This document shows positions 1-50,479 of a stretch of DNA of 50,479 bases, piece by piece (the first letter of the stretch is position 1; each line of letters starts with the position of its first letter). Source of the DNA: Desulfuromonadales bacterium (GTDB taxonomy: Bacteria > Desulfobacterota > Desulfuromonadia > Desulfuromonadales > JAHYIW01); NCBI GenBank assembly GCA_029210745.1, contig JARGFI010000019.1, positions 1-50,479 of the forward strand, written 5' to 3'. The position numbers and the translations under genes were made by a program. The notes beneath the pieces were generated by a model. That model had not been told where the DNA came from. It did not search any database and saw only the letters and a program-made list of their open reading frames with translations.

Positions 1-195
1 TTTTATTTCCGGACCACCGATGTGACCGGGATTTGCGAGCTGCCTGAAGGGATCGAGATGGTCATGCCGGGCGATAATGTCGCCATGACGGTAGACCTGA
101 TCACCCCGATCGCAATGGACGAAGGACTGCGCTTTGCGATTCGCGAAGGTGGCCGTACCGTCGGCGCCGGCGTTGTTGCCAAGATTATTGAGTAA
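1..195 (+). CDS. tuf: Elongation factor Tu, C-terminal end (partial)
   Basis: The window opens inside a gene; the last 64 codons are present and end in TAA. The translation carries the domain III signatures of EF-Tu: [10 protein letters not shown], a MPGDN turn, and [15 protein letters not shown] before the stop. EF-Tu is the GTPase that brings aminoacyl-tRNA to the ribosomal A site; its GTPase domain lies outside the window. Only 14 bases separate it from rpsJ, with a GAGGAAGAA ribosome binding site in the gap, so the two are probably co-transcribed, a common tuf-S10 arrangement. Identification is confident; whether it is tufA or tufB cannot be told. Confidence 0.97.
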
Positions 196-209
196 TACGA
201 GGAAGAATT

Positions 210-518
210 ATGTCGAATCAGAAGATTAGAATTCGCTTGAAGGCTTACGATCATAAGCTTCTTGATGTGTCCGTAAGTGAAATTGTGGATACAGCAAAGC
301 GCACCGGTGCACGGGTTGCTGGTCCGATTCCGCTCCCCACAATCATCAACAAGTATTGTGTGCTGCGCGGGCCTCATGTGGACAAAAAGAGTCGTGAGCA
401 GTTTGAGATGCGGACTCACAAGCGTCTGCTCGATATCCTTGAACCGACTCAGCAGACGGTTGATGCGTTGATGAAACTCGATCTTTCTGCTGGTGTGGAC
501 GTCGAAATTAAACTCTAG
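210..518 (+). CDS. rpsJ: 30S ribosomal protein S10 (NusE)
   Basis: S10 is a 30S head protein. As NusE it also pairs with NusB in transcription antitermination. The 102-residue product has the normal family length, begins [16 protein letters not shown] and contains the conserved loop [15 protein letters not shown], which inserts into the head of the small subunit. The ATG follows a GAGGAAGAA site. It is the first gene of the S10 block, and the order S10-L3-L4-L23-L2-S19-L22-S3-L16-L29-S17 is the ancestral bacterial one. No separate promoter is evident in the short tuf-rpsJ gap. Confidence 0.98.
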
Positions 519-555
519 CGACATCTGTTGACGATAGAGCATAAAGGTACAGACA

Positions 556-1194
556 ATGGTAAATGGAATTCTGGGAAAAAAACTTGGCATGACTCAGGTT
601 TTCACTGCTGATGGCAAGCGTGTTCCGGTGACGGTTGTTGAAACCGGACCCTGTGTCATTGTTCAGAAAAAAACAGTGGAACGTGATGGTTATAACGCTC
701 TCCAGCTTGGATTTCAAACGAAACTCCAGCAGCGCGTCAGCAAGCCGGAAGCAGGGCATTTCCAGTTGGCCGGCAAGGGGGCATTTAAGGTTCTTCGTGA
801 AGTTCCTGTCGATGAAACTGATAATTACCGTGTTGGCGACGAGATTACCTGCGGCGATTTCTTAAGCGTTGGTGAACAGGTTGATGTGACGGGAACCAGT
901 AAGGGGAAGGGGTTCCAGGGGGTCATCAAACGCTGGGGGTTCTCCGGTGGACGCGGTTCGCACGGTTCACATTTTCATCGAGCACCCGGTTCAATTGGTT
1001 GCAGTGCCTGGCCAAGCCGCGTGTTCAAGGGGAAAAAGATGCCTGGCCAGATGGGCAACGTACGGGTGACGACACAAAACCTTCAGGTCGTTGAAGTTCG
1101 TGCCGAGCAAAACCTGGTCTTGATTAAGGGTGCTGTCCCTGGGTCAAAAAATGGCATAGTGATGATTCGTAAAAGTAGCAAGAGCGTCAAGTAA
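556..1194 (+). CDS. rplC: 50S ribosomal protein L3
   Basis: L3 starts 50S assembly and reaches towards the peptidyl transferase centre. The 212-residue product begins [16 protein letters not shown] and keeps the central extension with HRAPGSIG and [13 protein letters not shown]. In E. coli the residue after PGSIG is Gln150, methylated by PrmB; here that position is Cys149, so the PrmB substrate is absent. It sits 37 bases after rpsJ and 27 before rplD within the operon. Family identification is certain; the comment on methylation rests on a by-eye alignment with the E. coli protein. Confidence 0.98.
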
Positions 1195-1221
1195 GCGCGA
1201 CACGACGTTCAGGAGATAATC

Positions 1222-1845
1222 ATGGCAAAAGTAGCAGTTTACGATATTCAACGCAATCAGGTCTCTGAGCGTGAGCTGGCCGATGCTGTCTTCGGTGCCG
1301 ACGTCAAGGGTTATCTGATTCATGACATGGTCCGCTATCAACTGGCAGCACGTCGTCAGGGGACCTCATCGACCAAGAGTCGTGGTGAGGTACGTGGTGG
1401 CGGCAAGAAGCCTTATAAACAAAAAGGCACCGGTAACGCCCGCCAGGGGACTGTTCGTGCCCCTCACTTTGTCGGCGGTGGCGTTGTTTTTGGCCCCAAG
1501 CCGCGTGACTACAGTTTTAAGTTGAACCGCAAGGTGAAAAAGTCGGCACTGTGCAGTGCCCTTTCCGCGCGGGTCAAGGGTGAGAAGCTCACGGTATTAA
1601 ACACTATTGAACTTGAAACGATCAGCACCAAGGCGTTTGCCGAGGTACTGAAACGCTTTGAACTTCAAAACGCTTTGATCGTAATCGATGAAGCGGATGT
1701 GAAGATTGAGCTTTCTGCCCGCAACCTTCCTCATGTGAAGGTTCTGCGTGCGGATGGTGTGAATGTTTACGACGTGCTCAAGTATCGTGATTTGGTTATT
1801 ACTGAAGCGGCCATTGAGCGTTTGGAAGGATCATTGGGATCATGA
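1222..1845 (+). CDS. rplD: 50S ribosomal protein L4
   Basis: L4 binds 23S rRNA and lines the peptide exit tunnel; in enterobacteria it also represses its own S10 operon. The 207-residue product has the typical length and the tunnel loop with [15 protein letters not shown] followed by a Gly-rich [19 protein letters not shown] stretch. An AGGAG site lies upstream of the ATG. The stop overlaps the rplW start by four bases (ATGA), so L4 and L23 are translationally coupled. No L4 autoregulatory leader can be recognised, because the tuf-rpsJ gap is only 14 bases. Confidence 0.98.
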
Positions 1846-2126
1846 AGCAGCTACATCAGATACTCAAAAAACCTCTCATTACCGAGAAAACCAATGAGCA
1901 AAAAGAAGTTGGACAAGTGGTAGCCTTTGAGGTTGCGCTTGATGCCAACAAAATTGAGATCAAACAAGCCGTTGAAAAGGCCTTTGATGTCAAGGTCAAG
2001 AACGTGAATACCGTTCTGGTGGCTGGCAAAAGAAAGCGTGTCGGGCGCAATTTTGGCAAGCGTTCGAACTGGAAGAAAGCATACGTCACTTTGGCAGACG
2101 GCGATATCGATTTCTTCGGCGTGTAA
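1842..2126 (+). CDS. rplW: 50S ribosomal protein L23
   Basis: L23 sits at the tunnel exit and is the docking point for trigger factor and SRP. The 94-residue product is of normal length, begins [17 protein letters not shown] (the conserved PLITEKT element) and contains [23 protein letters not shown]. Its ATG overlaps the last bases of rplD, so initiation probably depends on termination of L4. A 38-base gap with a CGGAG site leads to rplB. Confidence 0.98.
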
Positions 2127-2164
2127 GAGACGAACTCTATTTTAAGTGATACGGAGTTTCTATA

Positions 2165-2989
2165 ATGGCGATCAAAAAGTATAAACCGACCTCACCGGGC
2201 CGTCGCAACATGACGAGCTCGACTTTTGAGGAAATTACCAAGACCACGCCTGAAAAGTCGTTGTTGGCACCGCTGAGCAAAACTGGCGGGCGTAATAACT
2301 ATGGCCGGATTACCAAGCGGCACACCGGTGGCGGACACAAACGCAAGTATCGGATTATCGATTTTTGTCGCGACAAGGCTGATGTCCCGGCCAAGGTTGC
2401 TTCGATTGAGTATGACCCGAACCGCAGTGCACGTATTGCTCTTCTGGTTTATGCAGATGGAGAAAAACGCTATATTCTTGCTCCGGTTGGTCTGGATATC
2501 GGAACGACCGTGATCACCAGCGAACAGGCTGATATCAAGCCTGGCAATGCCATGTCGATTCGCTCGATTCCGCTGGGAACCTGGGTTCATAACATCGAGC
2601 TTAAGCCGGGCAAGGGAGGGCAGTTGGCGCGCAGTGCCGGAACTTATGCGATGATTGCAGCTAAAGAGGGAAAATATGCTCAGCTCCGCCTGCCCTCTGG
2701 TGAGGTTCGTCTGGTGATGCAGGAATGCCGGGTAACGATTGGCCAGGTTGGCAATACTGATCATGAGAATGTCAAGATTGGTAAGGCCGGTCGTAATCGT
2801 TGGCTCGGGAAGCGTCCTCAATCGCGCGGCGTTGCGATGAACCCGGTCGATCACCCGCACGGCGGTGGTGAGGGTAAAAGTTCTGGTGGACGTCATCCGG
2901 TCACTCCCTGGGGTGTGCCGACTAAAGGTTATAAGACACGTTCTAGTAAGCGTACGGATCGATTCATTGTACGTAAAAGAACAAAATAA
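2165..2989 (+). CDS. rplB: 50S ribosomal protein L2
   Basis: L2 is a core 50S protein needed for subunit association and peptidyl transferase activity. The 274-residue product begins [17 protein letters not shown]. It carries the OB-fold region ([17 protein letters not shown]), the SH3-like central part, and the C-terminal [15 protein letters not shown] segment whose His lies near the peptidyl transferase centre. Length and both domains are complete, and the gene lies between rplW and rpsS in the usual order. Confidence 0.98.
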
Positions 2990-3012
2990 AGCGGTAGAGT
3001 AAGGAGACAACA

Positions 3013-3288
3013 GTGTCGAGATCTATCAAAAAAGGTCCTTACGTTGAAGAGAGCCTGGCGCGGAAGGTTGATGCAACCAGTGCCGGATCCCATAAAGTGA
3101 TCAAGACCTGGTCGCGGCGATCGACCATTCTCCCCGAGTTTGTCGGGCTGACCTTCGCCGTCCACAATGGGCGCAAGTTTATTCCGGTCTTTGTGACGGA
3201 AAACATGGTCGGTCACAAATTAGGTGAATTTGCACCGACACGGACCTATTACGGTCACGGGGCGGACAAGAAAAGCAAGCGTAAGTAA
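3013..3288 (+). CDS. rpsS: 30S ribosomal protein S19
   Basis: S19 forms the head of the 30S subunit with S13 and contacts tRNA in the A site. The 91-residue product, [15 protein letters not shown] at the N-terminus, has normal length and the conserved [17 protein letters not shown] tail. The start is GTG, placed about seven bases after AAGGAG at 3001; no alternative start gives the conserved N-terminus. The gaps to rplB and rplV are 23 and 20 bases. Confidence 0.98.
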
Positions 3289-3308
3289 GTCCGTAAGGAG
3301 CCGATTTC

Positions 3309-3641
3309 ATGGAAGCGAAAGCAAAATTGAGATACGTCCGGATGTCCGCGCAGAAAACGCGGCTGGTTGCCGACATGGTACGTGGCAAACAGGTCCAGGA
3401 GGCGTTAAATATTCTCCGGTTTTCACCGCAAAAAGCGGCGCCGGTTTTGACAAAGTTGGTTAATTCTGCAGTTGCGAACGCGGAACAGAGCGGGGTCTCT
3501 GATGTTGACCGGCTTTACCTGAAAACAATCACTGTGGATCAGGGCCCAGCACTCAAGCGTTTTATGCCGCGTGCTCAAGGTCGAGCAACCCGTATCCGTA
3601 AACCAACCAGCCACATTATTGTGGTTCTGGATGAGAGATAG
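3309..3641 (+). CDS. rplV: 50S ribosomal protein L22
   Basis: L22 binds all domains of 23S rRNA, and its beta-hairpin lines the exit tunnel next to L4. The 110-residue product begins MEAKAKLRYVRMSAQKTRLV and contains the DQGPALKRFMPRAQGRATRIRK hairpin region split across residues 78-100. Its length is typical. A TAAGGAG-type site precedes the ATG. It lies in the canonical place between S19 and S3. Confidence 0.98.
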   Translation: MEAKAKLRYVRMSAQKTRLVADMVRGKQVQEALNILRFSPQKAAPVLTKLVNSAVANAEQSGVSDVDRLYLKTITVDQGPALKRFMPRAQGRATRIRKPTSHIIVVLDER

Positions 3642-3657
3642 TTGAGGAGGTGTAGGT

Positions 3658-4296
3658 TTGGGCCAGAAAGTTCACCCAATAGGCTTCCGTCTGGGGGTCA
3701 TTCGTACCTGGGACTCGCGCTGGTACGCTGAAAAAGATTACGCTGCGCTGTTGCATGAGGATATCAAGCTCCGCGATTATCTGAAAAAGCGACTTTTTCA
3801 CGCCGGGATTGCCAAGATAGAAATTGAACGCGCTGCAAACAAGGCAAAATTGAATATTTTTGCGGCCCGACCTGGAATTATTATCGGCAAAAAAGGTGCT
3901 GAGGTTGAAGCGCTGAAGCGTGACCTGGCCAAAATTACCGATAAAGAGGTCTTCATCAATATTCAGGAAGTTCGTAAGCCTGAAGTTAATGCTCAACTGG
4001 TTGCGGAGAATGTGGCGTTGCAACTGGAGCGGCGGGTGGCGTTCCGTCGGGCGATGAAAAAAAGTGTGACACAAGCGCTTAAATTCGGAGCTCAAGGGAT
4101 CAAGATCAATTGTGCCGGTCGCCTTGGTGGTGCTGAAATGAGCCGCACTGAATGGTATCGTGAGGGGCGGGTCCCCTTGCACACCCTCCGCGCGGATATT
4201 GATTACGGATTTGCTGAAGCAAAAACCACCTATGGAATTATTGGGGTCAAGGTTCTGATTTTCAAAGGTGAAGTTCTGCAGCGTGAGCAGCAGTAA
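3658..4296 (+). CDS. rpsC: 30S ribosomal protein S3
   Basis: S3 lines the mRNA entry tunnel and has helicase-like activity with S4 and S5. The 212-residue product begins (M)[19 protein letters not shown]. It has a KH domain with the GxxG loop [14 protein letters not shown], and ends soon after the conserved [20 protein letters not shown]. The start is TTG, supported by a strong GAGGAGGTG site just upstream and by the invariant GQKVHP N-terminus. It is one of five TTG starts in the ribosomal cluster. Confidence 0.98.
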
Positions 4297-4318
4297 GATT
4301 GGATAGGAGTTTTCTGTC

Positions 4319-4744
4319 ATGCTAATGCCTAAAAAGGTTAAACATAGAAAGCAGTTCAAGGGGCGCATGACCGGAGCTGCTCCCGGCGGTGTCGAATTGA
4401 CTTTCGGCGATTATGGTCTGCAGGCGTTGACCTGTGGTTGGCTGTCTTCCCGCCAGATTGAAGCAGCTCGTCGTGCCATGACCCGTTATATTAAACGGGG
4501 GGGTAAGATTTGGATTCGTGTGTTTCCTGATAAACCATTGACCAGTAAGCCCGCCGAAACACGGATGGGGAAAGGTAAGGGATCTCCTGACAGTTGGGTT
4601 GCTGTAATTCGTCCGGGGGTCATCCTTTATGAAATGCAGGGTGTCACGGAGGAAATTGCACGCGAAGCGTTGCGTCTTGCGGCACATAAACTTCCGGTCA
4701 GGACCAAGTTTGTGGCCAGGGAGGAGCTAGATCATGAAGGTTAA
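4319..4744 (+). CDS. rplP: 50S ribosomal protein L16
   Basis: L16 helps to build the A-site tRNA pocket of the large subunit. The 141-residue product begins [17 protein letters not shown], which matches the usual MLxPKR start, so the first ATG rather than the one two codons later is chosen. [28 protein letters not shown] is present across residues 61-88. An ATAGGAG site precedes it. The end overlaps the rpmC start by 11 bases, implying coupled translation with L29. Confidence 0.97.
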
Positions 4745-4934
4745 TGAAATGAATGAACTCAGTCCCTCCGAGTTGAATAAGAAGGAGCAGGAGCTGCATC
4801 AGGAGATGTTCAATCTCCGCTTTCAGCTCCATACCGGACATTTGGAAAACACCGCCCGGATTTCTCAGGTGAGACGAGATATTGCTCGGGTTAAAACCGT
4901 GCTTCGCAAGAAGCAGGGTGAAGCGGAAGCGTGA
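4734..4934 (+). CDS. rpmC: 50S ribosomal protein L29
   Basis: L29 is a small helical protein next to the tunnel exit. The 66-residue product shows the family core [20 protein letters not shown] followed by [26 protein letters not shown] and a short charged tail. The ATG is inside the end of rplP, after GGGAGGAG. The N-terminal MKVNEMNE is a few residues longer than in many homologues; the second ATG at 4749 has a less well placed binding site, so the first is preferred. Confidence 0.95.
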
Positions 4935-4942
4935 GGATGAAG

Positions 4943-5209
4943 ATGGCACAAGAGCGAGGCAATCGGAAGATCCAAGTCGGGATTGTCATAAGTGACAAAA
5001 TGGACAAGACCGTGGTTGTTAACGTCGATCAACTGGTCAAGCACCCGATTTACAAGAAATATATCAAACGGCGAACCAAATATAAAGCGCACGACGAATT
5101 GAATAACTGCGGAATCGGTGACAAGGTTCTGATTGTTGAATGCCGTCCGTTGTCACGTGACAAACGTTGGCGGGTGCGCGAAATTCTTGAAAAGAACGTC
5201 ATTGTTTAG
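4943..5209 (+). CDS. rpsQ: 30S ribosomal protein S17
   Basis: S17 is an early-binding OB-fold protein of the 30S body. I place the start at ATG 4943, giving 88 residues that begin MAQERGNRK, because GAGG at 4932-4936 is then about seven bases away and S17 proteins usually begin close to this point. The frame is also open from a GTG at 4931 that overlaps the rpmC stop, which would add MRMK. The core [15 protein letters not shown] and the KYKAHDE segment identify the family. Confidence 0.96.
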
Positions 5210-5221
5210 GAGATATCAGCC

Positions 5222-5590
5222 ATGATTCAGATGCAGTCCATGCTTGATGTGGCGGATAATTCCGGTGCTCGGAAACTCTGCTGTATCAAAGTACTTGGCG
5301 GGTCGAAACGCAAGTATGCAGGCATTGGGGATATAATTGTCTGCTCCGTCAAGGAAGCAATGCCCAATTCAAAAGTAAAAAAGGGTGATGTTGTGCGGGC
5401 AGTCATCGTAAGAACAGCGAAAGAAGTTGGTCGCCCTGATGGCTCCTACATACGTTTTGACAAAAACTCTGCGGTCGTTGTTAACGCCACAGGGGAACCG
5501 GTCGGTACGCGTATTTTCGGTCCGGTTGCTCGTGAATTGCGGGCCCGGCGTTTTATGAAGATCGTTTCGCTGGCACCGGAAGTTCTCTAA
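5222..5590 (+). CDS. rplN: 50S ribosomal protein L14
   Basis: L14 lies at the subunit interface, forms inter-subunit bridges and binds the silencing factor RsfS. The 122-residue product has exactly the normal length: [19 protein letters not shown] at the start, then [16 protein letters not shown] and the C-terminal [20 protein letters not shown] site overlaps the rpsQ stop. It opens the spc part of the cluster (L14-L24-L5-S14-S8-L6-L18-S5-L30-L15-SecY). Confidence 0.98.
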
Positions 5591-5613
5591 TACAAGTTGG
5601 GAGACGGATTACA

Positions 5614-5943
5614 ATGGCGGCAATCAAGCTTCATGTCAAAAAAGATGACATGGTGATGATTATAGCGGGTAAGGATAAAGGGAAAACCGGGCGCGTGCTG
5701 AAGGTGATTCCTGAAAAAGAACGCGTTATGGTGGAAAATCTGAACGTGGTCAAGCGTCACACCCGTCCGACACAGTCGAATAATGAGGGCGGTATTATTG
5801 AGAAGGAAGCACCGCTGGCCGTATCCAATGTTCAATTGGTGTGTCCGGCGTGTAATAAACCGACTCGCACCGGAGTCCGCATTCTTGACGATGGCGGCAA
5901 GGTACGCTTCTGCAAGAAGTGCAATGAAATCGTCGATAAGTAA
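5614..5943 (+). CDS. rplX: 50S ribosomal protein L24
   Basis: L24 is one of the two proteins that start 50S assembly. The 109-residue product has the KOW motif (DMVMIIAGKDKGKTGRVLKV, residues 11-30) and VENLNVVKRHTRP. The C-terminal third contains two CxxC pairs, CPAC and CKKC, about 20 residues apart, which could form a zinc ribbon; some bacterial L24 proteins have this and others, including E. coli, do not. The spacing of 23 bases to rplN and 12 to rplE fits the operon. Confidence 0.97.
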   Translation: MAAIKLHVKKDDMVMIIAGKDKGKTGRVLKVIPEKERVMVENLNVVKRHTRPTQSNNEGGIIEKEAPLAVSNVQLVCPACNKPTRTGVRILDDGGKVRFCKKCNEIVDK

Positions 5944-5955
5944 CGGAGTAGCTTC

Positions 5956-6495
5956 ATGGCCAGATTAATGGAAAAATATCGGACTGAACTGGCACCCAAA
6001 TTGATGGGTGACCTGCAACTGAAGAATGTGATGCAGGTTCCCAGGGTTGACAAGGTCGTTGTCAATATGGGACTCGGTGAGGCCATTCAGAATATCAAGG
6101 TGCTGGAGTCGGCGGTTGAAGAACTCGGTTTGATTACCGGGCAAAAAACTGTGATTACCCGCGCTAAACGTTCGATCGCTCAATTCAAGTTGCGAGAGGG
6201 GATGCCGATCGGTTGCATGGTGACTCTGCGTCGTGAGCGCGCTTATGAGTTCCTGGATCGTCTGATCAATGTCGCCCTGCCGCGCGTACGCGACTTCAAG
6301 GGTGTTTCGCCCAAAGGGTTCGATGGACGTGGCAACTACACCATGGGGATCCAGGAGCAGATCATTTTTCCGGAAATTGATCTGGAAAAAATTGATAAGG
6401 TTAAAGGGCTCAATGTGACCGTCGTCACATCGGCTGAGAATGATGAGGGTGGCCGCGCGTTGCTCTCCAGTCTTGGCATGCCCTTCCGTAAATAA
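5956..6495 (+). CDS. rplE: 50S ribosomal protein L5
   Basis: L5 binds 5S rRNA and contacts the P-site tRNA. The 179-residue product is of standard length with [16 protein letters not shown], the [18 protein letters not shown] segment and [19 protein letters not shown]. The ATG follows TAACGGAG that overlaps the rplX stop. In E. coli the S8 regulatory site lies at the L24-L5 junction; no equivalent hairpin is obvious in this 12-base gap. Confidence 0.98.
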
Positions 6496-6515
6496 GAAGA
6501 GTAGCGGAGGAAATA

Positions 6516-6701
6516 GTGGCGAAAAAATCAATGATACTCAAGGCACAGCGGGCGCCGAAGTTCAAAGTAAGACAAAATAACCGCTGTCCGCTCTGCGGTC
6601 GTCCGCGGGCCTATTATCGTAAATTCAATATGTGCCGGATCTGTCTGCGAAAACTGGCGTCTGAAGGCAAAATTCCCGGCGTGATCAAATCGAGCTGGTG
6701 A
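6516..6701 (+). CDS. rpsN: 30S ribosomal protein S14, zinc-binding type
   Basis: S14 completes the 30S head. The 61-residue product is the short, zinc-binding (type Z, C+) form: two CxxC pairs, CPLC and CRIC, flank [12 protein letters not shown], and the protein ends [10 protein letters not shown]. The start is GTG, after a GCGGAGG site at about 6504. It lies between L5 and S8 as usual. With the Cys-bearing L36, S4 and L24 it suggests a zinc-demanding ribosome; no zinc-free paralogue is in this window. Confidence 0.98.
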
Positions 6702-6717
6702 GCAAGGAGTACTATCG

Positions 6718-7116
6718 ATGGGAATGACAGACCCGATTGCGGATTTGTTGACACGCATCAGGAACGCCGGAGTGGCGAAGCATCAGAAAATTGATATGCC
6801 GTCTTCTAATTTGAAGGTTGCGATTGCGACTGTTCTTAAAGAGCAGGGGTACATCAAGAACTTCAAGACCACAAGCGACGATAAACAGGGCGTGTTGCGT
6901 ATTTATTTGAAGTATGACGATAACAATCAGCACATTATTCACGAGATCCAGCGCGTTTCCAAGCCCGGCCGTCGCTCGTTTGTCGGGTGCAGTGAAATTC
7001 CGCAAGTGAAAAACGGCCTGGGTTGTTCGATACTGTCGACCTCGAAGGGGGTCATGCACGATGTGGCAGCTCGTGAGGCTCAGGTCGGTGGCGAGGTGTT
7101 GTTTACCGTCTGGTAA
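6718..7116 (+). CDS. rpsH: 30S ribosomal protein S8
   Basis: S8 nucleates folding of the 16S central domain and is the translational repressor of the spc operon in E. coli. The 132-residue product begins [18 protein letters not shown] and ends with [22 protein letters not shown], the expected family termini. The ATG at 6718 follows AAGGAG; the second ATG two codons on is less well placed. It lies between S14 and L6. Confidence 0.98.
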
Positions 7117-7139
7117 CAACCGTTTAAGGAGTTCCTAGC

Positions 7140-7679
7140 ATGTCAAGAATTGGGAAAAAACCCATTATCATACCTTCAGGCGTGAGGGTTGCGCTTGATG
7201 GTGATACGTTGAACGTTCAGGGTACAAAAGGTAAACTGAGCAAGGTTGTGCCACCGGGCGTCAAGGTCGATGTCGGTGCCGATTTGATTACCGTCGCTCT
7301 GGCTGATGCCACGCAAACGAATACGGCGATGCTTGGTTTGGCTCGTACTCTGTTGGCGAATATGGTTGACGGTGTCGTGACCGGCTTCAGCAAGGTTCTT
7401 GAAATCAGCGGTGTGGGTTACCGGGCCGATCTCAAAGGGACCGTATTAAACCTGGCTTTGGGCTATTCTCATCCGATAGAGTACCCCTTGCCCGCCGGGA
7501 TTGAAGTTGAAGTTGAGAAACAAACAAAAATCACGATTCGCGGGATTGATAAGGAATTGGTCGGGGCGACCGCCGCGAAGATACGTTCTTTTCGTGAGCC
7601 TGAGCCGTATAAAGGCAAAGGGATTAAGTACGCTGATGAGCGGATTGTTCGTAAGGCCGGCAAGACTGGTAAAAAATAA
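7140..7679 (+). CDS. rplF: 50S ribosomal protein L6
   Basis: L6 lies near the sarcin-ricin loop and the factor-binding site. The 179-residue product is full length: [15 protein letters not shown] at the N-terminus, the [13 protein letters not shown] core, then [19 protein letters not shown] and [10 protein letters not shown] in the C-terminal half. A GTTTAAGGAG site precedes the ATG. It is in the normal place between rpsH and rplR. Confidence 0.98.
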
Positions 7680-7703
7680 GTCTACAGTTTAAGGAGAACA
7701 ACT

Positions 7704-8072
7704 GTGAACGTTGCAAAAACAAGACGTTTGGGCAGAATGAAGCGCCAGGTGCGGGTTCGGCAGAAGGTGACAGGCACCACCGAGAGACCCCGGCTTTGTG
7801 TGTTTCGCAGTGCCAAACATATTTACGCTCAGATTATCGAAGATTCGACCGGCAGCACGCTGGCGTCGGTCTCCACTACTTCTGCTGCGGTTTACGGCGA
7901 TTTGAAATCTACCGGAAATGTTGCTGCGGCGAAAGTGGTTGGCAAGGCGATTGCCGAGTTGGCGCTCGCCAGGGATATCAGAAAAGTTGTATTTGACCGT
8001 AACGGGTTTCTGTACCACGGCCGTGTTAAAGCACTGGCTGAGGCTGCACGTGAAGCCGGTTTGACGTTTTAA
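7704..8072 (+). CDS. rplR: 50S ribosomal protein L18
   Basis: L18 binds 5S rRNA with L5. The 122-residue product begins with basic residues ([20 protein letters not shown]), then [20 protein letters not shown], and ends [24 protein letters not shown], the conserved tail. The start is GTG, about eight bases after AAGGAG. The TAA overlaps the AAAGGAGGA binding site of rpsE. Confidence 0.98.
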
Positions 8073-8083
8073 AGGAGGATCTC

Positions 8084-8581
8084 TTGCATCGTATCGATCC
8101 AAACGAATTGGACCTGACCGACCGCGTAGTCCATATTAATCGTTGCGCAAAAGTTGTTAAGGGTGGTCGGCGTTTCAGCTTTTCCGCGCTTGTTGTTGTC
8201 GGTGACGGCCAGGGTTGCGTGGGCTATGGTCTTGGCAAGGCCCGCGAGGTGCCTGAAGCCATCCGTAAGGGGGTTGAAGCTGCGAAACGCAACATGATTA
8301 GGGTTCCGTTGCAAGGCAAATCGATTCCTTTTGATGTGATCGGCAAGTACGGTGCGGGAAAGGTGTTGTTGAAACCCGCCTCGGCTGGTACCGGTGTGAT
8401 CGCAGGAGGGGCGGCACGGGCTGTTCTTGAGGCAGCCGGAGTCGCAGATATTCTTTCGAAGTGCCTGGGGTCGAACAATCCGCATAATGTTGTCAAGGCA
8501 ACCCTGAATGCTTTGAGCCGACTGAAAAGCCCAGAAGAAATCATGCAACGACGCGGCCTGTCCGCAACGGCGGCGGAATAA
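8084..8581 (+). CDS. rpsE: 30S ribosomal protein S5
   Basis: S5 contributes to decoding fidelity and to the mRNA entry helicase region with S3 and S4. The 165-residue product has the double-stranded RNA-binding fold: [21 protein letters not shown], then [20 protein letters not shown] and a [17 protein letters not shown]-terminal part. The start is TTG, with AAAGGAGGA seven bases upstream; it gives the N-terminus MHRIDPNE. It is the second TTG start in the cluster. Confidence 0.98.
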
Positions 8582-8603
8582 TCGCGACGCCAGGGAGATG
8601 GTC

Positions 8604-8783
8604 ATGGTTGGTAAAATTAAAGTAACGCTGAAGCGTAGTCCGATCGGGCGCAAAGAATATTTTGCCAAGGTGCTCAAAGGACTGCAATTGACGAAACTGC
8701 AGAAAACGGTGACTTTGCCGGATACTCCTGAAATCCGGGGTATGATTCGCAAGGTTGAGCACATGGTAGCGGTAGAGGACTAG
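8604..8783 (+). CDS. rpmD: 50S ribosomal protein L30
   Basis: L30 is a small 50S protein found only in some bacteria. Starting at ATG 8604 gives 59 residues, MVGKIKVTLKRSPIGRKE onwards, which is the usual length and N-terminus, and puts GGGAG (8593-8597) six bases upstream. The ATG at 8598 would add only MV and lies directly after that site, so it is less likely. The conserved KTVTLPDTPEIRGMIRKVEHMV follows. A nine-base gap leads to rplO. Confidence 0.95.
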   Translation: MVGKIKVTLKRSPIGRKEYFAKVLKGLQLTKLQKTVTLPDTPEIRGMIRKVEHMVAVED

Positions 8784-8792
8784 GAAATAGCG

Positions 8793-9233
8793 ATGGATTT
8801 AAGTAATCTGCAACCGGCAATCGGTTCGACAAAAAACAGAAAACGTATTGGTCGTGGAGCGGGCTCAGGAATGGGCAAAACTTCCGGCAAAGGTCATAAG
8901 GGGCAGAATGCGCGTTCTGGCGGAGGAGTCAAACCCGGGTTTGAAGGTGGTCAGATGCCGCTTCAGCGCCGGCTGCCGAAACGGGGTTTTTGTCCGCTTA
9001 GCCGCAAGGTTTACGCGCTCGTTAATTTGCGCGATCTGAATGAATTTGCAGCCGGAAGCGTCGTCGATCTGGAAGCGATGGGCCAGGCTGGTTTGTTTGG
9101 TCAAATTAATGACGGTGTCAAAATTCTTGCTGACGGAGAGTTGACCAGGGCACTCACGATCAAAGCCCATAAATTCAGTAAGGCTGCGGTGACCAAAATT
9201 GAAGCTGCAGGCGGAACGATAGAGGTCCTGTAA
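8793..9233 (+). CDS. rplO: 50S ribosomal protein L15
   Basis: L15 is a late-assembly 50S protein with an extended N-terminal arm. The 146-residue product begins [20 protein letters not shown], has the Gly-rich [20 protein letters not shown] arm, [18 protein letters not shown], and a globular C-terminal half. A TAGGAAAT site overlaps the rpmD stop. It ends one base before the secY start, so SecY translation is probably coupled to it. Confidence 0.98.
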
Positions 9234-9234
9234 A

Positions 9235-10545
9235 TTGATTCGGAGTCTTCAGAATATTTTCAGCATCCCCGAATTACGGCGCCGGGTTATTTTTACCCTG
9301 GTCATGCTGGCTGTTTATCGGGTTGGATGTCATGTTCCGACGCCAGGAGTTGACGGATCGGTTCTCGCCAAGTTTTTTGCGGGGACTGAAGGGACTCTTC
9401 TCGGTTTGGTCAGTGCATTTACTGGTGGTGCGCTTGAGCGCATGACGGTTTTTGCGCTGGGAATCATGCCTTACATCAGCGCCTCGATTATTTTGCAATT
9501 GCTCACGGTCGTTTTTGAACCGGTTGAGAAACTGGCGAAAGAAGGTGAGCAGGGGCGGCGTACGATCACCAAGTGGACACGCTATGGTACGATCGTTCTT
9601 TCTGTTATACAGGGTGCCGGGATCGCGATCGGTCTGCAGACGATGCGCGGACCAGCGGGCGAATTCGTTGTTCCTGACCAGGGTGTCGGGTTTATTTTAC
9701 TGACTATCGTTACGCTGACCGCCGGAACCGCATTCATTATGTGGCTGGGAGAGCAGATTACCGAACGGGGCATTGGGAACGGTATCTCGCTGATCATTTT
9801 CGCCGGAATCGTGGCGAATATTCCGTCGGCAATAGTGAATACGATACGTCTTGTCAAGACCGGTGCGTTGTCAATTTTTGTGTTGATTGTCATTTTTGGT
9901 GTGATGTTCGGTGTCATCTGGGCGATTATATTTATGGAGCGTGCTCAACGCCGGGTACCGATTCATTATGCGAAACGCGTTGCCGGTGCCGGGGCTACAG
10001 GGCAGACGAGCCATCTTCCTCTTAAGATCAATATGAGCGGTGTTATTCCACCAATCTTTGCCAGCTCGATCATTATGTTTCCGGTGACCGTTGCCCAGGT
10101 TGTCGACGTGCCCTGGGTTCAAACTATGGCCAATATGATGAATCCGGGGAATTGGCTTTACAACGTCTTTTTCGTTGCCTTTATCGTCTTCTTCTGTTAT
10201 TTCTACACGGCTGTAACGTTCAACCCCGTTGATGTTGCTGACAACATCAAGCGGCAGGGTGGTTATGTGCCGGGGATTCGTCCAGGCAAGGCGACTGCCG
10301 AGTATCTTGACACCGTACTCAGCCGACTGACGTTTGTCGGGGCAATCTACGTTTCGGCGGTCTGTGTGCTTCCGACGATCCTTTATGGTCAGTTCAACTT
10401 GCCGTTTTACTTTGGTGGAACGTCGCTGTTGATTGTTGTCGGGGTTGGGATGGATACCGCATCACAAATCGAAGCACACCTGATTTCGCGCTCGTATGAA
10501 GGTTTCATGAAAGGTGTGACGCTGAAAAGTCGCGCTGGACGATAA
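9235..10545 (+). CDS. secY: Protein translocase subunit SecY
   Basis: SecY is the channel of the Sec translocon in the inner membrane; with SecE and SecG it passes unfolded proteins driven by SecA or the ribosome. The 436-residue product has the usual ten hydrophobic segments. It also has GIMPYISASIILQLL (plug/TM2 region), the cytoplasmic loop EGEQGRRTITKWTRYGT, and FNPVDVADNIKRQGGYVPGIRPG. The start is TTG, one base after the rplO stop, with GAGG in the end of rplO as the likely binding site. Its place between rplO and adk is classic. Confidence 0.98.
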   Translation: MIRSLQNIFSIPELRRRVIFTLVMLAVYRVGCHVPTPGVDGSVLAKFFAGTEGTLLGLVSAFTGGALERMTVFALGIMPYISASIILQLLTVVFEPVEKLAKEGEQGRRTITKWTRYGTIVLSVIQGAGIAIGLQTMRGPAGEFVVPDQGVGFILLTIVTLTAGTAFIMWLGEQITERGIGNGISLIIFAGIVANIPSAIVNTIRLVKTGALSIFVLIVIFGVMFGVIWAIIFMERAQRRVPIHYAKRVAGAGATGQTSHLPLKINMSGVIPPIFASSIIMFPVTVAQVVDVPWVQTMANMMNPGNWLYNVFFVAFIVFFCYFYTAVTFNPVDVADNIKRQGGYVPGIRPGKATAEYLDTVLSRLTFVGAIYVSAVCVLPTILYGQFNLPFYFGGTSLLIVVGVGMDTASQIEAHLISRSYEGFMKGVTLKSRAGR

Positions 10546-10556
10546 GGTAGCCAGGT

Positions 10557-11201
10557 ATGAAATTGATTCTTCTTGGTCCTCCGGGGGCCGGTAAAGGTAC
10601 ACAAGCTAAAATATTGACTGATCGTTATAATATTCCACAAATATCGACGGGTGATATTTTGCGTGCGGCGGTCAAGGACAAAACCGCAATGGGGATCAAG
10701 GCGAAGGAGTTTATGGATTCCGGCGCGCTGGTTCCTGATGAAGTCGTGGTTGGCATTGTCAGTGACCGTTTGCTCGATCCGGACTGTACTGCGGGGTTTA
10801 TTCTTGATGGTTTCCCGCGAACGGTCCCTCAGGCTGAAGCTCTTGCAGCAACATTGTCCCGCATGGGGCGTGATCTGGATAAGGTGATTTCGCTTGAGGT
10901 TGATCCGGAGGCACTTGTTGAGCGCCTGACCGGTCGCAGAACCTGTCGCGAGTGTGGTGCAGGGTATCACATCAGCTTTGACCCGCCGCAGAAAGATGGT
11001 GTCTGCAATCTCTGCGGGGGGGAGCTTTTTCACCGCGATGACGACAATGAAGAGACGATTCGTAAGCGACTTGATGTCTACCTGCAACAAACCGCGCCGT
11101 TGATCTCTTTTTACGAGCGGGCCGGAATTCTCAGTTCTCTGGATGGTTTACGTTCGATCGCTGAAGTTGAACAGGAAATTCAGCACCTGCTTCAGGCGTA
11201 A
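10557..11201 (+). CDS. adk: Adenylate kinase, zinc-lid type
   Basis: The enzyme interconverts ATP + AMP and two ADP in the cytoplasm. The 214-residue product has the P-loop GPPGAGKGTQA at residues 7-17, the AMP-site STGDILRAA, GFILDGFPRT, and a long lid domain. The lid holds Cys130, Cys133, Cys150 and Cys153 in two CxxC pairs, the zinc-binding lid of Gram-positive and some deltaproteobacterial enzymes, unlike the Cys-free lid of E. coli. It lies 11 bases after secY and touches map with no gap. Confidence 0.98.
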   Translation: MKLILLGPPGAGKGTQAKILTDRYNIPQISTGDILRAAVKDKTAMGIKAKEFMDSGALVPDEVVVGIVSDRLLDPDCTAGFILDGFPRTVPQAEALAATLSRMGRDLDKVISLEVDPEALVERLTGRRTCRECGAGYHISFDPPQKDGVCNLCGGELFHRDDDNEETIRKRLDVYLQQTAPLISFYERAGILSSLDGLRSIAEVEQEIQHLLQA

Positions 11202-11951
11202 GTGGTGATTACGCTTAAATCACGCGCCGAGATCAAAAAAATGCGAAGCGCGGGGAAAATTGTCGCTGAAATACTTGCTCTATTGAAAGAGCGTGTCGCC
11301 CCTGGGATCACTTCGCTGGAACTCGACGGTCTGGCGGAGGCAGAGTGTAAAAAATACAGGGCCCGTCCGGCCTTTAAAGGCTATGGCGGGTTTCCCTATT
11401 GCATCTGCGCATCACCGAACGAAAAGGTTGTTCATGGGTTTCCGAATTCTTCCCCTCTGGACGATGGTGATTTTATCAGTATAGATTTCGGCGTCATCTA
11501 TAACGGCTATTATGGTGATGCTGCGCTGACCATACCGGTCGGCACGATGTCAGCGGAAAAGCAGCACCTGATGGATGTCACCGAGTCCTCTTTACGCGCG
11601 GCGATCGAAAAAGCGGTCGTGGGAAACAGAATATCAGATATTTCTCACGCGGTGCAAAGTACGGTTGAATATGAAGGGTACAGTGTCGTTCGGGAATTCG
11701 TCGGTCATGGTATTGGCAAACGCCTGCATGAAGCTCCGCAAATCCCGAATTTTGGCTTGCCTGGGCAGGGGCCACGTCTGAAAGCTGGCATGACATTGGC
11801 GATTGAACCGATGATTAATGCCGGTGGCCCCGAAATCAGGATACTGAGTGATGGCTGGACGGCGGTCACGCAAGACAGCCGACCATCGGCACATTTTGAA
11901 CATACGGTCGCTGTCACAGAGGATGGTCCGGAAATTCTGACTGTTTTGTGA
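11202..11951 (+). CDS. map: Methionine aminopeptidase type I
   Basis: It removes the initiator methionine from nascent proteins. The 249-residue product has the type I fold with all five metal ligands in place: Asp95 and Asp106 (in IDFGVIYNGYYGDAAL), His169 (VGHGIGKRLHE), Glu202 (LAIEPM) and Glu233 (FEHTVAVTE). The start is one of two adjacent GTG codons, 11202 or 11205, directly after the adk stop; either gives the normal VITLKSRAEI N-terminus. The order adk-map fits the spc-alpha junction. infA, often found next, is absent. Confidence 0.97.
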   Translation: MVITLKSRAEIKKMRSAGKIVAEILALLKERVAPGITSLELDGLAEAECKKYRARPAFKGYGGFPYCICASPNEKVVHGFPNSSPLDDGDFISIDFGVIYNGYYGDAALTIPVGTMSAEKQHLMDVTESSLRAAIEKAVVGNRISDISHAVQSTVEYEGYSVVREFVGHGIGKRLHEAPQIPNFGLPGQGPRLKAGMTLAIEPMINAGGPEIRILSDGWTAVTQDSRPSAHFEHTVAVTEDGPEILTVL

Positions 11952-11984
11952 CGGCGCAAGATAACCCCGCTGAGGAACTGAAAA

Positions 11985-12098
11985 ATGAAAGTAAGAAGTT
12001 CAGTAAAGAAGATCTGCGACAAATGTAAGGTGATCAAGCGCAAAGGCGTAGTCAGGATCATCTGCGAGAACCCCAAACATAAGCAACGTCAGGGGTAA
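11985..12098 (+). CDS. rpmJ: 50S ribosomal protein L36, zinc-binding form
   Basis: This 37-codon gene encodes L36, the smallest 50S protein, which folds around one zinc ion. The translation begins [14 protein letters not shown], has Cys11, Cys14, Cys27 and His32 as the C-C-C-H zinc site, and ends KHKQRQG. That is the normal length and the zinc (C+) type. GAGGA lies about nine bases upstream of the ATG. It sits between map and rpsM, its standard place. Confidence 0.97.
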
Positions 12099-12118
12099 AG
12101 ACGTAGGAGGAGCATACA

Positions 12119-12487
12119 TTGGCACGCATAGCTGGGATAGATTTACCGCGCAATAAGCGCATCGAAGTGGCACTTACTTATATTTTCGGCATTGGTCGTT
12201 CGTCGGCGCAGAAGATTCTGTCGGCGGCGGGCGTTGATTATGATACGCGTTCCGACGATCTGAATGAGGCCGAAGTCGCAAAAATTCGTGAAGTTATCGA
12301 TGGTGGGTTCAAGGTCGAAGGTGACTTGCGGCGGGATGTTACCATGAACATCAAGCGGCTGATGGATCTGGGTTGCTATCGTGGTCTTCGTCATCGTCGG
12401 GGACTCCCCGTTCGTGGTCAAAAAACCAAGACCAATGCACGGACCCGTAAAGGCCCGCGCAAGACTGTCGCCGGTAAGAAGAAATAA
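12119..12487 (+). CDS. rpsM: 30S ribosomal protein S13
   Basis: S13 at the top of the 30S head contacts 23S rRNA, L5 and the P-site tRNA. The 122-residue product begins (M)[20 protein letters not shown]. It has a helix-two-turn-helix core ([14 protein letters not shown]), the [20 protein letters not shown] segment, and a basic tail that contacts tRNA. The start is TTG, about seven bases after TAGGAGGAG. It is the first gene of the alpha block (S13-S11-S4-RpoA-L17). Confidence 0.98.
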
Positions 12488-12499
12488 TCTGGAGGAACC

Positions 12500-12895
12500 A
12501 TGGCTAAGCCTGGCAAAAAAGCAACAAAACAAAAAAAAGAGAAGAAGAATATTGCCAAAGGAGTGGCGCACATCCAGGCAACTTTCAATAACACCATCGT
12601 TACGATTGCTGATATCAGCGGTAATGCGATTTCCTGGGCGACTGCTGGTGGGATGGGTTTCAAGGGATCTCGCAAGAGTACTCCTTTTGCGGCTCAGATG
12701 GCCGCTGAAGAAGCCGCCAAAAAAGCAATGGAACATGGTTTGCGGACGGTTGAGGTTTTCGTAAAGGGACCGGGTTCCGGTCGTGAATCAGCATTGCGTG
12801 CGCTGCAGACGGCGGGTCTGGCGATTACTTTAATCAAGGATGTTACCCCGATTCCACATAACGGGTGCCGTCCGCCGAAACGCAGAAGAGTATAA
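12500..12895 (+). CDS. rpsK: 30S ribosomal protein S11
   Basis: S11 forms the 30S platform near the mRNA exit and the Shine-Dalgarno helix. The 131-residue product has a strongly basic N-terminus ([15 protein letters not shown]), then [30 protein letters not shown], and ends [18 protein letters not shown], the invariant tail. TGGAGGAACC precedes the ATG. It lies between S13 and S4 with gaps of 12 and 17 bases. Confidence 0.98.
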
Positions 12896-12912
12896 CACAA
12901 GGAGGACAAACG

Positions 12913-13542
12913 TTGGCTAGATATACCGGACCCGTCTGCCGTCAGTGCAGAAGGGAAAATATGAAGTTGTTTTTGAAGGGCGATCGTTGCCATACCGATA
13001 AGTGTGCCGTTGAGCGGCGTAATTATGCTCCGGGGCAGCACGGTCAGGGGCGGATCAAGGTTTCTGATTACGGTACGCAATTGCGTGAAAAACAACGTGT
13101 CAAACGTACCTACGGTCTGCTTGAAAAACAATTCCGAGCTTATTTTACCGAAGCTGACCGGATGAAGGGTGTGACCGGCGAGAACTTGCTGGTACTTCTT
13201 GAGCGTCGCCTTGATTGCATCGTTTATCGTCTTGGTTTTGCCAGCTCTCGCAATGAAGCTCGCAGTCTTGTCCGTCAGGGACACTTCAAAGTCAATGGGC
13301 GGCGAGTGAATATTCCTTCGTACCAGGTGCGGACCGCTGACGTTTTGGAACTTCGTGAAAAGAGCCGTACCGTTGCGCGGATCAATGAGTCTCTTGACGG
13401 TGTTATGCGGCGTGGAATTCCGTCCTGGGTCGAAGTCGATCGGGCAAACTTTTCCGGCAAGATGAAAACCTTGCCGGTTCGTGACGAGATGACCACCCCG
13501 GTATTCCAGGAGCAATTGATCGTCGAATTGTACTCCAAGTAA
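12913..13542 (+). CDS. rpsD: 30S ribosomal protein S4
   Basis: S4 is a primary 16S-binding protein, controls accuracy, and represses the alpha operon in E. coli. I choose the TTG at 12913: AAGGAGG (12900-12906) is six bases upstream and the product, 209 residues beginning (M)[18 protein letters not shown], has the family's length. The frame stays open upstream into rpsK, but that extension is not conserved. The N-terminus has four cysteines (CRQC, then CHTDKC), the zinc-binding form. An S4 RNA-binding domain with [20 protein letters not shown] follows. Confidence 0.97.
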
Positions 13543-13580
13543 TTACTGCTGAAAGAACAGCATTTAGATGGAGGATACGG

Positions 13581-14597
13581 ATGTATAAAAACTGGAGAGA
13601 CCTGATCAGACCAAAGCGCCTCCAGATTGATTCCGATACGCTGACCGGAGCTTATGGCAAGTTTGAGGCTGAGCCGTTTGAGCGTGGCTTCGGGACGACC
13701 CTTGGCAACTCGCTGCGGCGGGTACTCTTGTCATCCTTGCAGGGAGCAGCAATTACGTCGGTGCGCGTCAAAGGTGTATTGCACGAATTCTCGACGATTC
13801 CCGGTGTGACCGAGGATATGACCGATATTATCCTGAATCTGAAAGGTGTTCTGCTGCGCCTCCACGGTCACGATATTCGTAATATCCGTATCGTTAAAAA
13901 AGGGGCTGGTCCGATCGTTGCCGGTGATATTGTCACTGACAACAACGTGGAGATTCTCAACCCCGATCACCATATTGCCACTTGCGGTAAAGAAGCAGAT
14001 GTCGAGATGGATATGACCGTGGCGTTGGGCAAAGGTTACTTACCTGCGGACCGTAATCGGGACGAAAAGTTTCCGGTCGGGACGATTCCGATCGATTCGA
14101 TTTTTTCTCCGATCAAAAAAGTCAATTTTGCGGTAACCAATGCTCGCGTCGGTCAGATTACCGATTATGACAAGTTGACCCTCGAAGTTTGGACCGATGC
14201 CAGTATCCGTCCTGATGATGCGGTTGCTTACGCAGCAAAAATATTGAAAGAGCAACTGCAAATTTTTATCAACTTTGATGAGAATATCGAGCCTGCGCCA
14301 GACGAGCGTGAAGATGAATCGCGCAAGATCAATGAGAACCTCTATCGGAGTGTTGAGGAACTTGAGCTGTCGGTACGCAGTGCGAACTGCCTGAAAAATG
14401 CAGATATTCATTTGATCGGTGAACTGGTTCAGAAAACTGAAGCCGAGATGCTTAAAACGCAGAATTTTGGTCGTAAATCCTTGAATGAAATCAAGGACAT
14501 CATGGCTGAAATGGGGCTCACTCTCGGGATGCAGGTCGACAATTTCCCCGATCCGGATTATATGAAGATGATGCAGAAGGCTGAAGAAGAAGAGTGA
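13581..14597 (+). CDS. rpoA: RNA polymerase alpha subunit
   Basis: Alpha dimerises to start assembly of RNA polymerase and binds UP elements and activators. The 338-residue product has the N-terminal dimerisation domain ([20 protein letters not shown]-like region near residues 25-45 and [20 protein letters not shown]). An acidic linker is followed by the C-terminal domain with [18 protein letters not shown]; Arg266 corresponds to the DNA-contacting Arg265 of E. coli. TGGAGGATACGG precedes the ATG. It lies between rpsD and rplQ. Confidence 0.98.
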
Positions 14598-14637
14598 TTT
14601 TCAGCCCGGTGATATTTAGGAAAGGAATCGTTAAACG

Positions 14638-15168
14638 ATGCGTCACAATAATACAGGCAGACGGCTCGGTCGTAACTCCAGTCACCGCAAGGCGATGATG
14701 CGCAACATGGTAACATCCCTGCTTGAGCATGAGAAAATTACCACCACTGATGCGCGTGCCAAAGAACTGCGGAAGTTGGCAGACAAGCTCATTACCCTCG
14801 GCAAACGCGGTGATCTGCATGCCCGTCGTCAAGCTATGGAAGTTATTTTCGACAAGACCGTTGTCGCTAAACTTTTTGAACGGATAGCCCCGCGTTATGC
14901 AGATCGTCCTGGCGGTTATACCCGGATTGTCAAGCTCGGTTTGCGTTCTGGAGATAATGCTTCAACATCGATGATTGAGCTTGTGGAAGAGAACTTCACC
15001 CCGAAACCGAAAAAAGCCAAGCCCGTTGTTGCCGAACCGGTTATTGCTGAGCCTACTGCAGAGGCAGTTGAGGTAATTTCCAGCGACGAAGCTGTCGAAG
15101 AGGTTGCTGCCGAGACTGTTGAGACTGCGACCGATGATGTTACGGAAGACGAGCAAAAAGACGCTTGA
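14638..15168 (+). CDS. rplQ: 50S ribosomal protein L17 with acidic C-terminal tail
   Basis: L17 lies near the exit tunnel. Residues 1-120 are a standard L17: [59 protein letters not shown] and an end at about MIELVE. A further 55 residues follow, rich in Ala, Val, Glu, Thr and Pro, beginning with a KPKKAKP basic patch and ending in the acidic [11 protein letters not shown]. The tail looks disordered and is longer than in E. coli (127 residues). An AAAGGAATCG site precedes the ATG. It is the last gene of the operon, followed by the terminator at 15194. Confidence 0.96.
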
Positions 15169-15193
15169 GATTCACTTTATAACGCAAAAAAAG

Positions 15194-15223
15194 GGCAGGG
15201 TCCGTGTGACCCTGCCTTTTTTT
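15194..15223 (+). terminator. Intrinsic terminator of the ribosomal operon
   Basis: A perfect nine-base stem (GGCAGGGTC at 15194-15202 with GACCCTGCC at 15208-15216) around a five-base loop is followed by seven T. It is preceded by seven A, so it can work in both directions. It lies 25 bases after the rplQ stop and also downstream of the minus-strand gene ending at 15338, so it could serve both converging units. Confidence 0.93.
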
Positions 15224-15337
15224 ATATGACGAAAAATTTGTGGAAGTGATTCAAACAGCGGACCTATGTAACTGTCCATTCAGGTTTGTCATCCTCTCTT
15301 CCATCTCGAAGAAAAAAATGCACTCAGTTGGAGTTTT

Positions 15338-17032
15338 TCACGGACGAATGATTATCCCGCTGATATAACGCGGGTCAAGGTCTTCCGGATTGATGGCGAG
15401 AAAGTCATCTTCGAGCACGCCCAAAGTAAACCGCGCAAATGCTTCAGCGCCTGGGCACAGCCCTTCCAGATAGCTAATAAATGCTTCGCTGATAACCGTC
15501 GATACCGTTCCGTCCGTGCCGAGTTTGGCGTGCAGTCGGGGCAGTTCTGTGACAGGGATCGGAGCGGGGCGAAAGGGCCGGTCGAGTACCTGGTTGGCCA
15601 GAGCCGTCAATATAATGTCAGTCAAGGTGAGTTCGTCACGGTACATTGGCCGATCATCGTCAAGGTCAATCTGCGTCGGGAGTTCGAAGGGCAGTGCTGA
15701 GCAGAACAGCGTGTGCAGCATGTCGAGGCGATCGAGACGATGGTTGATAATGGCAAGATCGTCCAGCGATTTAATTGCGCGATCCCCTGTTTGCACATCA
15801 GCGCCGTCGGAGAGGTTTAAGCGGGGCGGTGATTGCAGCAGTGCCTTGAGAAAACGTTTATAGGGAGCATCGAGCCACGGCTTGATGGCGGTAGTATCAA
15901 GCGCCCTGGCCCGTTCCGATAACCGCAGGCACAAACTGTAACCAAGCTGAAACAGCGTCTGCAAGTAGACCTGCCCGAGAATTTCCCCGCCTGCCTCCAC
16001 ATTGCCCCCCGCACTGAATTCGAGTCCAAGGTTCAGGTAGTTGCGCACTCCTTGCGCCACGGCAGAAATGTCCTCAAGGTTGCCGATATCAACCTTGGCG
16101 GCGCTCATGGTTTTGTTTAAAAGATAGGTCAGTTCCCAGCAGAACTCATCACTCATCCCACGTGTCAAAGCTGCCGCCAGAAAAGAGTCGGGCGCCGTGA
16201 CTGTTAAGGCAAAAGCCGGGGGGAGCAGCTCTTCGTCCACGGGATAAATTTTATCCTTGTGCCAGTCCTGAAGATTAAACGTTGCCGGATCGATCCATTG
16301 ATAAACCGAGCGGGCTTCGAGTGGATCGGGAAAACCAAGGTCGGCAAGACGATTGTTGCGATTGCGGAAACATTCTTCCTCAAGTTGAGAGGGCACTTCG
16401 CCCCGAATCGATTCCAGTAAACGGCGAAATAAAGATTGGTCGAGTTGGTAGAGCTGGGCGAAAAACAGACTGAAAAACTTTGCCGCGTCTTCACTGGTGT
16501 AGACCACCTCATAGCCGCCGTCACGATTACTGTCTTCCTGGCGCTGGTCATCATCATCGTAGATTTCCGGACCGTGAACCACGGTCGCGTAGCGCTGCGT
16601 GACAAGGGTTAAAAACTCAAAATCAAGTCCTTCCAGAATGTTCAATATCACATCGTCATCGCGTTCGCTCAAAGCGGCTAACCAGGGCAGAGCGATGTCG
16701 CTGTCCAGTTGATCGCCGCGCCAGCAGTCAAAGTCGAGAAAGAGCGAAAATTGCTCGGCGTTGACAAAATCAATCAGCTCCTTGGCGTCGTCCAGACCAC
16801 GATCCCTGATGAAAAGATAAAGTTCCTGAGCCGGAATACGCGGGATCAGCGTGGCAGCGTCCTCGGCGGCGAGTAACAGGTCGTATTTACGGGTCCCCAC
16901 CGCGTGACGGATAATGTCCAGTCGCTCGTTAGCACTCAGGGCGTTATATTCGGCTTCAGTAATCGCACGCGGCTCACGCAGCAAGGTCAGATGACCAACC
17001 TTCTTTGCCCCTGGCAGTTCAATCGTGTTCAT
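15338..17032 (-). CDS. Uncharacterised protein, probably DUF6178 family
   Basis: A 564-residue, largely acidic soluble protein with no signal peptide or membrane segment. The start is supported by GAGGAG six bases before the ATG. The N-terminal half has helical repeats with DAATLIPRIPAQELYLFIRD and ILEGLDFEFLTLVTQRY, and a D/E-rich patch (YDDDDQRQEDSNRD, about residues 158-171). The C-terminal half has SVYQWIDPATF and VYLQTLFQLGYSLCLRL. It resembles a conserved hypothetical family of Desulfuromonadales that I recall as DUF6178; its function is unknown. It stands alone, divergent from the Lol-like operon and convergent with the ribosomal operon. Confidence 0.7.
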   Translation of the reverse strand: MNTIELPGAKKVGHLTLLREPRAITEAEYNALSANERLDIIRHAVGTRKYDLLLAAEDAATLIPRIPAQELYLFIRDRGLDDAKELIDFVNAEQFSLFLDFDCWRGDQLDSDIALPWLAALSERDDDVILNILEGLDFEFLTLVTQRYATVVHGPEIYDDDDQRQEDSNRDGGYEVVYTSEDAAKFFSLFFAQLYQLDQSLFRRLLESIRGEVPSQLEEECFRNRNNRLADLGFPDPLEARSVYQWIDPATFNLQDWHKDKIYPVDEELLPPAFALTVTAPDSFLAAALTRGMSDEFCWELTYLLNKTMSAAKVDIGNLEDISAVAQGVRNYLNLGLEFSAGGNVEAGGEILGQVYLQTLFQLGYSLCLRLSERARALDTTAIKPWLDAPYKRFLKALLQSPPRLNLSDGADVQTGDRAIKSLDDLAIINHRLDRLDMLHTLFCSALPFELPTQIDLDDDRPMYRDELTLTDIILTALANQVLDRPFRPAPIPVTELPRLHAKLGTDGTVSTVISEAFISYLEGLCPGAEAFARFTLGVLEDDFLAINPEDLDPRYISGIIIRP

Positions 17033-17158
17033 GCAAAACTCCTCGACAAATCGATGTGTTACGGGGTCGTTACTCTACGCCAAGGGCGGGTGGGGGTCAA
17101 TGGTTTTATGCAACATTGATGACTGTTTCAGCCGGTTGTGATTTTACTCGCCATTGTC

Positions 17159-17186
17159 TTGGCAACCTGCTGAAATACGATATCAT
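17159..17186 (+). promoter_or_regulatory. Sigma70-type promoter for the Lol-like operon
   Basis: TTGGCA (17159-17164) and TATCAT (17181-17186) are separated by 16 bases, with an AT-rich stretch after them, and lie 37 bases before the GTG at 17223. It is the best match in the 190-base divergent gap. Prediction by eye only. Confidence 0.5.
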
Positions 17187-17222
17187 AAAAGAATATTATT
17201 TCCCCTCGCGAAAGGACAACGT

Positions 17223-17963
17223 GTGTGTATTTCGACAAAAATCGTTATCAGCGTCGCTGTTCTGATCCTCTTCCCGTCTATCGTGCTGGGGATCGACTGG
17301 CAACAATTGATACGCGAGGTGGAAGAACAATATAATGGCCACTCATCGCATTCAACAATGCAGATGAAGGTGCGCACCGCGCATTGGCAACGCCGTCTGA
17401 CGATGGAGGCGTGGTCACTGGAGCGCGATCATTTTCTGGTGCGGATCGTTGCTCCGGCCAAGGAGCAGGGGGTCGCAACCCTGAAGGTCGACAAGGAGGT
17501 CTGGAATTATTTGCCCAATGTCGACCGGGTCATCAAGGTGCCACCGTCGTTGATGGGAGGTGCGTGGATGGGGAGTCATATCACCAATAACGATCTGGTC
17601 AAGGCGGCGCATATTGATGAGGATTATGTCTTCCAGCTGCAGGAAGAAAATGCTGAAATCTGGCGGATTGAGGGGATACCGAAAGCGGCGGCGGCGGTGG
17701 TCTGGGGACGGATTATTTACACGGTACGCAAGGCTGACCGAGTACCACTGCTGGTCGAGTATTTTGATGAAGAGTACGAGCTGGTACGCACTATCACTTT
17801 TGCCGATATTCAGACCGTCGGTAACCGCACCATTCCACTGAAGATGATTGTGCAACCGATTGACAAGCCGGAGGAGCAGACCGTCTTGCACTATGAGAAT
17901 ATCGCCTTTGATCTGCCGCTGACGGCCAGTTTCTTTTCGCTGCGCGAACTGAAAAAGCGCTGA
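17223..17963 (+). CDS. LolA-like outer-membrane lipoprotein-sorting protein
   Basis: A 246-residue secreted protein of the LolA_like / outer membrane lipoprotein-sorting family. I choose the GTG at 17223 because AAAGGA lies six bases upstream and it produces a clean signal peptide (MCISTKIVISVAVLILFPSI, cleavage probably near VLG). The mature part has the LolA-type motifs: RTAHWQRRLTMEAWSLERDH, then GVATLKVDKEVWNYLPNVDR and SLMGGAWMGSHITNNDLV. LolA-fold proteins carry lipids or lipoproteins across the periplasm. It is the first gene of a five-gene operon, two bases before the first permease. Its cargo is unknown. Confidence 0.85.
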   Translation: MCISTKIVISVAVLILFPSIVLGIDWQQLIREVEEQYNGHSSHSTMQMKVRTAHWQRRLTMEAWSLERDHFLVRIVAPAKEQGVATLKVDKEVWNYLPNVDRVIKVPPSLMGGAWMGSHITNNDLVKAAHIDEDYVFQLQEENAEIWRIEGIPKAAAAVVWGRIIYTVRKADRVPLLVEYFDEEYELVRTITFADIQTVGNRTIPLKMIVQPIDKPEEQTVLHYENIAFDLPLTASFFSLRELKKR

Positions 17964-17964
17964 A

Positions 17965-19188
17965 ATGATTCTGACCCTGGCCTGGCGCAACATCGGTCGT
18001 AACCGTCGCCGCACCTTTCTGACCGTTTCCGCGATGGTGGTTTCGTCCAGCCTGCTGATTCTTTCGCTGAGCCTTTTCAGCGGGATGTTCAGTGATATGC
18101 TCGCCTCCGCCACCGAGCAGTACTACGGCCATGTCGTGGTGACTGCCGACGGTTACCAGCAGGAGCGTGAAATGTTTATCAATTTTGCGCCGGAGGACGA
18201 TTTCTTGAACACCCTTGATCAAGCGCCGCAAACCCTTGGTGTTTCCCCCCGGCTTCGTGCTTTCGGCCTTTTTTCTCATGCCGATAACAGCTACCCCGCC
18301 GAATTACTCGGAGTCGATCCGCAGCGCGAAGAGCAGGTCACAACACTAGGCAGGATGCTCAGTGGCGGACACTATCTGCTGCCTGGCGAATTTGCCGGTG
18401 TAGTGCTGGGTGCGGTCCTGGCCGACAAACTGGGGGTGAACCCGGGGGATGAACTGGTCTTCGTTACCCAGGCGGCTGACGGTTCGATCGGCAATGCATT
18501 GCTCACCGTCAGCGGTGTCTTCAGAACCGGTGCGACAGGGCAGGACAACACGCTGGCGCTGGTATCGCTGCCGTGGCTGCAAAAGGTTATGGCGTTGCCG
18601 GGACGGGTGCATGAGATCGCTATCACCGTCACTGCTCCGCTGGAGGCTCCGCTGTTGGCACGGGAAATGGCCGCGCAGCTGCCGCCAGGGTTGGAGGTAC
18701 ACGAATGGAGTACATTGTTGCCTGAGATGCGCGAGGTGCTTGCCTCCTACGCTGTCAGTCGTCTGATTATGGCGCTGATCTTGTACAGTGCCGCCGGGCT
18801 CGGGGTACTCAATACCTTCTTTATGGCGGTCATGGAACGAACGCGGGAATTCGGCATTCTGATGGCAATGGGGCTGCGACCGATGCAGGTGCGCCTGCTG
18901 GTGATGACTGAAACGCTGGCGATGGGGTTGCTGTCGTTGCTGATCGGCCTGATCACCGGGGGGCTGCTGACCTTGTATATGTCGCGGGTGGGGATTGATC
19001 TGTCCGGTTATCTGACCCCGATCACTTATGCCGGTGGGACGATTCTGCCACGCCTGCGGGCTGAGTTTGCGTTCGACAATTTCTGGATACCGTCGCTGTG
19101 CCTGCTCCTTATTTGCTTGCTGGCGGGGTTGCTCCCTGCAAATCGTGCTGCGCGGCTCGAACCGGTGCGCGCCATCCGGGAGGAATGA
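17965..19188 (+). CDS. ABC transporter permease, FtsX/MacB (LolC/E-like)
   Basis: A 407-residue inner-membrane permease. It begins MILTLAWRNIGRNRRRTFLT, the N-terminal elbow helix plus TM1 typical of MacB/LolC/E proteins. A large periplasmic MacB_PCD-type domain (about residues 45-250) follows, then three C-terminal TM helices with NTFFMAVMERTREFGILMAMG, the FtsX core motif that couples to the ATPase. The last residues, ANRAARLEPVRAIREE, are the usual FtsX ending. It is similar to the next gene in layout, so the pair probably forms a heterodimer served by the ATPase at 20456. Confidence 0.9.
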   Translation: MILTLAWRNIGRNRRRTFLTVSAMVVSSSLLILSLSLFSGMFSDMLASATEQYYGHVVVTADGYQQEREMFINFAPEDDFLNTLDQAPQTLGVSPRLRAFGLFSHADNSYPAELLGVDPQREEQVTTLGRMLSGGHYLLPGEFAGVVLGAVLADKLGVNPGDELVFVTQAADGSIGNALLTVSGVFRTGATGQDNTLALVSLPWLQKVMALPGRVHEIAITVTAPLEAPLLAREMAAQLPPGLEVHEWSTLLPEMREVLASYAVSRLIMALILYSAAGLGVLNTFFMAVMERTREFGILMAMGLRPMQVRLLVMTETLAMGLLSLLIGLITGGLLTLYMSRVGIDLSGYLTPITYAGGTILPRLRAEFAFDNFWIPSLCLLLICLLAGLLPANRAARLEPVRAIREE

Positions 19189-19190
19189 CC

Positions 19191-20423
19191 GTGAAACTGT
19201 TTCGGCTTGCCTGGCGCAATGTGTGGCGTAATCGGCGCCGCTCGCTGATCACATTGGCGGCGATGAGCCTGAGTGTCATGCTCGTCCAGGGTTCGCATAA
19301 TCTGTCGGTGGGGGTCTATGCGCAGATGATCGACAATGGTGTCCGTGCCGGTTCCGGTCACCTGAGTGTCTATGTCGGTGATTATGCGCGCAGTCGTGAT
19401 GAAAAACTGACCTTTCACCGCGCAGATTTACAGACGCGGATTGCGGCACTCCCCGGCGTCGCGCAGGTTGCTCCGCGTCTCTATCTCCCCGGCATGGCAC
19501 AATCAAGCCGTGAAAGTCGCGGTATCCTCCTCACCGGGGTCGATCCGGAAGTAGAACGAGTGGTCAATCCGTTTCTGAGAAAACTCGGGGCCGACGAGAT
19601 GTTACGTTCAATTGACGGGCGCGATGCGGTGATCGGCGAGAAACTGTTGCGCGAGTTGCAATTGAAGCCGGGGCAGAAGTTTGTGGTGACGGTGCAGGGG
19701 CGGGACGGGGAACTGGCCAGCGAACTCCTGCGTGTTCGTGGGGTGGTGCGCACCGGGATGCGCGATATCGACGGGTCGCTGGTGTTGGTCGGTCGCGAGC
19801 GGGCGGCAAAGATCCTCGGCGTGCCCGATGCGATTCACGAGCTGGCCGTGATCCTCGTGCAGGCGCAGGATGACGTAACAGTCTATCCGCAGGTGGTTGC
19901 GTTATTAGGGCCTCACCCCGGATTGCGCGTGGTTCCCTGGGAGACGGCGATGGTCAATCTGGCCAATGCCATCAAGTTTGATTACGCCAGTCAACAAGTC
20001 ATCTTCATTATTATCCTGCTCATTGTGACGATCGGCATGGTGAATACCGTGTTGATGTCGGTGCTGGAACGGATGCGTGAATTCGGGGTGATGCGGGCAC
20101 TCGGTGCGACGTCTCGGGTACTGGTTACACTGGTGCTGACCGAAGCGCTGCTACTCGGTGTCGTTGCCGCGTTGTTTGGCACCCTGCTCGGTTCCGGGTT
20201 GACCTGGTATCTGGCAGAGGTCGGGATTGACCTGCGTGATTACATTGCGGCCGAAATTGAGTTCGGTGGAGTGGTTTTTGAACCGATCATTCGCGCGGAC
20301 TGGGATTGGGTGTGGATGGGTAAACTTGCGCTGTGGGTGATCCCGCTGTCGGTGTTTGCCGCGTTGTATCCGGCACTGAAAGCGGTGCGCATTGCGCCGG
20401 TGGAAGCGATGCGCCAGGTATGA
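19191..20423 (+). CDS. ABC transporter permease, FtsX/MacB (LolC/E-like), second subunit
   Basis: A second permease of 410 residues. I take GTG 19191 as the start because GGGAGGA lies six bases upstream, although the frame is open further back. It begins (M)KLFRLAWRNVWRNRRRSLIT and has a periplasmic domain with GHLSVYVGDYARSRDEK and VAPRLYLPGMAQSSRESRGI. Three C-terminal helices follow, with NTVLMSVLERMREFGVMRALG. It ends YPALKAVRIAPVEAMRQV. The N- and C-terminal motifs match the first permease closely, consistent with an old duplication. Two bases separate it from the preceding gene. Confidence 0.9.
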   Translation: MKLFRLAWRNVWRNRRRSLITLAAMSLSVMLVQGSHNLSVGVYAQMIDNGVRAGSGHLSVYVGDYARSRDEKLTFHRADLQTRIAALPGVAQVAPRLYLPGMAQSSRESRGILLTGVDPEVERVVNPFLRKLGADEMLRSIDGRDAVIGEKLLRELQLKPGQKFVVTVQGRDGELASELLRVRGVVRTGMRDIDGSLVLVGRERAAKILGVPDAIHELAVILVQAQDDVTVYPQVVALLGPHPGLRVVPWETAMVNLANAIKFDYASQQVIFIIILLIVTIGMVNTVLMSVLERMREFGVMRALGATSRVLVTLVLTEALLLGVVAALFGTLLGSGLTWYLAEVGIDLRDYIAAEIEFGGVVFEPIIRADWDWVWMGKLALWVIPLSVFAALYPALKAVRIAPVEAMRQV

Positions 20424-20455
20424 TCATCCCCCCCTCTTAGCGCAGGATTGAAACG

Positions 20456-21148
20456 ATGCCGTTGGTGCAACTGGTGAATATTAATAAAACATATCAGCTC
20501 GGGAATCAGCAGATTCACGCGGTACACGATTTTTCATTGAGCATTGATCGCGGCGATTTTATCGCGCTGGCGGGGCCATCAGGGAGCGGCAAAACAACGA
20601 TTCTTAATCTGATCGGTTGTCTCGACAAACCGAGTTCCGGTCGGATCGAGATCAACGGGGTCGATGTTGCTCAACGCTCCGCGCGGCAGCTTTCCGATTT
20701 TCGTTTGCGTGAACTGGGCTTTATCTTTCAATCGTACAACCTGATCCCGGTTCTGACCGCGTTGGAGAATGCCGAGTTCACACTGATGCTGCAAGGGGTG
20801 CCCAAGGCGGAGCGCCGGTCGCGGGTGACGGATTTATTTCGCCAACTTGGCATCGCCGGTCTGGAGGAGCGCCGCCCGAACGATCTTTCTGGCGGACAGC
20901 AACAACGGGTGGCCATCGCCCGGGCAATGGCGGCGAACCCGCAGGTGATTCTGGCCGATGAACCGACCGCCAATCTTGATTCACACACCGCGATTGAACT
21001 GCTCGATCTGATGCGGCGGCTCAACGCCGAGCAGGGGATTACCTTCATTTTCAGTTCGCACGATCAGCAGGTTATTTTCAGGGCGCGACGAGTGGTGCGG
21101 CTCAAGGATGGATCCCTGCAAAGTGACAGCCTGGAGTCCGCGGAGTGA
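20456..21148 (+). CDS. ABC transporter ATP-binding protein, LolD/MacB type
   Basis: A 230-residue ATPase with all motifs: Walker [10 protein letters not shown] (residues 41-49), Q-loop [15 protein letters not shown], signature [14 protein letters not shown], Walker [13 protein letters not shown] and the switch His in FSSHDQQV. The sequence is of the LolD/MacB/FtsE group that powers mechanotransmission rather than substrate passage through the membrane. It should bind the two FtsX-type permeases encoded just upstream. The stop overlaps the next start by four bases (GTGA). Confidence 0.93.
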
Positions 21149-22335
21149 AAACGGCTGCGTTGCTTTCACTGGCGGCGGTGGTCTTGTCGTGTGTGTCCGC
21201 CACGGCGTGGGACGGCGGCGGTTCATTCAAATCGCTCAATCTTTATCAGGATGCTTCGGTCGCCACCGGCCAGAGATCCAGCTATTTCTCAGCTAACCGT
21301 TTACGGTTGACTCTCGATCACCGTTTTGACGAACAGAGTGACCTTGAGTGCGCGGTCGAAAATCTGACGTTGTATCGTGACAATCCCGGCGGGACCGGAT
21401 CGCGGCCTGCGTGGGTCAACCGCCGCTTCGATCTCGAAACAGACTGGCGTCGCGACCGGCAGCTGTACAGCCTCGTCCAGATCGATCGCCTGAACCTGCG
21501 GCTGACCGTCGGGCGGACAGATTTGACCGTGGGGCGACAGGCGATCGGTTTCGGGCGTATGGCGTTGTTCTCGCCGTTGGATAATATTGCCCCGTTTCCC
21601 CCCGATGCCCTGGATAGCGGCGTGCGCCCCGGTGTTGATGCCCTGCGCTGGGCATATTTAACTCCTTTCGGCGGCGAATTTCAGTTCATCACGGTGGCCG
21701 GTGATCGTCGCGAGCACAACAGTTTTATCGGGACGCTGGTGACCAGCATGGCTACTGTTGATCTGCTTGTCATCGGCGGTCGTCTGCGCGACCGCAACAC
21801 CTTCGGCTTCGGTCTCGCCGGCAATCTTGGCGGTCTTGGTCTGAAAGGCGAGGTTGTTCATTATGAGGGGGCCCGGGTTGGCCTGATCGATGGCGACCCG
21901 CGTCAACGGTTCGCACTCGGGGCATTGGAAGTTTGGTTTGGCTCCGGTGATCTGACCGTGCTGGCTGAGTATTTTTATCATGGAGCCGGTGGCTCCAGGG
22001 CGGAAGATTACCCGCGCGTTGCACGAAGTGCCGTTGTTGCCGAGGGGATGACCTCTTTGTTGGGGCGACACTATCTGCTGGTGTCGCCCGGTTATCAATT
22101 GCATCCGCTGCTTACTGGTCAAATGTTGTTGATCTGGAATCTTCTGGACAGCTCAGCGGTGCTGCGACCGATGTTTGACTGGTCCCTTGCGGAGAATCTG
22201 TCTCTCCAGCTGTTCTGGACGTTTACTTCTGGCAAGAAGCCGAAACCGAGGACGATTCCCGGTGTCATGGCGCTGCGCAGCGAATTCGGTGGCGTGGGGG
22301 ATAGCGGTGGTCTGTTCCTTCAGTATTTTTTTTAG
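21145..22335 (+). CDS. Predicted outer-membrane beta-barrel protein
   Basis: A 396-residue secreted protein starting at a GTG that overlaps the ATPase stop. It has a signal peptide ([19 protein letters not shown], cleavage before TAWDGG). The rest alternates polar and hydrophobic residues in strand-like stretches such as RLTVGRTDLTVGRQAIGFGR and GFGLAGNLGGLGLKGEVVHY. The protein ends in Phe (GGLFLQYFF), the C-terminal signal read by the BAM complex. I do not recognise a named family; the barrel prediction rests on composition and ends. Being last in the Lol-like operon, it is the likely outer-membrane partner or the cargo. Confidence 0.75.
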   Translation: MKTAALLSLAAVVLSCVSATAWDGGGSFKSLNLYQDASVATGQRSSYFSANRLRLTLDHRFDEQSDLECAVENLTLYRDNPGGTGSRPAWVNRRFDLETDWRRDRQLYSLVQIDRLNLRLTVGRTDLTVGRQAIGFGRMALFSPLDNIAPFPPDALDSGVRPGVDALRWAYLTPFGGEFQFITVAGDRREHNSFIGTLVTSMATVDLLVIGGRLRDRNTFGFGLAGNLGGLGLKGEVVHYEGARVGLIDGDPRQRFALGALEVWFGSGDLTVLAEYFYHGAGGSRAEDYPRVARSAVVAEGMTSLLGRHYLLVSPGYQLHPLLTGQMLLIWNLLDSSAVLRPMFDWSLAENLSLQLFWTFTSGKKPKPRTIPGVMALRSEFGGVGDSGGLFLQYFF

Positions 22336-22415
22336 CCCAGCGTCGCCTGCCCGCTTTTGCAGCATCCGGGCGATTTTATTTGCATCACATGCAGTGCTAC
22401 GGTATAGACTGTCGC

Positions 22416-23465
22416 ATGGCTGCTGATGTGAAAACTGTTCGGGAAGAAATTGAGGCGCGTGAACAACTGAATTTGGCCCACGGAGCATGTTTGAGTTCCT
22501 CCGCCCGCCGCGATTTCCCTGAAGTTCCGTGCACCGTGCGGACCGCTTTTCAGCATGATCGCGACCGGATTTTACACTGCAAGGCTTTTCGTCGGCTTAA
22601 ATACAAAACCCAGGTTTTCCTTTCCCCCGAAGGGGATCATTATCGGACGCGTCTGACGCATACGCTGGAGGTGGCCCAGATTGCCCGCACCGTTGCACGT
22701 GCGCTGGCGCTCAATGAGGATCTGACCGAGGCCATCGCCCTCGGGCATGATCTCGGCCATACCCCCTTTGGACATGCCGGGGAACGGGTGCTGAATGAAA
22801 TGGTGCCAGTCGGCTTTCGCCATGCGCAGCAAAGTGTGCGCGTCGTCGAGATGCTTGAAAAGGATGGTGCGGGGCTCAACCTGACCGCCGCAGTGCGTGA
22901 TGGAATTGCCCGGCATTCGAAAGGCAAAGGACCACTTCTGGCGCGCAGTGAAGAGTTTTGCGCCGCCACTCTGGAGGGGCGGATCGTGCGTCTGGCCGAT
23001 GTTGTCGCTTATGTCAATCATGACCTGGATGACGCACTGCGGGCAGGGTTGATAACCCTTGCCGATATTCCTCCCGGAATCATTAAACTTCTTGGTCCCC
23101 GTCATTCCTGCCGTATTGATGCGATGGTTCGGGACATGATTAGTGCCTCCCGCGTGGCAGAAGATGATATTTGTTTGTCTGCGCCGATGGCCGAGACAAT
23201 TTCGGCTTTGCGGAGTTGGCTCTTTGATCACGTTTACCAGGCAGCAAGTGTCGACGCCGATTTCGAAAAGGCCTCGCGGGTGTTGCGCGAGCTCTTTTGT
23301 TACTTTGTCAGCAATGAGTCAGCGTTGATGGAGCATGGCGGAGTGCATCGCGCGAACGATTCGCTCGAAACGTCGGTGGCTGACGTTATTGCCGGGATGA
23401 CCGATCGTTATGCGATGAACCTTTATCAAAAGCTCTTTTTTCCGCAACCGTGGAAGGTTCTTTGA
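22416..23465 (+). CDS. dgt: Deoxyguanosinetriphosphate triphosphohydrolase-like HD protein
   Basis: Proteins of this family hydrolyse dNTPs to deoxynucleoside and triphosphate, helping to balance nucleotide pools. From ATG 22416 the product is 349 residues. It has the dGTPase signature DRDRILHCKAFRRLKYKTQVF, then RLTHTLEVAQIARTVARAL, and the HD metal site GHDLGHTPFGHAGE, with a further Asp in RLADVVAYVNHDLDDA. The ATGs at 22389 and 22416 and a TTG at 22380 share the frame; none has a good binding site, and I prefer 22416 because homologues begin near VREEIEAREQ. The gene may be read from its own promoter, as 80 bases separate it from the barrel gene. Confidence 0.88.
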   Translation: MAADVKTVREEIEAREQLNLAHGACLSSSARRDFPEVPCTVRTAFQHDRDRILHCKAFRRLKYKTQVFLSPEGDHYRTRLTHTLEVAQIARTVARALALNEDLTEAIALGHDLGHTPFGHAGERVLNEMVPVGFRHAQQSVRVVEMLEKDGAGLNLTAAVRDGIARHSKGKGPLLARSEEFCAATLEGRIVRLADVVAYVNHDLDDALRAGLITLADIPPGIIKLLGPRHSCRIDAMVRDMISASRVAEDDICLSAPMAETISALRSWLFDHVYQAASVDADFEKASRVLRELFCYFVSNESALMEHGGVHRANDSLETSVADVIAGMTDRYAMNLYQKLFFPQPWKVL

Positions 23466-23575
23466 GACGCATAACCCCTTGAATTTACCGGAGTAAAGGT
23501 TGACACTCCAGGGGGGATATGATAGCGTGACAACTGCTGTGTGGAGATATCGAAACGGTGCGTCAGGCGGATTAA

Positions 23576-24019
23576 ATGAATAGATTGAGGATGAAGCTGG
23601 TTTTTCGTCTTGGTGCAGTTGGTTTCAGTGTCTCGATTGGAGAAATTGTTGAAATCCTTGAGTCGCATCCCGGCCGGCCAGGGGGTGAGAACATCGACAA
23701 GTGTCGTTTTTTGCTCGGAGAAACTGTTTGTCGCAGAGGAACCGTCCCGCTACACGACCTGCGGCGGAGGATGCAACTTTCGTCTGATCATGGCGTGAAT
23801 GATGCCACCATTCTGGTTCTCGGTGACGATAGCCGTTGTTTCGGCGTAATCGCTGACCACATCGACGGAATTTTCCCCGAAGCTGAGTTTGTCACGTTTT
23901 CGGTGCCGTTCCAGTTTGTTGATGGCGCGGTTCCGGTGTACGAGCGCATTGATCTCTGGTCTGATGAGCCGTTGGTCGCCCTTGATTTTCGAACCCTCGT
24001 CGCAAGCTGGGGAACCTGA
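23576..24019 (+). CDS. CheW-like domain protein
   Basis: A 147-residue single-domain protein with the CheW beta-barrel pattern: KLVFRLGAVGFSVSIGEIVEILE at the N-terminus, RGTVPLHDLRRRM in the middle (the usual site of the IPV.DL motif) and DDSRCFGVIADHIDGIFPEAEF near the end. CheW proteins link receptors to CheA. No CheA, receptor or methylation gene is present here; instead a second CheW-like gene and a receiver protein follow. The ATG follows AGGCGGATTAA. The last base overlaps the next start. The family assignment is by pattern and moderately secure. Confidence 0.75.
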   Translation: MNRLRMKLVFRLGAVGFSVSIGEIVEILESHPGRPGGENIDKCRFLLGETVCRRGTVPLHDLRRRMQLSSDHGVNDATILVLGDDSRCFGVIADHIDGIFPEAEFVTFSVPFQFVDGAVPVYERIDLWSDEPLVALDFRTLVASWGT

Positions 24020-24435
24020 TGAGGCAGGTGGCCTTGTTTCGTCTCGGCAGTGAGTTGTTTGCGGTGAACGGAAACGTCGTTGCACACATCGTTGTCACGC
24101 CGCAAATTTTTCAGCTGCCGTTGATGTGTCCGGAGATTTTCGGTATTTTTGTGCGTGACGAACAACCGGTGTATTTGTTCGATTTATTCAAAGTCTATAA
24201 CCTGTCCTTCGACCTGACTTTGGATATGGCTGAACACGTTCTGATCTGTCGGAGTGAAGCCGGTCAGGTCGGGTTGCCCGCTACTGTGCTCGAACGAATC
24301 GTCCCTGTCGAATCCGGAGTTCTGGAGAAGGCGGCCCAGGTTGATTTCAGTCAAATGCAATATGAGTTTATCTTTGATGACCAAAAATATCAGTTGGTGG
24401 ACGTTGACACTCTCGTGGCGGCGCTGCTGCGCTGA
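24019..24435 (+). CDS. CheW-like domain protein, second copy
   Basis: A 138-residue protein with a CheW-like pattern: RQVALFRLGSELFAVNGNVVAHI at the N-terminus, FVRDEQPVYLFDLFKVYNL in the middle, HVLICRSEAGQVGLPATVLERIVPVE, and a C-terminal helix. It differs strongly from the preceding CheW-like protein. Its start overlaps the upstream stop by one base, so the two are probably made in a fixed ratio. The receiver protein gene begins 36 bases further on. Such paired stand-alone CheW domains suggest a scaffold, not ordinary chemotaxis. Confidence 0.7.
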   Translation: MRQVALFRLGSELFAVNGNVVAHIVVTPQIFQLPLMCPEIFGIFVRDEQPVYLFDLFKVYNLSFDLTLDMAEHVLICRSEAGQVGLPATVLERIVPVESGVLEKAAQVDFSQMQYEFIFDDQKYQLVDVDTLVAALLR

Positions 24436-24471
24436 GATGACGGTGTTACACGCGACCGCAAGGAGGCTTTG

Positions 24472-25941
24472 ATGGGCAAGAAATTGTTGCTGGCCGATGA
24501 CAGCATTACAATCCAGAAGGTCGTCGGCATCACCTTTGCTCATGAAGATTATGTTCTGACGATTGTCGATAACGGTGACGACGCATTGCAGAAGGCGCAG
24601 GCTGATCGTCCCGATCTGATTCTGGCGGATGTTTACATGCCGGGAAAGAACGGCTATGAGCTCTGTAGCGCGATCAAGCAGGATCCTTCCCTGGCCGGGA
24701 TTCCCGTGTTGCTGCTGGCCGGAACGTTTGAGCCGTTTGATGAAGGCAAGGCCAAAGCTTGCGGTGCCGATGCCTGGATACCGAAGCCATTTGAATCCCA
24801 GGCATTGATCGACCAGGTTGAAGCATTATTGTCCGCGGCTCCCGCTGCCCCGGCTCCCGCTGCCCCGGCTCCCGCTGCCCCGGCTCCCGCTGCCCCGGCT
24901 CCCGCTGCCCCGGCTCCTGCTGCCCCGGCTCCTGCTGCCCCGGCTCCTGCTGCCCCGGCTCCTGCTGCTGAAGAAGATGATCTGTGGGGGGATATGGCTG
25001 CCGCTGAACCAATCGTACCCGAGCCTCCGGTCGAAGGTGCTTGGGGTGAAGCTGCGGTGCAGGAGGAGCCTCCCGCTGACGATCTCTGGGGCGACGTGTC
25101 TTTTGATAACGAAGCAGGTGAGGATGAAGCCATTGCTGATGACTGGGGCGATTTTGCCCTTGATTCCGGTGCCGAGGAGAGTGCTCCGGTTGAACCGGTC
25201 GCGGTGGCTCCGGCTCCCGTGACAGCAGCGCTGGATGACTTCGGCAGCGAAGCTGAAGAAGAAGTTATGGCTCTGGACGAAAGCGATATTCTTGAAATAG
25301 AAGAACTCGACGAACTTGAGGATGTTGCTGTCGCTGAGTCAACCTCGGCCGCTGCGCACGATCCCTGGGGTGATTTCAGTGTTGATGAGACGTCGATCGA
25401 AACAGAACCTCTGCCCACTGTGCCTGAAGGAGAGGCTGAATTCAGCTTTGCTGATGCAGCTGCCGATGAACCGGCTGACACCACTGTCGTCGCGGACGAT
25501 TGGGGAATGGTGGTCGATGATGAACCGGTCAGTGATTTTGGCGGGGTTGCCGACCCTGCCGCTGAAGCGGTCGCGGCTGAGGGCACCGAGGTCGATGTCT
25601 GGGGTAATTTTGATCTTGGCACGGCCGCAGATGAAGAAGAGGTCTATGCAGCGACACCCGAAGGCGAGCAAGTTTTCAGCTTCGATAGCGATGAAACCAT
25701 AACCGAACCGATTGCCCCGCCGTCAGCACCGGCCAAAGTTGCGACAACCGCAGCTGAAGAACAGATTGCCGCAATTGGCGAGGAGCAGCTGGAAGTACTG
25801 ATCGAGAAGGTTGCGGGGCGGGTGATCGAGCAGCTGGCCGGAACAATCCTCGAAAAAATCGCCTGGGAGGTGGTTCCTGACCTGGCCGAAAGTTTGATCA
25901 AGGACGAAATTCGTAAACTGCGTGAGGCGGCGGAATCCTGA
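24472..25941 (+). CDS. Receiver-domain protein with Pro/Ala linker and helical tail
   Basis: A 489-residue modular protein. Residues 1-121 are a receiver domain: acidic pair Asp9/Asp10, phospho-acceptor Asp53 (LILADVYMPG) and the conserved Lys in WIPKPFE. The usual Ser/Thr before the GTFEP segment looks replaced by Ala (LLLAG). Residues 124-163 are eight PAAPA repeats. About residues 165-425 are acidic and low-complexity, with seven WG motifs (LWGDM, AWGEA, LWGDV, DWGDF, PWGDF, DWGMV, VWGNF). The last 60 residues form amphipathic helices with EKIAWEVVPDLAESLIKDEI. The tail resembles C-termini of other deltaproteobacterial receiver proteins and, loosely, PopZ. ATG 24472 is chosen because AGGAGG lies five bases upstream. 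Confidence 0.85.
   Translation: MGKKLLLADDSITIQKVVGITFAHEDYVLTIVDNGDDALQKAQADRPDLILADVYMPGKNGYELCSAIKQDPSLAGIPVLLLAGTFEPFDEGKAKACGADAWIPKPFESQALIDQVEALLSAAPAAPAPAAPAPAAPAPAAPAPAAPAPAAPAPAAPAPAAPAPAAEEDDLWGDMAAAEPIVPEPPVEGAWGEAAVQEEPPADDLWGDVSFDNEAGEDEAIADDWGDFALDSGAEESAPVEPVAVAPAPVTAALDDFGSEAEEEVMALDESDILEIEELDELEDVAVAESTSAAAHDPWGDFSVDETSIETEPLPTVPEGEAEFSFADAAADEPADTTVVADDWGMVVDDEPVSDFGGVADPAAEAVAAEGTEVDVWGNFDLGTAADEEEVYAATPEGEQVFSFDSDETITEPIAPPSAPAKVATTAAEEQIAAIGEEQLEVLIEKVAGRVIEQLAGTILEKIAWEVVPDLAESLIKDEIRKLREAAES
24841..24969 (+). repeat. 15-bp coding minisatellite, eight copies
   Basis: Eight head-to-tail copies of CCCGCTGCCCCGGCT occupy 24841-24960, with a partial ninth (CCTGCTGCT). Copies 1-5 begin CCC and copies 6-8 begin CCT, with no other difference. 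Because the unit is five codons, copy changes keep the frame and only lengthen or shorten the PAAPA linker. Confidence 0.97.
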
Positions 25942-25980
25942 CTTCATCACTGCGCGTCAGGCTGTGTTGTATATTGACGA

Positions 25981-26018
25981 GGGAAAAGGGGATTGTTACA
26001 ATCCCCTTTTCCCTTTTT
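25981..26018 (+). terminator. Strong intrinsic terminator with a 15-bp perfect stem
   Basis: GGGAAAAGGGGATTG (25981-25995) pairs perfectly with CAATCCCCTTTTCCC (25999-26013) across a three-base TTA loop, and five T follow. It lies 40 bases after the receiver protein stop and 84 bases before valS, so it closes the CheW-like operon and separates it from valS. Confidence 0.95.
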
Positions 26019-26101
26019 GCACGTTCTTTGCGAGCGGGTCACGCCGTTTTTCAGCGCTGCACAAGAGTGATTTAACCATAATTTAAAAGGATCTTTTTGT
26101 C

Positions 26102-28759
26102 ATGGAAGCCAAACTGCCGAAAGGCTACGACCCCCGGGATGTCGAGCGAAAGTGGTACACCATCTGGGAGGAACAGGGGGCGTTTCACGCCGATGAGAAT
26201 TCTTCGCGTCCTCCCTACGCCATTGTTATCCCCCCCCCCAATGTCACCGGTGTGCTGCACATGGGACACGCGCTCAACAATACATTACAAGATATTCTGG
26301 TTCGCTGGAAGCGGATGACCGGGCACGAAGTGCTGTGGATGCCCGGCACCGATCATGCCGGAATTGCCACCCAGAACGTGGTCGAAAAACAGCTGGTCGC
26401 CGAGGGGATGGATCGCCATTGTCTCGGGCGTGAAAAATTTGTCGAGCGGGTCTGGCAATGGCGCACGGAGTCGGGCGGACAGATCATCAATCAGCTCAAA
26501 CGCCTTGGCGCCTCGTGTGACTGGCAGCGCGAACGTTTCACTATGGATGATGGTTTGTCGACGGCGGTGCGTGAGGTTTTTGTCAAGCTGCACGAAGAGG
26601 GGTTGATCTATCGCGATAATCGGCTGATCAACTGGTGTCCGCGTTGTCACACGGCACTCTCTGATCTTGAAGTCGAACACGAGGATAAAAAAGGGCACCT
26701 TTGGCACTTGCGTTATCCGGTACAGGGGACGGACCGCACTCTGGTGGTGGCCACCACGCGCCCGGAAACAATGCTTGGTGACAGTGCCGTGGCGGTCAAC
26801 CCCGCAGATGAGCGCTATGCCGGGCTGATCGGCAAAACCGTACTGTTGCCGCTGGTCAATCGCGCCATCCCGATCATTGCCGACGCATACGTCGATATGG
26901 ACTTCGGCTCCGGTGCGGTAAAGATCACCCCGGCACATGACTTTAACGACTTCGAGATCGGCAAGCGCCATGATCTGGAATTTATCACGATCCTTGATGA
27001 GTCGGGGGTGATCAACGCAAATGGCGGCCCCTATTGCGGGCAGGAGCGTTACGAGGCGCGGGCCAACGTGGTCGCCGATCTCGAAAATCTTCATTTGCTT
27101 GAAAAGATCGATGATTATGCCAACGCCGTCGGTGAATGTTATCGCTGCCGGACTGTCATTGAGCCGTTCATGAGCAAGCAGTGGTATGTGGCGGTCAAAC
27201 CGCTCGCTGAGGTGGCGATCAAGGCGGTGCAGGACGGTGACACGCGCATTATTCCGGCGCAGTGGGAGAAGACCTATTACGAGTGGATGTTCAATATCCA
27301 GGACTGGTGCATCAGTCGCCAGATCTGGTGGGGGCATCGGATTCCGGCGTGGTTCTGCGACGATTGCGACGCGATCACCGTCAGCCGTGAGGATGCCACC
27401 CGCTGTGCTCAATGCGGTTCAACCAACATCCGCCAGGAAACGGATGTCCTCGACACCTGGTTTTCTTCGGCGCTGTGGCCGTTTTCAACCATGGGGTGGC
27501 CGGAACATACCGCAACACTCCAAAAATTCTATCCGACCTCCTGTCTTGTCACCGGTTTCGACATCCTCTTCTTTTGGGTGGCGCGAATGATGATGCTGGG
27601 GTGTAAATTCATGGGCGAAGTGCCGTTCAAGGATGTCTATATCCATGCGTTGGTCCGTGATGCTCAGGGGCAGAAGATGTCGAAAAGCAAAGGCAACGTC
27701 ATCGACCCGTTGTTGATCATCGACGAATACGGTGCCGACGCCTTTCGCTTTACGCTGACCGCATTTGCAGCGATGGGGCGGGATATCAAACTCTCGACCG
27801 AGCGGATTGGTGGTTATAAAGCGTTTGCCAATAAACTGTGGAACGCCGCGCGTTTCAGCCTGATGAATCTGGAGGATTTCGACCCGGCGACCATCGACTT
27901 GCAGCGCGACGATCTGTCCCCCGCTGACCGCTGGATTCTGGCGCGGCTGGCCGCGACTGCCAAAGAGGTTGCTGCGGCACTGGCGGCGTACAAATTCAAC
28001 GAAGTCGCCAGTCTCCTCTACGCCTTTACCTGGCACAATTTCTGTGACTGGTATATCGAGTTGGTCAAAGGTGACCTCTATGGTGACGACGTCGTTGCCA
28101 AAGAACGGGTGCAGGGCGTTCTTTATACCGTCCTCGAACAGTTGCTGCGCCTGCTGCACCCGGTTATGCCGTTTATTACCGAGGAAATCTGGCAAACGTT
28201 GCCGGGGGAACGTCCCTGTGTTTCAATCATGCAGGCCAGTTATCCTCAAGGGGACGATTTCCCGATCGATGCCGCAGGTGAAAAGCGGATGGAAATTGTC
28301 ATGGGAGTGGTCAAGGCAATTCGCAATATTCGCGGAGAGATGGACGTCCCGCCGGGCAAACAGATCGTCGCGATTCTCGATTGCAAGACGGCGGAGGTGG
28401 CGGCGATCATCAATGAAAATGCCGCTTATCTCACCCCGCTGGCGCGAGTCGGCGAACTGATCTGTGGCGTTGCAGTTGCACGACCGGAGAAGGCCGCAAC
28501 ACAGGTGGTGGGCGATGTCGAAGTCCTCTTGCCACTGGCCGGACTGGTCGATGTCGCCGAGGAAATCAAGCGTCTCGAAAAAGAAATTTCCAAGGTGCAA
28601 AAAGACGTTGATCTGTTCAGTAAAAAGCTCTCGAACGAGAAGTTTGTTGCCAATGCTCCGGCGGAAGTTCTGGATAAAGATCGCAGCAAATTACTGGCGG
28701 CGGAAGAGAAACTGAAGATTCTCGATGAAAGTCTGCGAAGAATGCAGGCCCTCTGTTGA
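26102..28759 (+). CDS. valS: Valyl-tRNA synthetase
   Basis: It charges tRNA-Val and edits misactivated threonine. The 885-residue product is a complete class Ia synthetase. It has the HIGH-type motif HMGH at residues 53-56 after PPPNVTGVL, a CP1 editing domain (TTRPETMLGDSAVAVNP), KMSKS at 525-529, a WHNFCDWYIELVK anticodon-domain segment and a C-terminal coiled coil (EEIKRLEKEISKVQKDVDLF) that binds tRNA. Several Cys pairs (WCPRC, CYRC, CDDC/CAQC) may bind zinc. A run of ten C encodes PPP just before the HMGH motif. Own transcription unit, bounded by terminators at 25981 and 28763. Confidence 0.98.
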   Translation: MEAKLPKGYDPRDVERKWYTIWEEQGAFHADENSSRPPYAIVIPPPNVTGVLHMGHALNNTLQDILVRWKRMTGHEVLWMPGTDHAGIATQNVVEKQLVAEGMDRHCLGREKFVERVWQWRTESGGQIINQLKRLGASCDWQRERFTMDDGLSTAVREVFVKLHEEGLIYRDNRLINWCPRCHTALSDLEVEHEDKKGHLWHLRYPVQGTDRTLVVATTRPETMLGDSAVAVNPADERYAGLIGKTVLLPLVNRAIPIIADAYVDMDFGSGAVKITPAHDFNDFEIGKRHDLEFITILDESGVINANGGPYCGQERYEARANVVADLENLHLLEKIDDYANAVGECYRCRTVIEPFMSKQWYVAVKPLAEVAIKAVQDGDTRIIPAQWEKTYYEWMFNIQDWCISRQIWWGHRIPAWFCDDCDAITVSREDATRCAQCGSTNIRQETDVLDTWFSSALWPFSTMGWPEHTATLQKFYPTSCLVTGFDILFFWVARMMMLGCKFMGEVPFKDVYIHALVRDAQGQKMSKSKGNVIDPLLIIDEYGADAFRFTLTAFAAMGRDIKLSTERIGGYKAFANKLWNAARFSLMNLEDFDPATIDLQRDDLSPADRWILARLAATAKEVAAALAAYKFNEVASLLYAFTWHNFCDWYIELVKGDLYGDDVVAKERVQGVLYTVLEQLLRLLHPVMPFITEEIWQTLPGERPCVSIMQASYPQGDDFPIDAAGEKRMEIVMGVVKAIRNIRGEMDVPPGKQIVAILDCKTAEVAAIINENAAYLTPLARVGELICGVAVARPEKAATQVVGDVEVLLPLAGLVDVAEEIKRLEKEISKVQKDVDLFSKKLSNEKFVANAPAEVLDKDRSKLLAAEEKLKILDESLRRMQALC

Positions 28760-28762
28760 TAC

Positions 28763-28794
28763 CAGGGGCGGGTATCACCTCCCGCCCCTGTTTT
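28763..28794 (+). terminator. Intrinsic terminator after valS
   Basis: CAGGGGCGGG (28763-28772) pairs with CCCGCCCCTG (28781-28790) across an eight-base loop, and four T follow. It starts four bases after the valS stop and ends 32 bases before the radical SAM gene. Confidence 0.9.
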
Positions 28795-28826
28795 ATGCCG
28801 TCAGCAACGATTAACCCGGAGGATCC

Positions 28827-30536
28827 ATGGCACGAATCGACCTGCTCCTGCTTCATCCGCCCAGCGTCTATGATTTCAGGCAAAAGTCGATCATGTATGG
28901 TCCGATCAGCGATCTGATCCCCTCCTCTCCGGTCTTTGAGATGTACCCCCTCGGGTTCCTCACCATGACCAGTTACCTTGAAGCGCGCGGCTTCAAGGTG
29001 CGTATTGTCAATCTGGCCTTGCGCATGATGAACGATCTTGATTTCGATGTGCGCACCTTTCTCTCCCGGCTCAAACCGCACGCCATCGGCATCGACCTGC
29101 ATTGGCTCCCTCACGCTCACGGCTCGATTGAAATCGCAAAATTGGCCAGGGAGTGCCACCCCGATGTGCCGATTATTTTTGGCGGACTTTCGTCAAGCTA
29201 CTTTCATGAAGAACTCATCCAGTATCCGGTGGTCGATTACGTTTTGCGTGGTGATGCGATCGAAGCGCAGCTCTATGCTTTACTGACGAAGCTCAGGGCA
29301 GGAGAACCACCGGCCGGGGTGCCGAATCTGACCTGGAAGGTCGATGGCAAGGTACAGGTCAATCCGTTAAGCACCACTCCCCACCCCCCCGAACCGGTCG
29401 ATCTCAATCCGGTGCAGATGATCAGGATGGTGTTGCGTTATCGTGATCTGCAAAGTGTTCTCCCTTTTAACGGCTGGTGGCAGAATCCGATCACTGCGGT
29501 CTTTACCGTCAAGGGGTGCGCCCACGAGTGCCTTACCTGCGGGGGGTCCCGGCAAGCCAATCGACGCATCAACGCCCGCCATGAACCGACCTTTCGCAGC
29601 CCTGAAAATCTGGTGAAAAATATTGTCGATATCGGGCGCATCTCGAAGGGCCCGATTTTTCTCGTCGGCGATCTGTATCAGGCGGGAGAGGATTATGCGC
29701 TGGAGACTTTGACGCGGCTGGGGAAAGCAACGATCAACAATGAGATTATCTTCGAGTTTTTTGCCATGCCATCGCTCAGCTGTCTTCAGGCGATTGACCA
29801 AAACGTTGTAAACTGGAGTCTGGAACTGTCCCCGGAGAGCCATTCCGAGGCGCTTCGCAAAGTGCAGAACGAGAAATTCTTTTATACCAATGCCGAGATG
29901 GAAAGGGTGATCGCCGCAGCACTGAAATTGCGCTGCCATCGCCTCGATGTGTTCTTCATGATCGGTCTTCCCGAACAGACACAACGCTCAGTGATGGAAA
30001 CCATCGATTATTGTGAACAGCTCTTTGCCACTTCCGATCCACGTCTGTCCTGTTTTATCTCGCCGATGGGTCCCTTTGCCGATCCCGGCAGTCAATGTTT
30101 TGAAAATCCCGAAAAATTCGGTTACACGCTCTTTGCCCGGACTCTCGAAGAGCATCGCGAATTGCTGGTGCAGCCGTCCTGGCGGAGCATTCTCAATTAT
30201 GAGACAACGGTCATGTCACGGGATGAACTGGTTGATGTCACCTACACCGCCGCCGCTGCCCTCAATGCACTGAAATTGCGTTACGGGCGCATCAACAAGG
30301 GGCGTGGACAGGCCGTCGCCGCGCGTATTCGTCAGGCAGCAGAGCTTGAAACCCGGCTGCGCCTCTGTAGCGACAGTGGTGTGGCCCTTGATCCGCATGA
30401 ACTTGAACTGCTGCGTGGCGAAATTCATGATTTCAGTGTGTCGACGGTGTGTGACAAGCGCGAGCTGTTCTGGCGGCGACACGTAAATAATTTTAAATGG
30501 CTGGGGATTCTGCGTGCGCTGTTATTTCGCAGTTAA
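28827..30536 (+). CDS. B12-binding domain radical SAM protein
   Basis: A 569-residue protein. The N-terminal part (about residues 1-150) is a cobalamin-binding Rossmann-type domain: IDLLLLHPPSVYDF, YPLGFLTMTSYLEARGFKVR and VPIIFGGLSSSYFHEELI. The radical SAM domain follows with its 4Fe-4S motif Cys231-x3-Cys235-x2-Cys238 (GCAHECLTCGG). A C-terminal part of about 150 residues is unique. It resembles TIGR04190 (B12_SAM_Ta0216), whose substrate is unknown; such enzymes often methylate unreactive carbons or rearrange lipids or cofactors. GGAGGATCC precedes the ATG. It is alone between the valS terminator and the tRNA, so context gives no substrate. Confidence 0.85.
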   Translation: MARIDLLLLHPPSVYDFRQKSIMYGPISDLIPSSPVFEMYPLGFLTMTSYLEARGFKVRIVNLALRMMNDLDFDVRTFLSRLKPHAIGIDLHWLPHAHGSIEIAKLARECHPDVPIIFGGLSSSYFHEELIQYPVVDYVLRGDAIEAQLYALLTKLRAGEPPAGVPNLTWKVDGKVQVNPLSTTPHPPEPVDLNPVQMIRMVLRYRDLQSVLPFNGWWQNPITAVFTVKGCAHECLTCGGSRQANRRINARHEPTFRSPENLVKNIVDIGRISKGPIFLVGDLYQAGEDYALETLTRLGKATINNEIIFEFFAMPSLSCLQAIDQNVVNWSLELSPESHSEALRKVQNEKFFYTNAEMERVIAAALKLRCHRLDVFFMIGLPEQTQRSVMETIDYCEQLFATSDPRLSCFISPMGPFADPGSQCFENPEKFGYTLFARTLEEHRELLVQPSWRSILNYETTVMSRDELVDVTYTAAAALNALKLRYGRINKGRGQAVAARIRQAAELETRLRLCSDSGVALDPHELELLRGEIHDFSVSTVCDKRELFWRRHVNNFKWLGILRALLFRS

Positions 30537-30587
30537 GCTGAACAATCGAAAAATTGAGTGCTAGCGGGAGTTGCGCCGGTTTTCCCC

Positions 30588-30617
30588 TTGACAACCTTTG
30601 TCGGGTTGGGATATATA
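30588..30617 (+). promoter_or_regulatory. Strong sigma70 promoter of the tRNA-Met gene
   Basis: TTGACA (30588-30593, perfect -35) and TATATA (30612-30617) are 18 bases apart. The -10 is followed by a GC-rich palindrome, CCCCGATCGGGG at 30622-30633, at the expected start site; a GC-rich discriminator is typical of promoters for stable RNA under stringent control. The mature tRNA begins about 95 bases downstream. Confidence 0.8.
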
Positions 30618-30718
30618 AGAGCCCCGATCGGGGAAAGGTCGCCTGAGATAGATGACAACCCCCCGATATTACGAAAGAAAGACTGCCTCCCGGCGGAGGG
30701 AGGTTGCAGATCGTTTTC

Positions 30719-30795
30719 GGCGGTGTAGCTCAGTTGGTTAGAGCATGCGGCTCATATCCGCAGTGTCCGGAGTTCAAATCTCTGCACCGCCACCA
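30719..30795 (+). tRNA. tRNA-Met (anticodon CAT), elongator type
   Basis: A complete cloverleaf of 77 bases with encoded ACCA. The acceptor GGCGGTG pairs with CACCGCC. The D-arm is GCTC/GAGC. The anticodon stem TGCGG/CCGCA holds the loop CTCATAT with anticodon CAT. The T-arm CGGAG/CTCTG includes one G-T pair and the loop TTCAAAT. CAT is also the genomic anticodon of tRNA-Ile2, which TilS modifies. Here the base after position 37 is T, not the A expected of an isoleucine tRNA, and the acceptor stem equals that of B. subtilis elongator tRNA-Met, so Met is favoured. The first pair is G-C, so it is not the initiator. Confidence 0.92.
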
Positions 30796-30801
30796 TCTTG
30801 C

Positions 30802-30840
30802 GAAAGCCCTCTCCGGCGACGGTTGAGGGCTTTCGTCGTT
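30802..30840 (+). terminator. Hairpin after the tRNA, possible terminator
   Basis: GAAAGCCCTC (30802-30811) pairs perfectly with GAGGGCTTTC (30825-30834) around a 13-base loop, followed by GTCGTTTT. The T tract is delayed by four bases, so termination may be partial, leaving some read-through into tilS, which begins 48 bases after the stem. Confidence 0.6.
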
Positions 30841-30881
30841 TTAATCCTGTAAGTAAATCTGCCGCGAGAACTGGTTGCGCT

Positions 30882-32237
30882 ATGATCCAGCAAACCGTGT
30901 ATGATCTTTTGCTTGGCGAGCATCTGGTGGATTCCGGGGATGCCGTTCTGGTCGCCGTTTCCGGCGGGATTGATTCGGTCGTCCTGTTGCATCTGTTGCA
31001 TGCCCTTGCTCCGCGTCTCCGTGTTACGCTCCACGCTGCCCACCTGGACCACGCTATACGCAGGAACAGTGCTGAAGATACCGCGTTCGTTATCGACCTG
31101 TGTGACCGTCTCGCTGTCCCGCTGACAACTGAACGGATCGCTGTCCCGGCACTTGCCGCCGCACAGGGGACGGGGCTGGAAGAGGCCGGGCGCCAGGCGC
31201 GGCGCGATTTTTTGTGCCGGGTTGCGCGGCAACACAATTGTCAGGTCATTGCCCTGGGGCATCATGCCGATGACCAGGCTGAAACAGTTCTGCATCGGCT
31301 GCTGCGCGGGAGCAGTGCCAGTGGTCTGGCCGGAATGCGCCTCCACCATGGGGCCTGCATCCGCCCGTTATTAAGGGTTACCCGAGCGGATATCGAAGAG
31401 TATGCGGCTGAACATCATCTCAACTGGTGTGAGGATGCCAGCAATCGCGATATCACTTTCACCCGTAACCGGATTCGCCACCAGTTGCTGCCCCAATTGC
31501 GTGAATTTAATCCCCGCATCGATAGCCATCTGGTCGCGCTGGCGGAGCGTTTGGCGGTCGAGGAAGACTTCTGGGCGGGGTTGGTCGCGGAGCACTTTGA
31601 TCGATTGCTGACCGATTCCCGCGACGGTCTGCGCCTTTCTGTTGCCGGTCTGCAAGCACTTCACCGGGGGGTGCGTCGACGCGTGTTGCGTCATGCTCTG
31701 GGGGTGGTTCGCGGGTCGGTGATGACCCTGGCGGCGCCGCAGATCGCTGCGCTTGAGCGGCTTTTGCACGGTAGCAGTCAGGCGCAACTCGATCTGCCCG
31801 GAGTATGGGCGGCACGACGTTACGGTGAATTATGGTTACGGACGGCTGCACCGTCGTGTCAACCGTTCAGCGTGGTCGTGGACGGCCCCGGAATAATCGA
31901 TCTTCCGCAGGGGGGCAGGCTGATTTTCAGTTACGGACCGCCGCAAGGAGAAGGTGTCCTGGCGGTCGAGTTTTCTGCTGCGACGCTATTTTTTCCGTTG
32001 ACGATCCGTTCGTTCCAACCCGGCGACCGTTTGCGACCGGCAGGCGGAGCGGGAAGCCGTAAGCTGAAAGAACTGTTTATCGACGCAAAGATTGAACGCG
32101 AACGGCGCCGATCGTGGCCGCTGCTGGTCGGGGAGGACATCCTTTGGATTCCCGGTTTGAGACGTTGTGACAGCCATTGGCCGACACCGAGTGAGGAACA
32201 GGTGCTGAGGGTTGTTTTTGAACCGGCTTTGCCGTGA
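30882..32237 (+). CDS. tilS: tRNA(Ile)-lysidine synthase
   Basis: TilS adds lysine to C34 of tRNA-Ile2(CAU), changing its specificity from Met to Ile; it is essential in most bacteria. The 451-residue product has the PP-loop ATP motif SGGIDS at residues 27-32, HAAHLDHAIRRNSAEDTAFV, the lysidine-synthase segment ALGHHADDQAETVLHRLLRGS, a TilS substrate-binding middle, and a C-terminal TilS_C domain with RSFQPGDRLRPAGG and ELFIDAKIERERR. I take ATG 30882, though its binding site is weak; the frame is open further upstream into the tRNA hairpin, which cannot be coding. It follows a CAT tRNA gene. Confidence 0.94.
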   Translation: MIQQTVYDLLLGEHLVDSGDAVLVAVSGGIDSVVLLHLLHALAPRLRVTLHAAHLDHAIRRNSAEDTAFVIDLCDRLAVPLTTERIAVPALAAAQGTGLEEAGRQARRDFLCRVARQHNCQVIALGHHADDQAETVLHRLLRGSSASGLAGMRLHHGACIRPLLRVTRADIEEYAAEHHLNWCEDASNRDITFTRNRIRHQLLPQLREFNPRIDSHLVALAERLAVEEDFWAGLVAEHFDRLLTDSRDGLRLSVAGLQALHRGVRRRVLRHALGVVRGSVMTLAAPQIAALERLLHGSSQAQLDLPGVWAARRYGELWLRTAAPSCQPFSVVVDGPGIIDLPQGGRLIFSYGPPQGEGVLAVEFSAATLFFPLTIRSFQPGDRLRPAGGAGSRKLKELFIDAKIERERRRSWPLLVGEDILWIPGLRRCDSHWPTPSEEQVLRVVFEPALP

Positions 32238-32343
32238 TTGATTCTTGTCGCGGGTCAATAATTATGGTAAGTTTAAAAGGTTTAACGCGTCATGACATGC
32301 ATCTTTCCGTGCGACATGAAAATAACCTACCACAGGGGGAAAA

Positions 32344-34281
32344 GTGAACCAATTTTACAAGAATATTGCGCTTTGGCTGGTGATTTCACTGGTCATGATC
32401 ATGCTTTTCAATATGCTGACCCAGCGCGATCAGGGGCAGAAGCCGATAACCTATACAACTTTCATGGCCGAAGTCGAGTCAGGCAACGTCAAGGATATTA
32501 CGATTCAAGGTCAGAATATCGAGGGTCATTATCAGGACGATGCCGCATTCAAGACGTTTGTGCCGGATGATCCGAACCTGATTACTGAACTGCGCGAACG
32601 TGGCGTGGTGATTCAGGCCCGCGCCGATGAAGATCGCAGTTTCTGGTTTACCCTGCTGGTTTCCTGGGGACCGATCCTGTTGCTGATCGGCGTATGGATT
32701 TTCTTCATGCGGCAGATGCAGTCGGGCGGCGGCAAGGCGATGAGCTTCGGCAAGAGCCGGGCGAAACTGCTCAATGAGACGTCGGCGCGGGTGACGTTTG
32801 ATGATGTTGCCGGGATCGATGAAGCCAAGGACGAACTCGAAGAGGTCGTTTCGTTTCTCCGGGATCCGAAGAAGTTTTCTCGCCTCGGTGGACGCATTCC
32901 CAAAGGGGTGTTGCTGGTCGGCGCGCCGGGGACCGGAAAGACCTTGCTGGCGCGGGCCATTGCCGGCGAAGCAGGGGCTCCGTTCTTCTCAATTTCCGGT
33001 TCTGATTTCGTCGAAATGTTCGTTGGAGTCGGTGCCAGCCGGGTGCGCGACCTCTTTGTACAGGGGAAAAAAAATGCGCCGTGCATCATTTTTATCGACG
33101 AAATTGATGCGGTTGGTCGGCATCGCGGGGCGGGTCTCGGCGGTGGACACGACGAGCGCGAACAGACCCTCAACCAGTTACTGGTCGAGATGGATGGTTT
33201 CGAGTCGAATGAGGGGGTTATTCTGATTGCTGCGACCAACCGCCCCGACGTGCTTGATCCCGCCCTGTTGCGTCCCGGTCGTTTCGACCGGCAGGTGGTG
33301 GTGCCGCATCCCGACATCAAGGGTCGGTTTAAAATTCTTACCGTACATGCCCGTAAGGTACCGCTGTCCGAGAATGTCAATCTGGAGGTTATTGCCAAGG
33401 GAACACCCGGTTTTTCCGGTGCCGATCTGGCCAATCTGGTCAACGAGGGCGCACTTTTGGCAGCGCGGGCCGATAAGCAAACGGTCGATATGGAGGATCT
33501 TGAAGCGGCCAAGGACAAGGTGATGATGGGGGCCGAGCGGCGCTCGATGGTGATTACCGAAGATGAAAAGAAAGTGACCGCCTATCACGAGGCCGGGCAC
33601 GCGGTCGTTGCGCTCTTCCTGCCCGATGCTGATCCGGTTCACAAGGTATCGATTATTCCGCGCGGGCGCGCCATGGGGATCACCATGTATCTGCCGCGCG
33701 AGGAAAAATACAATCAGAGCAAGGAAGGGTTGCAGGCACATATCTGTACCTTGATGGGCGGTCGAATTGCCGAGGATCTGTTGCTTGGCAGTATCACCAC
33801 CGGAGCCAGTAACGATATCGAGCGGGCAACGATTGTTGCCCGGCGCATGGTTTGTGAGTGGGGGATGAGCGACACGTTGGGACCGTTGGCCTTCGGTGAA
33901 AAACAGGGCGAAATTTTCCTTGGACGCGATATGGCGCACACCAAGAATTACAGTGAAGCCACGGCGATCGAGATCGATACTGAAATCCGCGCCATCGTCC
34001 AACAGTCGTATGACCGCACCAAAAAAATTCTCACCGACAATCGCGAAGGGCTGATTCGCGTTGCCGAGGCGCTGCTGGAGCGTGAAAACCTCGACGGGGC
34101 TGAAGTCAATGCGCTGGTCGAGGGAGAGACGCTCCCTCCGGTCGAAGTTTATGTCGCCCCGGTTGCACCTGCGACGACGCAAAAAAAGTCGGCACCTGCG
34201 GCAGACGCTGATCAAAGCGGTGCGCAGACAGAGAATGCACCGGAAGAGCAGCAGGATGATCCGGAGGATCCGACGACCTGA
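32344..34281 (+). CDS. ftsH: ATP-dependent zinc metalloprotease FtsH
   Basis: FtsH is a hexameric inner-membrane protease that degrades misfolded membrane proteins and regulators. The 645-residue product has TM helices at about residues 8-24 and 101-122 with a short periplasmic domain between them, Walker A GAPGTGKT at 193-200, Walker [12 protein letters not shown], the SRH region with RPGRFDRQ, and the zinc site HEAGH at 415-419. The C-terminus ends in a low-complexity Ala/Glu/Asp tail. The start is GTG after a GGGGGAAAA-type site. It often neighbours tilS and folP in bacteria, as here; its stop overlaps folP by one base. Confidence 0.98.
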
Positions 34282-35492
34282 TGACTTTCGCCCCCCGTTT
34301 GCTGAAGGTTGCCGACGACACCGCAGCGCGAGATGAACTGAAGACGCTCGGTGTCGATCCTGTCGGCATTGAGCGGATGACGGCGAAAATGCTTTTGCGG
34401 CTGGTGAAGATCGACCGGGTGCCGTGTCGGGCGGCCAATATCCTCAAGCAGGAGATGCTGGCACTTGGCGGCGATGCTGCTGTGGCGCGCGGCACAGTTG
34501 CTTGTTCCCTGCCGACGACTGATGTTATTCTGATCGGGACTCTCAAGCAGTTGGAACAGTTGGCCCGGCGGCTCGGCGTTCAACCGTTTGGCCTGGCGGA
34601 TCTTGGTCAGGAGCTGATCCAGTTGCTGGATTGGCTCGATAAACCGGCGACGTTGTTGCGCGGACGGACGGTCGAACTTGACCTTTCCCGGCCACGGATC
34701 ATGGGTATTCTGAACGCAACGCCCGATTCCTTTTCCGATGGTGGCCGTTACAACCGGGTCGATGCGGCGCTGATGCGTGCCGGTGAAATGGTCGCCGAGG
34801 GGGCGGACCTGATCGATGTCGGCGGCGAGAGTACGCGCCCCGGTGCCCTGGCCGTGTCGGTCGAAGAAGAACTTGATCGGGTCATCCCGATAATCGAAGC
34901 GCTCCATGCCGAGTTTGCTCTGCCGTTGTCGATCGATACCAGCAAAAGTGGCGTAGCGGCCGCGGCCGCGGCCGCAGGGGTTGAATTCGTCAACGATATC
35001 AGCGGATTGCAGTTCGATGCGCAGATGCCCAAGGTGGTTGCCACGAGTTCGGCCGGACTGATCCTGATGCACACGCGCGGTCGACCCGAGACCATGCAGC
35101 ACGACACGAAATATCTGGATCTAACTGGACAGGTGATCAGTGGGCTGCGCGACAGCCTGTCCCGCGCCCTGGCCGCCGGGGTAAAAGTGGAGCGGATTGC
35201 CGTCGATCCGGGGATCGGTTTTGGCAAGGATGTCGCCGGTAATCTGGAACTGTTGCGCCACCTCGATGAATTGCACAGCCTCGGGCGTCCGCTGTTGCTC
35301 GGAACGTCGCGCAAAAGTTTCATCGGCACCATCCTCGGCGAGGATGATCCCGTGCAGCGTTTGCATGGTTCCCTGGCGACCGTGGCTTTGGCCGTCGCTG
35401 CCGGAGTTCGGTTGCTGCGTGTCCACGATGTGCGGGCCTCACGTGAGGCGGCGCTGACCGCTTGGGCGGTTGTCTCCGGACAACGTCCATAA
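34281..35492 (+). CDS. folP: Dihydropteroate synthase with N-terminal extension
   Basis: The enzyme joins p-aminobenzoate to dihydropterin pyrophosphate in folate synthesis and is the sulfonamide target. The 403-residue protein is longer than the usual 270-280. The catalytic TIM barrel starts near residue 135 with IMGILNATPDSFSDGG, then DLIDVGGESTRPGA, VNDISG, HTRG, IAVDPGIGFGK and GTSRKSFIG. About 130 N-terminal residues precede it, with helical segments such as KMLLRLVKIDRVPCRAANIL; similar extensions occur in other deltaproteobacteria, but their role is unknown. A GCGGCC repeat encodes a seven-Ala run in the barrel. It overlaps ftsH by one base. Confidence 0.95.
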   Translation: MTFAPRLLKVADDTAARDELKTLGVDPVGIERMTAKMLLRLVKIDRVPCRAANILKQEMLALGGDAAVARGTVACSLPTTDVILIGTLKQLEQLARRLGVQPFGLADLGQELIQLLDWLDKPATLLRGRTVELDLSRPRIMGILNATPDSFSDGGRYNRVDAALMRAGEMVAEGADLIDVGGESTRPGALAVSVEEELDRVIPIIEALHAEFALPLSIDTSKSGVAAAAAAAGVEFVNDISGLQFDAQMPKVVATSSAGLILMHTRGRPETMQHDTKYLDLTGQVISGLRDSLSRALAAGVKVERIAVDPGIGFGKDVAGNLELLRHLDELHSLGRPLLLGTSRKSFIGTILGEDDPVQRLHGSLATVALAVAAGVRLLRVHDVRASREAALTAWAVVSGQRP

Positions 35493-35526
35493 AGCGCGTT
35501 AACCCTGAATTTTTTAATGGTATGCA

Positions 35527-36306
35527 ATGAGCGCATTTTTCGACATCTCAAATCATTTCCGTTGGGTCCTCGACCTGGTCGATATCGCTCTCGTTGCGTT
35601 TATCATCTATCGTATTATTTTATTGATCAAAGGAACCCGCGCAGTGCAGATGCTGCTCGGTCTGGCGGTCATTCTCGGTGTCTATGTCACTGCGCAAGTC
35701 ACCGGGCTCTACACGTTGCGCTGGATTCTTGATAATTTCCTCTCATCAATTATTCTGGTCATTATTGTTATTTTTCAAAGCGACATTCGTCGCGCGCTGA
35801 TCCATGTGGGACGTAATCCGTTTTTTGCCGATCTCAGCTACAAGGAGGAGGGCGCGGTTCTGGATGAGTTGGCCAAAGCCTGTCTGTTTCTCTCCGGGCG
35901 ACGGATTGGTGCGCTGATCGTGATTGAACGCGAGACCGGTCTCAAGGATTTTCTGGAAGTCGGGGTGGAGCTTGATGCCCAGGTTTCGGGAGAGATTATT
36001 TCTTCGATCTTTTTACCGAATTCCCCGATTCATGACGGTGCGCTGGTGATTCAACAGGGGCGGATGACACGCGCCGGATGTTTCCTTCCGCTCAGTCAGG
36101 AGCCGGGGATCAGCAAGGCTCTCGGTACGCGACACCGTGCCGCACTGGGGTTGACCGAACTGGTCGATGCGGTTGTGATTGTGGTTTCGGAGGAGACGGG
36201 CAAGATCTCGGTGAGTGTTGGCGGGCGCTTGACGCGTAATCTCGACGGCCCGACGCTGCGCAAGGTTCTGGCGCGACTGTTTGAACCGCGGCATAATAAA
36301 GCATAG
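35527..36306 (+). CDS. cdaA: Diadenylate cyclase CdaA
   Basis: CdaA makes cyclic di-AMP from two ATP. The 259-residue product has three N-terminal TM helices (about residues 14-36, 40-62 and 66-88, the last ending in SDIRRAL). A cytoplasmic DAC domain follows with the catalytic DGA at 170-172 (HDGALVI) and RHR at 202-204 (GTRHRAALG). It is followed by the YbbR-domain gene and glmM, the conserved cdaA-cdaR-glmM module in which CdaR and GlmM modulate the cyclase and link c-di-AMP to peptidoglycan precursor synthesis. 34 bases separate it from folP. Confidence 0.97.
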   Translation: MSAFFDISNHFRWVLDLVDIALVAFIIYRIILLIKGTRAVQMLLGLAVILGVYVTAQVTGLYTLRWILDNFLSSIILVIIVIFQSDIRRALIHVGRNPFFADLSYKEEGAVLDELAKACLFLSGRRIGALIVIERETGLKDFLEVGVELDAQVSGEIISSIFLPNSPIHDGALVIQQGRMTRAGCFLPLSQEPGISKALGTRHRAALGLTELVDAVVIVVSEETGKISVSVGGRLTRNLDGPTLRKVLARLFEPRHNKA

Positions 36307-36318
36307 GGTGGCACGACG

Positions 36319-37005
36319 ATGGTCAAGATCATCATGGAAAACTGGTTCTTAAAACTGTTGTCGTTAACTTTTGCGGTGATTCTGTGGTTTTTTGTCATGG
36401 GCGAGCAACGGCTGGAACAGGGTTATTCTGCTTCATTGCAATTGCGGAATATACCCGAGGGGCTGATGATCGCCAACGATGTGCCGAGCACTATCGACGT
36501 GCGGATCAGTGGCCCACGAACGCTGCTGATGAACCTGAAACCGTCTGAGGTCAGACTGTCGGTCGATCTCACCGGACTGAAAGCGGGAGTGACCTCGTTT
36601 AAGCGTCTTGAGGAACAGTTGAATCTTCCTACGGCATTGAAGGTGACGCGGTTGTCTCCCCCGGCGATTGATGTCAGGCTGGAGGCGATCCAGAAAAAAA
36701 TTATTCCGGTTCGCGTTATTTTAAAGGGTGAACTGCCGGCTGTGGCACACATTGGTGGAGTTTATCCGAACCCGGCTCAGGTAGAAATTGAAGGTGCGAA
36801 AAGTCAAGTAAAAAAGATCAATGAGGCGGTCACTGATCCGGTTGAAATTGACGGTGCAATGGCGGATGTTGAGGCTTCTGTCGCCTTGAGTCCGCCTGGG
36901 CAATATGTTTCTTTTTCACAAAAGCAAACTATTCTGGTGAAAGTTGCCATCGTTGTCGATACCGAGGGGCCGCCATCTGCACAGGAGGAGAAACACGGGG
37001 AATGA
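36319..37005 (+). CDS. cdaR: YbbR-domain regulator of diadenylate cyclase
   Basis: A 228-residue protein with one N-terminal TM helix ([20 protein letters not shown], about residues 11-30) and an extracytoplasmic region of YbbR-like repeats. One runs at about residues 40-110 ([32 protein letters not shown]) and another at about 125-200 ([20 protein letters not shown]). In Firmicutes, CdaR with four repeats controls CdaA; this one is shorter, with about two. ATG 36319 and ATG 36334 are both possible starts. Its end overlaps glmM by four bases. Confidence 0.9.
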
Positions 37006-38375
37006 CGAAGAAACTGTTTGGAACCGATGGGGTTCGCGGGGTTGCCAACACCTATCCAATGACAACCGAGATCGCTATGCAACTCGGGCGCGCGGCGGCC
37101 CATATTTTTAAAAAACACAATGGTCGGCGGCACCGGATTGTCATCGGCAAAGATACCCGGCTTTCAGGATATATGATCGAGAACGCATTGGCGTCGGGAA
37201 TTTGTTCAATGGGGGTCGATGTGGTTCTGGTTGGCCCCCTGCCGACTCCGGGGATTGCTTTTCTGACCGCATCACTGCGAGCAGCTGCCGGCGTGGTGAT
37301 CTCTGCTTCTCACAATCCCTATCAGGATAACGGCATCAAGTTTTTCTCTAATAATGGGTTCAAGCTGCCGGATGCGCTCGAAATCGAGATCGAATCATTG
37401 CTCGACGACAGCCGCCTTGACGCCCTACGTCCGACCGCTGCTGAAGTCGGAAAAGCCGTACGTCTCGACGATGCTGTTGGCCGCTATATTGTTTTTTTGA
37501 AGCACACTTTTCCCAAGCAGCTGGATCTTAACGGTTTAAAAATCGTCCTTGATTGTGCCCATGGCGCGGCCTACAAAGTCGCTCCCGCAGTGTTACGCGA
37601 GCTGGGTGCCGAGGTGATCACCATCGGGGTAACCCCGGATGGGATGAATATTAACGCCGGTTGTGGATCGCTCTACCCCGAAGTCATGGCCGCAGCGGTG
37701 CGTGAGCATCAGGCCGATCTCGGAATTGCCCTGGACGGTGATGCCGACCGGGTGATCTTTGTAGACGAGCATGGACGCGAAGTTGACGGGGATCATATCA
37801 TGGCGATTTGTGCAACCGATCTGCTTGAACGGGGGGAATTGGCGCGCAAGACACTGGTCTCGACTGTGATGAGCAATATGGGGCTGGATATCGCCATGCG
37901 CAAAGCCGGTGGCAAAATGATCCGGACGGCGGTCGGTGACCGTTATGTCGTCGAAGAGATGCGTCAGGGCGGTTACAGTCTGGGCGGCGAGCAATCGGGA
38001 CATATGATTTTTCTCGATCATAATACCACCGGTGACGGCACACTTTCGGCGTTGCAGGTGCTGGCAATCATCCAGCGCTCGGGTAAACGTTTGTCAGAGC
38101 TGGCGCAGGTAATGACCGCTTTGCCGCAGATTCTGCTCAATGTCAGAGTTGCTGAGCGCAAAGATCTTGGGGATGTTCCGGAAGTTTCCCGGGTGATCAA
38201 AGCGGTCGAATCGGAACTTGGCAAGAATGGCCGGGTGCTGATCCGCTACTCGGGAACCGAGCCACTGTTACGGATCATGCTCGAAGGGCCGGAACAGCGC
38301 CGGATTGAAGAGCTGGCGAATGATATCGCTGCCGCTGTTGTGCAGCATCTTGGCGGGCATCGGGAAGGGAAATAA
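37002..38375 (+). CDS. glmM: Phosphoglucosamine mutase
   Basis: GlmM converts glucosamine-6-phosphate to glucosamine-1-phosphate on the way to UDP-GlcNAc for peptidoglycan and LPS. The 457-residue product is complete: [14 protein letters not shown] at the N-terminus, the phosphoserine loop [15 protein letters not shown] with catalytic Ser103, the metal site [21 protein letters not shown] and the phosphate-binding [12 protein letters not shown]. It overlaps cdaR by four bases, giving tight coupling in the c-di-AMP/cell wall module; GlmM inhibits CdaA in Gram-positive bacteria. Confidence 0.98.
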
Positions 38376-38378
38376 CAG

Positions 38379-39095
38379 ATGGCGAAGCTGGGGGTCAATG
38401 TTGATCATATTGCTACAGTTCGTCAGGCACGGGGAACGATTGAGCCTGATCCGGTGACTGCGGCACTCCTTGCGGAACTGGCCGGAGCAGACGGGATTAC
38501 CGTTCACCTGCGCGAGGACCGGCGGCACATCCAGGATCGTGATGTTGAAATTTTGCGCGCGACGGTGCAGACGCGGCTCAACCTGGAGATGGCGGCGACT
38601 GACGAAATGGTGGCTATCGCCGAGCGGCTGCTTCCTGACCAGGTGACACTGGTGCCGGAAAAACGTCAGGAATTGACGACTGAAGGCGGTCTGGATGTCA
38701 TCGGAAACGCAGCCCAGCTGCGCCCTTACATTGCCCGTCTGGGTCAAGCGGGGATTGTTGTCAGCCTCTTTGTCGATCCAGATGCCGCGCAGATCAAGGC
38801 GTCACGGGAGGTGGGCGGCAATGCCGTTGAGATCCACACCGGCACCTATTGTGATGCTCCGACCGAGGCGCGGCGGGCCACTGAACTGGAAAAAATACGT
38901 CAGGCGATTAGCTGCGGGCACGAGTCAGCCCTGGTGGTCAACGCCGGGCACGGTCTGAATTACCGGAATGTCCGGGAGGTGGTCGCGCTTGGTGGCGTGG
39001 AAGAGTACAATATCGGTCATGCCATTATCTCTCGCGCGCTGCTGGTCGGGCTGGACCGCGCGGTGCGCGAGATGGCAACACTGGTACGGTGCTGA
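38379..39095 (+). CDS. pdxJ: Pyridoxine 5'-phosphate synthase
   Basis: PdxJ condenses 3-amino-2-oxopropyl phosphate with 1-deoxyxylulose-5-phosphate to form vitamin B6. The 238-residue product has the family hallmarks: [17 protein letters not shown] at the N-terminus, [36 protein letters not shown] and the C-terminal [19 protein letters not shown]. It starts three bases after the glmM stop and ends one base before acpS, so all three are in one unit; pdxJ-acpS is a widespread pair. Confidence 0.98.
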
Positions 39096-39096
39096 T

Positions 39097-39480
39097 ATGG
39101 CTATCGCCGGGATAGGCACCGACATTGTCCGGGTCGAACGCTTTAGGGAATTTCTCAAAATGGGAAAAACCGGAATCATCGAGCGCATTTTTACCCCGGA
39201 GGAACGGGCCTACGCTTTAGGAAAGAAAGACCCTGCTACGCACCTGTCGGCACGCTTTGCGGCGAAAGAGGCCTTCCTTAAAGCCCTTGGTCTTGGCCTG
39301 CGCGAAGGGGTTCATTGGCGCGATATTGAGGTGCGTAACGATGCCCTTGGCAAGCCGTCATTGTTTTTTGGTGGCCGGGCCGCGGAAATTATTGCTGAAC
39401 GCAACCTGAGCAATGTCCAGTTGAGTTACAGTCATGAACGTGAATATGCGGTGGCGATGGTGACGGTGGAGATGGTATGA
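39097..39480 (+). CDS. acpS: Holo-[acyl-carrier-protein] synthase
   Basis: AcpS transfers phosphopantetheine from CoA to acyl carrier protein. From ATG 39097 the product is 127 residues, the usual length, beginning MAIAGIGTDIVRVERFREF with the metal-binding Asp, then the ARFAAKEAFLKALGLGL motif with the catalytic Glu and Lys, and LSYSHEREYAVAMVTVE. The frame is open upstream inside pdxJ, but the conserved N-terminus fixes the start. Its end overlaps the next gene by four bases (ATGA). Confidence 0.97.
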   Translation: MAIAGIGTDIVRVERFREFLKMGKTGIIERIFTPEERAYALGKKDPATHLSARFAAKEAFLKALGLGLREGVHWRDIEVRNDALGKPSLFFGGRAAEIIAERNLSNVQLSYSHEREYAVAMVTVEMV

Positions 39481-41042
39481 AGCTGCTAACCGCCGTGGAA
39501 ATGCGTGAGCTTGATCGTCGGGCGATGGAAGAAATCGGCATCCCCGGCGCGGTACTGATGGAGAGTGCCGGGCGCGGCGCGGCGGAACTACTGGCTGAAC
39601 GTTATGCAGATCTCTTTCCCGGTCCGGTGTTGATCCTCGCGGGGAAGGGGAACAACGGCGGAGACGGGTTTGTTATTGCCCGCTGGTTACTGAACCGTGG
39701 CTGGCAGGTGCAGACGATTGTCCTCGATGCACCTGCGGCAACCGGCGGCGATGCCGGGCTCAATCTCGATATTCTGCAACGTTGCGGCGCTACGGTCACT
39801 GCGGTTACGACTGATGAGCAATTGAGCTCCGCCCTCGCGGCGCATTCCGGCGTGATTCTGGTTGATGCCCTGCTGGGAACCGGTCTGGCCAACCCGGTCA
39901 GTGGACGCTATGCCGTTGCCATCGATTGGCTGGGGGCGCAGCGCGCACCGCTGGTTGCAGTCGACATCCCTTCGGGGGTCGATGCCACGACCGGCGCGAT
40001 TCTTGGCCGCGCGGCACGTGCCGATTTGACCGTGACCTTCGCCGCCGCCAAGGTCGGGCATGCCGTCAGTCCCGGGTTTTCCTGTTGTGGTGAGCTGAAA
40101 ATTGTGGATATCGGTATCCCGGCGACCTTAAGTGCCTCAACCGGCGATAACCACTGGTTGATTGAAGCCGCCGAAGCAGCGCGGTTGTTGCCGTTGCGTC
40201 CCGTGAATGGCCACAAAGGAACATTCGGCCACCTGCTGGCGTTGGCCGGTTCCCCCGGCAAGACGGGAGCCGCGACGCTGACCGCCGCTGCGGCGGTGCG
40301 TGGCGGTGCGGGTCTGGTTACCCTGGCTTGCCCCGCAACCATTCACGATATCATGGAAATCAAGCTGACCGAAGCGATGACCGTGGCCTTGCCCGATCAC
40401 GATGGGCACCTCGGTGAGGATTCGTTGGTTCCTTTGAACGCCCTGCTGGACAATAAATCAGCATTGGCGCTTGGTCCGGGGTTGGGGATGTCCGGGCAGA
40501 CAGTCCGCCTGGTCCGGCGCATCGTTGGTGAATCGTCGCTGCCGCTGGTGGTTGATGCCGACGGCCTGAACGCGCTGGCGGGACACTGTCATGTGCTTAA
40601 GGAACGTCCTCGCGCCAGGACAATTCTGACTCCGCACCCGGGGGAGATGGCGCGCCTTCTCGGCTGTGGTGTCGCTGCGGTGGAAGCGGAACGGATCAAA
40701 TGTGCACGAGAATTTGCGATGGAGTACGGGGTTGTGCTGCTCCTCAAAGGCGCGCGAACCATTATTGCTCTTCCTGACGGGCGCATCAGGATTAACTCCA
40801 GTGGTAATCCGGTGCTGGCGACGGGGGGGAGCGGCGACGTCCTGACCGGGTTGATCGGCGCGCTTCTGGCACAGGGATTGACGGTTGATGATGCTGCTGT
40901 GCTAGGCAGCTATCTGCATGGGGCTGCGGCTGATCACTGGGCTGCGCGCCATGGTGACGCCGGAATGACCGCAACCGAACTGCTCAATGAACTTCCTGCC
41001 GCCTGGCGGGAACTGCGACTGATAAGGAGTCAGACATGTTGA
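39477..41042 (+). CDS. nnr: Bifunctional NAD(P)HX epimerase / ADP-dependent dehydratase
   Basis: This protein repairs NAD(P)H damaged by hydration. The 521-residue fusion has a YjeF N-terminal epimerase domain (about residues 1-215: LDRRAMEEIGIPGAVLMESA, GKGNNGGDGFVIARWL, VDIPSGVDATTG). A C-terminal ribokinase-like dehydratase domain follows (about 230-505: NGHKGTFGHLLALAGS, ALGPGLG, DADGLNAL, TPHPGEMARLLG, and the catalytic TGGSGDVLTGLIGALLAQG). acpS next to this gene is common in bacteria. It overlaps both neighbours by a few bases. Confidence 0.96.
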   Translation: MKLLTAVEMRELDRRAMEEIGIPGAVLMESAGRGAAELLAERYADLFPGPVLILAGKGNNGGDGFVIARWLLNRGWQVQTIVLDAPAATGGDAGLNLDILQRCGATVTAVTTDEQLSSALAAHSGVILVDALLGTGLANPVSGRYAVAIDWLGAQRAPLVAVDIPSGVDATTGAILGRAARADLTVTFAAAKVGHAVSPGFSCCGELKIVDIGIPATLSASTGDNHWLIEAAEAARLLPLRPVNGHKGTFGHLLALAGSPGKTGAATLTAAAAVRGGAGLVTLACPATIHDIMEIKLTEAMTVALPDHDGHLGEDSLVPLNALLDNKSALALGPGLGMSGQTVRLVRRIVGESSLPLVVDADGLNALAGHCHVLKERPRARTILTPHPGEMARLLGCGVAAVEAERIKCAREFAMEYGVVLLLKGARTIIALPDGRIRINSSGNPVLATGGSGDVLTGLIGALLAQGLTVDDAAVLGSYLHGAAADHWAARHGDAGMTATELLNELPAAWRELRLIRSQTC

Positions 41043-41479
41043 CGGCCAAAGATATAATGACCCGGGATGTTCACTCGGTGACACCTGAAACAACGATTGA
41101 AGAACTGGCGAAAATTTTCGTTGAGACGCGCGTTAACGCACTCCCGGTGATCGAAAACGGGAAGCTGTACGGGCAGGTTTCACAGAACGATCTGGTCGAG
41201 CGCGATCAACCGTTGCATATCCCGACGGTGATTTCGATTTTCGATTGGGTTATCTACCTCGAAAGTGACAAGACGTTTCGCGAAGAAGTACGCAAGATGT
41301 CCGCCCGGACGGTACGTGATATCTGTCGCATCGATGTGCCGACCTGTACCCCGGCAACTCCGGTGAGTGAAATAGCGGCCCTGATGGCGGGCAAGGCCGC
41401 TCATCTGGTTCCGGTCGTGGAGAACGAGCGGGTGGTCGGGGTGGTCGGACGTCTCGATATTATCCGTTCAATGGGGTAA
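41036..41479 (+). CDS. CBS-domain pair protein
   Basis: A 147-residue protein made of two CBS domains: residues 4-60 (MTRDVHSVTPETTIEELAKI, VNALPVIENGKLYGQVSQND) and about 90-147 (ICRIDVPTCTPATPVSEIAA, AAHLVPVVENERVVGVVGRL). An insert between them contains the FDWVIYLESDKTFREEV segment. CBS pairs bind adenosine nucleotides and act as energy or c-di-AMP sensors; which ligand binds here cannot be told. It overlaps the NAD(P)HX repair gene by seven bases and is followed five bases later by tsaE. Confidence 0.92.
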   Translation: MLTAKDIMTRDVHSVTPETTIEELAKIFVETRVNALPVIENGKLYGQVSQNDLVERDQPLHIPTVISIFDWVIYLESDKTFREEVRKMSARTVRDICRIDVPTCTPATPVSEIAALMAGKAAHLVPVVENERVVGVVGRLDIIRSMG

Positions 41480-41484
41480 CAGCG

Positions 41485-41970
41485 GTGTCCGAACGGGTAG
41501 TAGTGACCGTTTCTCCGGAGGAGACCCGGGCTTTTGCCCGGAGTCTCGGCGAACAGTTGGACAAGCCACTGACGATCTGGCTGAGTGGTCCGCTTGGTGC
41601 CGGAAAAACCTGTTTCGCTCAGGGGGTCGCAGCGGGACTTGGAGTTCCGCCTGATGAGCCGGTCGTTAGCCCCAGTTACACGCTGATGAATCTGTATCAG
41701 GGGCGTTTGCCTCTGTATCATTTCGATTACTATCGTTTGTCCCATCCTGACGAGCTCGATGATCTCGGCGGCGATGAATTTATTGAGGATGGCGGCGTTT
41801 CTGTGGTCGAATGGGCTGATCGTTTCGACCGCTGTGCCGGGTACGGGGGCGGAGCGCGCGCGGGGGTACATATTGAGCTGAAAATAGTTGCCGCCTCTCG
41901 CCGTGAAATCGTTTGTCGCGCCTGCGGAACAGATGCCGAGGTATTGCTGTCGCGACTCTTTGCTGCATGA
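41485..41970 (+). CDS. tsaE: tRNA t6A biosynthesis ATPase TsaE
   Basis: TsaE is the ATPase that, with TsaB and TsaD, makes N6-threonylcarbamoyl adenosine at position 37 of ANN-decoding tRNAs. The 161-residue product has the P-loop SGPLGAGKTCFAQGVA, SPSYTLMNLYQG, LYHFDYYRL and VSVVEWADRF, all family signatures. The start is GTG at 41485, five bases after the CBS gene stop; the binding site is weak, so translation may rely on coupling. TsaB and TsaD are not in the window. It is the last gene of the ftsH-to-tsaE run. Confidence 0.96.
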   Translation: MSERVVVTVSPEETRAFARSLGEQLDKPLTIWLSGPLGAGKTCFAQGVAAGLGVPPDEPVVSPSYTLMNLYQGRLPLYHFDYYRLSHPDELDDLGGDEFIEDGGVSVVEWADRFDRCAGYGGGARAGVHIELKIVAASRREIVCRACGTDAEVLLSRLFAA

Positions 41971-42015
41971 AAAGTTGCTGTTGGTCAGGGTTAAGCCAAA
42001 CACTGGAAAAATGTT

Positions 42016-42044
42016 TTGACCGCAGGGGGTAATCCTGCTATTTA
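42016..42044 (+). promoter_or_regulatory. Sigma70-type promoter of lysC
   Basis: TTGACC (42016-42021) and TATTTA (42039-42044) with a 17-base spacer lie in the 142-base gap between tsaE and lysC. The transcript would have a leader of about 60 bases with two short hairpins: CGGG-TTCG-CCCG at about 42066-42077, and CCGCA/TGCGG after it. The leader is too short for a lysine riboswitch. Confidence 0.65.
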
Positions 42045-42112
42045 ATCGAACTCCGGGTATGATCCGGGTTCGCCCGCATGATGCGGTGAAGCACTAGGGA
42101 GGACACAGTTCT

Positions 42113-43342
42113 ATGGCTTTAGTCGTACAAAAATATGGTGGTACGTCGGTCGGTGATGTGGAGCGCATTCGCAATGTTGCACGACGCATCGGCCGAACCT
42201 ATGACGACGGGAATGATGTCGTTGTTATTGTTTCGGCGATGTCCGGTGAAACCAACAAGTTGGTGGCACTCGCCAACGAGATGTGTGAGTTCCCGAGTGA
42301 GCGCGAGTATGACGTTCTGGTTTCAACCGGCGAACAGGTAACCATCGCGCTGCTGGCCATGTGCCTCCAGTCCATGGGGTACAACGCAAAAAGTTATCTC
42401 GGGCACCAGATTCCGATTTACACCGACAGTGCGTACAGTAAAGCACGGATTGAGGAGATCGGTGACAAGAACATCCGCGAAGACATCAAGAACGGGACAA
42501 TTATCATCGTTGCCGGTTTTCAGGGGATTGACCGCCACGGCAGTATCACCACGCTCGGACGGGGTGGTTCCGATACCTCCGCGGTGGCCGTCGCGGCGGC
42601 ACTCAAGGCGGATGTGTGCGAAATCTACACCGACGTCGATGGAGTCTATACGACCGATCCGCGGATTGTTCCCGAAGCATCGAAGGTCAACAAGATTTCG
42701 TACGACGAGATGCTGGAGATGGCGTCACTGGGCGCAAAAATTCTCCAGATCCGCAGTGTCGAATTTGCCAAGAAATATGACGTGGTGATTCACGTTCGAT
42801 CGAGTTTCAACGATAACCCCGGAACTCTGGTGATGAAGGAGGATGCCGATATGGAAACTGTACTGGTTTCAGGAATTACTTACAATAAGGATGAAGCAAA
42901 AATTTCAGTGATCCGGGTTCCAGATAAACCGGGCATTGCCGCGAAGCTCTTTTCGCCACTGTCCGCGGCGAACATTACGGTCGACATGATTATTCAGAAT
43001 GTGTCGCACGAGGGGTTCACCGATCTGACTTTTACGGTGCCGAACGCTGACTACAAGAAGGCGTTGAAGATCGTCAATGAGGCGGCGGGTACCATCGAGG
43101 CCGGCGGCGTGGTCAGCGACGAACAGATTTCGAAAGTCTCGATCGTTGGTGTCGGTATGCGCTCACATTCTGGCGTGGCCAGCAAAATGTTCCAGACCCT
43201 TTCTGCCGAAGGAATCAATATTCAGATGATCTCGACGAGTGAAATCAAGGTTTCCTGTGTCATTGACTCTAAATATACAGAATTGGCGGTACGTGTACTG
43301 CACGATGTTTTTGGCTTGGCCAAAGAGGCCACCGAGGAATAA
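42113..43342 (+). CDS. lysC: Aspartate kinase (alpha chain, two ACT domains)
   Basis: It phosphorylates aspartate, the first step to lysine, threonine, methionine and diaminopimelate. The 409-residue product has the kinase domain ([79 protein letters not shown]). Two C-terminal ACT domains follow (about residues 265-330 and 340-405: [20 protein letters not shown] and [19 protein letters not shown]). AGGGAGGACAC precedes the ATG. An internal start at 42851 probably yields a separate regulatory beta chain. Feedback inhibition by lysine and/or threonine is expected of this type. cimA follows 46 bases later. Confidence 0.98.
42851..43342 (+). CDS. Predicted aspartate kinase beta subunit (internal in-frame start)
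   Basis: Inside lysC an in-frame ATG at 42851 is preceded by AAGGAGGA at 42836-42843, a near-perfect ribosome binding site at a seven-base spacing. Translation from it gives a 163-residue chain ([17 protein letters not shown] onwards) holding exactly the two ACT domains and nothing of the kinase domain. Aspartate kinases of B. subtilis (LysC) and Corynebacterium are known alpha2-beta2 enzymes whose beta chain is made from such an internal start. The strong signal at the domain border supports the same here, but expression is not shown. Confidence 0.7.
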
Positions 43343-43388
43343 GGTCGACCGGATAACCGTGTGCAATGGATTCAAGTCGGGGGCAGGA

Positions 43389-44954
43389 ATGATTCGTTTA
43401 TACGATACAACACTACGTGACGGAACACAGGCTGAGGATATCTCCTTTCAGGTGATAGACAAGGTGCGGATTGCCCAGAAACTGGATGAATTGGGGATTC
43501 ACTATATTGAGGGAGGATGGCCCGGTTCAAATCCAAAAGATATTGCATTTTTTAAAGATATCAAGGATATCACCCTGCATCAGGCGAAGATTGCTGCTTT
43601 CGGATCGACCCGGCGGGCCCGTGTCACTCCCGCGGAAGACAATAATATCCAGACATTGATCGAAGCCCGCCCCGATGTCGTCACAATTTTCGGCAAGACC
43701 TGGGATTTTCATGTGCGCGAAGCATTACGGATCAGTCTCGATGAAAACCTTGATCTTATCAATGACTCGCTCGCTTATCTCAAGGAACACGTCGGTGAAG
43801 TTATCTATGATGCCGAACACTTTTTTGATGGTTACAAGGCGAATCCCGATTATGCGTTGAAGACTCTGGAGGCAGCCCGCGACGCAGGGGTCGATTGTAT
43901 TGTCCTGTGCGATACTAACGGCGGAACGATGCCGTTCGAGGTTGCTGCCATTATCCAGGCAGTCAAGGGCAGGATCTCGACGCCGCTCGGTATTCACACC
44001 CACAATGACGGGGAATGTGCCGTGGCCAACGCGCTGGTGGCCGTCGAAAACGGCATTGTTCATGTTCAGGGGACGATCAACGGGTTCGGTGAGCGTTGCG
44101 GCAATGCGAACCTTTGTTCCATCATTCCTGCGCTCAAGCTGAAGATGAAGAAGGATTGTGTCACCGACAAACAATTGCACAACCTGCGTGTCGTTTCCCG
44201 TTATGTCTATGAACTGGCCAATCTGATTCCGAACAAGCATCAACCTTACGTCGGTAATTCGGCTTTCGCCCATAAAGGCGGGGTACACGTCTCGGCCATC
44301 CAGCGCCACCCTGAAACCTACGAGCATATTCGCCCCGAGTATGTCGGGAATGTGACTCGCGTGCTGGTATCCGATCTTTCCGGGCGCGCCAATATCCTTG
44401 CCAAGGCCGAAGAGTTTAATATCGACATTGACAGCAAGGATCCGCTGACCCTTGAATTGCTTGAAGAGATCAAGGAGATGGAGAATCGGGGCTATCAGTT
44501 TGAGGGTGCCGAGGCCTCGTTTGAATTGCTGATGCGCAAAGCGTTGGGGACGGTGCGTCAATATTTTACGGTCCTTGGTTTTCGCGTCATTGACAGCCAG
44601 CGCAGTGGCGATGTCAAACCCTTTTCCGAGGCGACGGTGCAGGTTAAGGTCGGCGGCAAGATTGAGCATACCGCTGCGGAGGGGCGCGGACCGGTCAATG
44701 CTCTCGATAATGCTTTGCGCAAGGCCCTGGAAGGTTTTTATCCGCAAATCAAAGAGATCAAACTGTTCGATTACAAGGTTCGCGTCCTTCCGGCCGGCGA
44801 GGGGACTGCATCGATGACTCGGGTGTTGATTGAATCTGGAGACAGCCTCACGCGCTGGGGGACTGTTGGCGTCAGTGATAACATTATCGACGCGTCATAT
44901 CGAGCATTGGTCGATGCCCTGCTCTACAAACTGGTCAAGGATCAAAACGATTAA
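43389..44954 (+). CDS. cimA: (R)-citramalate synthase
   Basis: CimA condenses acetyl-CoA with pyruvate to form citramalate, the threonine-independent entry to isoleucine used by Geobacter and relatives. From ATG 43389 (site GGGGGCAGGA) the product is 521 residues. It has the catalytic [26 protein letters not shown], the metal-binding [14 protein letters not shown], a [15 protein letters not shown] segment, and a C-terminal LeuA-type allosteric domain (about residues 385-520). Residues such as [17 protein letters not shown] mark the CimA/NifV-like branch rather than LeuA. A longer open frame upstream is not conserved. Close linkage with lysC places two branch-point enzymes of aspartate-family and isoleucine metabolism together. 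Confidence 0.95.
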
Positions 44955-45510
44955 CACACCCTCTCGCGGCCCCCTGCTGCTGACCGTTGTCGCTCTTATC
45001 CTCTATGCATTTACTTTCGGTCGGGCCACACTGCGTGATTCACGTGTGTTCCCGGCCGTTCCACTCTCTGTTGATAATAAAATCTGGATCGCACATGGTG
45101 ACGGTTTTCGCGCACGAATTGTTCGCCAATATAATGACGAAACCACCGCGCAAGACGTCATAAAAATGGCGGGCATGGTTGTGCCTCAGGGTGCGGGAGG
45201 AAATTTCGCAGATTCAACCCGTTTAGAGAGTGGACAAATCTTGTCCGTCGTCCTTAAAAACGGCGAAGTTGCGGGTTTTAAGGTTGCATGGATGCCTGCC
45301 GCTCAGCGCATGTCGCTGGGCATACCACTGCATCCGGATCGCATGAAAAAGGAAGATTGGGAACAATTGTCAGGGATTGGAGAAAAAATGGCCACACGGA
45401 TCATCCGTGACCGTCATGAAAATGGCGATTTCGTTTCAATCGAGGGACTGAAACGTGTAAAAGGGGTCGGCAACGCACTGATCGCTCGCTGGAAGGGATA
45501 TTTTCAATAA
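44914..45510 (+). CDS. Membrane-anchored helix-hairpin-helix (ComEA-like) protein
   Basis: A 198-residue protein with an N-terminal TM anchor ([18 protein letters not shown], about residues 18-35), a 90-residue extracytoplasmic part, and a C-terminal double helix-hairpin-helix ([20 protein letters not shown], then [18 protein letters not shown]) that binds DNA backbone in ComEA-type proteins. ComEA proteins pull DNA in during transformation, but HhH tails also occur in other roles. The start is uncertain: ATG 44914 is the last in-frame ATG and lies 41 bases inside cimA; no start codon with a good site was seen between the cimA stop and the TM helix. Confidence 0.75.
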
Positions 45511-45550
45511 CCGGGAAGTTATTGTAACTATCTGATGTTAAGTGGATATT

Positions 45551-45577
45551 TATAATTATAACTAAAAATATTATATT
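45551..45577 (+). promoter_or_regulatory. AT-rich promoter-like region before the zinc-ribbon gene
   Basis: The 176-base gap after the HhH gene holds an AT-rich stretch with a perfect TATAAT at 45551-45556 and a TATATT at 45572-45577, but no -35 at a proper distance. A weak sigma54-like TGGCAC-N5-GTGT sits at 45601-45615. Which element is used is unclear. Confidence 0.3.
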
Positions 45578-45686
45578 TTCAGGGTAAAGGCACGAGCGGT
45601 TGGCACGACAAGTGTATTTATCTGAAAAACATACAGACGGAGAGAGTTGTTTTAATTGTCAGTTAATCTGGAAAGGGGATTGCGTG

Positions 45687-45842
45687 ATGAAATGTCCCAG
45701 ATGTAAAGGCAAGATGTATGCTGAAAAATTTTATGACTTTGTGCGTACCTACGATGCCTGGCGTTGCCCCTCTTGCGGTGAAGTGATTGATCAGACAATC
45801 CTTGTTAATCGTTCCCGGAGTCAGGGCCGTTTTCTGGTATAA
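45687..45842 (+). CDS. Small zinc-ribbon protein, function unknown
   Basis: A 51-residue protein with two CxxC pairs, Cys3/Cys6 (CPRC) and Cys27/Cys30 (CPSC), separated by FYDFVRTYDAWR, and a basic tail ending SQGRFLV. The start is ATG 45687, because AAAGGGGA lies seven bases upstream; the longer open frame from 45600 includes non-conserved residues. Such one-ribbon proteins of similar pattern recur in Geobacter-like genomes; I cannot assign a function. A strong terminator follows directly, so it is probably a monocistronic unit. Confidence 0.8.
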   Translation: MKCPRCKGKMYAEKFYDFVRTYDAWRCPSCGEVIDQTILVNRSRSQGRFLV

Positions 45843-45876
45843 TCAGCCTCCGGAAAGTCCATGCTGAGGATTATTT

Positions 45877-45909
45877 AAAAAGGCCGGACAGTGATGTCCG
45901 GCCTTTTTT
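45877..45909 (+). terminator. Bidirectional intrinsic terminator
   Basis: GGCCGGACA (45882-45890) pairs perfectly with TGTCCGGCC (45895-45903) around GTGA, flanked by five A on the left and six T on the right. It lies 40 bases after the zinc-ribbon gene and 66 bases after the end of the minus-strand gene at 45975, so it can end both converging transcripts. Confidence 0.95.
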
Positions 45910-45974
45910 GAATTTTTCGTCTGAAGTTTTATACGTGGCAGCATAACGGTGAAGGATGGACTGAATTGTGTCAA

Positions 45975-46352
45975 TCAGGGTGCCGGACCAAATTTGAGTT
46001 TTTCTGAAGAGCCGAAGAAGTAGTCAAACATCTCGGCGGAAGACATGCCGGTGGGCATGAGGACAAAGATAACAAGGGCATAAACCAGGGCAAGAGCGAA
46101 AATCCAGTTAATGATGTTGGTCAGGTGCAACCAGTCTGAATCAGTAATCCGGTCCTGATCATCCTCGGTAACTTCGCTTTTTTCCGTAGGCACGGAAAGT
46201 TTTTCCATAATACGTCCCGAAAAACAAAACAGCAGGGCGGTAATGGAAAACTGCGGCAAAAGCTCGGGAGAAACGTGCCCCTGGCTCAACAGCAACCCAT
46301 AAAGGCCCATTCCGCAGAATCCCAGAAGTGTCATTTGACGACTGATTCCCAC
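45975..46352 (-). CDS. Small membrane protein, function unknown
   Basis: A 125-residue protein with three predicted TM segments: MTLLGFCGMGLYGLLLSQG (about residues 7-25), LPQFSITALLFCFSGRIM (32-49) and INWIFALALVYALVIFVLM (83-101), with an acidic cytoplasmic or periplasmic loop EKSEVTEDDQDRITDSD between the last two. No family was recognised. The start is GTG 46352 or the ATG six codons later (MTLLG); neither has an ideal binding site. It has its own sigma70-type promoter at 46413-46441. Confidence 0.7.
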   Translation of the reverse strand: MGISRQMTLLGFCGMGLYGLLLSQGHVSPELLPQFSITALLFCFSGRIMEKLSVPTEKSEVTEDDQDRITDSDWLHLTNIINWIFALALVYALVIFVLMPTGMSSAEMFDYFFGSSEKLKFGPAP

Positions 46353-46412
46353 CTTGGTCCAATCTCCGTTTGGTTGTTTTGACAGTGACTCATGCGTCGT
46401 AACATCACGTTT

Positions 46413-46441
46413 AATCTAACTGTTTGCCGCTAAACTGTCAA
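46413..46441 (-). promoter_or_regulatory. Sigma70-type promoter of the small membrane protein gene
   Basis: On the minus strand, TTGACA (46441-46436, perfect -35) and TAGATT (46418-46413) are separated by exactly 17 bases. The start of transcription would be near 46406, about 54 bases before the GTG at 46352. It lies just after the stop of the six-TM gene at 46473. Confidence 0.75.
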
Positions 46442-46472
46442 GCCACGATCCACCGGGCAGGCGGCGGATAAA

Positions 46473-47249
46473 TTACAGCCGGGTTTTGAGCAGGACTCTG
46501 CTGGCGGGATGCCATGCAACGACATTGTCAGCAAAGGCGGTTGCCAGATAGATCCCGCCGACCACGGCCAGTCCGAGCCCTGTTGCAATTGTTGGTGCGG
46601 ACGCTGGATTGATGATGAACAGTAGTGTGCCAAGGGCACAGAGAATAATCGTTGCCGGCAGACCGTATGCCGGGACCCCTGTCCGTTGCAGATAAGAATG
46701 CGCGAGAATAGCGTAAATGATCCAAAGGATGCAGAAGACGATCGCAGCGGTTGGCGAGGGGGGGGACAACAAGCTATATCTGGGGAGTGCCAGCAGGCTT
46801 ATAATGGTCAGAAAGAAAATTGCTGCCGGAATTTGCAGGGCGGCGACCAGTGCCAGGTTGCCACTGCGCCCCCGGAACCCCTGAATCGTCAGGGTAGCGG
46901 CCGCACCGAGGCCGAGGAGCAGTAACCACGGCCAGAAGGGCGGTGCAACATTGAGTAACATCAGGCCGATGGCCAAGGTAACACTGCCGAAGCCGAGCAT
47001 GCTGTGGCGGGTAAAGCCGGTATCTGCATGGTGGCCGGTTTTTTCATTTGCTGCTGGTGGTGGGAAATGTCCGCGCCGTGAAACATTGTTGCGATCGAGC
47101 AATTCGCCATATTTATTACAGGCGGTGTGACAACCGAAGCAAAGAGTCACGATACGCGATACATCGGACGGAGAGATATAACCGCAACCAACATCACAAA
47201 TGTCTTCATCAACGCCGTAGAATGGACAGTGACTGGATTTTTTCGTCAT
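46473..47249 (-). CDS. Cysteine-cluster protein with six TM segments, probable target of the two-component system
   Basis: A 258-residue protein. Residues 1-60 are soluble and Cys-rich: HCPFYGVDEDICDVGCGYIS, then LCFGCHTACNKY, with seven Cys or CH positions that could bind a metal. Similar CDVGxGYISP clusters recur in other deltaproteobacterial proteins by my recollection, function unknown. The CFGCH looks like a heme c site, but there is no signal peptide, so cytoplasmic zinc or iron-sulfur binding is more likely. About six TM helices follow (residues 85-250). ATG 47249 has GGAG six bases upstream. A sigma54-type promoter and two dyad sites lie upstream, next to an NtrC-type regulator gene. 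Confidence 0.75.
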   Translation of the reverse strand: MTKKSSHCPFYGVDEDICDVGCGYISPSDVSRIVTLCFGCHTACNKYGELLDRNNVSRRGHFPPPAANEKTGHHADTGFTRHSMLGFGSVTLAIGLMLLNVAPPFWPWLLLLGLGAAATLTIQGFRGRSGNLALVAALQIPAAIFFLTIISLLALPRYSLLSPPSPTAAIVFCILWIIYAILAHSYLQRTGVPAYGLPATIILCALGTLLFIINPASAPTIATGLGLAVVGGIYLATAFADNVVAWHPASRVLLKTRL

Positions 47250-47299
47250 CACGCACTCCGTTTTCAGTGAAGTTAATATCTGCTGTCAGCACTCTATTG

Positions 47300-47315
47300 A
47301 GCAAAGGCTGTTCCA
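47300..47315 (-). promoter_or_regulatory. Sigma54-type (-24/-12) promoter
   Basis: On the minus strand TGGAACAGCCTTTGCT matches the consensus TGGCACGN4TTGCW at 10 of the 12 specified positions, with the essential GG and GC exactly ten bases apart. The GC is followed by about 12 bases to a likely start near 47290, leaving a leader of about 40 bases before ATG 47249. Its neighbour gene encodes a sigma54 activator. Confidence 0.72.
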
Positions 47316-47407
47316 GAATCGCTGGCGTCATGCTGAAAATATTTTTAATGTAATATCGGTGAGTTATGTTGCAGAGGTAAAAAGTTGCGGAATGCGCTGG
47401 CAGAGCT

Positions 47408-47461
47408 CTTTTCGCGGATGCGCAAATCATTGGTAAATACGATTTGCGCATCCGCGAAAAG
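47408..47461 (-). promoter_or_regulatory. Two inverted 18-bp dyad sites, probable activator binding sites
   Basis: A perfect 21-base inverted repeat (47408-47428 and 47441-47461) with a 12-base spacer. Each arm contains a near-perfect dyad of pattern TTTKCGC-N4-GCGMAAA (47409-47426 and 47443-47460), centres 34 bases apart. This is about three helix turns, as in NtrC-type enhancers. The sites lie about 130-160 bases upstream of the predicted sigma54 start. The polarity (T on the left, A on the right of the stem) is wrong for an intrinsic terminator in either direction. It begins five bases after the regulator stop. Confidence 0.65.
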
Positions 47462-47465
47462 GGAA

Positions 47466-48839
47466 TCAGGTGACCGATTCCTTGGTAATTCCGTATTTCT
47501 TCATTTTACGATAAATGGTCGCCATATTCATCCCGGCGAGTTTGGCGGCTTCTTCAACATTCCCTTCAGTGCGACGTAGCAGCCCGCAGAGGTAGTCAAT
47601 CTCGAAACGTGCCAGTGACGAGGTGTAACCGGCTCCACTGCTGCTGGGTTCCCCCTGTTCATGCGGTATTTCCATGATCTGATTCAAGGTGGAGAGGCTG
47701 ATATGCGATCCCGTTTCAATCGTCAGGCAGGCTTCAATGACGTTCGCCAGTTGACGGATGTTCCCCGGCCAGTCATGCGTGGTCAACACACGCAACGCTT
47801 CGGGGGTAATGCCCTGAAAGGTGGTGGCAAACTTTTCGTTGCAGGTACGGATGAAATGGGTGACCAGTATCGGGATATCCTCGCGCCGTTCGCGCAGCGG
47901 CGGCAAGCGGAGTTTGATGACATTGATGCGATAGAAAAGGTCCTCGCGAAACGTCCCGCGACTGACGTCTTCACTCAGGTCCGCATTGGTTGCGGTGATC
48001 AGACGCACATCGACTCGGGTCGGCCTGGTGTCACCGATGCGCATAAACTCCTGTTCCTGCAGAAAACGCAGCAAGGTTTTCTGGACAGTCAGCGGCAGGT
48101 TGCCTACTTCGTCGAGAAACAGGGTGCCGCCATCAGCTTCTTCGAGAAGCCCCTTGCGATTTTCCGTGGCCCCGGTAAAAGCTCCCTTGCGTGAGCCGAA
48201 CAGCTCGCTTTCAAGGACCGATTCAGGGAGCGCGCCGCAATTGATGGCGACAAACCGCTTGTCGTGACGCGTCGAATTATAATGAATCGCCTGGGCAATC
48301 AGTTCCTTGCCACTCCCCGATTCGCCGGTAATCAACACCGATGTGTCGCGAACGGCGATCTTTTCAACCTTGAGCAGCAGCTCGCGCAACGCTGCCGAAT
48401 TGCCGATAATGCGATCAAATTTGAAACGACCGGTCAATTCCTGGTGCAGATGGTGGTTTTCAACCAGTAATTCGTTGGTTTTCAGCGCGTTTTTGACGCG
48501 GTAAAGCAGTTCTTCAGGCTCAAACGGCTTGGTCAGCATGTCATAGGCACCCTTGCGGAGCGCCTGAATCGACATGTCCACGGTGGCAAACGCGGTAATG
48601 ATAATCACCGGGAGCAACGGTGCCTTGTCCTTGACGTGTTGCAGAACTTCAAGCCCGTCCATCCCCGGCATTTTGATGTCGGTCACGACGACATCCCAGT
48701 CGGCAGGGGAAAAACGCCGCATGGCCGCGACCGGGTCAGTAAAAGCGGTAACCTCATAGCGTTGATCTTCGAGGATTGCGGTCATCATCCGACACAGCCC
48801 TTCCTCGTTGTCGATTAACAGAATGCGTTTTCCAGTCAC
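47466..48839 (-). CDS. Sigma54-dependent response regulator (NtrC family)
   Basis: A 457-residue regulator with three domains. The receiver (residues 1-120) has phospho-acceptor Asp54 in VVTDIKMPG, Thr in TAFA and Lys in LTKPFEP. The AAA+ sigma54 activator domain (about 140-375) has Walker A GESGSGKE, the sigma54-contacting GAFTGA in RKGAFTGATENRKG, and FLDEVGNLPL. A Fis-type helix-turn-helix lies at the end (NVEEAAKLAGMNMATIYRKM). The start is GTG, overlapping the kinase stop by four bases, so it is the partner of that kinase. It probably activates the sigma54 promoter at 47300 through the dyad sites at 47408-47461. Confidence 0.96.
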   Translation of the reverse strand: MTGKRILLIDNEEGLCRMMTAILEDQRYEVTAFTDPVAAMRRFSPADWDVVVTDIKMPGMDGLEVLQHVKDKAPLLPVIIITAFATVDMSIQALRKGAYDMLTKPFEPEELLYRVKNALKTNELLVENHHLHQELTGRFKFDRIIGNSAALRELLLKVEKIAVRDTSVLITGESGSGKELIAQAIHYNSTRHDKRFVAINCGALPESVLESELFGSRKGAFTGATENRKGLLEEADGGTLFLDEVGNLPLTVQKTLLRFLQEQEFMRIGDTRPTRVDVRLITATNADLSEDVSRGTFREDLFYRINVIKLRLPPLRERREDIPILVTHFIRTCNEKFATTFQGITPEALRVLTTHDWPGNIRQLANVIEACLTIETGSHISLSTLNQIMEIPHEQGEPSSSGAGYTSSLARFEIDYLCGLLRRTEGNVEEAAKLAGMNMATIYRKMKKYGITKESVT

Positions 48840-50317
48840 AAAGATTCCTCCTGAATCAGCGGTAGCCTGATCCGAAACGTCGTCCCTTTTCCGGGAACAC
48901 TGCTGACTTCAATCGATCCATGATGCATGTCGACAATCTGTTTGGTGATCGCCAGACCGAGCCCCGTCCCCTGTTCACGTGTGGTGAAAAAGGGCTCAAA
49001 GATATTGTCCAGATGCTCCGCTGGAATCCCGCATCCGGTGTCGCTGACCTCAAGCAGCAACGTCTGCTCTTCGCGACTGGTGCGGATCGTCAACAGACCG
49101 TGTCCTTCCATGGCGTTGCCGGCGTTAAGAATAAGGTTGATCGTGATCTGGCGGAAGAGATCACCGTCGATCGCCAGGGGGGGGAGCGTTTCATCCAGAT
49201 CGACCTTGAAATTGACCGAGCGCAACTCGGTATGATTGGCCGCGAAAGCTGTGATCTGGCGGAGGAGGTCGTTGACATCCTCCTCACGCAGTGTCGGTTT
49301 AGGCATGCGGGCATAACTGAGCAGATCCTGAACGATTTTTTTACAGCGCTTGCTTTCGCGTTTGATTTCGTGAACGTAGTTGTAGTAAGGGGAATCGGTC
49401 TCCAGTTTGTTTTCCAGATAAGCGGCATAGCCCAGAATCACTCCCAGCGGGTTGTTGATTTCGTGGGCCACGCCACTCGACAAGACGCCGAGGGAAGCCA
49501 TCTTTTCCTGATGTGCCAGTTTCATTTCGATTTCACGATTGTTGTCGATCATACCGATCATACGATTGAACGCCTGGGCCATTTCACCCAGTTCATCCTG
49601 ACGCGTTGCAGAGACACGGACGGCAAAGTTGCCTGACTTGACCTGGCGAATCGCCTCCATCATGCGCGCGACCGGTCGCGTCAGCAGCCGGGTGGCCCAG
49701 ATAACCAGCGGCACAAAGAGGCAGGTCATGAGGATGGTCAGGATCAGCATGCTGATGAAACTGCGCCCCTTAATGCGGTTTGCGGCATCGTAGAACTCGT
49801 CTTCGTAGGAACCGACGGCCACGATCCAGTTCAGCGTTTCGACATAACGGTAGCGAGCAATTTTCATCCGCGGGCGGGGGTCAACATCGTTCTTCCACGG
49901 GTAGCGAATCCAGCCGTTTTTCTTTTCACACATCTCGCGAATGAAATAATTGCCTGATGAGTCACGCGCATCGATGAAATTCTGGCCTTCATTTTCCGGA
50001 TGGATGGTAAAGGTCCCGTCGGTGGTCATGGCATAGATATAACCGGTTTTGCCGACCTGTTTGCTCTTGATCTGCTCTTTCAGTTTGGCGAAGGCGCGTT
50101 CCTCAAAGGCAAGATCATCGTAGGTTTCATCGAGATAGCCGCTGACTGCGATGATCCAGTCCCAGGCCGGAAAATAACGGTAGGCGGCAATTTTCAACCG
50201 TGGACGGTCAGCGGGTGACAGGTTACTGCTCCACGGATAAGTGATGAAATTCACTTTATCCGGTTCCGCCTGCTTCGCGCTTTCAATCAACTCGCGAATA
50301 AATAGAGCCTGTCCCAT
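48836..50317 (-). CDS. Cache-domain sensor histidine kinase, probably truncated at the N-terminus
   Basis: The 493 residues hold two Cache_2-type repeats (4-66, with FIRELIESAK and ITYPWSSN; and 121-176, with FIREMCEKKN and IRYPWKN), one TM helix (about 186-208), HAMP (209-262), HisKA with His285 (SSGVAHEINNPLG), and an HATPase domain (NLILNAGNAM, DTGCGIPAEHL, FFTTREQGTGLGLAI). The first Cache repeat starts at the first residue and lacks its front half. No TM helix or signal peptide precedes it, and an in-frame TAA directly precedes the ATG. A periplasmic sensor needs that anchor, so the gene looks broken. It overlaps its regulator by four bases. Confidence 0.85.
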   Translation of the reverse strand: MGQALFIRELIESAKQAEPDKVNFITYPWSSNLSPADRPRLKIAAYRYFPAWDWIIAVSGYLDETYDDLAFEERAFAKLKEQIKSKQVGKTGYIYAMTTDGTFTIHPENEGQNFIDARDSSGNYFIREMCEKKNGWIRYPWKNDVDPRPRMKIARYRYVETLNWIVAVGSYEDEFYDAANRIKGRSFISMLILTILMTCLFVPLVIWATRLLTRPVARMMEAIRQVKSGNFAVRVSATRQDELGEMAQAFNRMIGMIDNNREIEMKLAHQEKMASLGVLSSGVAHEINNPLGVILGYAAYLENKLETDSPYYNYVHEIKRESKRCKKIVQDLLSYARMPKPTLREEDVNDLLRQITAFAANHTELRSVNFKVDLDETLPPLAIDGDLFRQITINLILNAGNAMEGHGLLTIRTSREEQTLLLEVSDTGCGIPAEHLDNIFEPFFTTREQGTGLGLAITKQIVDMHHGSIEVSSVPGKGTTFRIRLPLIQEESL

Positions 50318-50479
50318 TTAGTCGTTTTTTTGAGCAGCACACTCAACGGCATGGCCAGCAAATGTAGAAAGAGAGATCGACTGCGGTCACCCGTAAACAA
50401 TAGGGTAAATTTCGGGCACGATCGACGATTTTAGACGGACTCATCCCTTTGAAGTTTTGACGGGACTTCGATCAGTCAG
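50318..50479 (-). other. Region upstream of the truncated kinase, no gene seen
   Basis: 162 bases at the window edge. In no frame did I find the missing kinase N-terminus (TM helix or GKTGYIY-like Cache strand); the open frames are short and unlike known families. The kinase homology stops abruptly near 50310, where the plus strand reads CCTGTCCCATTTAGTCG. That could be the end of an inserted element, but only this side is in view. Confidence 0.4.

Follow-up and report, generated by a model that had tools for sequence, protein, structure and literature searches.

What is the function of a perfect inverted repeat that separates the gene for an NtrC-type regulator from a gene for a membrane protein in a Desulfuromonadales bacterium? 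We analysed the stretch of DNA that contains it (50,479 nucleotides, referred to here as the window) together with loci and genomes of related bacteria. Comparison of these sequences indicates that the repeat is likely to be a conserved pair of binding sites for the adjoining regulator, and that this regulator appears to activate genes for acetate-type transporters in many related iron- and sulfur-reducing bacteria.

Layout of the locus and state of the kinase gene

The original prediction had placed a kinase gene, an NtrC-type regulator gene, the inverted repeat, a sigma54 promoter and a membrane protein gene in this order on the minus strand, and our re-examination gave the same series, as follows:

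48836..50317, minus strand: sensor histidine kinase with Cache, HAMP, HisKA and HATPase_c domains, 493 aa (Pfam; comparison with the sister species)
47466..48839, minus strand: NtrC-type response regulator and sigma54 activator, 457 aa (Pfam; motif residues; orthologs)
47408..47461, no strand: perfect 21-bp inverted repeat with a 12-bp loop, holding both dyads (sequence; comparison with the sister species)
47443..47458, no strand: candidate distal enhancer dyad, TTYGCG-N4-CGCRAA, centre -161.5 (alignment with relatives)
47411..47426, no strand: candidate proximal enhancer dyad, centre -129.5, exact reverse complement of the distal dyad (alignment with relatives)
47301..47315, minus strand: predicted sigma54 -24/-12 promoter, predicted +1 about 47289 (sequence; unchanged in the sister species)
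46473..47249, minus strand: target protein with a 5-Cys N-terminal domain (about residues 1-55) and a diverged six-helix SatP-type domain, 258 aa (alignment, profiles, model)
45975..46352, minus strand: small membrane protein, 125 aa, probably the operon's second gene (at four other fetched loci, relatives are encoded close to genes of these kinds)

The start used for the target gene was the ATG at 47249, the listed reading frame opening with a GTG at 47252; the predicted +1 lies 40 nt before this ATG. In the promoter, TGGAACAGCCTTTGC (47315..47301), GG and GC are exactly ten bases apart, as had been claimed, and this GG-N10-GC form of the -24/-12 element is kept in relatives. The 125-aa protein had no match in a Pfam search, and shares 34-36% identity with small ORFs at four loci (L161, L162, L163 and L166), where they lie near MFS or Cys-SatP genes. 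A strong hairpin (AAAAAGGCCGGAC..GTCCGGCCTTTTT, 45877-45908) is found between two convergent ORFs, and is probably a two-way terminator.

The kinase in the window contains 493 residues, compared with 654 in the sister species (genome G001); its N-terminal part is missing, and homology ends near position 50306. Parts of the final 165 nt of the window reappear on five other contigs, four of which share the first 62-65 nt, and this repeat at the contig end behaves as an insertion element would. The missing 5' region of the kinase gene was mostly not found in the assembly, 82 nt of its upstream flank being present on contig C74. A predicted MFS target in the same genome is split between contigs C110 (L158) and C52 (63-659), and C110 opens with the same repeat. 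Judged from these arrangements, both the sensor kinase, truncated by the IS-like repeat, and one target look as if they have been interrupted by an insertion element in this genome; the assembly is a draft, and may be mixed or misassembled here.

Paired dyads upstream of a -24/-12 element

The arms of the inverted repeat (47408-47428 and 47441-47461) are each 21 nt long, 100% complementary and 12 nt apart, so that the perfect 21-base symmetry described initially is correct. It had been resolved into two dyads of the form TTTKCGC-N4-GCGMAAA with centres 34 bases apart. The presence of two dyads stands; their register was one base off, and alignment with relatives now places them at 47411-47426 and 47443-47458, with centres 32 bp rather than 34 bp apart; counted from the predicted start, these centres are at -129.5 and -161.5. 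Aligned in this way, they read TTCGCGGATGCGCAAA and its reverse complement (TTYGCG-N4-CGCRAA). The 2.72-Mb genome contains the sequence TTTKCGCN4GCGMAAA twice, each time within the window repeat (reversed control 0), and the tandem form was found in 2 of 98 genomes searched, i.e., this one and its congener G001, in which the arms of the repeat are identical to those in the window and two bases of the loop differ. Because the two genomes with the tandem form both belong to this genus, the exact pattern was rejected as a general motif. The proposed new specificity is not private to this locus: the window sequence is a G/C variant of a widespread dyad with the consensus TTTGCA-N4-TGCAAA in relatives. 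Perfect 21-bp symmetry was likewise rejected as a requirement, since most relatives lack it.

Conservation of the dyads next to orthologous regulators had been set as a test beforehand, and the enhancer and promoter reading passes it. Of 30 loci fetched in a first set, 18 (from 18 distinct genomes, the window included) have the regulator gene directly upstream of the membrane protein gene on the same strand; the other 12, with no regulator within flanks of at most 1.5 kb, were excluded from the dyad count. All 18 intergenic regions contain dyads with two mismatches or fewer, 16 of them within one mismatch. Copies of TTTGC-N6-GCAAA in these regions comprised 15 exact, 21 one-mismatch and 13 two-mismatch sites, compared with shuffle means of 0.08, 0.80 and 6.5 (maxima 1, 3 and 13). 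Two loci (L020 and L023) contain two-mismatch copies only, and such copies alone are near the shuffle level.

A second set, which shares organisms with the first and is not independent of it, consisted of 80 named loci encoding the Cys domain (the best 80 of 121 relatives), 72 of which had usable upstream DNA. Five (L077, L089, L107, L108 and L118) were dropped for want of a regular-expression match to the Cys domain, and three (L044, L096 and L098) because there was too little upstream DNA. At least one dyad with no more than one mismatch was present in 70 of the 72 regions upstream of the Cys domain (mean 3.95, maximum 10, in 100 dinucleotide shuffles), and at least two were present in 63 (mean 0.09, maximum 1, again in 100 shuffles); L047 and L122 had no dyad within one mismatch. 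A later scan found dyads before the Cys ORF in all five loci that had lacked the regular-expression match. When spacers of 1-12 bp were scanned, the 6-bp spacer gave 173 sites and every other spacer at most 24. Where neighbouring dyads were less than 40 bp apart, the commonest distance was 32 bp (13 cases), with 28 cases at 31-33 bp. Exact tandem pairs were found in 16 of 96 genomes (reversed control 0); the window genome and its congener fall outside these 16, both carrying G/C-rich variant dyads.

The strict promoter element TGGN8YTGC was present in 50 of the 72 regions upstream of the Cys domain (shuffle mean 4.1, maximum 10). Among the other 22, a hand count gave 18 with a TGGCA-type -24 element and RTGC at 107.5-131.5 bp from a dyad, this being a less strict test, run without a shuffle control; L090, L104, L120 and L122 lacked this combination. 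In 32 of the 51 regions scored, the window and its congener among them, 129.5-134.5 bp separate the centre of the proximal dyad from the predicted start; smaller groups lie near 120 and 110 bp. Distances that differ by about one turn of the helix suit activators bound on one face of the DNA, the phase statistic being only moderate (R = 0.45 at 10.5 bp versus 0.40 at 11.5 bp, from 19 unique distances).

Regulator, Cys domain and further predicted targets

As expected of an NtrC-type protein, the regulator contains a receiver domain, a Sigma54_activat AAA+ domain and a Fis-type HTH (HTH_8) by Pfam, with the phospho-acceptor D54, GESGSGKE at 172 and GAFTGA at 219. Its best NCBIfam matches, AtoC (447 bits; cut-off 714) and NtrC (418.5 bits; cut-off 558.6), both scored below the curated cut-offs. 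A single ortholog per genome (E below 1e-150) was found in 69 of 96 genomes, its own included, with 62-98% identity outside its own genome. In the presumed recognition helix NMATIYRK predominates; the complete rows include variants at one residue and a single variant at two. Comparison with G001 gave 38 synonymous and 7 non-synonymous codon differences, which argues that the regulator has been under constraint. Regulator and Cys domain (match threshold E <= 0.001) were both present in 69 of the 96 genomes and both absent in 23; four contained the Cys domain only and none the regulator only (Fisher test, 2e-18, uncorrected for relatedness). The four genomes with the Cys domain only (G054, G061, G093 and G094) are drafts of 170-520 contigs. 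Because each of five genera (g4, g27, g36, g40 and g43) contains both-present and both-absent genomes, the two appear to have been gained or lost together more than once.

The target had been described as an uncharacterised six-TM protein with a Cys cluster. Six long helices are indeed predicted, with the Cys cluster at the N terminus; the protein is not wholly uncharacterised, since both the Cys domain and a diverged SatP-type (GPR1/FUN34/YaaH) domain can be recognised. Residues C8, C18, C22, C37 and C44 were invariant in 21 aligned sequences, and an MFS fusion outside that alignment (L163) has alanine at the third cysteine position. Profile comparison of the Cys domain in the window with that of its relatives gave 99.7%. 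By sequence searches, this domain is new to Pfam, in which it has no name, and is tied to unrelated families of transporters.

The complete window protein matched no Pfam family (PF01184 was not above the gathering score), and an NCBIfam search was unproductive. PF01184 was detected in six of seven non-MFS Cys-domain relatives scanned (L005, L012, L014, L016, L019 and L028), with no match in the seventh (L006); the other two relatives scanned, L022 and L030, are MFS_1 fusions. A family profile built mostly from relatives matched the SatP structures 5ys3 and 5zug at about 1e-44, and the membrane half of the window protein matched the SatP part of its relatives weakly (61 columns, probability 55%). 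In a low-confidence predicted model with six long helices (pLDDT 67), made from an alignment that included SatP relatives, SatP chains ranked first and second by Foldseek with non-significant E values of 0.13 and 0.18. The window protein also lacks the NPAPLG stretch of its clearest relatives. From its position and family we regard it as SatP-derived; with no Pfam match, weak SatP similarity and no NPAPLG, it may not transport acetate.

The switch had been called self-contained, and this does not hold, because two further -24/-12 promoters in the same genome carry dyads. The motif TTYGCRN4YGCRAA occurred there at 11 sites (reversed control 4), i.e., two in the window, two before the MFS gene on C110 (-131.5 and -257.5), one at -299.5 before an alpha/beta hydrolase-like gene on contig C70, and six with no convincing -24/-12 element nearby. 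A TTTGC-N6-GCAAA site is additionally present in the C70 region, at -131.5 (all of these distances were measured by hand). Allowing one mismatch made the motif unspecific genome-wide (169 sites versus 101 in the reversed control). The hydrolase-like relatives in G068 and G072 likewise come with a promoter and paired dyads; in all, such a gene with dyads and a -24/-12 element was noted in three genomes (L159:2572-3396, L164:4138-4998 and L165:2886-3698; 39-43% identity). The name "hydrolase" was read from the sequence and not from a family search, and such a gene is an unexpected member of a transporter regulon.

Across the 80 loci, the 45 kb upstream of those Cys domains that the regular expression identified hold 137 degenerate sites, versus 58 in 766 kb elsewhere. 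Many of these 58 are followed by a SatP, MFS or further Cys-domain ORF, frequently with a promoter about 120 or 131 bp away. In G023 and G070 the regulator gene is followed by three dyad-plus-promoter units, which precede an MFS gene, a plain SatP gene and a Cys-SatP gene; we take these MFS targets to be of the OFA type, Pfam assigning them to MFS_1. At the Oryzomonas japonica locus (L057), a SatP gene with its own dyads and promoter follows the Cys ORF, and in a Geobacter sp. (L051) an MFS gene does so, with a gene for an AMP-binding ligase nearby. In Citrifermentans bremense (L080) the Cys domain has a short ORF of its own, which lies downstream of the two-component system and for which a Pfam search was unproductive. 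DUF485 and sodium:solute symporter (SSF) genes some 2 kb beyond it are linked by adjacency only, the degenerate-site scan of the 80 loci listing no dyads before them. At three Geobacter-type loci, the stand-alone Cys ORF is separated from the transporter genes by an ORF for a 349-aa protein (L080:6545-7594, L063:6617-7666 and L051:6590-7639), the L080 and L051 copies of which had no Pfam match.

A candidate regulon, its rivals and known systems

We consider it highly probable that these elements constitute a two-component sigma54 regulon, in which the regulator reads the dyads and the targets are carboxylate transporters and the 5-Cys domain. The Cache-domain kinase encoded upstream would phosphorylate the regulator, for which the two dyads would be the upstream activator sequences. 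We infer that the regulator binds dyads of the TTTGCA-N4-TGCAAA type about 130 bp upstream of -24/-12 promoters, where its AAA+ domain would open the sigma54-RNA polymerase complex. In Desulfuromonadales and Geobacter-type bacteria the regulon would comprise transporters whose presumed substrates are carboxylates (SatP family and OFA-type MFS), with the 5-Cys domain fused or alongside, and perhaps, by adjacency only, the DUF485 and sodium:solute symporter proteins. In the window, the switch would drive the Cys-domain/SatP-derived membrane protein and probably the small membrane protein encoded behind it. The signal may be acetate or a carboxylate like it, either its presence or its limitation. 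The enhancer and -24/-12 reading of the original prediction has thus gained from conservation and co-occurrence, with corrections to the motif, the target, the self-containment and the state of the kinase.

Could the repeat instead act mainly as an RNA hairpin, at the 3' end or as an attenuator of the regulator transcript, rather than as a protein site? It starts 4 nt past the regulator stop codon, and it folds very stably as RNA (-48 kcal/mol, z = -10). Moreover, the spacer tetranucleotides of paired dyads were exact reverse complements in 9 of 52 neighbouring pairs (mean 1.0, maximum 5, in 2000 permutations; 7 of 50 pairs without this genus, some pairs coming from close relatives), which suggests, from the sequences, that the palindromes or paired arms have been perfected repeatedly (homogenised) by some process. 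However, the spacers were not exact reverse complements in the other 43 pairs, while each dyad keeps its own symmetry. Dyad-promoter distances are similar where the fetched flank shows no regulator ortholog (L051, L057 and L066), and dyads also precede SatP and MFS genes. The repeat has no U-tract and is not listed by a terminator scan (loops of 3-8 only), for which reasons it was also rejected as an intrinsic terminator. We therefore regard the hairpin as very improbable. It is also improbable that the dyads serve another regulator, i.e., a repressor or a different sigma54 activator, with the neighbouring regulator acting elsewhere. Paralogs are numerous, with 10-165 first-look candidates per genome, but the regulator and the Cys gene agree in their presence or absence in 92 of 96 genomes, they are adjacent in 18 genomes with one ortholog per genome, the recognition helix is near-invariant, and the distance to the promoter is typical of sigma54 systems.

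That the regulon is real and its theme something other than acetate, e.g., another carboxylate, or a redox or metal response conferred by the Cys domain, is a possibility that we rate as less likely and yet take seriously. The 5-Cys domain travels with unrelated transporters, the SatP-type part of the window protein is strongly diverged, and the predicted targets include a hydrolase-like gene. The range of the OFA-type and SatP families takes in several small carboxylates, which also counts in its favour. On the other hand, the SatP genes with sites point to acetate or a close analogue, as do, by adjacency only, the DUF485 and SSF genes of L080 and the AMP-binding ligase gene of L051.

Returning to the proposed regulon of the adjoining regulator, this resembles NtrC/AtoC-type systems in its receiver, AAA+ domain with GAFTGA, Fis-type HTH and kinase partner, and in dyads 100-200 bp upstream of -24/-12 promoters. 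It differs from them in scores below the NCBIfam cut-offs, in the dyad sequence and in a regulon of transporters. The targets resemble SatP/GPR1-FUN34-YaaH acetate-succinate transporters in the six relatives matching PF01184, the profile match to 5ys3/5zug and the six predicted long helices, and are unlike them in having an N-terminal 5-Cys domain with no Pfam match, the window copy itself being below threshold. The sigma54 regulome of Desulfovibrio vulgaris, as set out in the main texts of two reports (PMC4641369, PMC3333781), likewise contains two-component sigma54 regulons with mostly palindromic sites. Unlike the present case, those main texts, as distinct from the logos in their figures, contain neither TTTGC nor GCAAA, the accessible text mentions no SatP regulon, and D. 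vulgaris belongs to another order.

In Geobacter, the acetate symporters AplA-D also serve acetate uptake, group I being highly transcribed under acetate limitation; unlike SatP, they belong to the sodium/solute symporter family, and the accessible text names no activator for them (PMC7894505), which makes the present regulator of interest. A relationship between Apl and the C. bremense DUF485-SSF genes, downstream of the two-component system and Cys ORF, is a candidate only. Possibly counting against a sigma54 transporter reading, the accessible part of a study of the oxalate-formate antiporter gene GSU2490 of Geobacter sulfurreducens reports an RpoD start and, by primer extension, no -24/-12 start, a sigma54 promoter having been predicted beforehand (PMC2725144). 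A sigma54 two-component regulon is of a known kind, and searches of the open-access PMC literature gave no description of the motif, the regulon or the Cys domain.

We tentatively suggest, with somewhat less confidence than doubt, an undescribed two-component sigma54 regulon for carboxylate entry in Desulfuromonadales/Geobacter-type bacteria, its hallmark being a new five-cysteine domain that is associated with unrelated acetate-type transporters (SatP, OFA-type MFS and perhaps DUF485/SSF) and that may gate uptake in a metal- or redox-dependent manner. Acetate is one of the main fuels of those bacteria in this group that respire iron or electrodes. A DNA code that can be read, a single ortholog per genome and a brief list of targets open the control of carboxylate entry to direct tests, and the system exposes a small Cys domain, as yet unnamed in Pfam, with ties to transporter families that are unrelated to one another.
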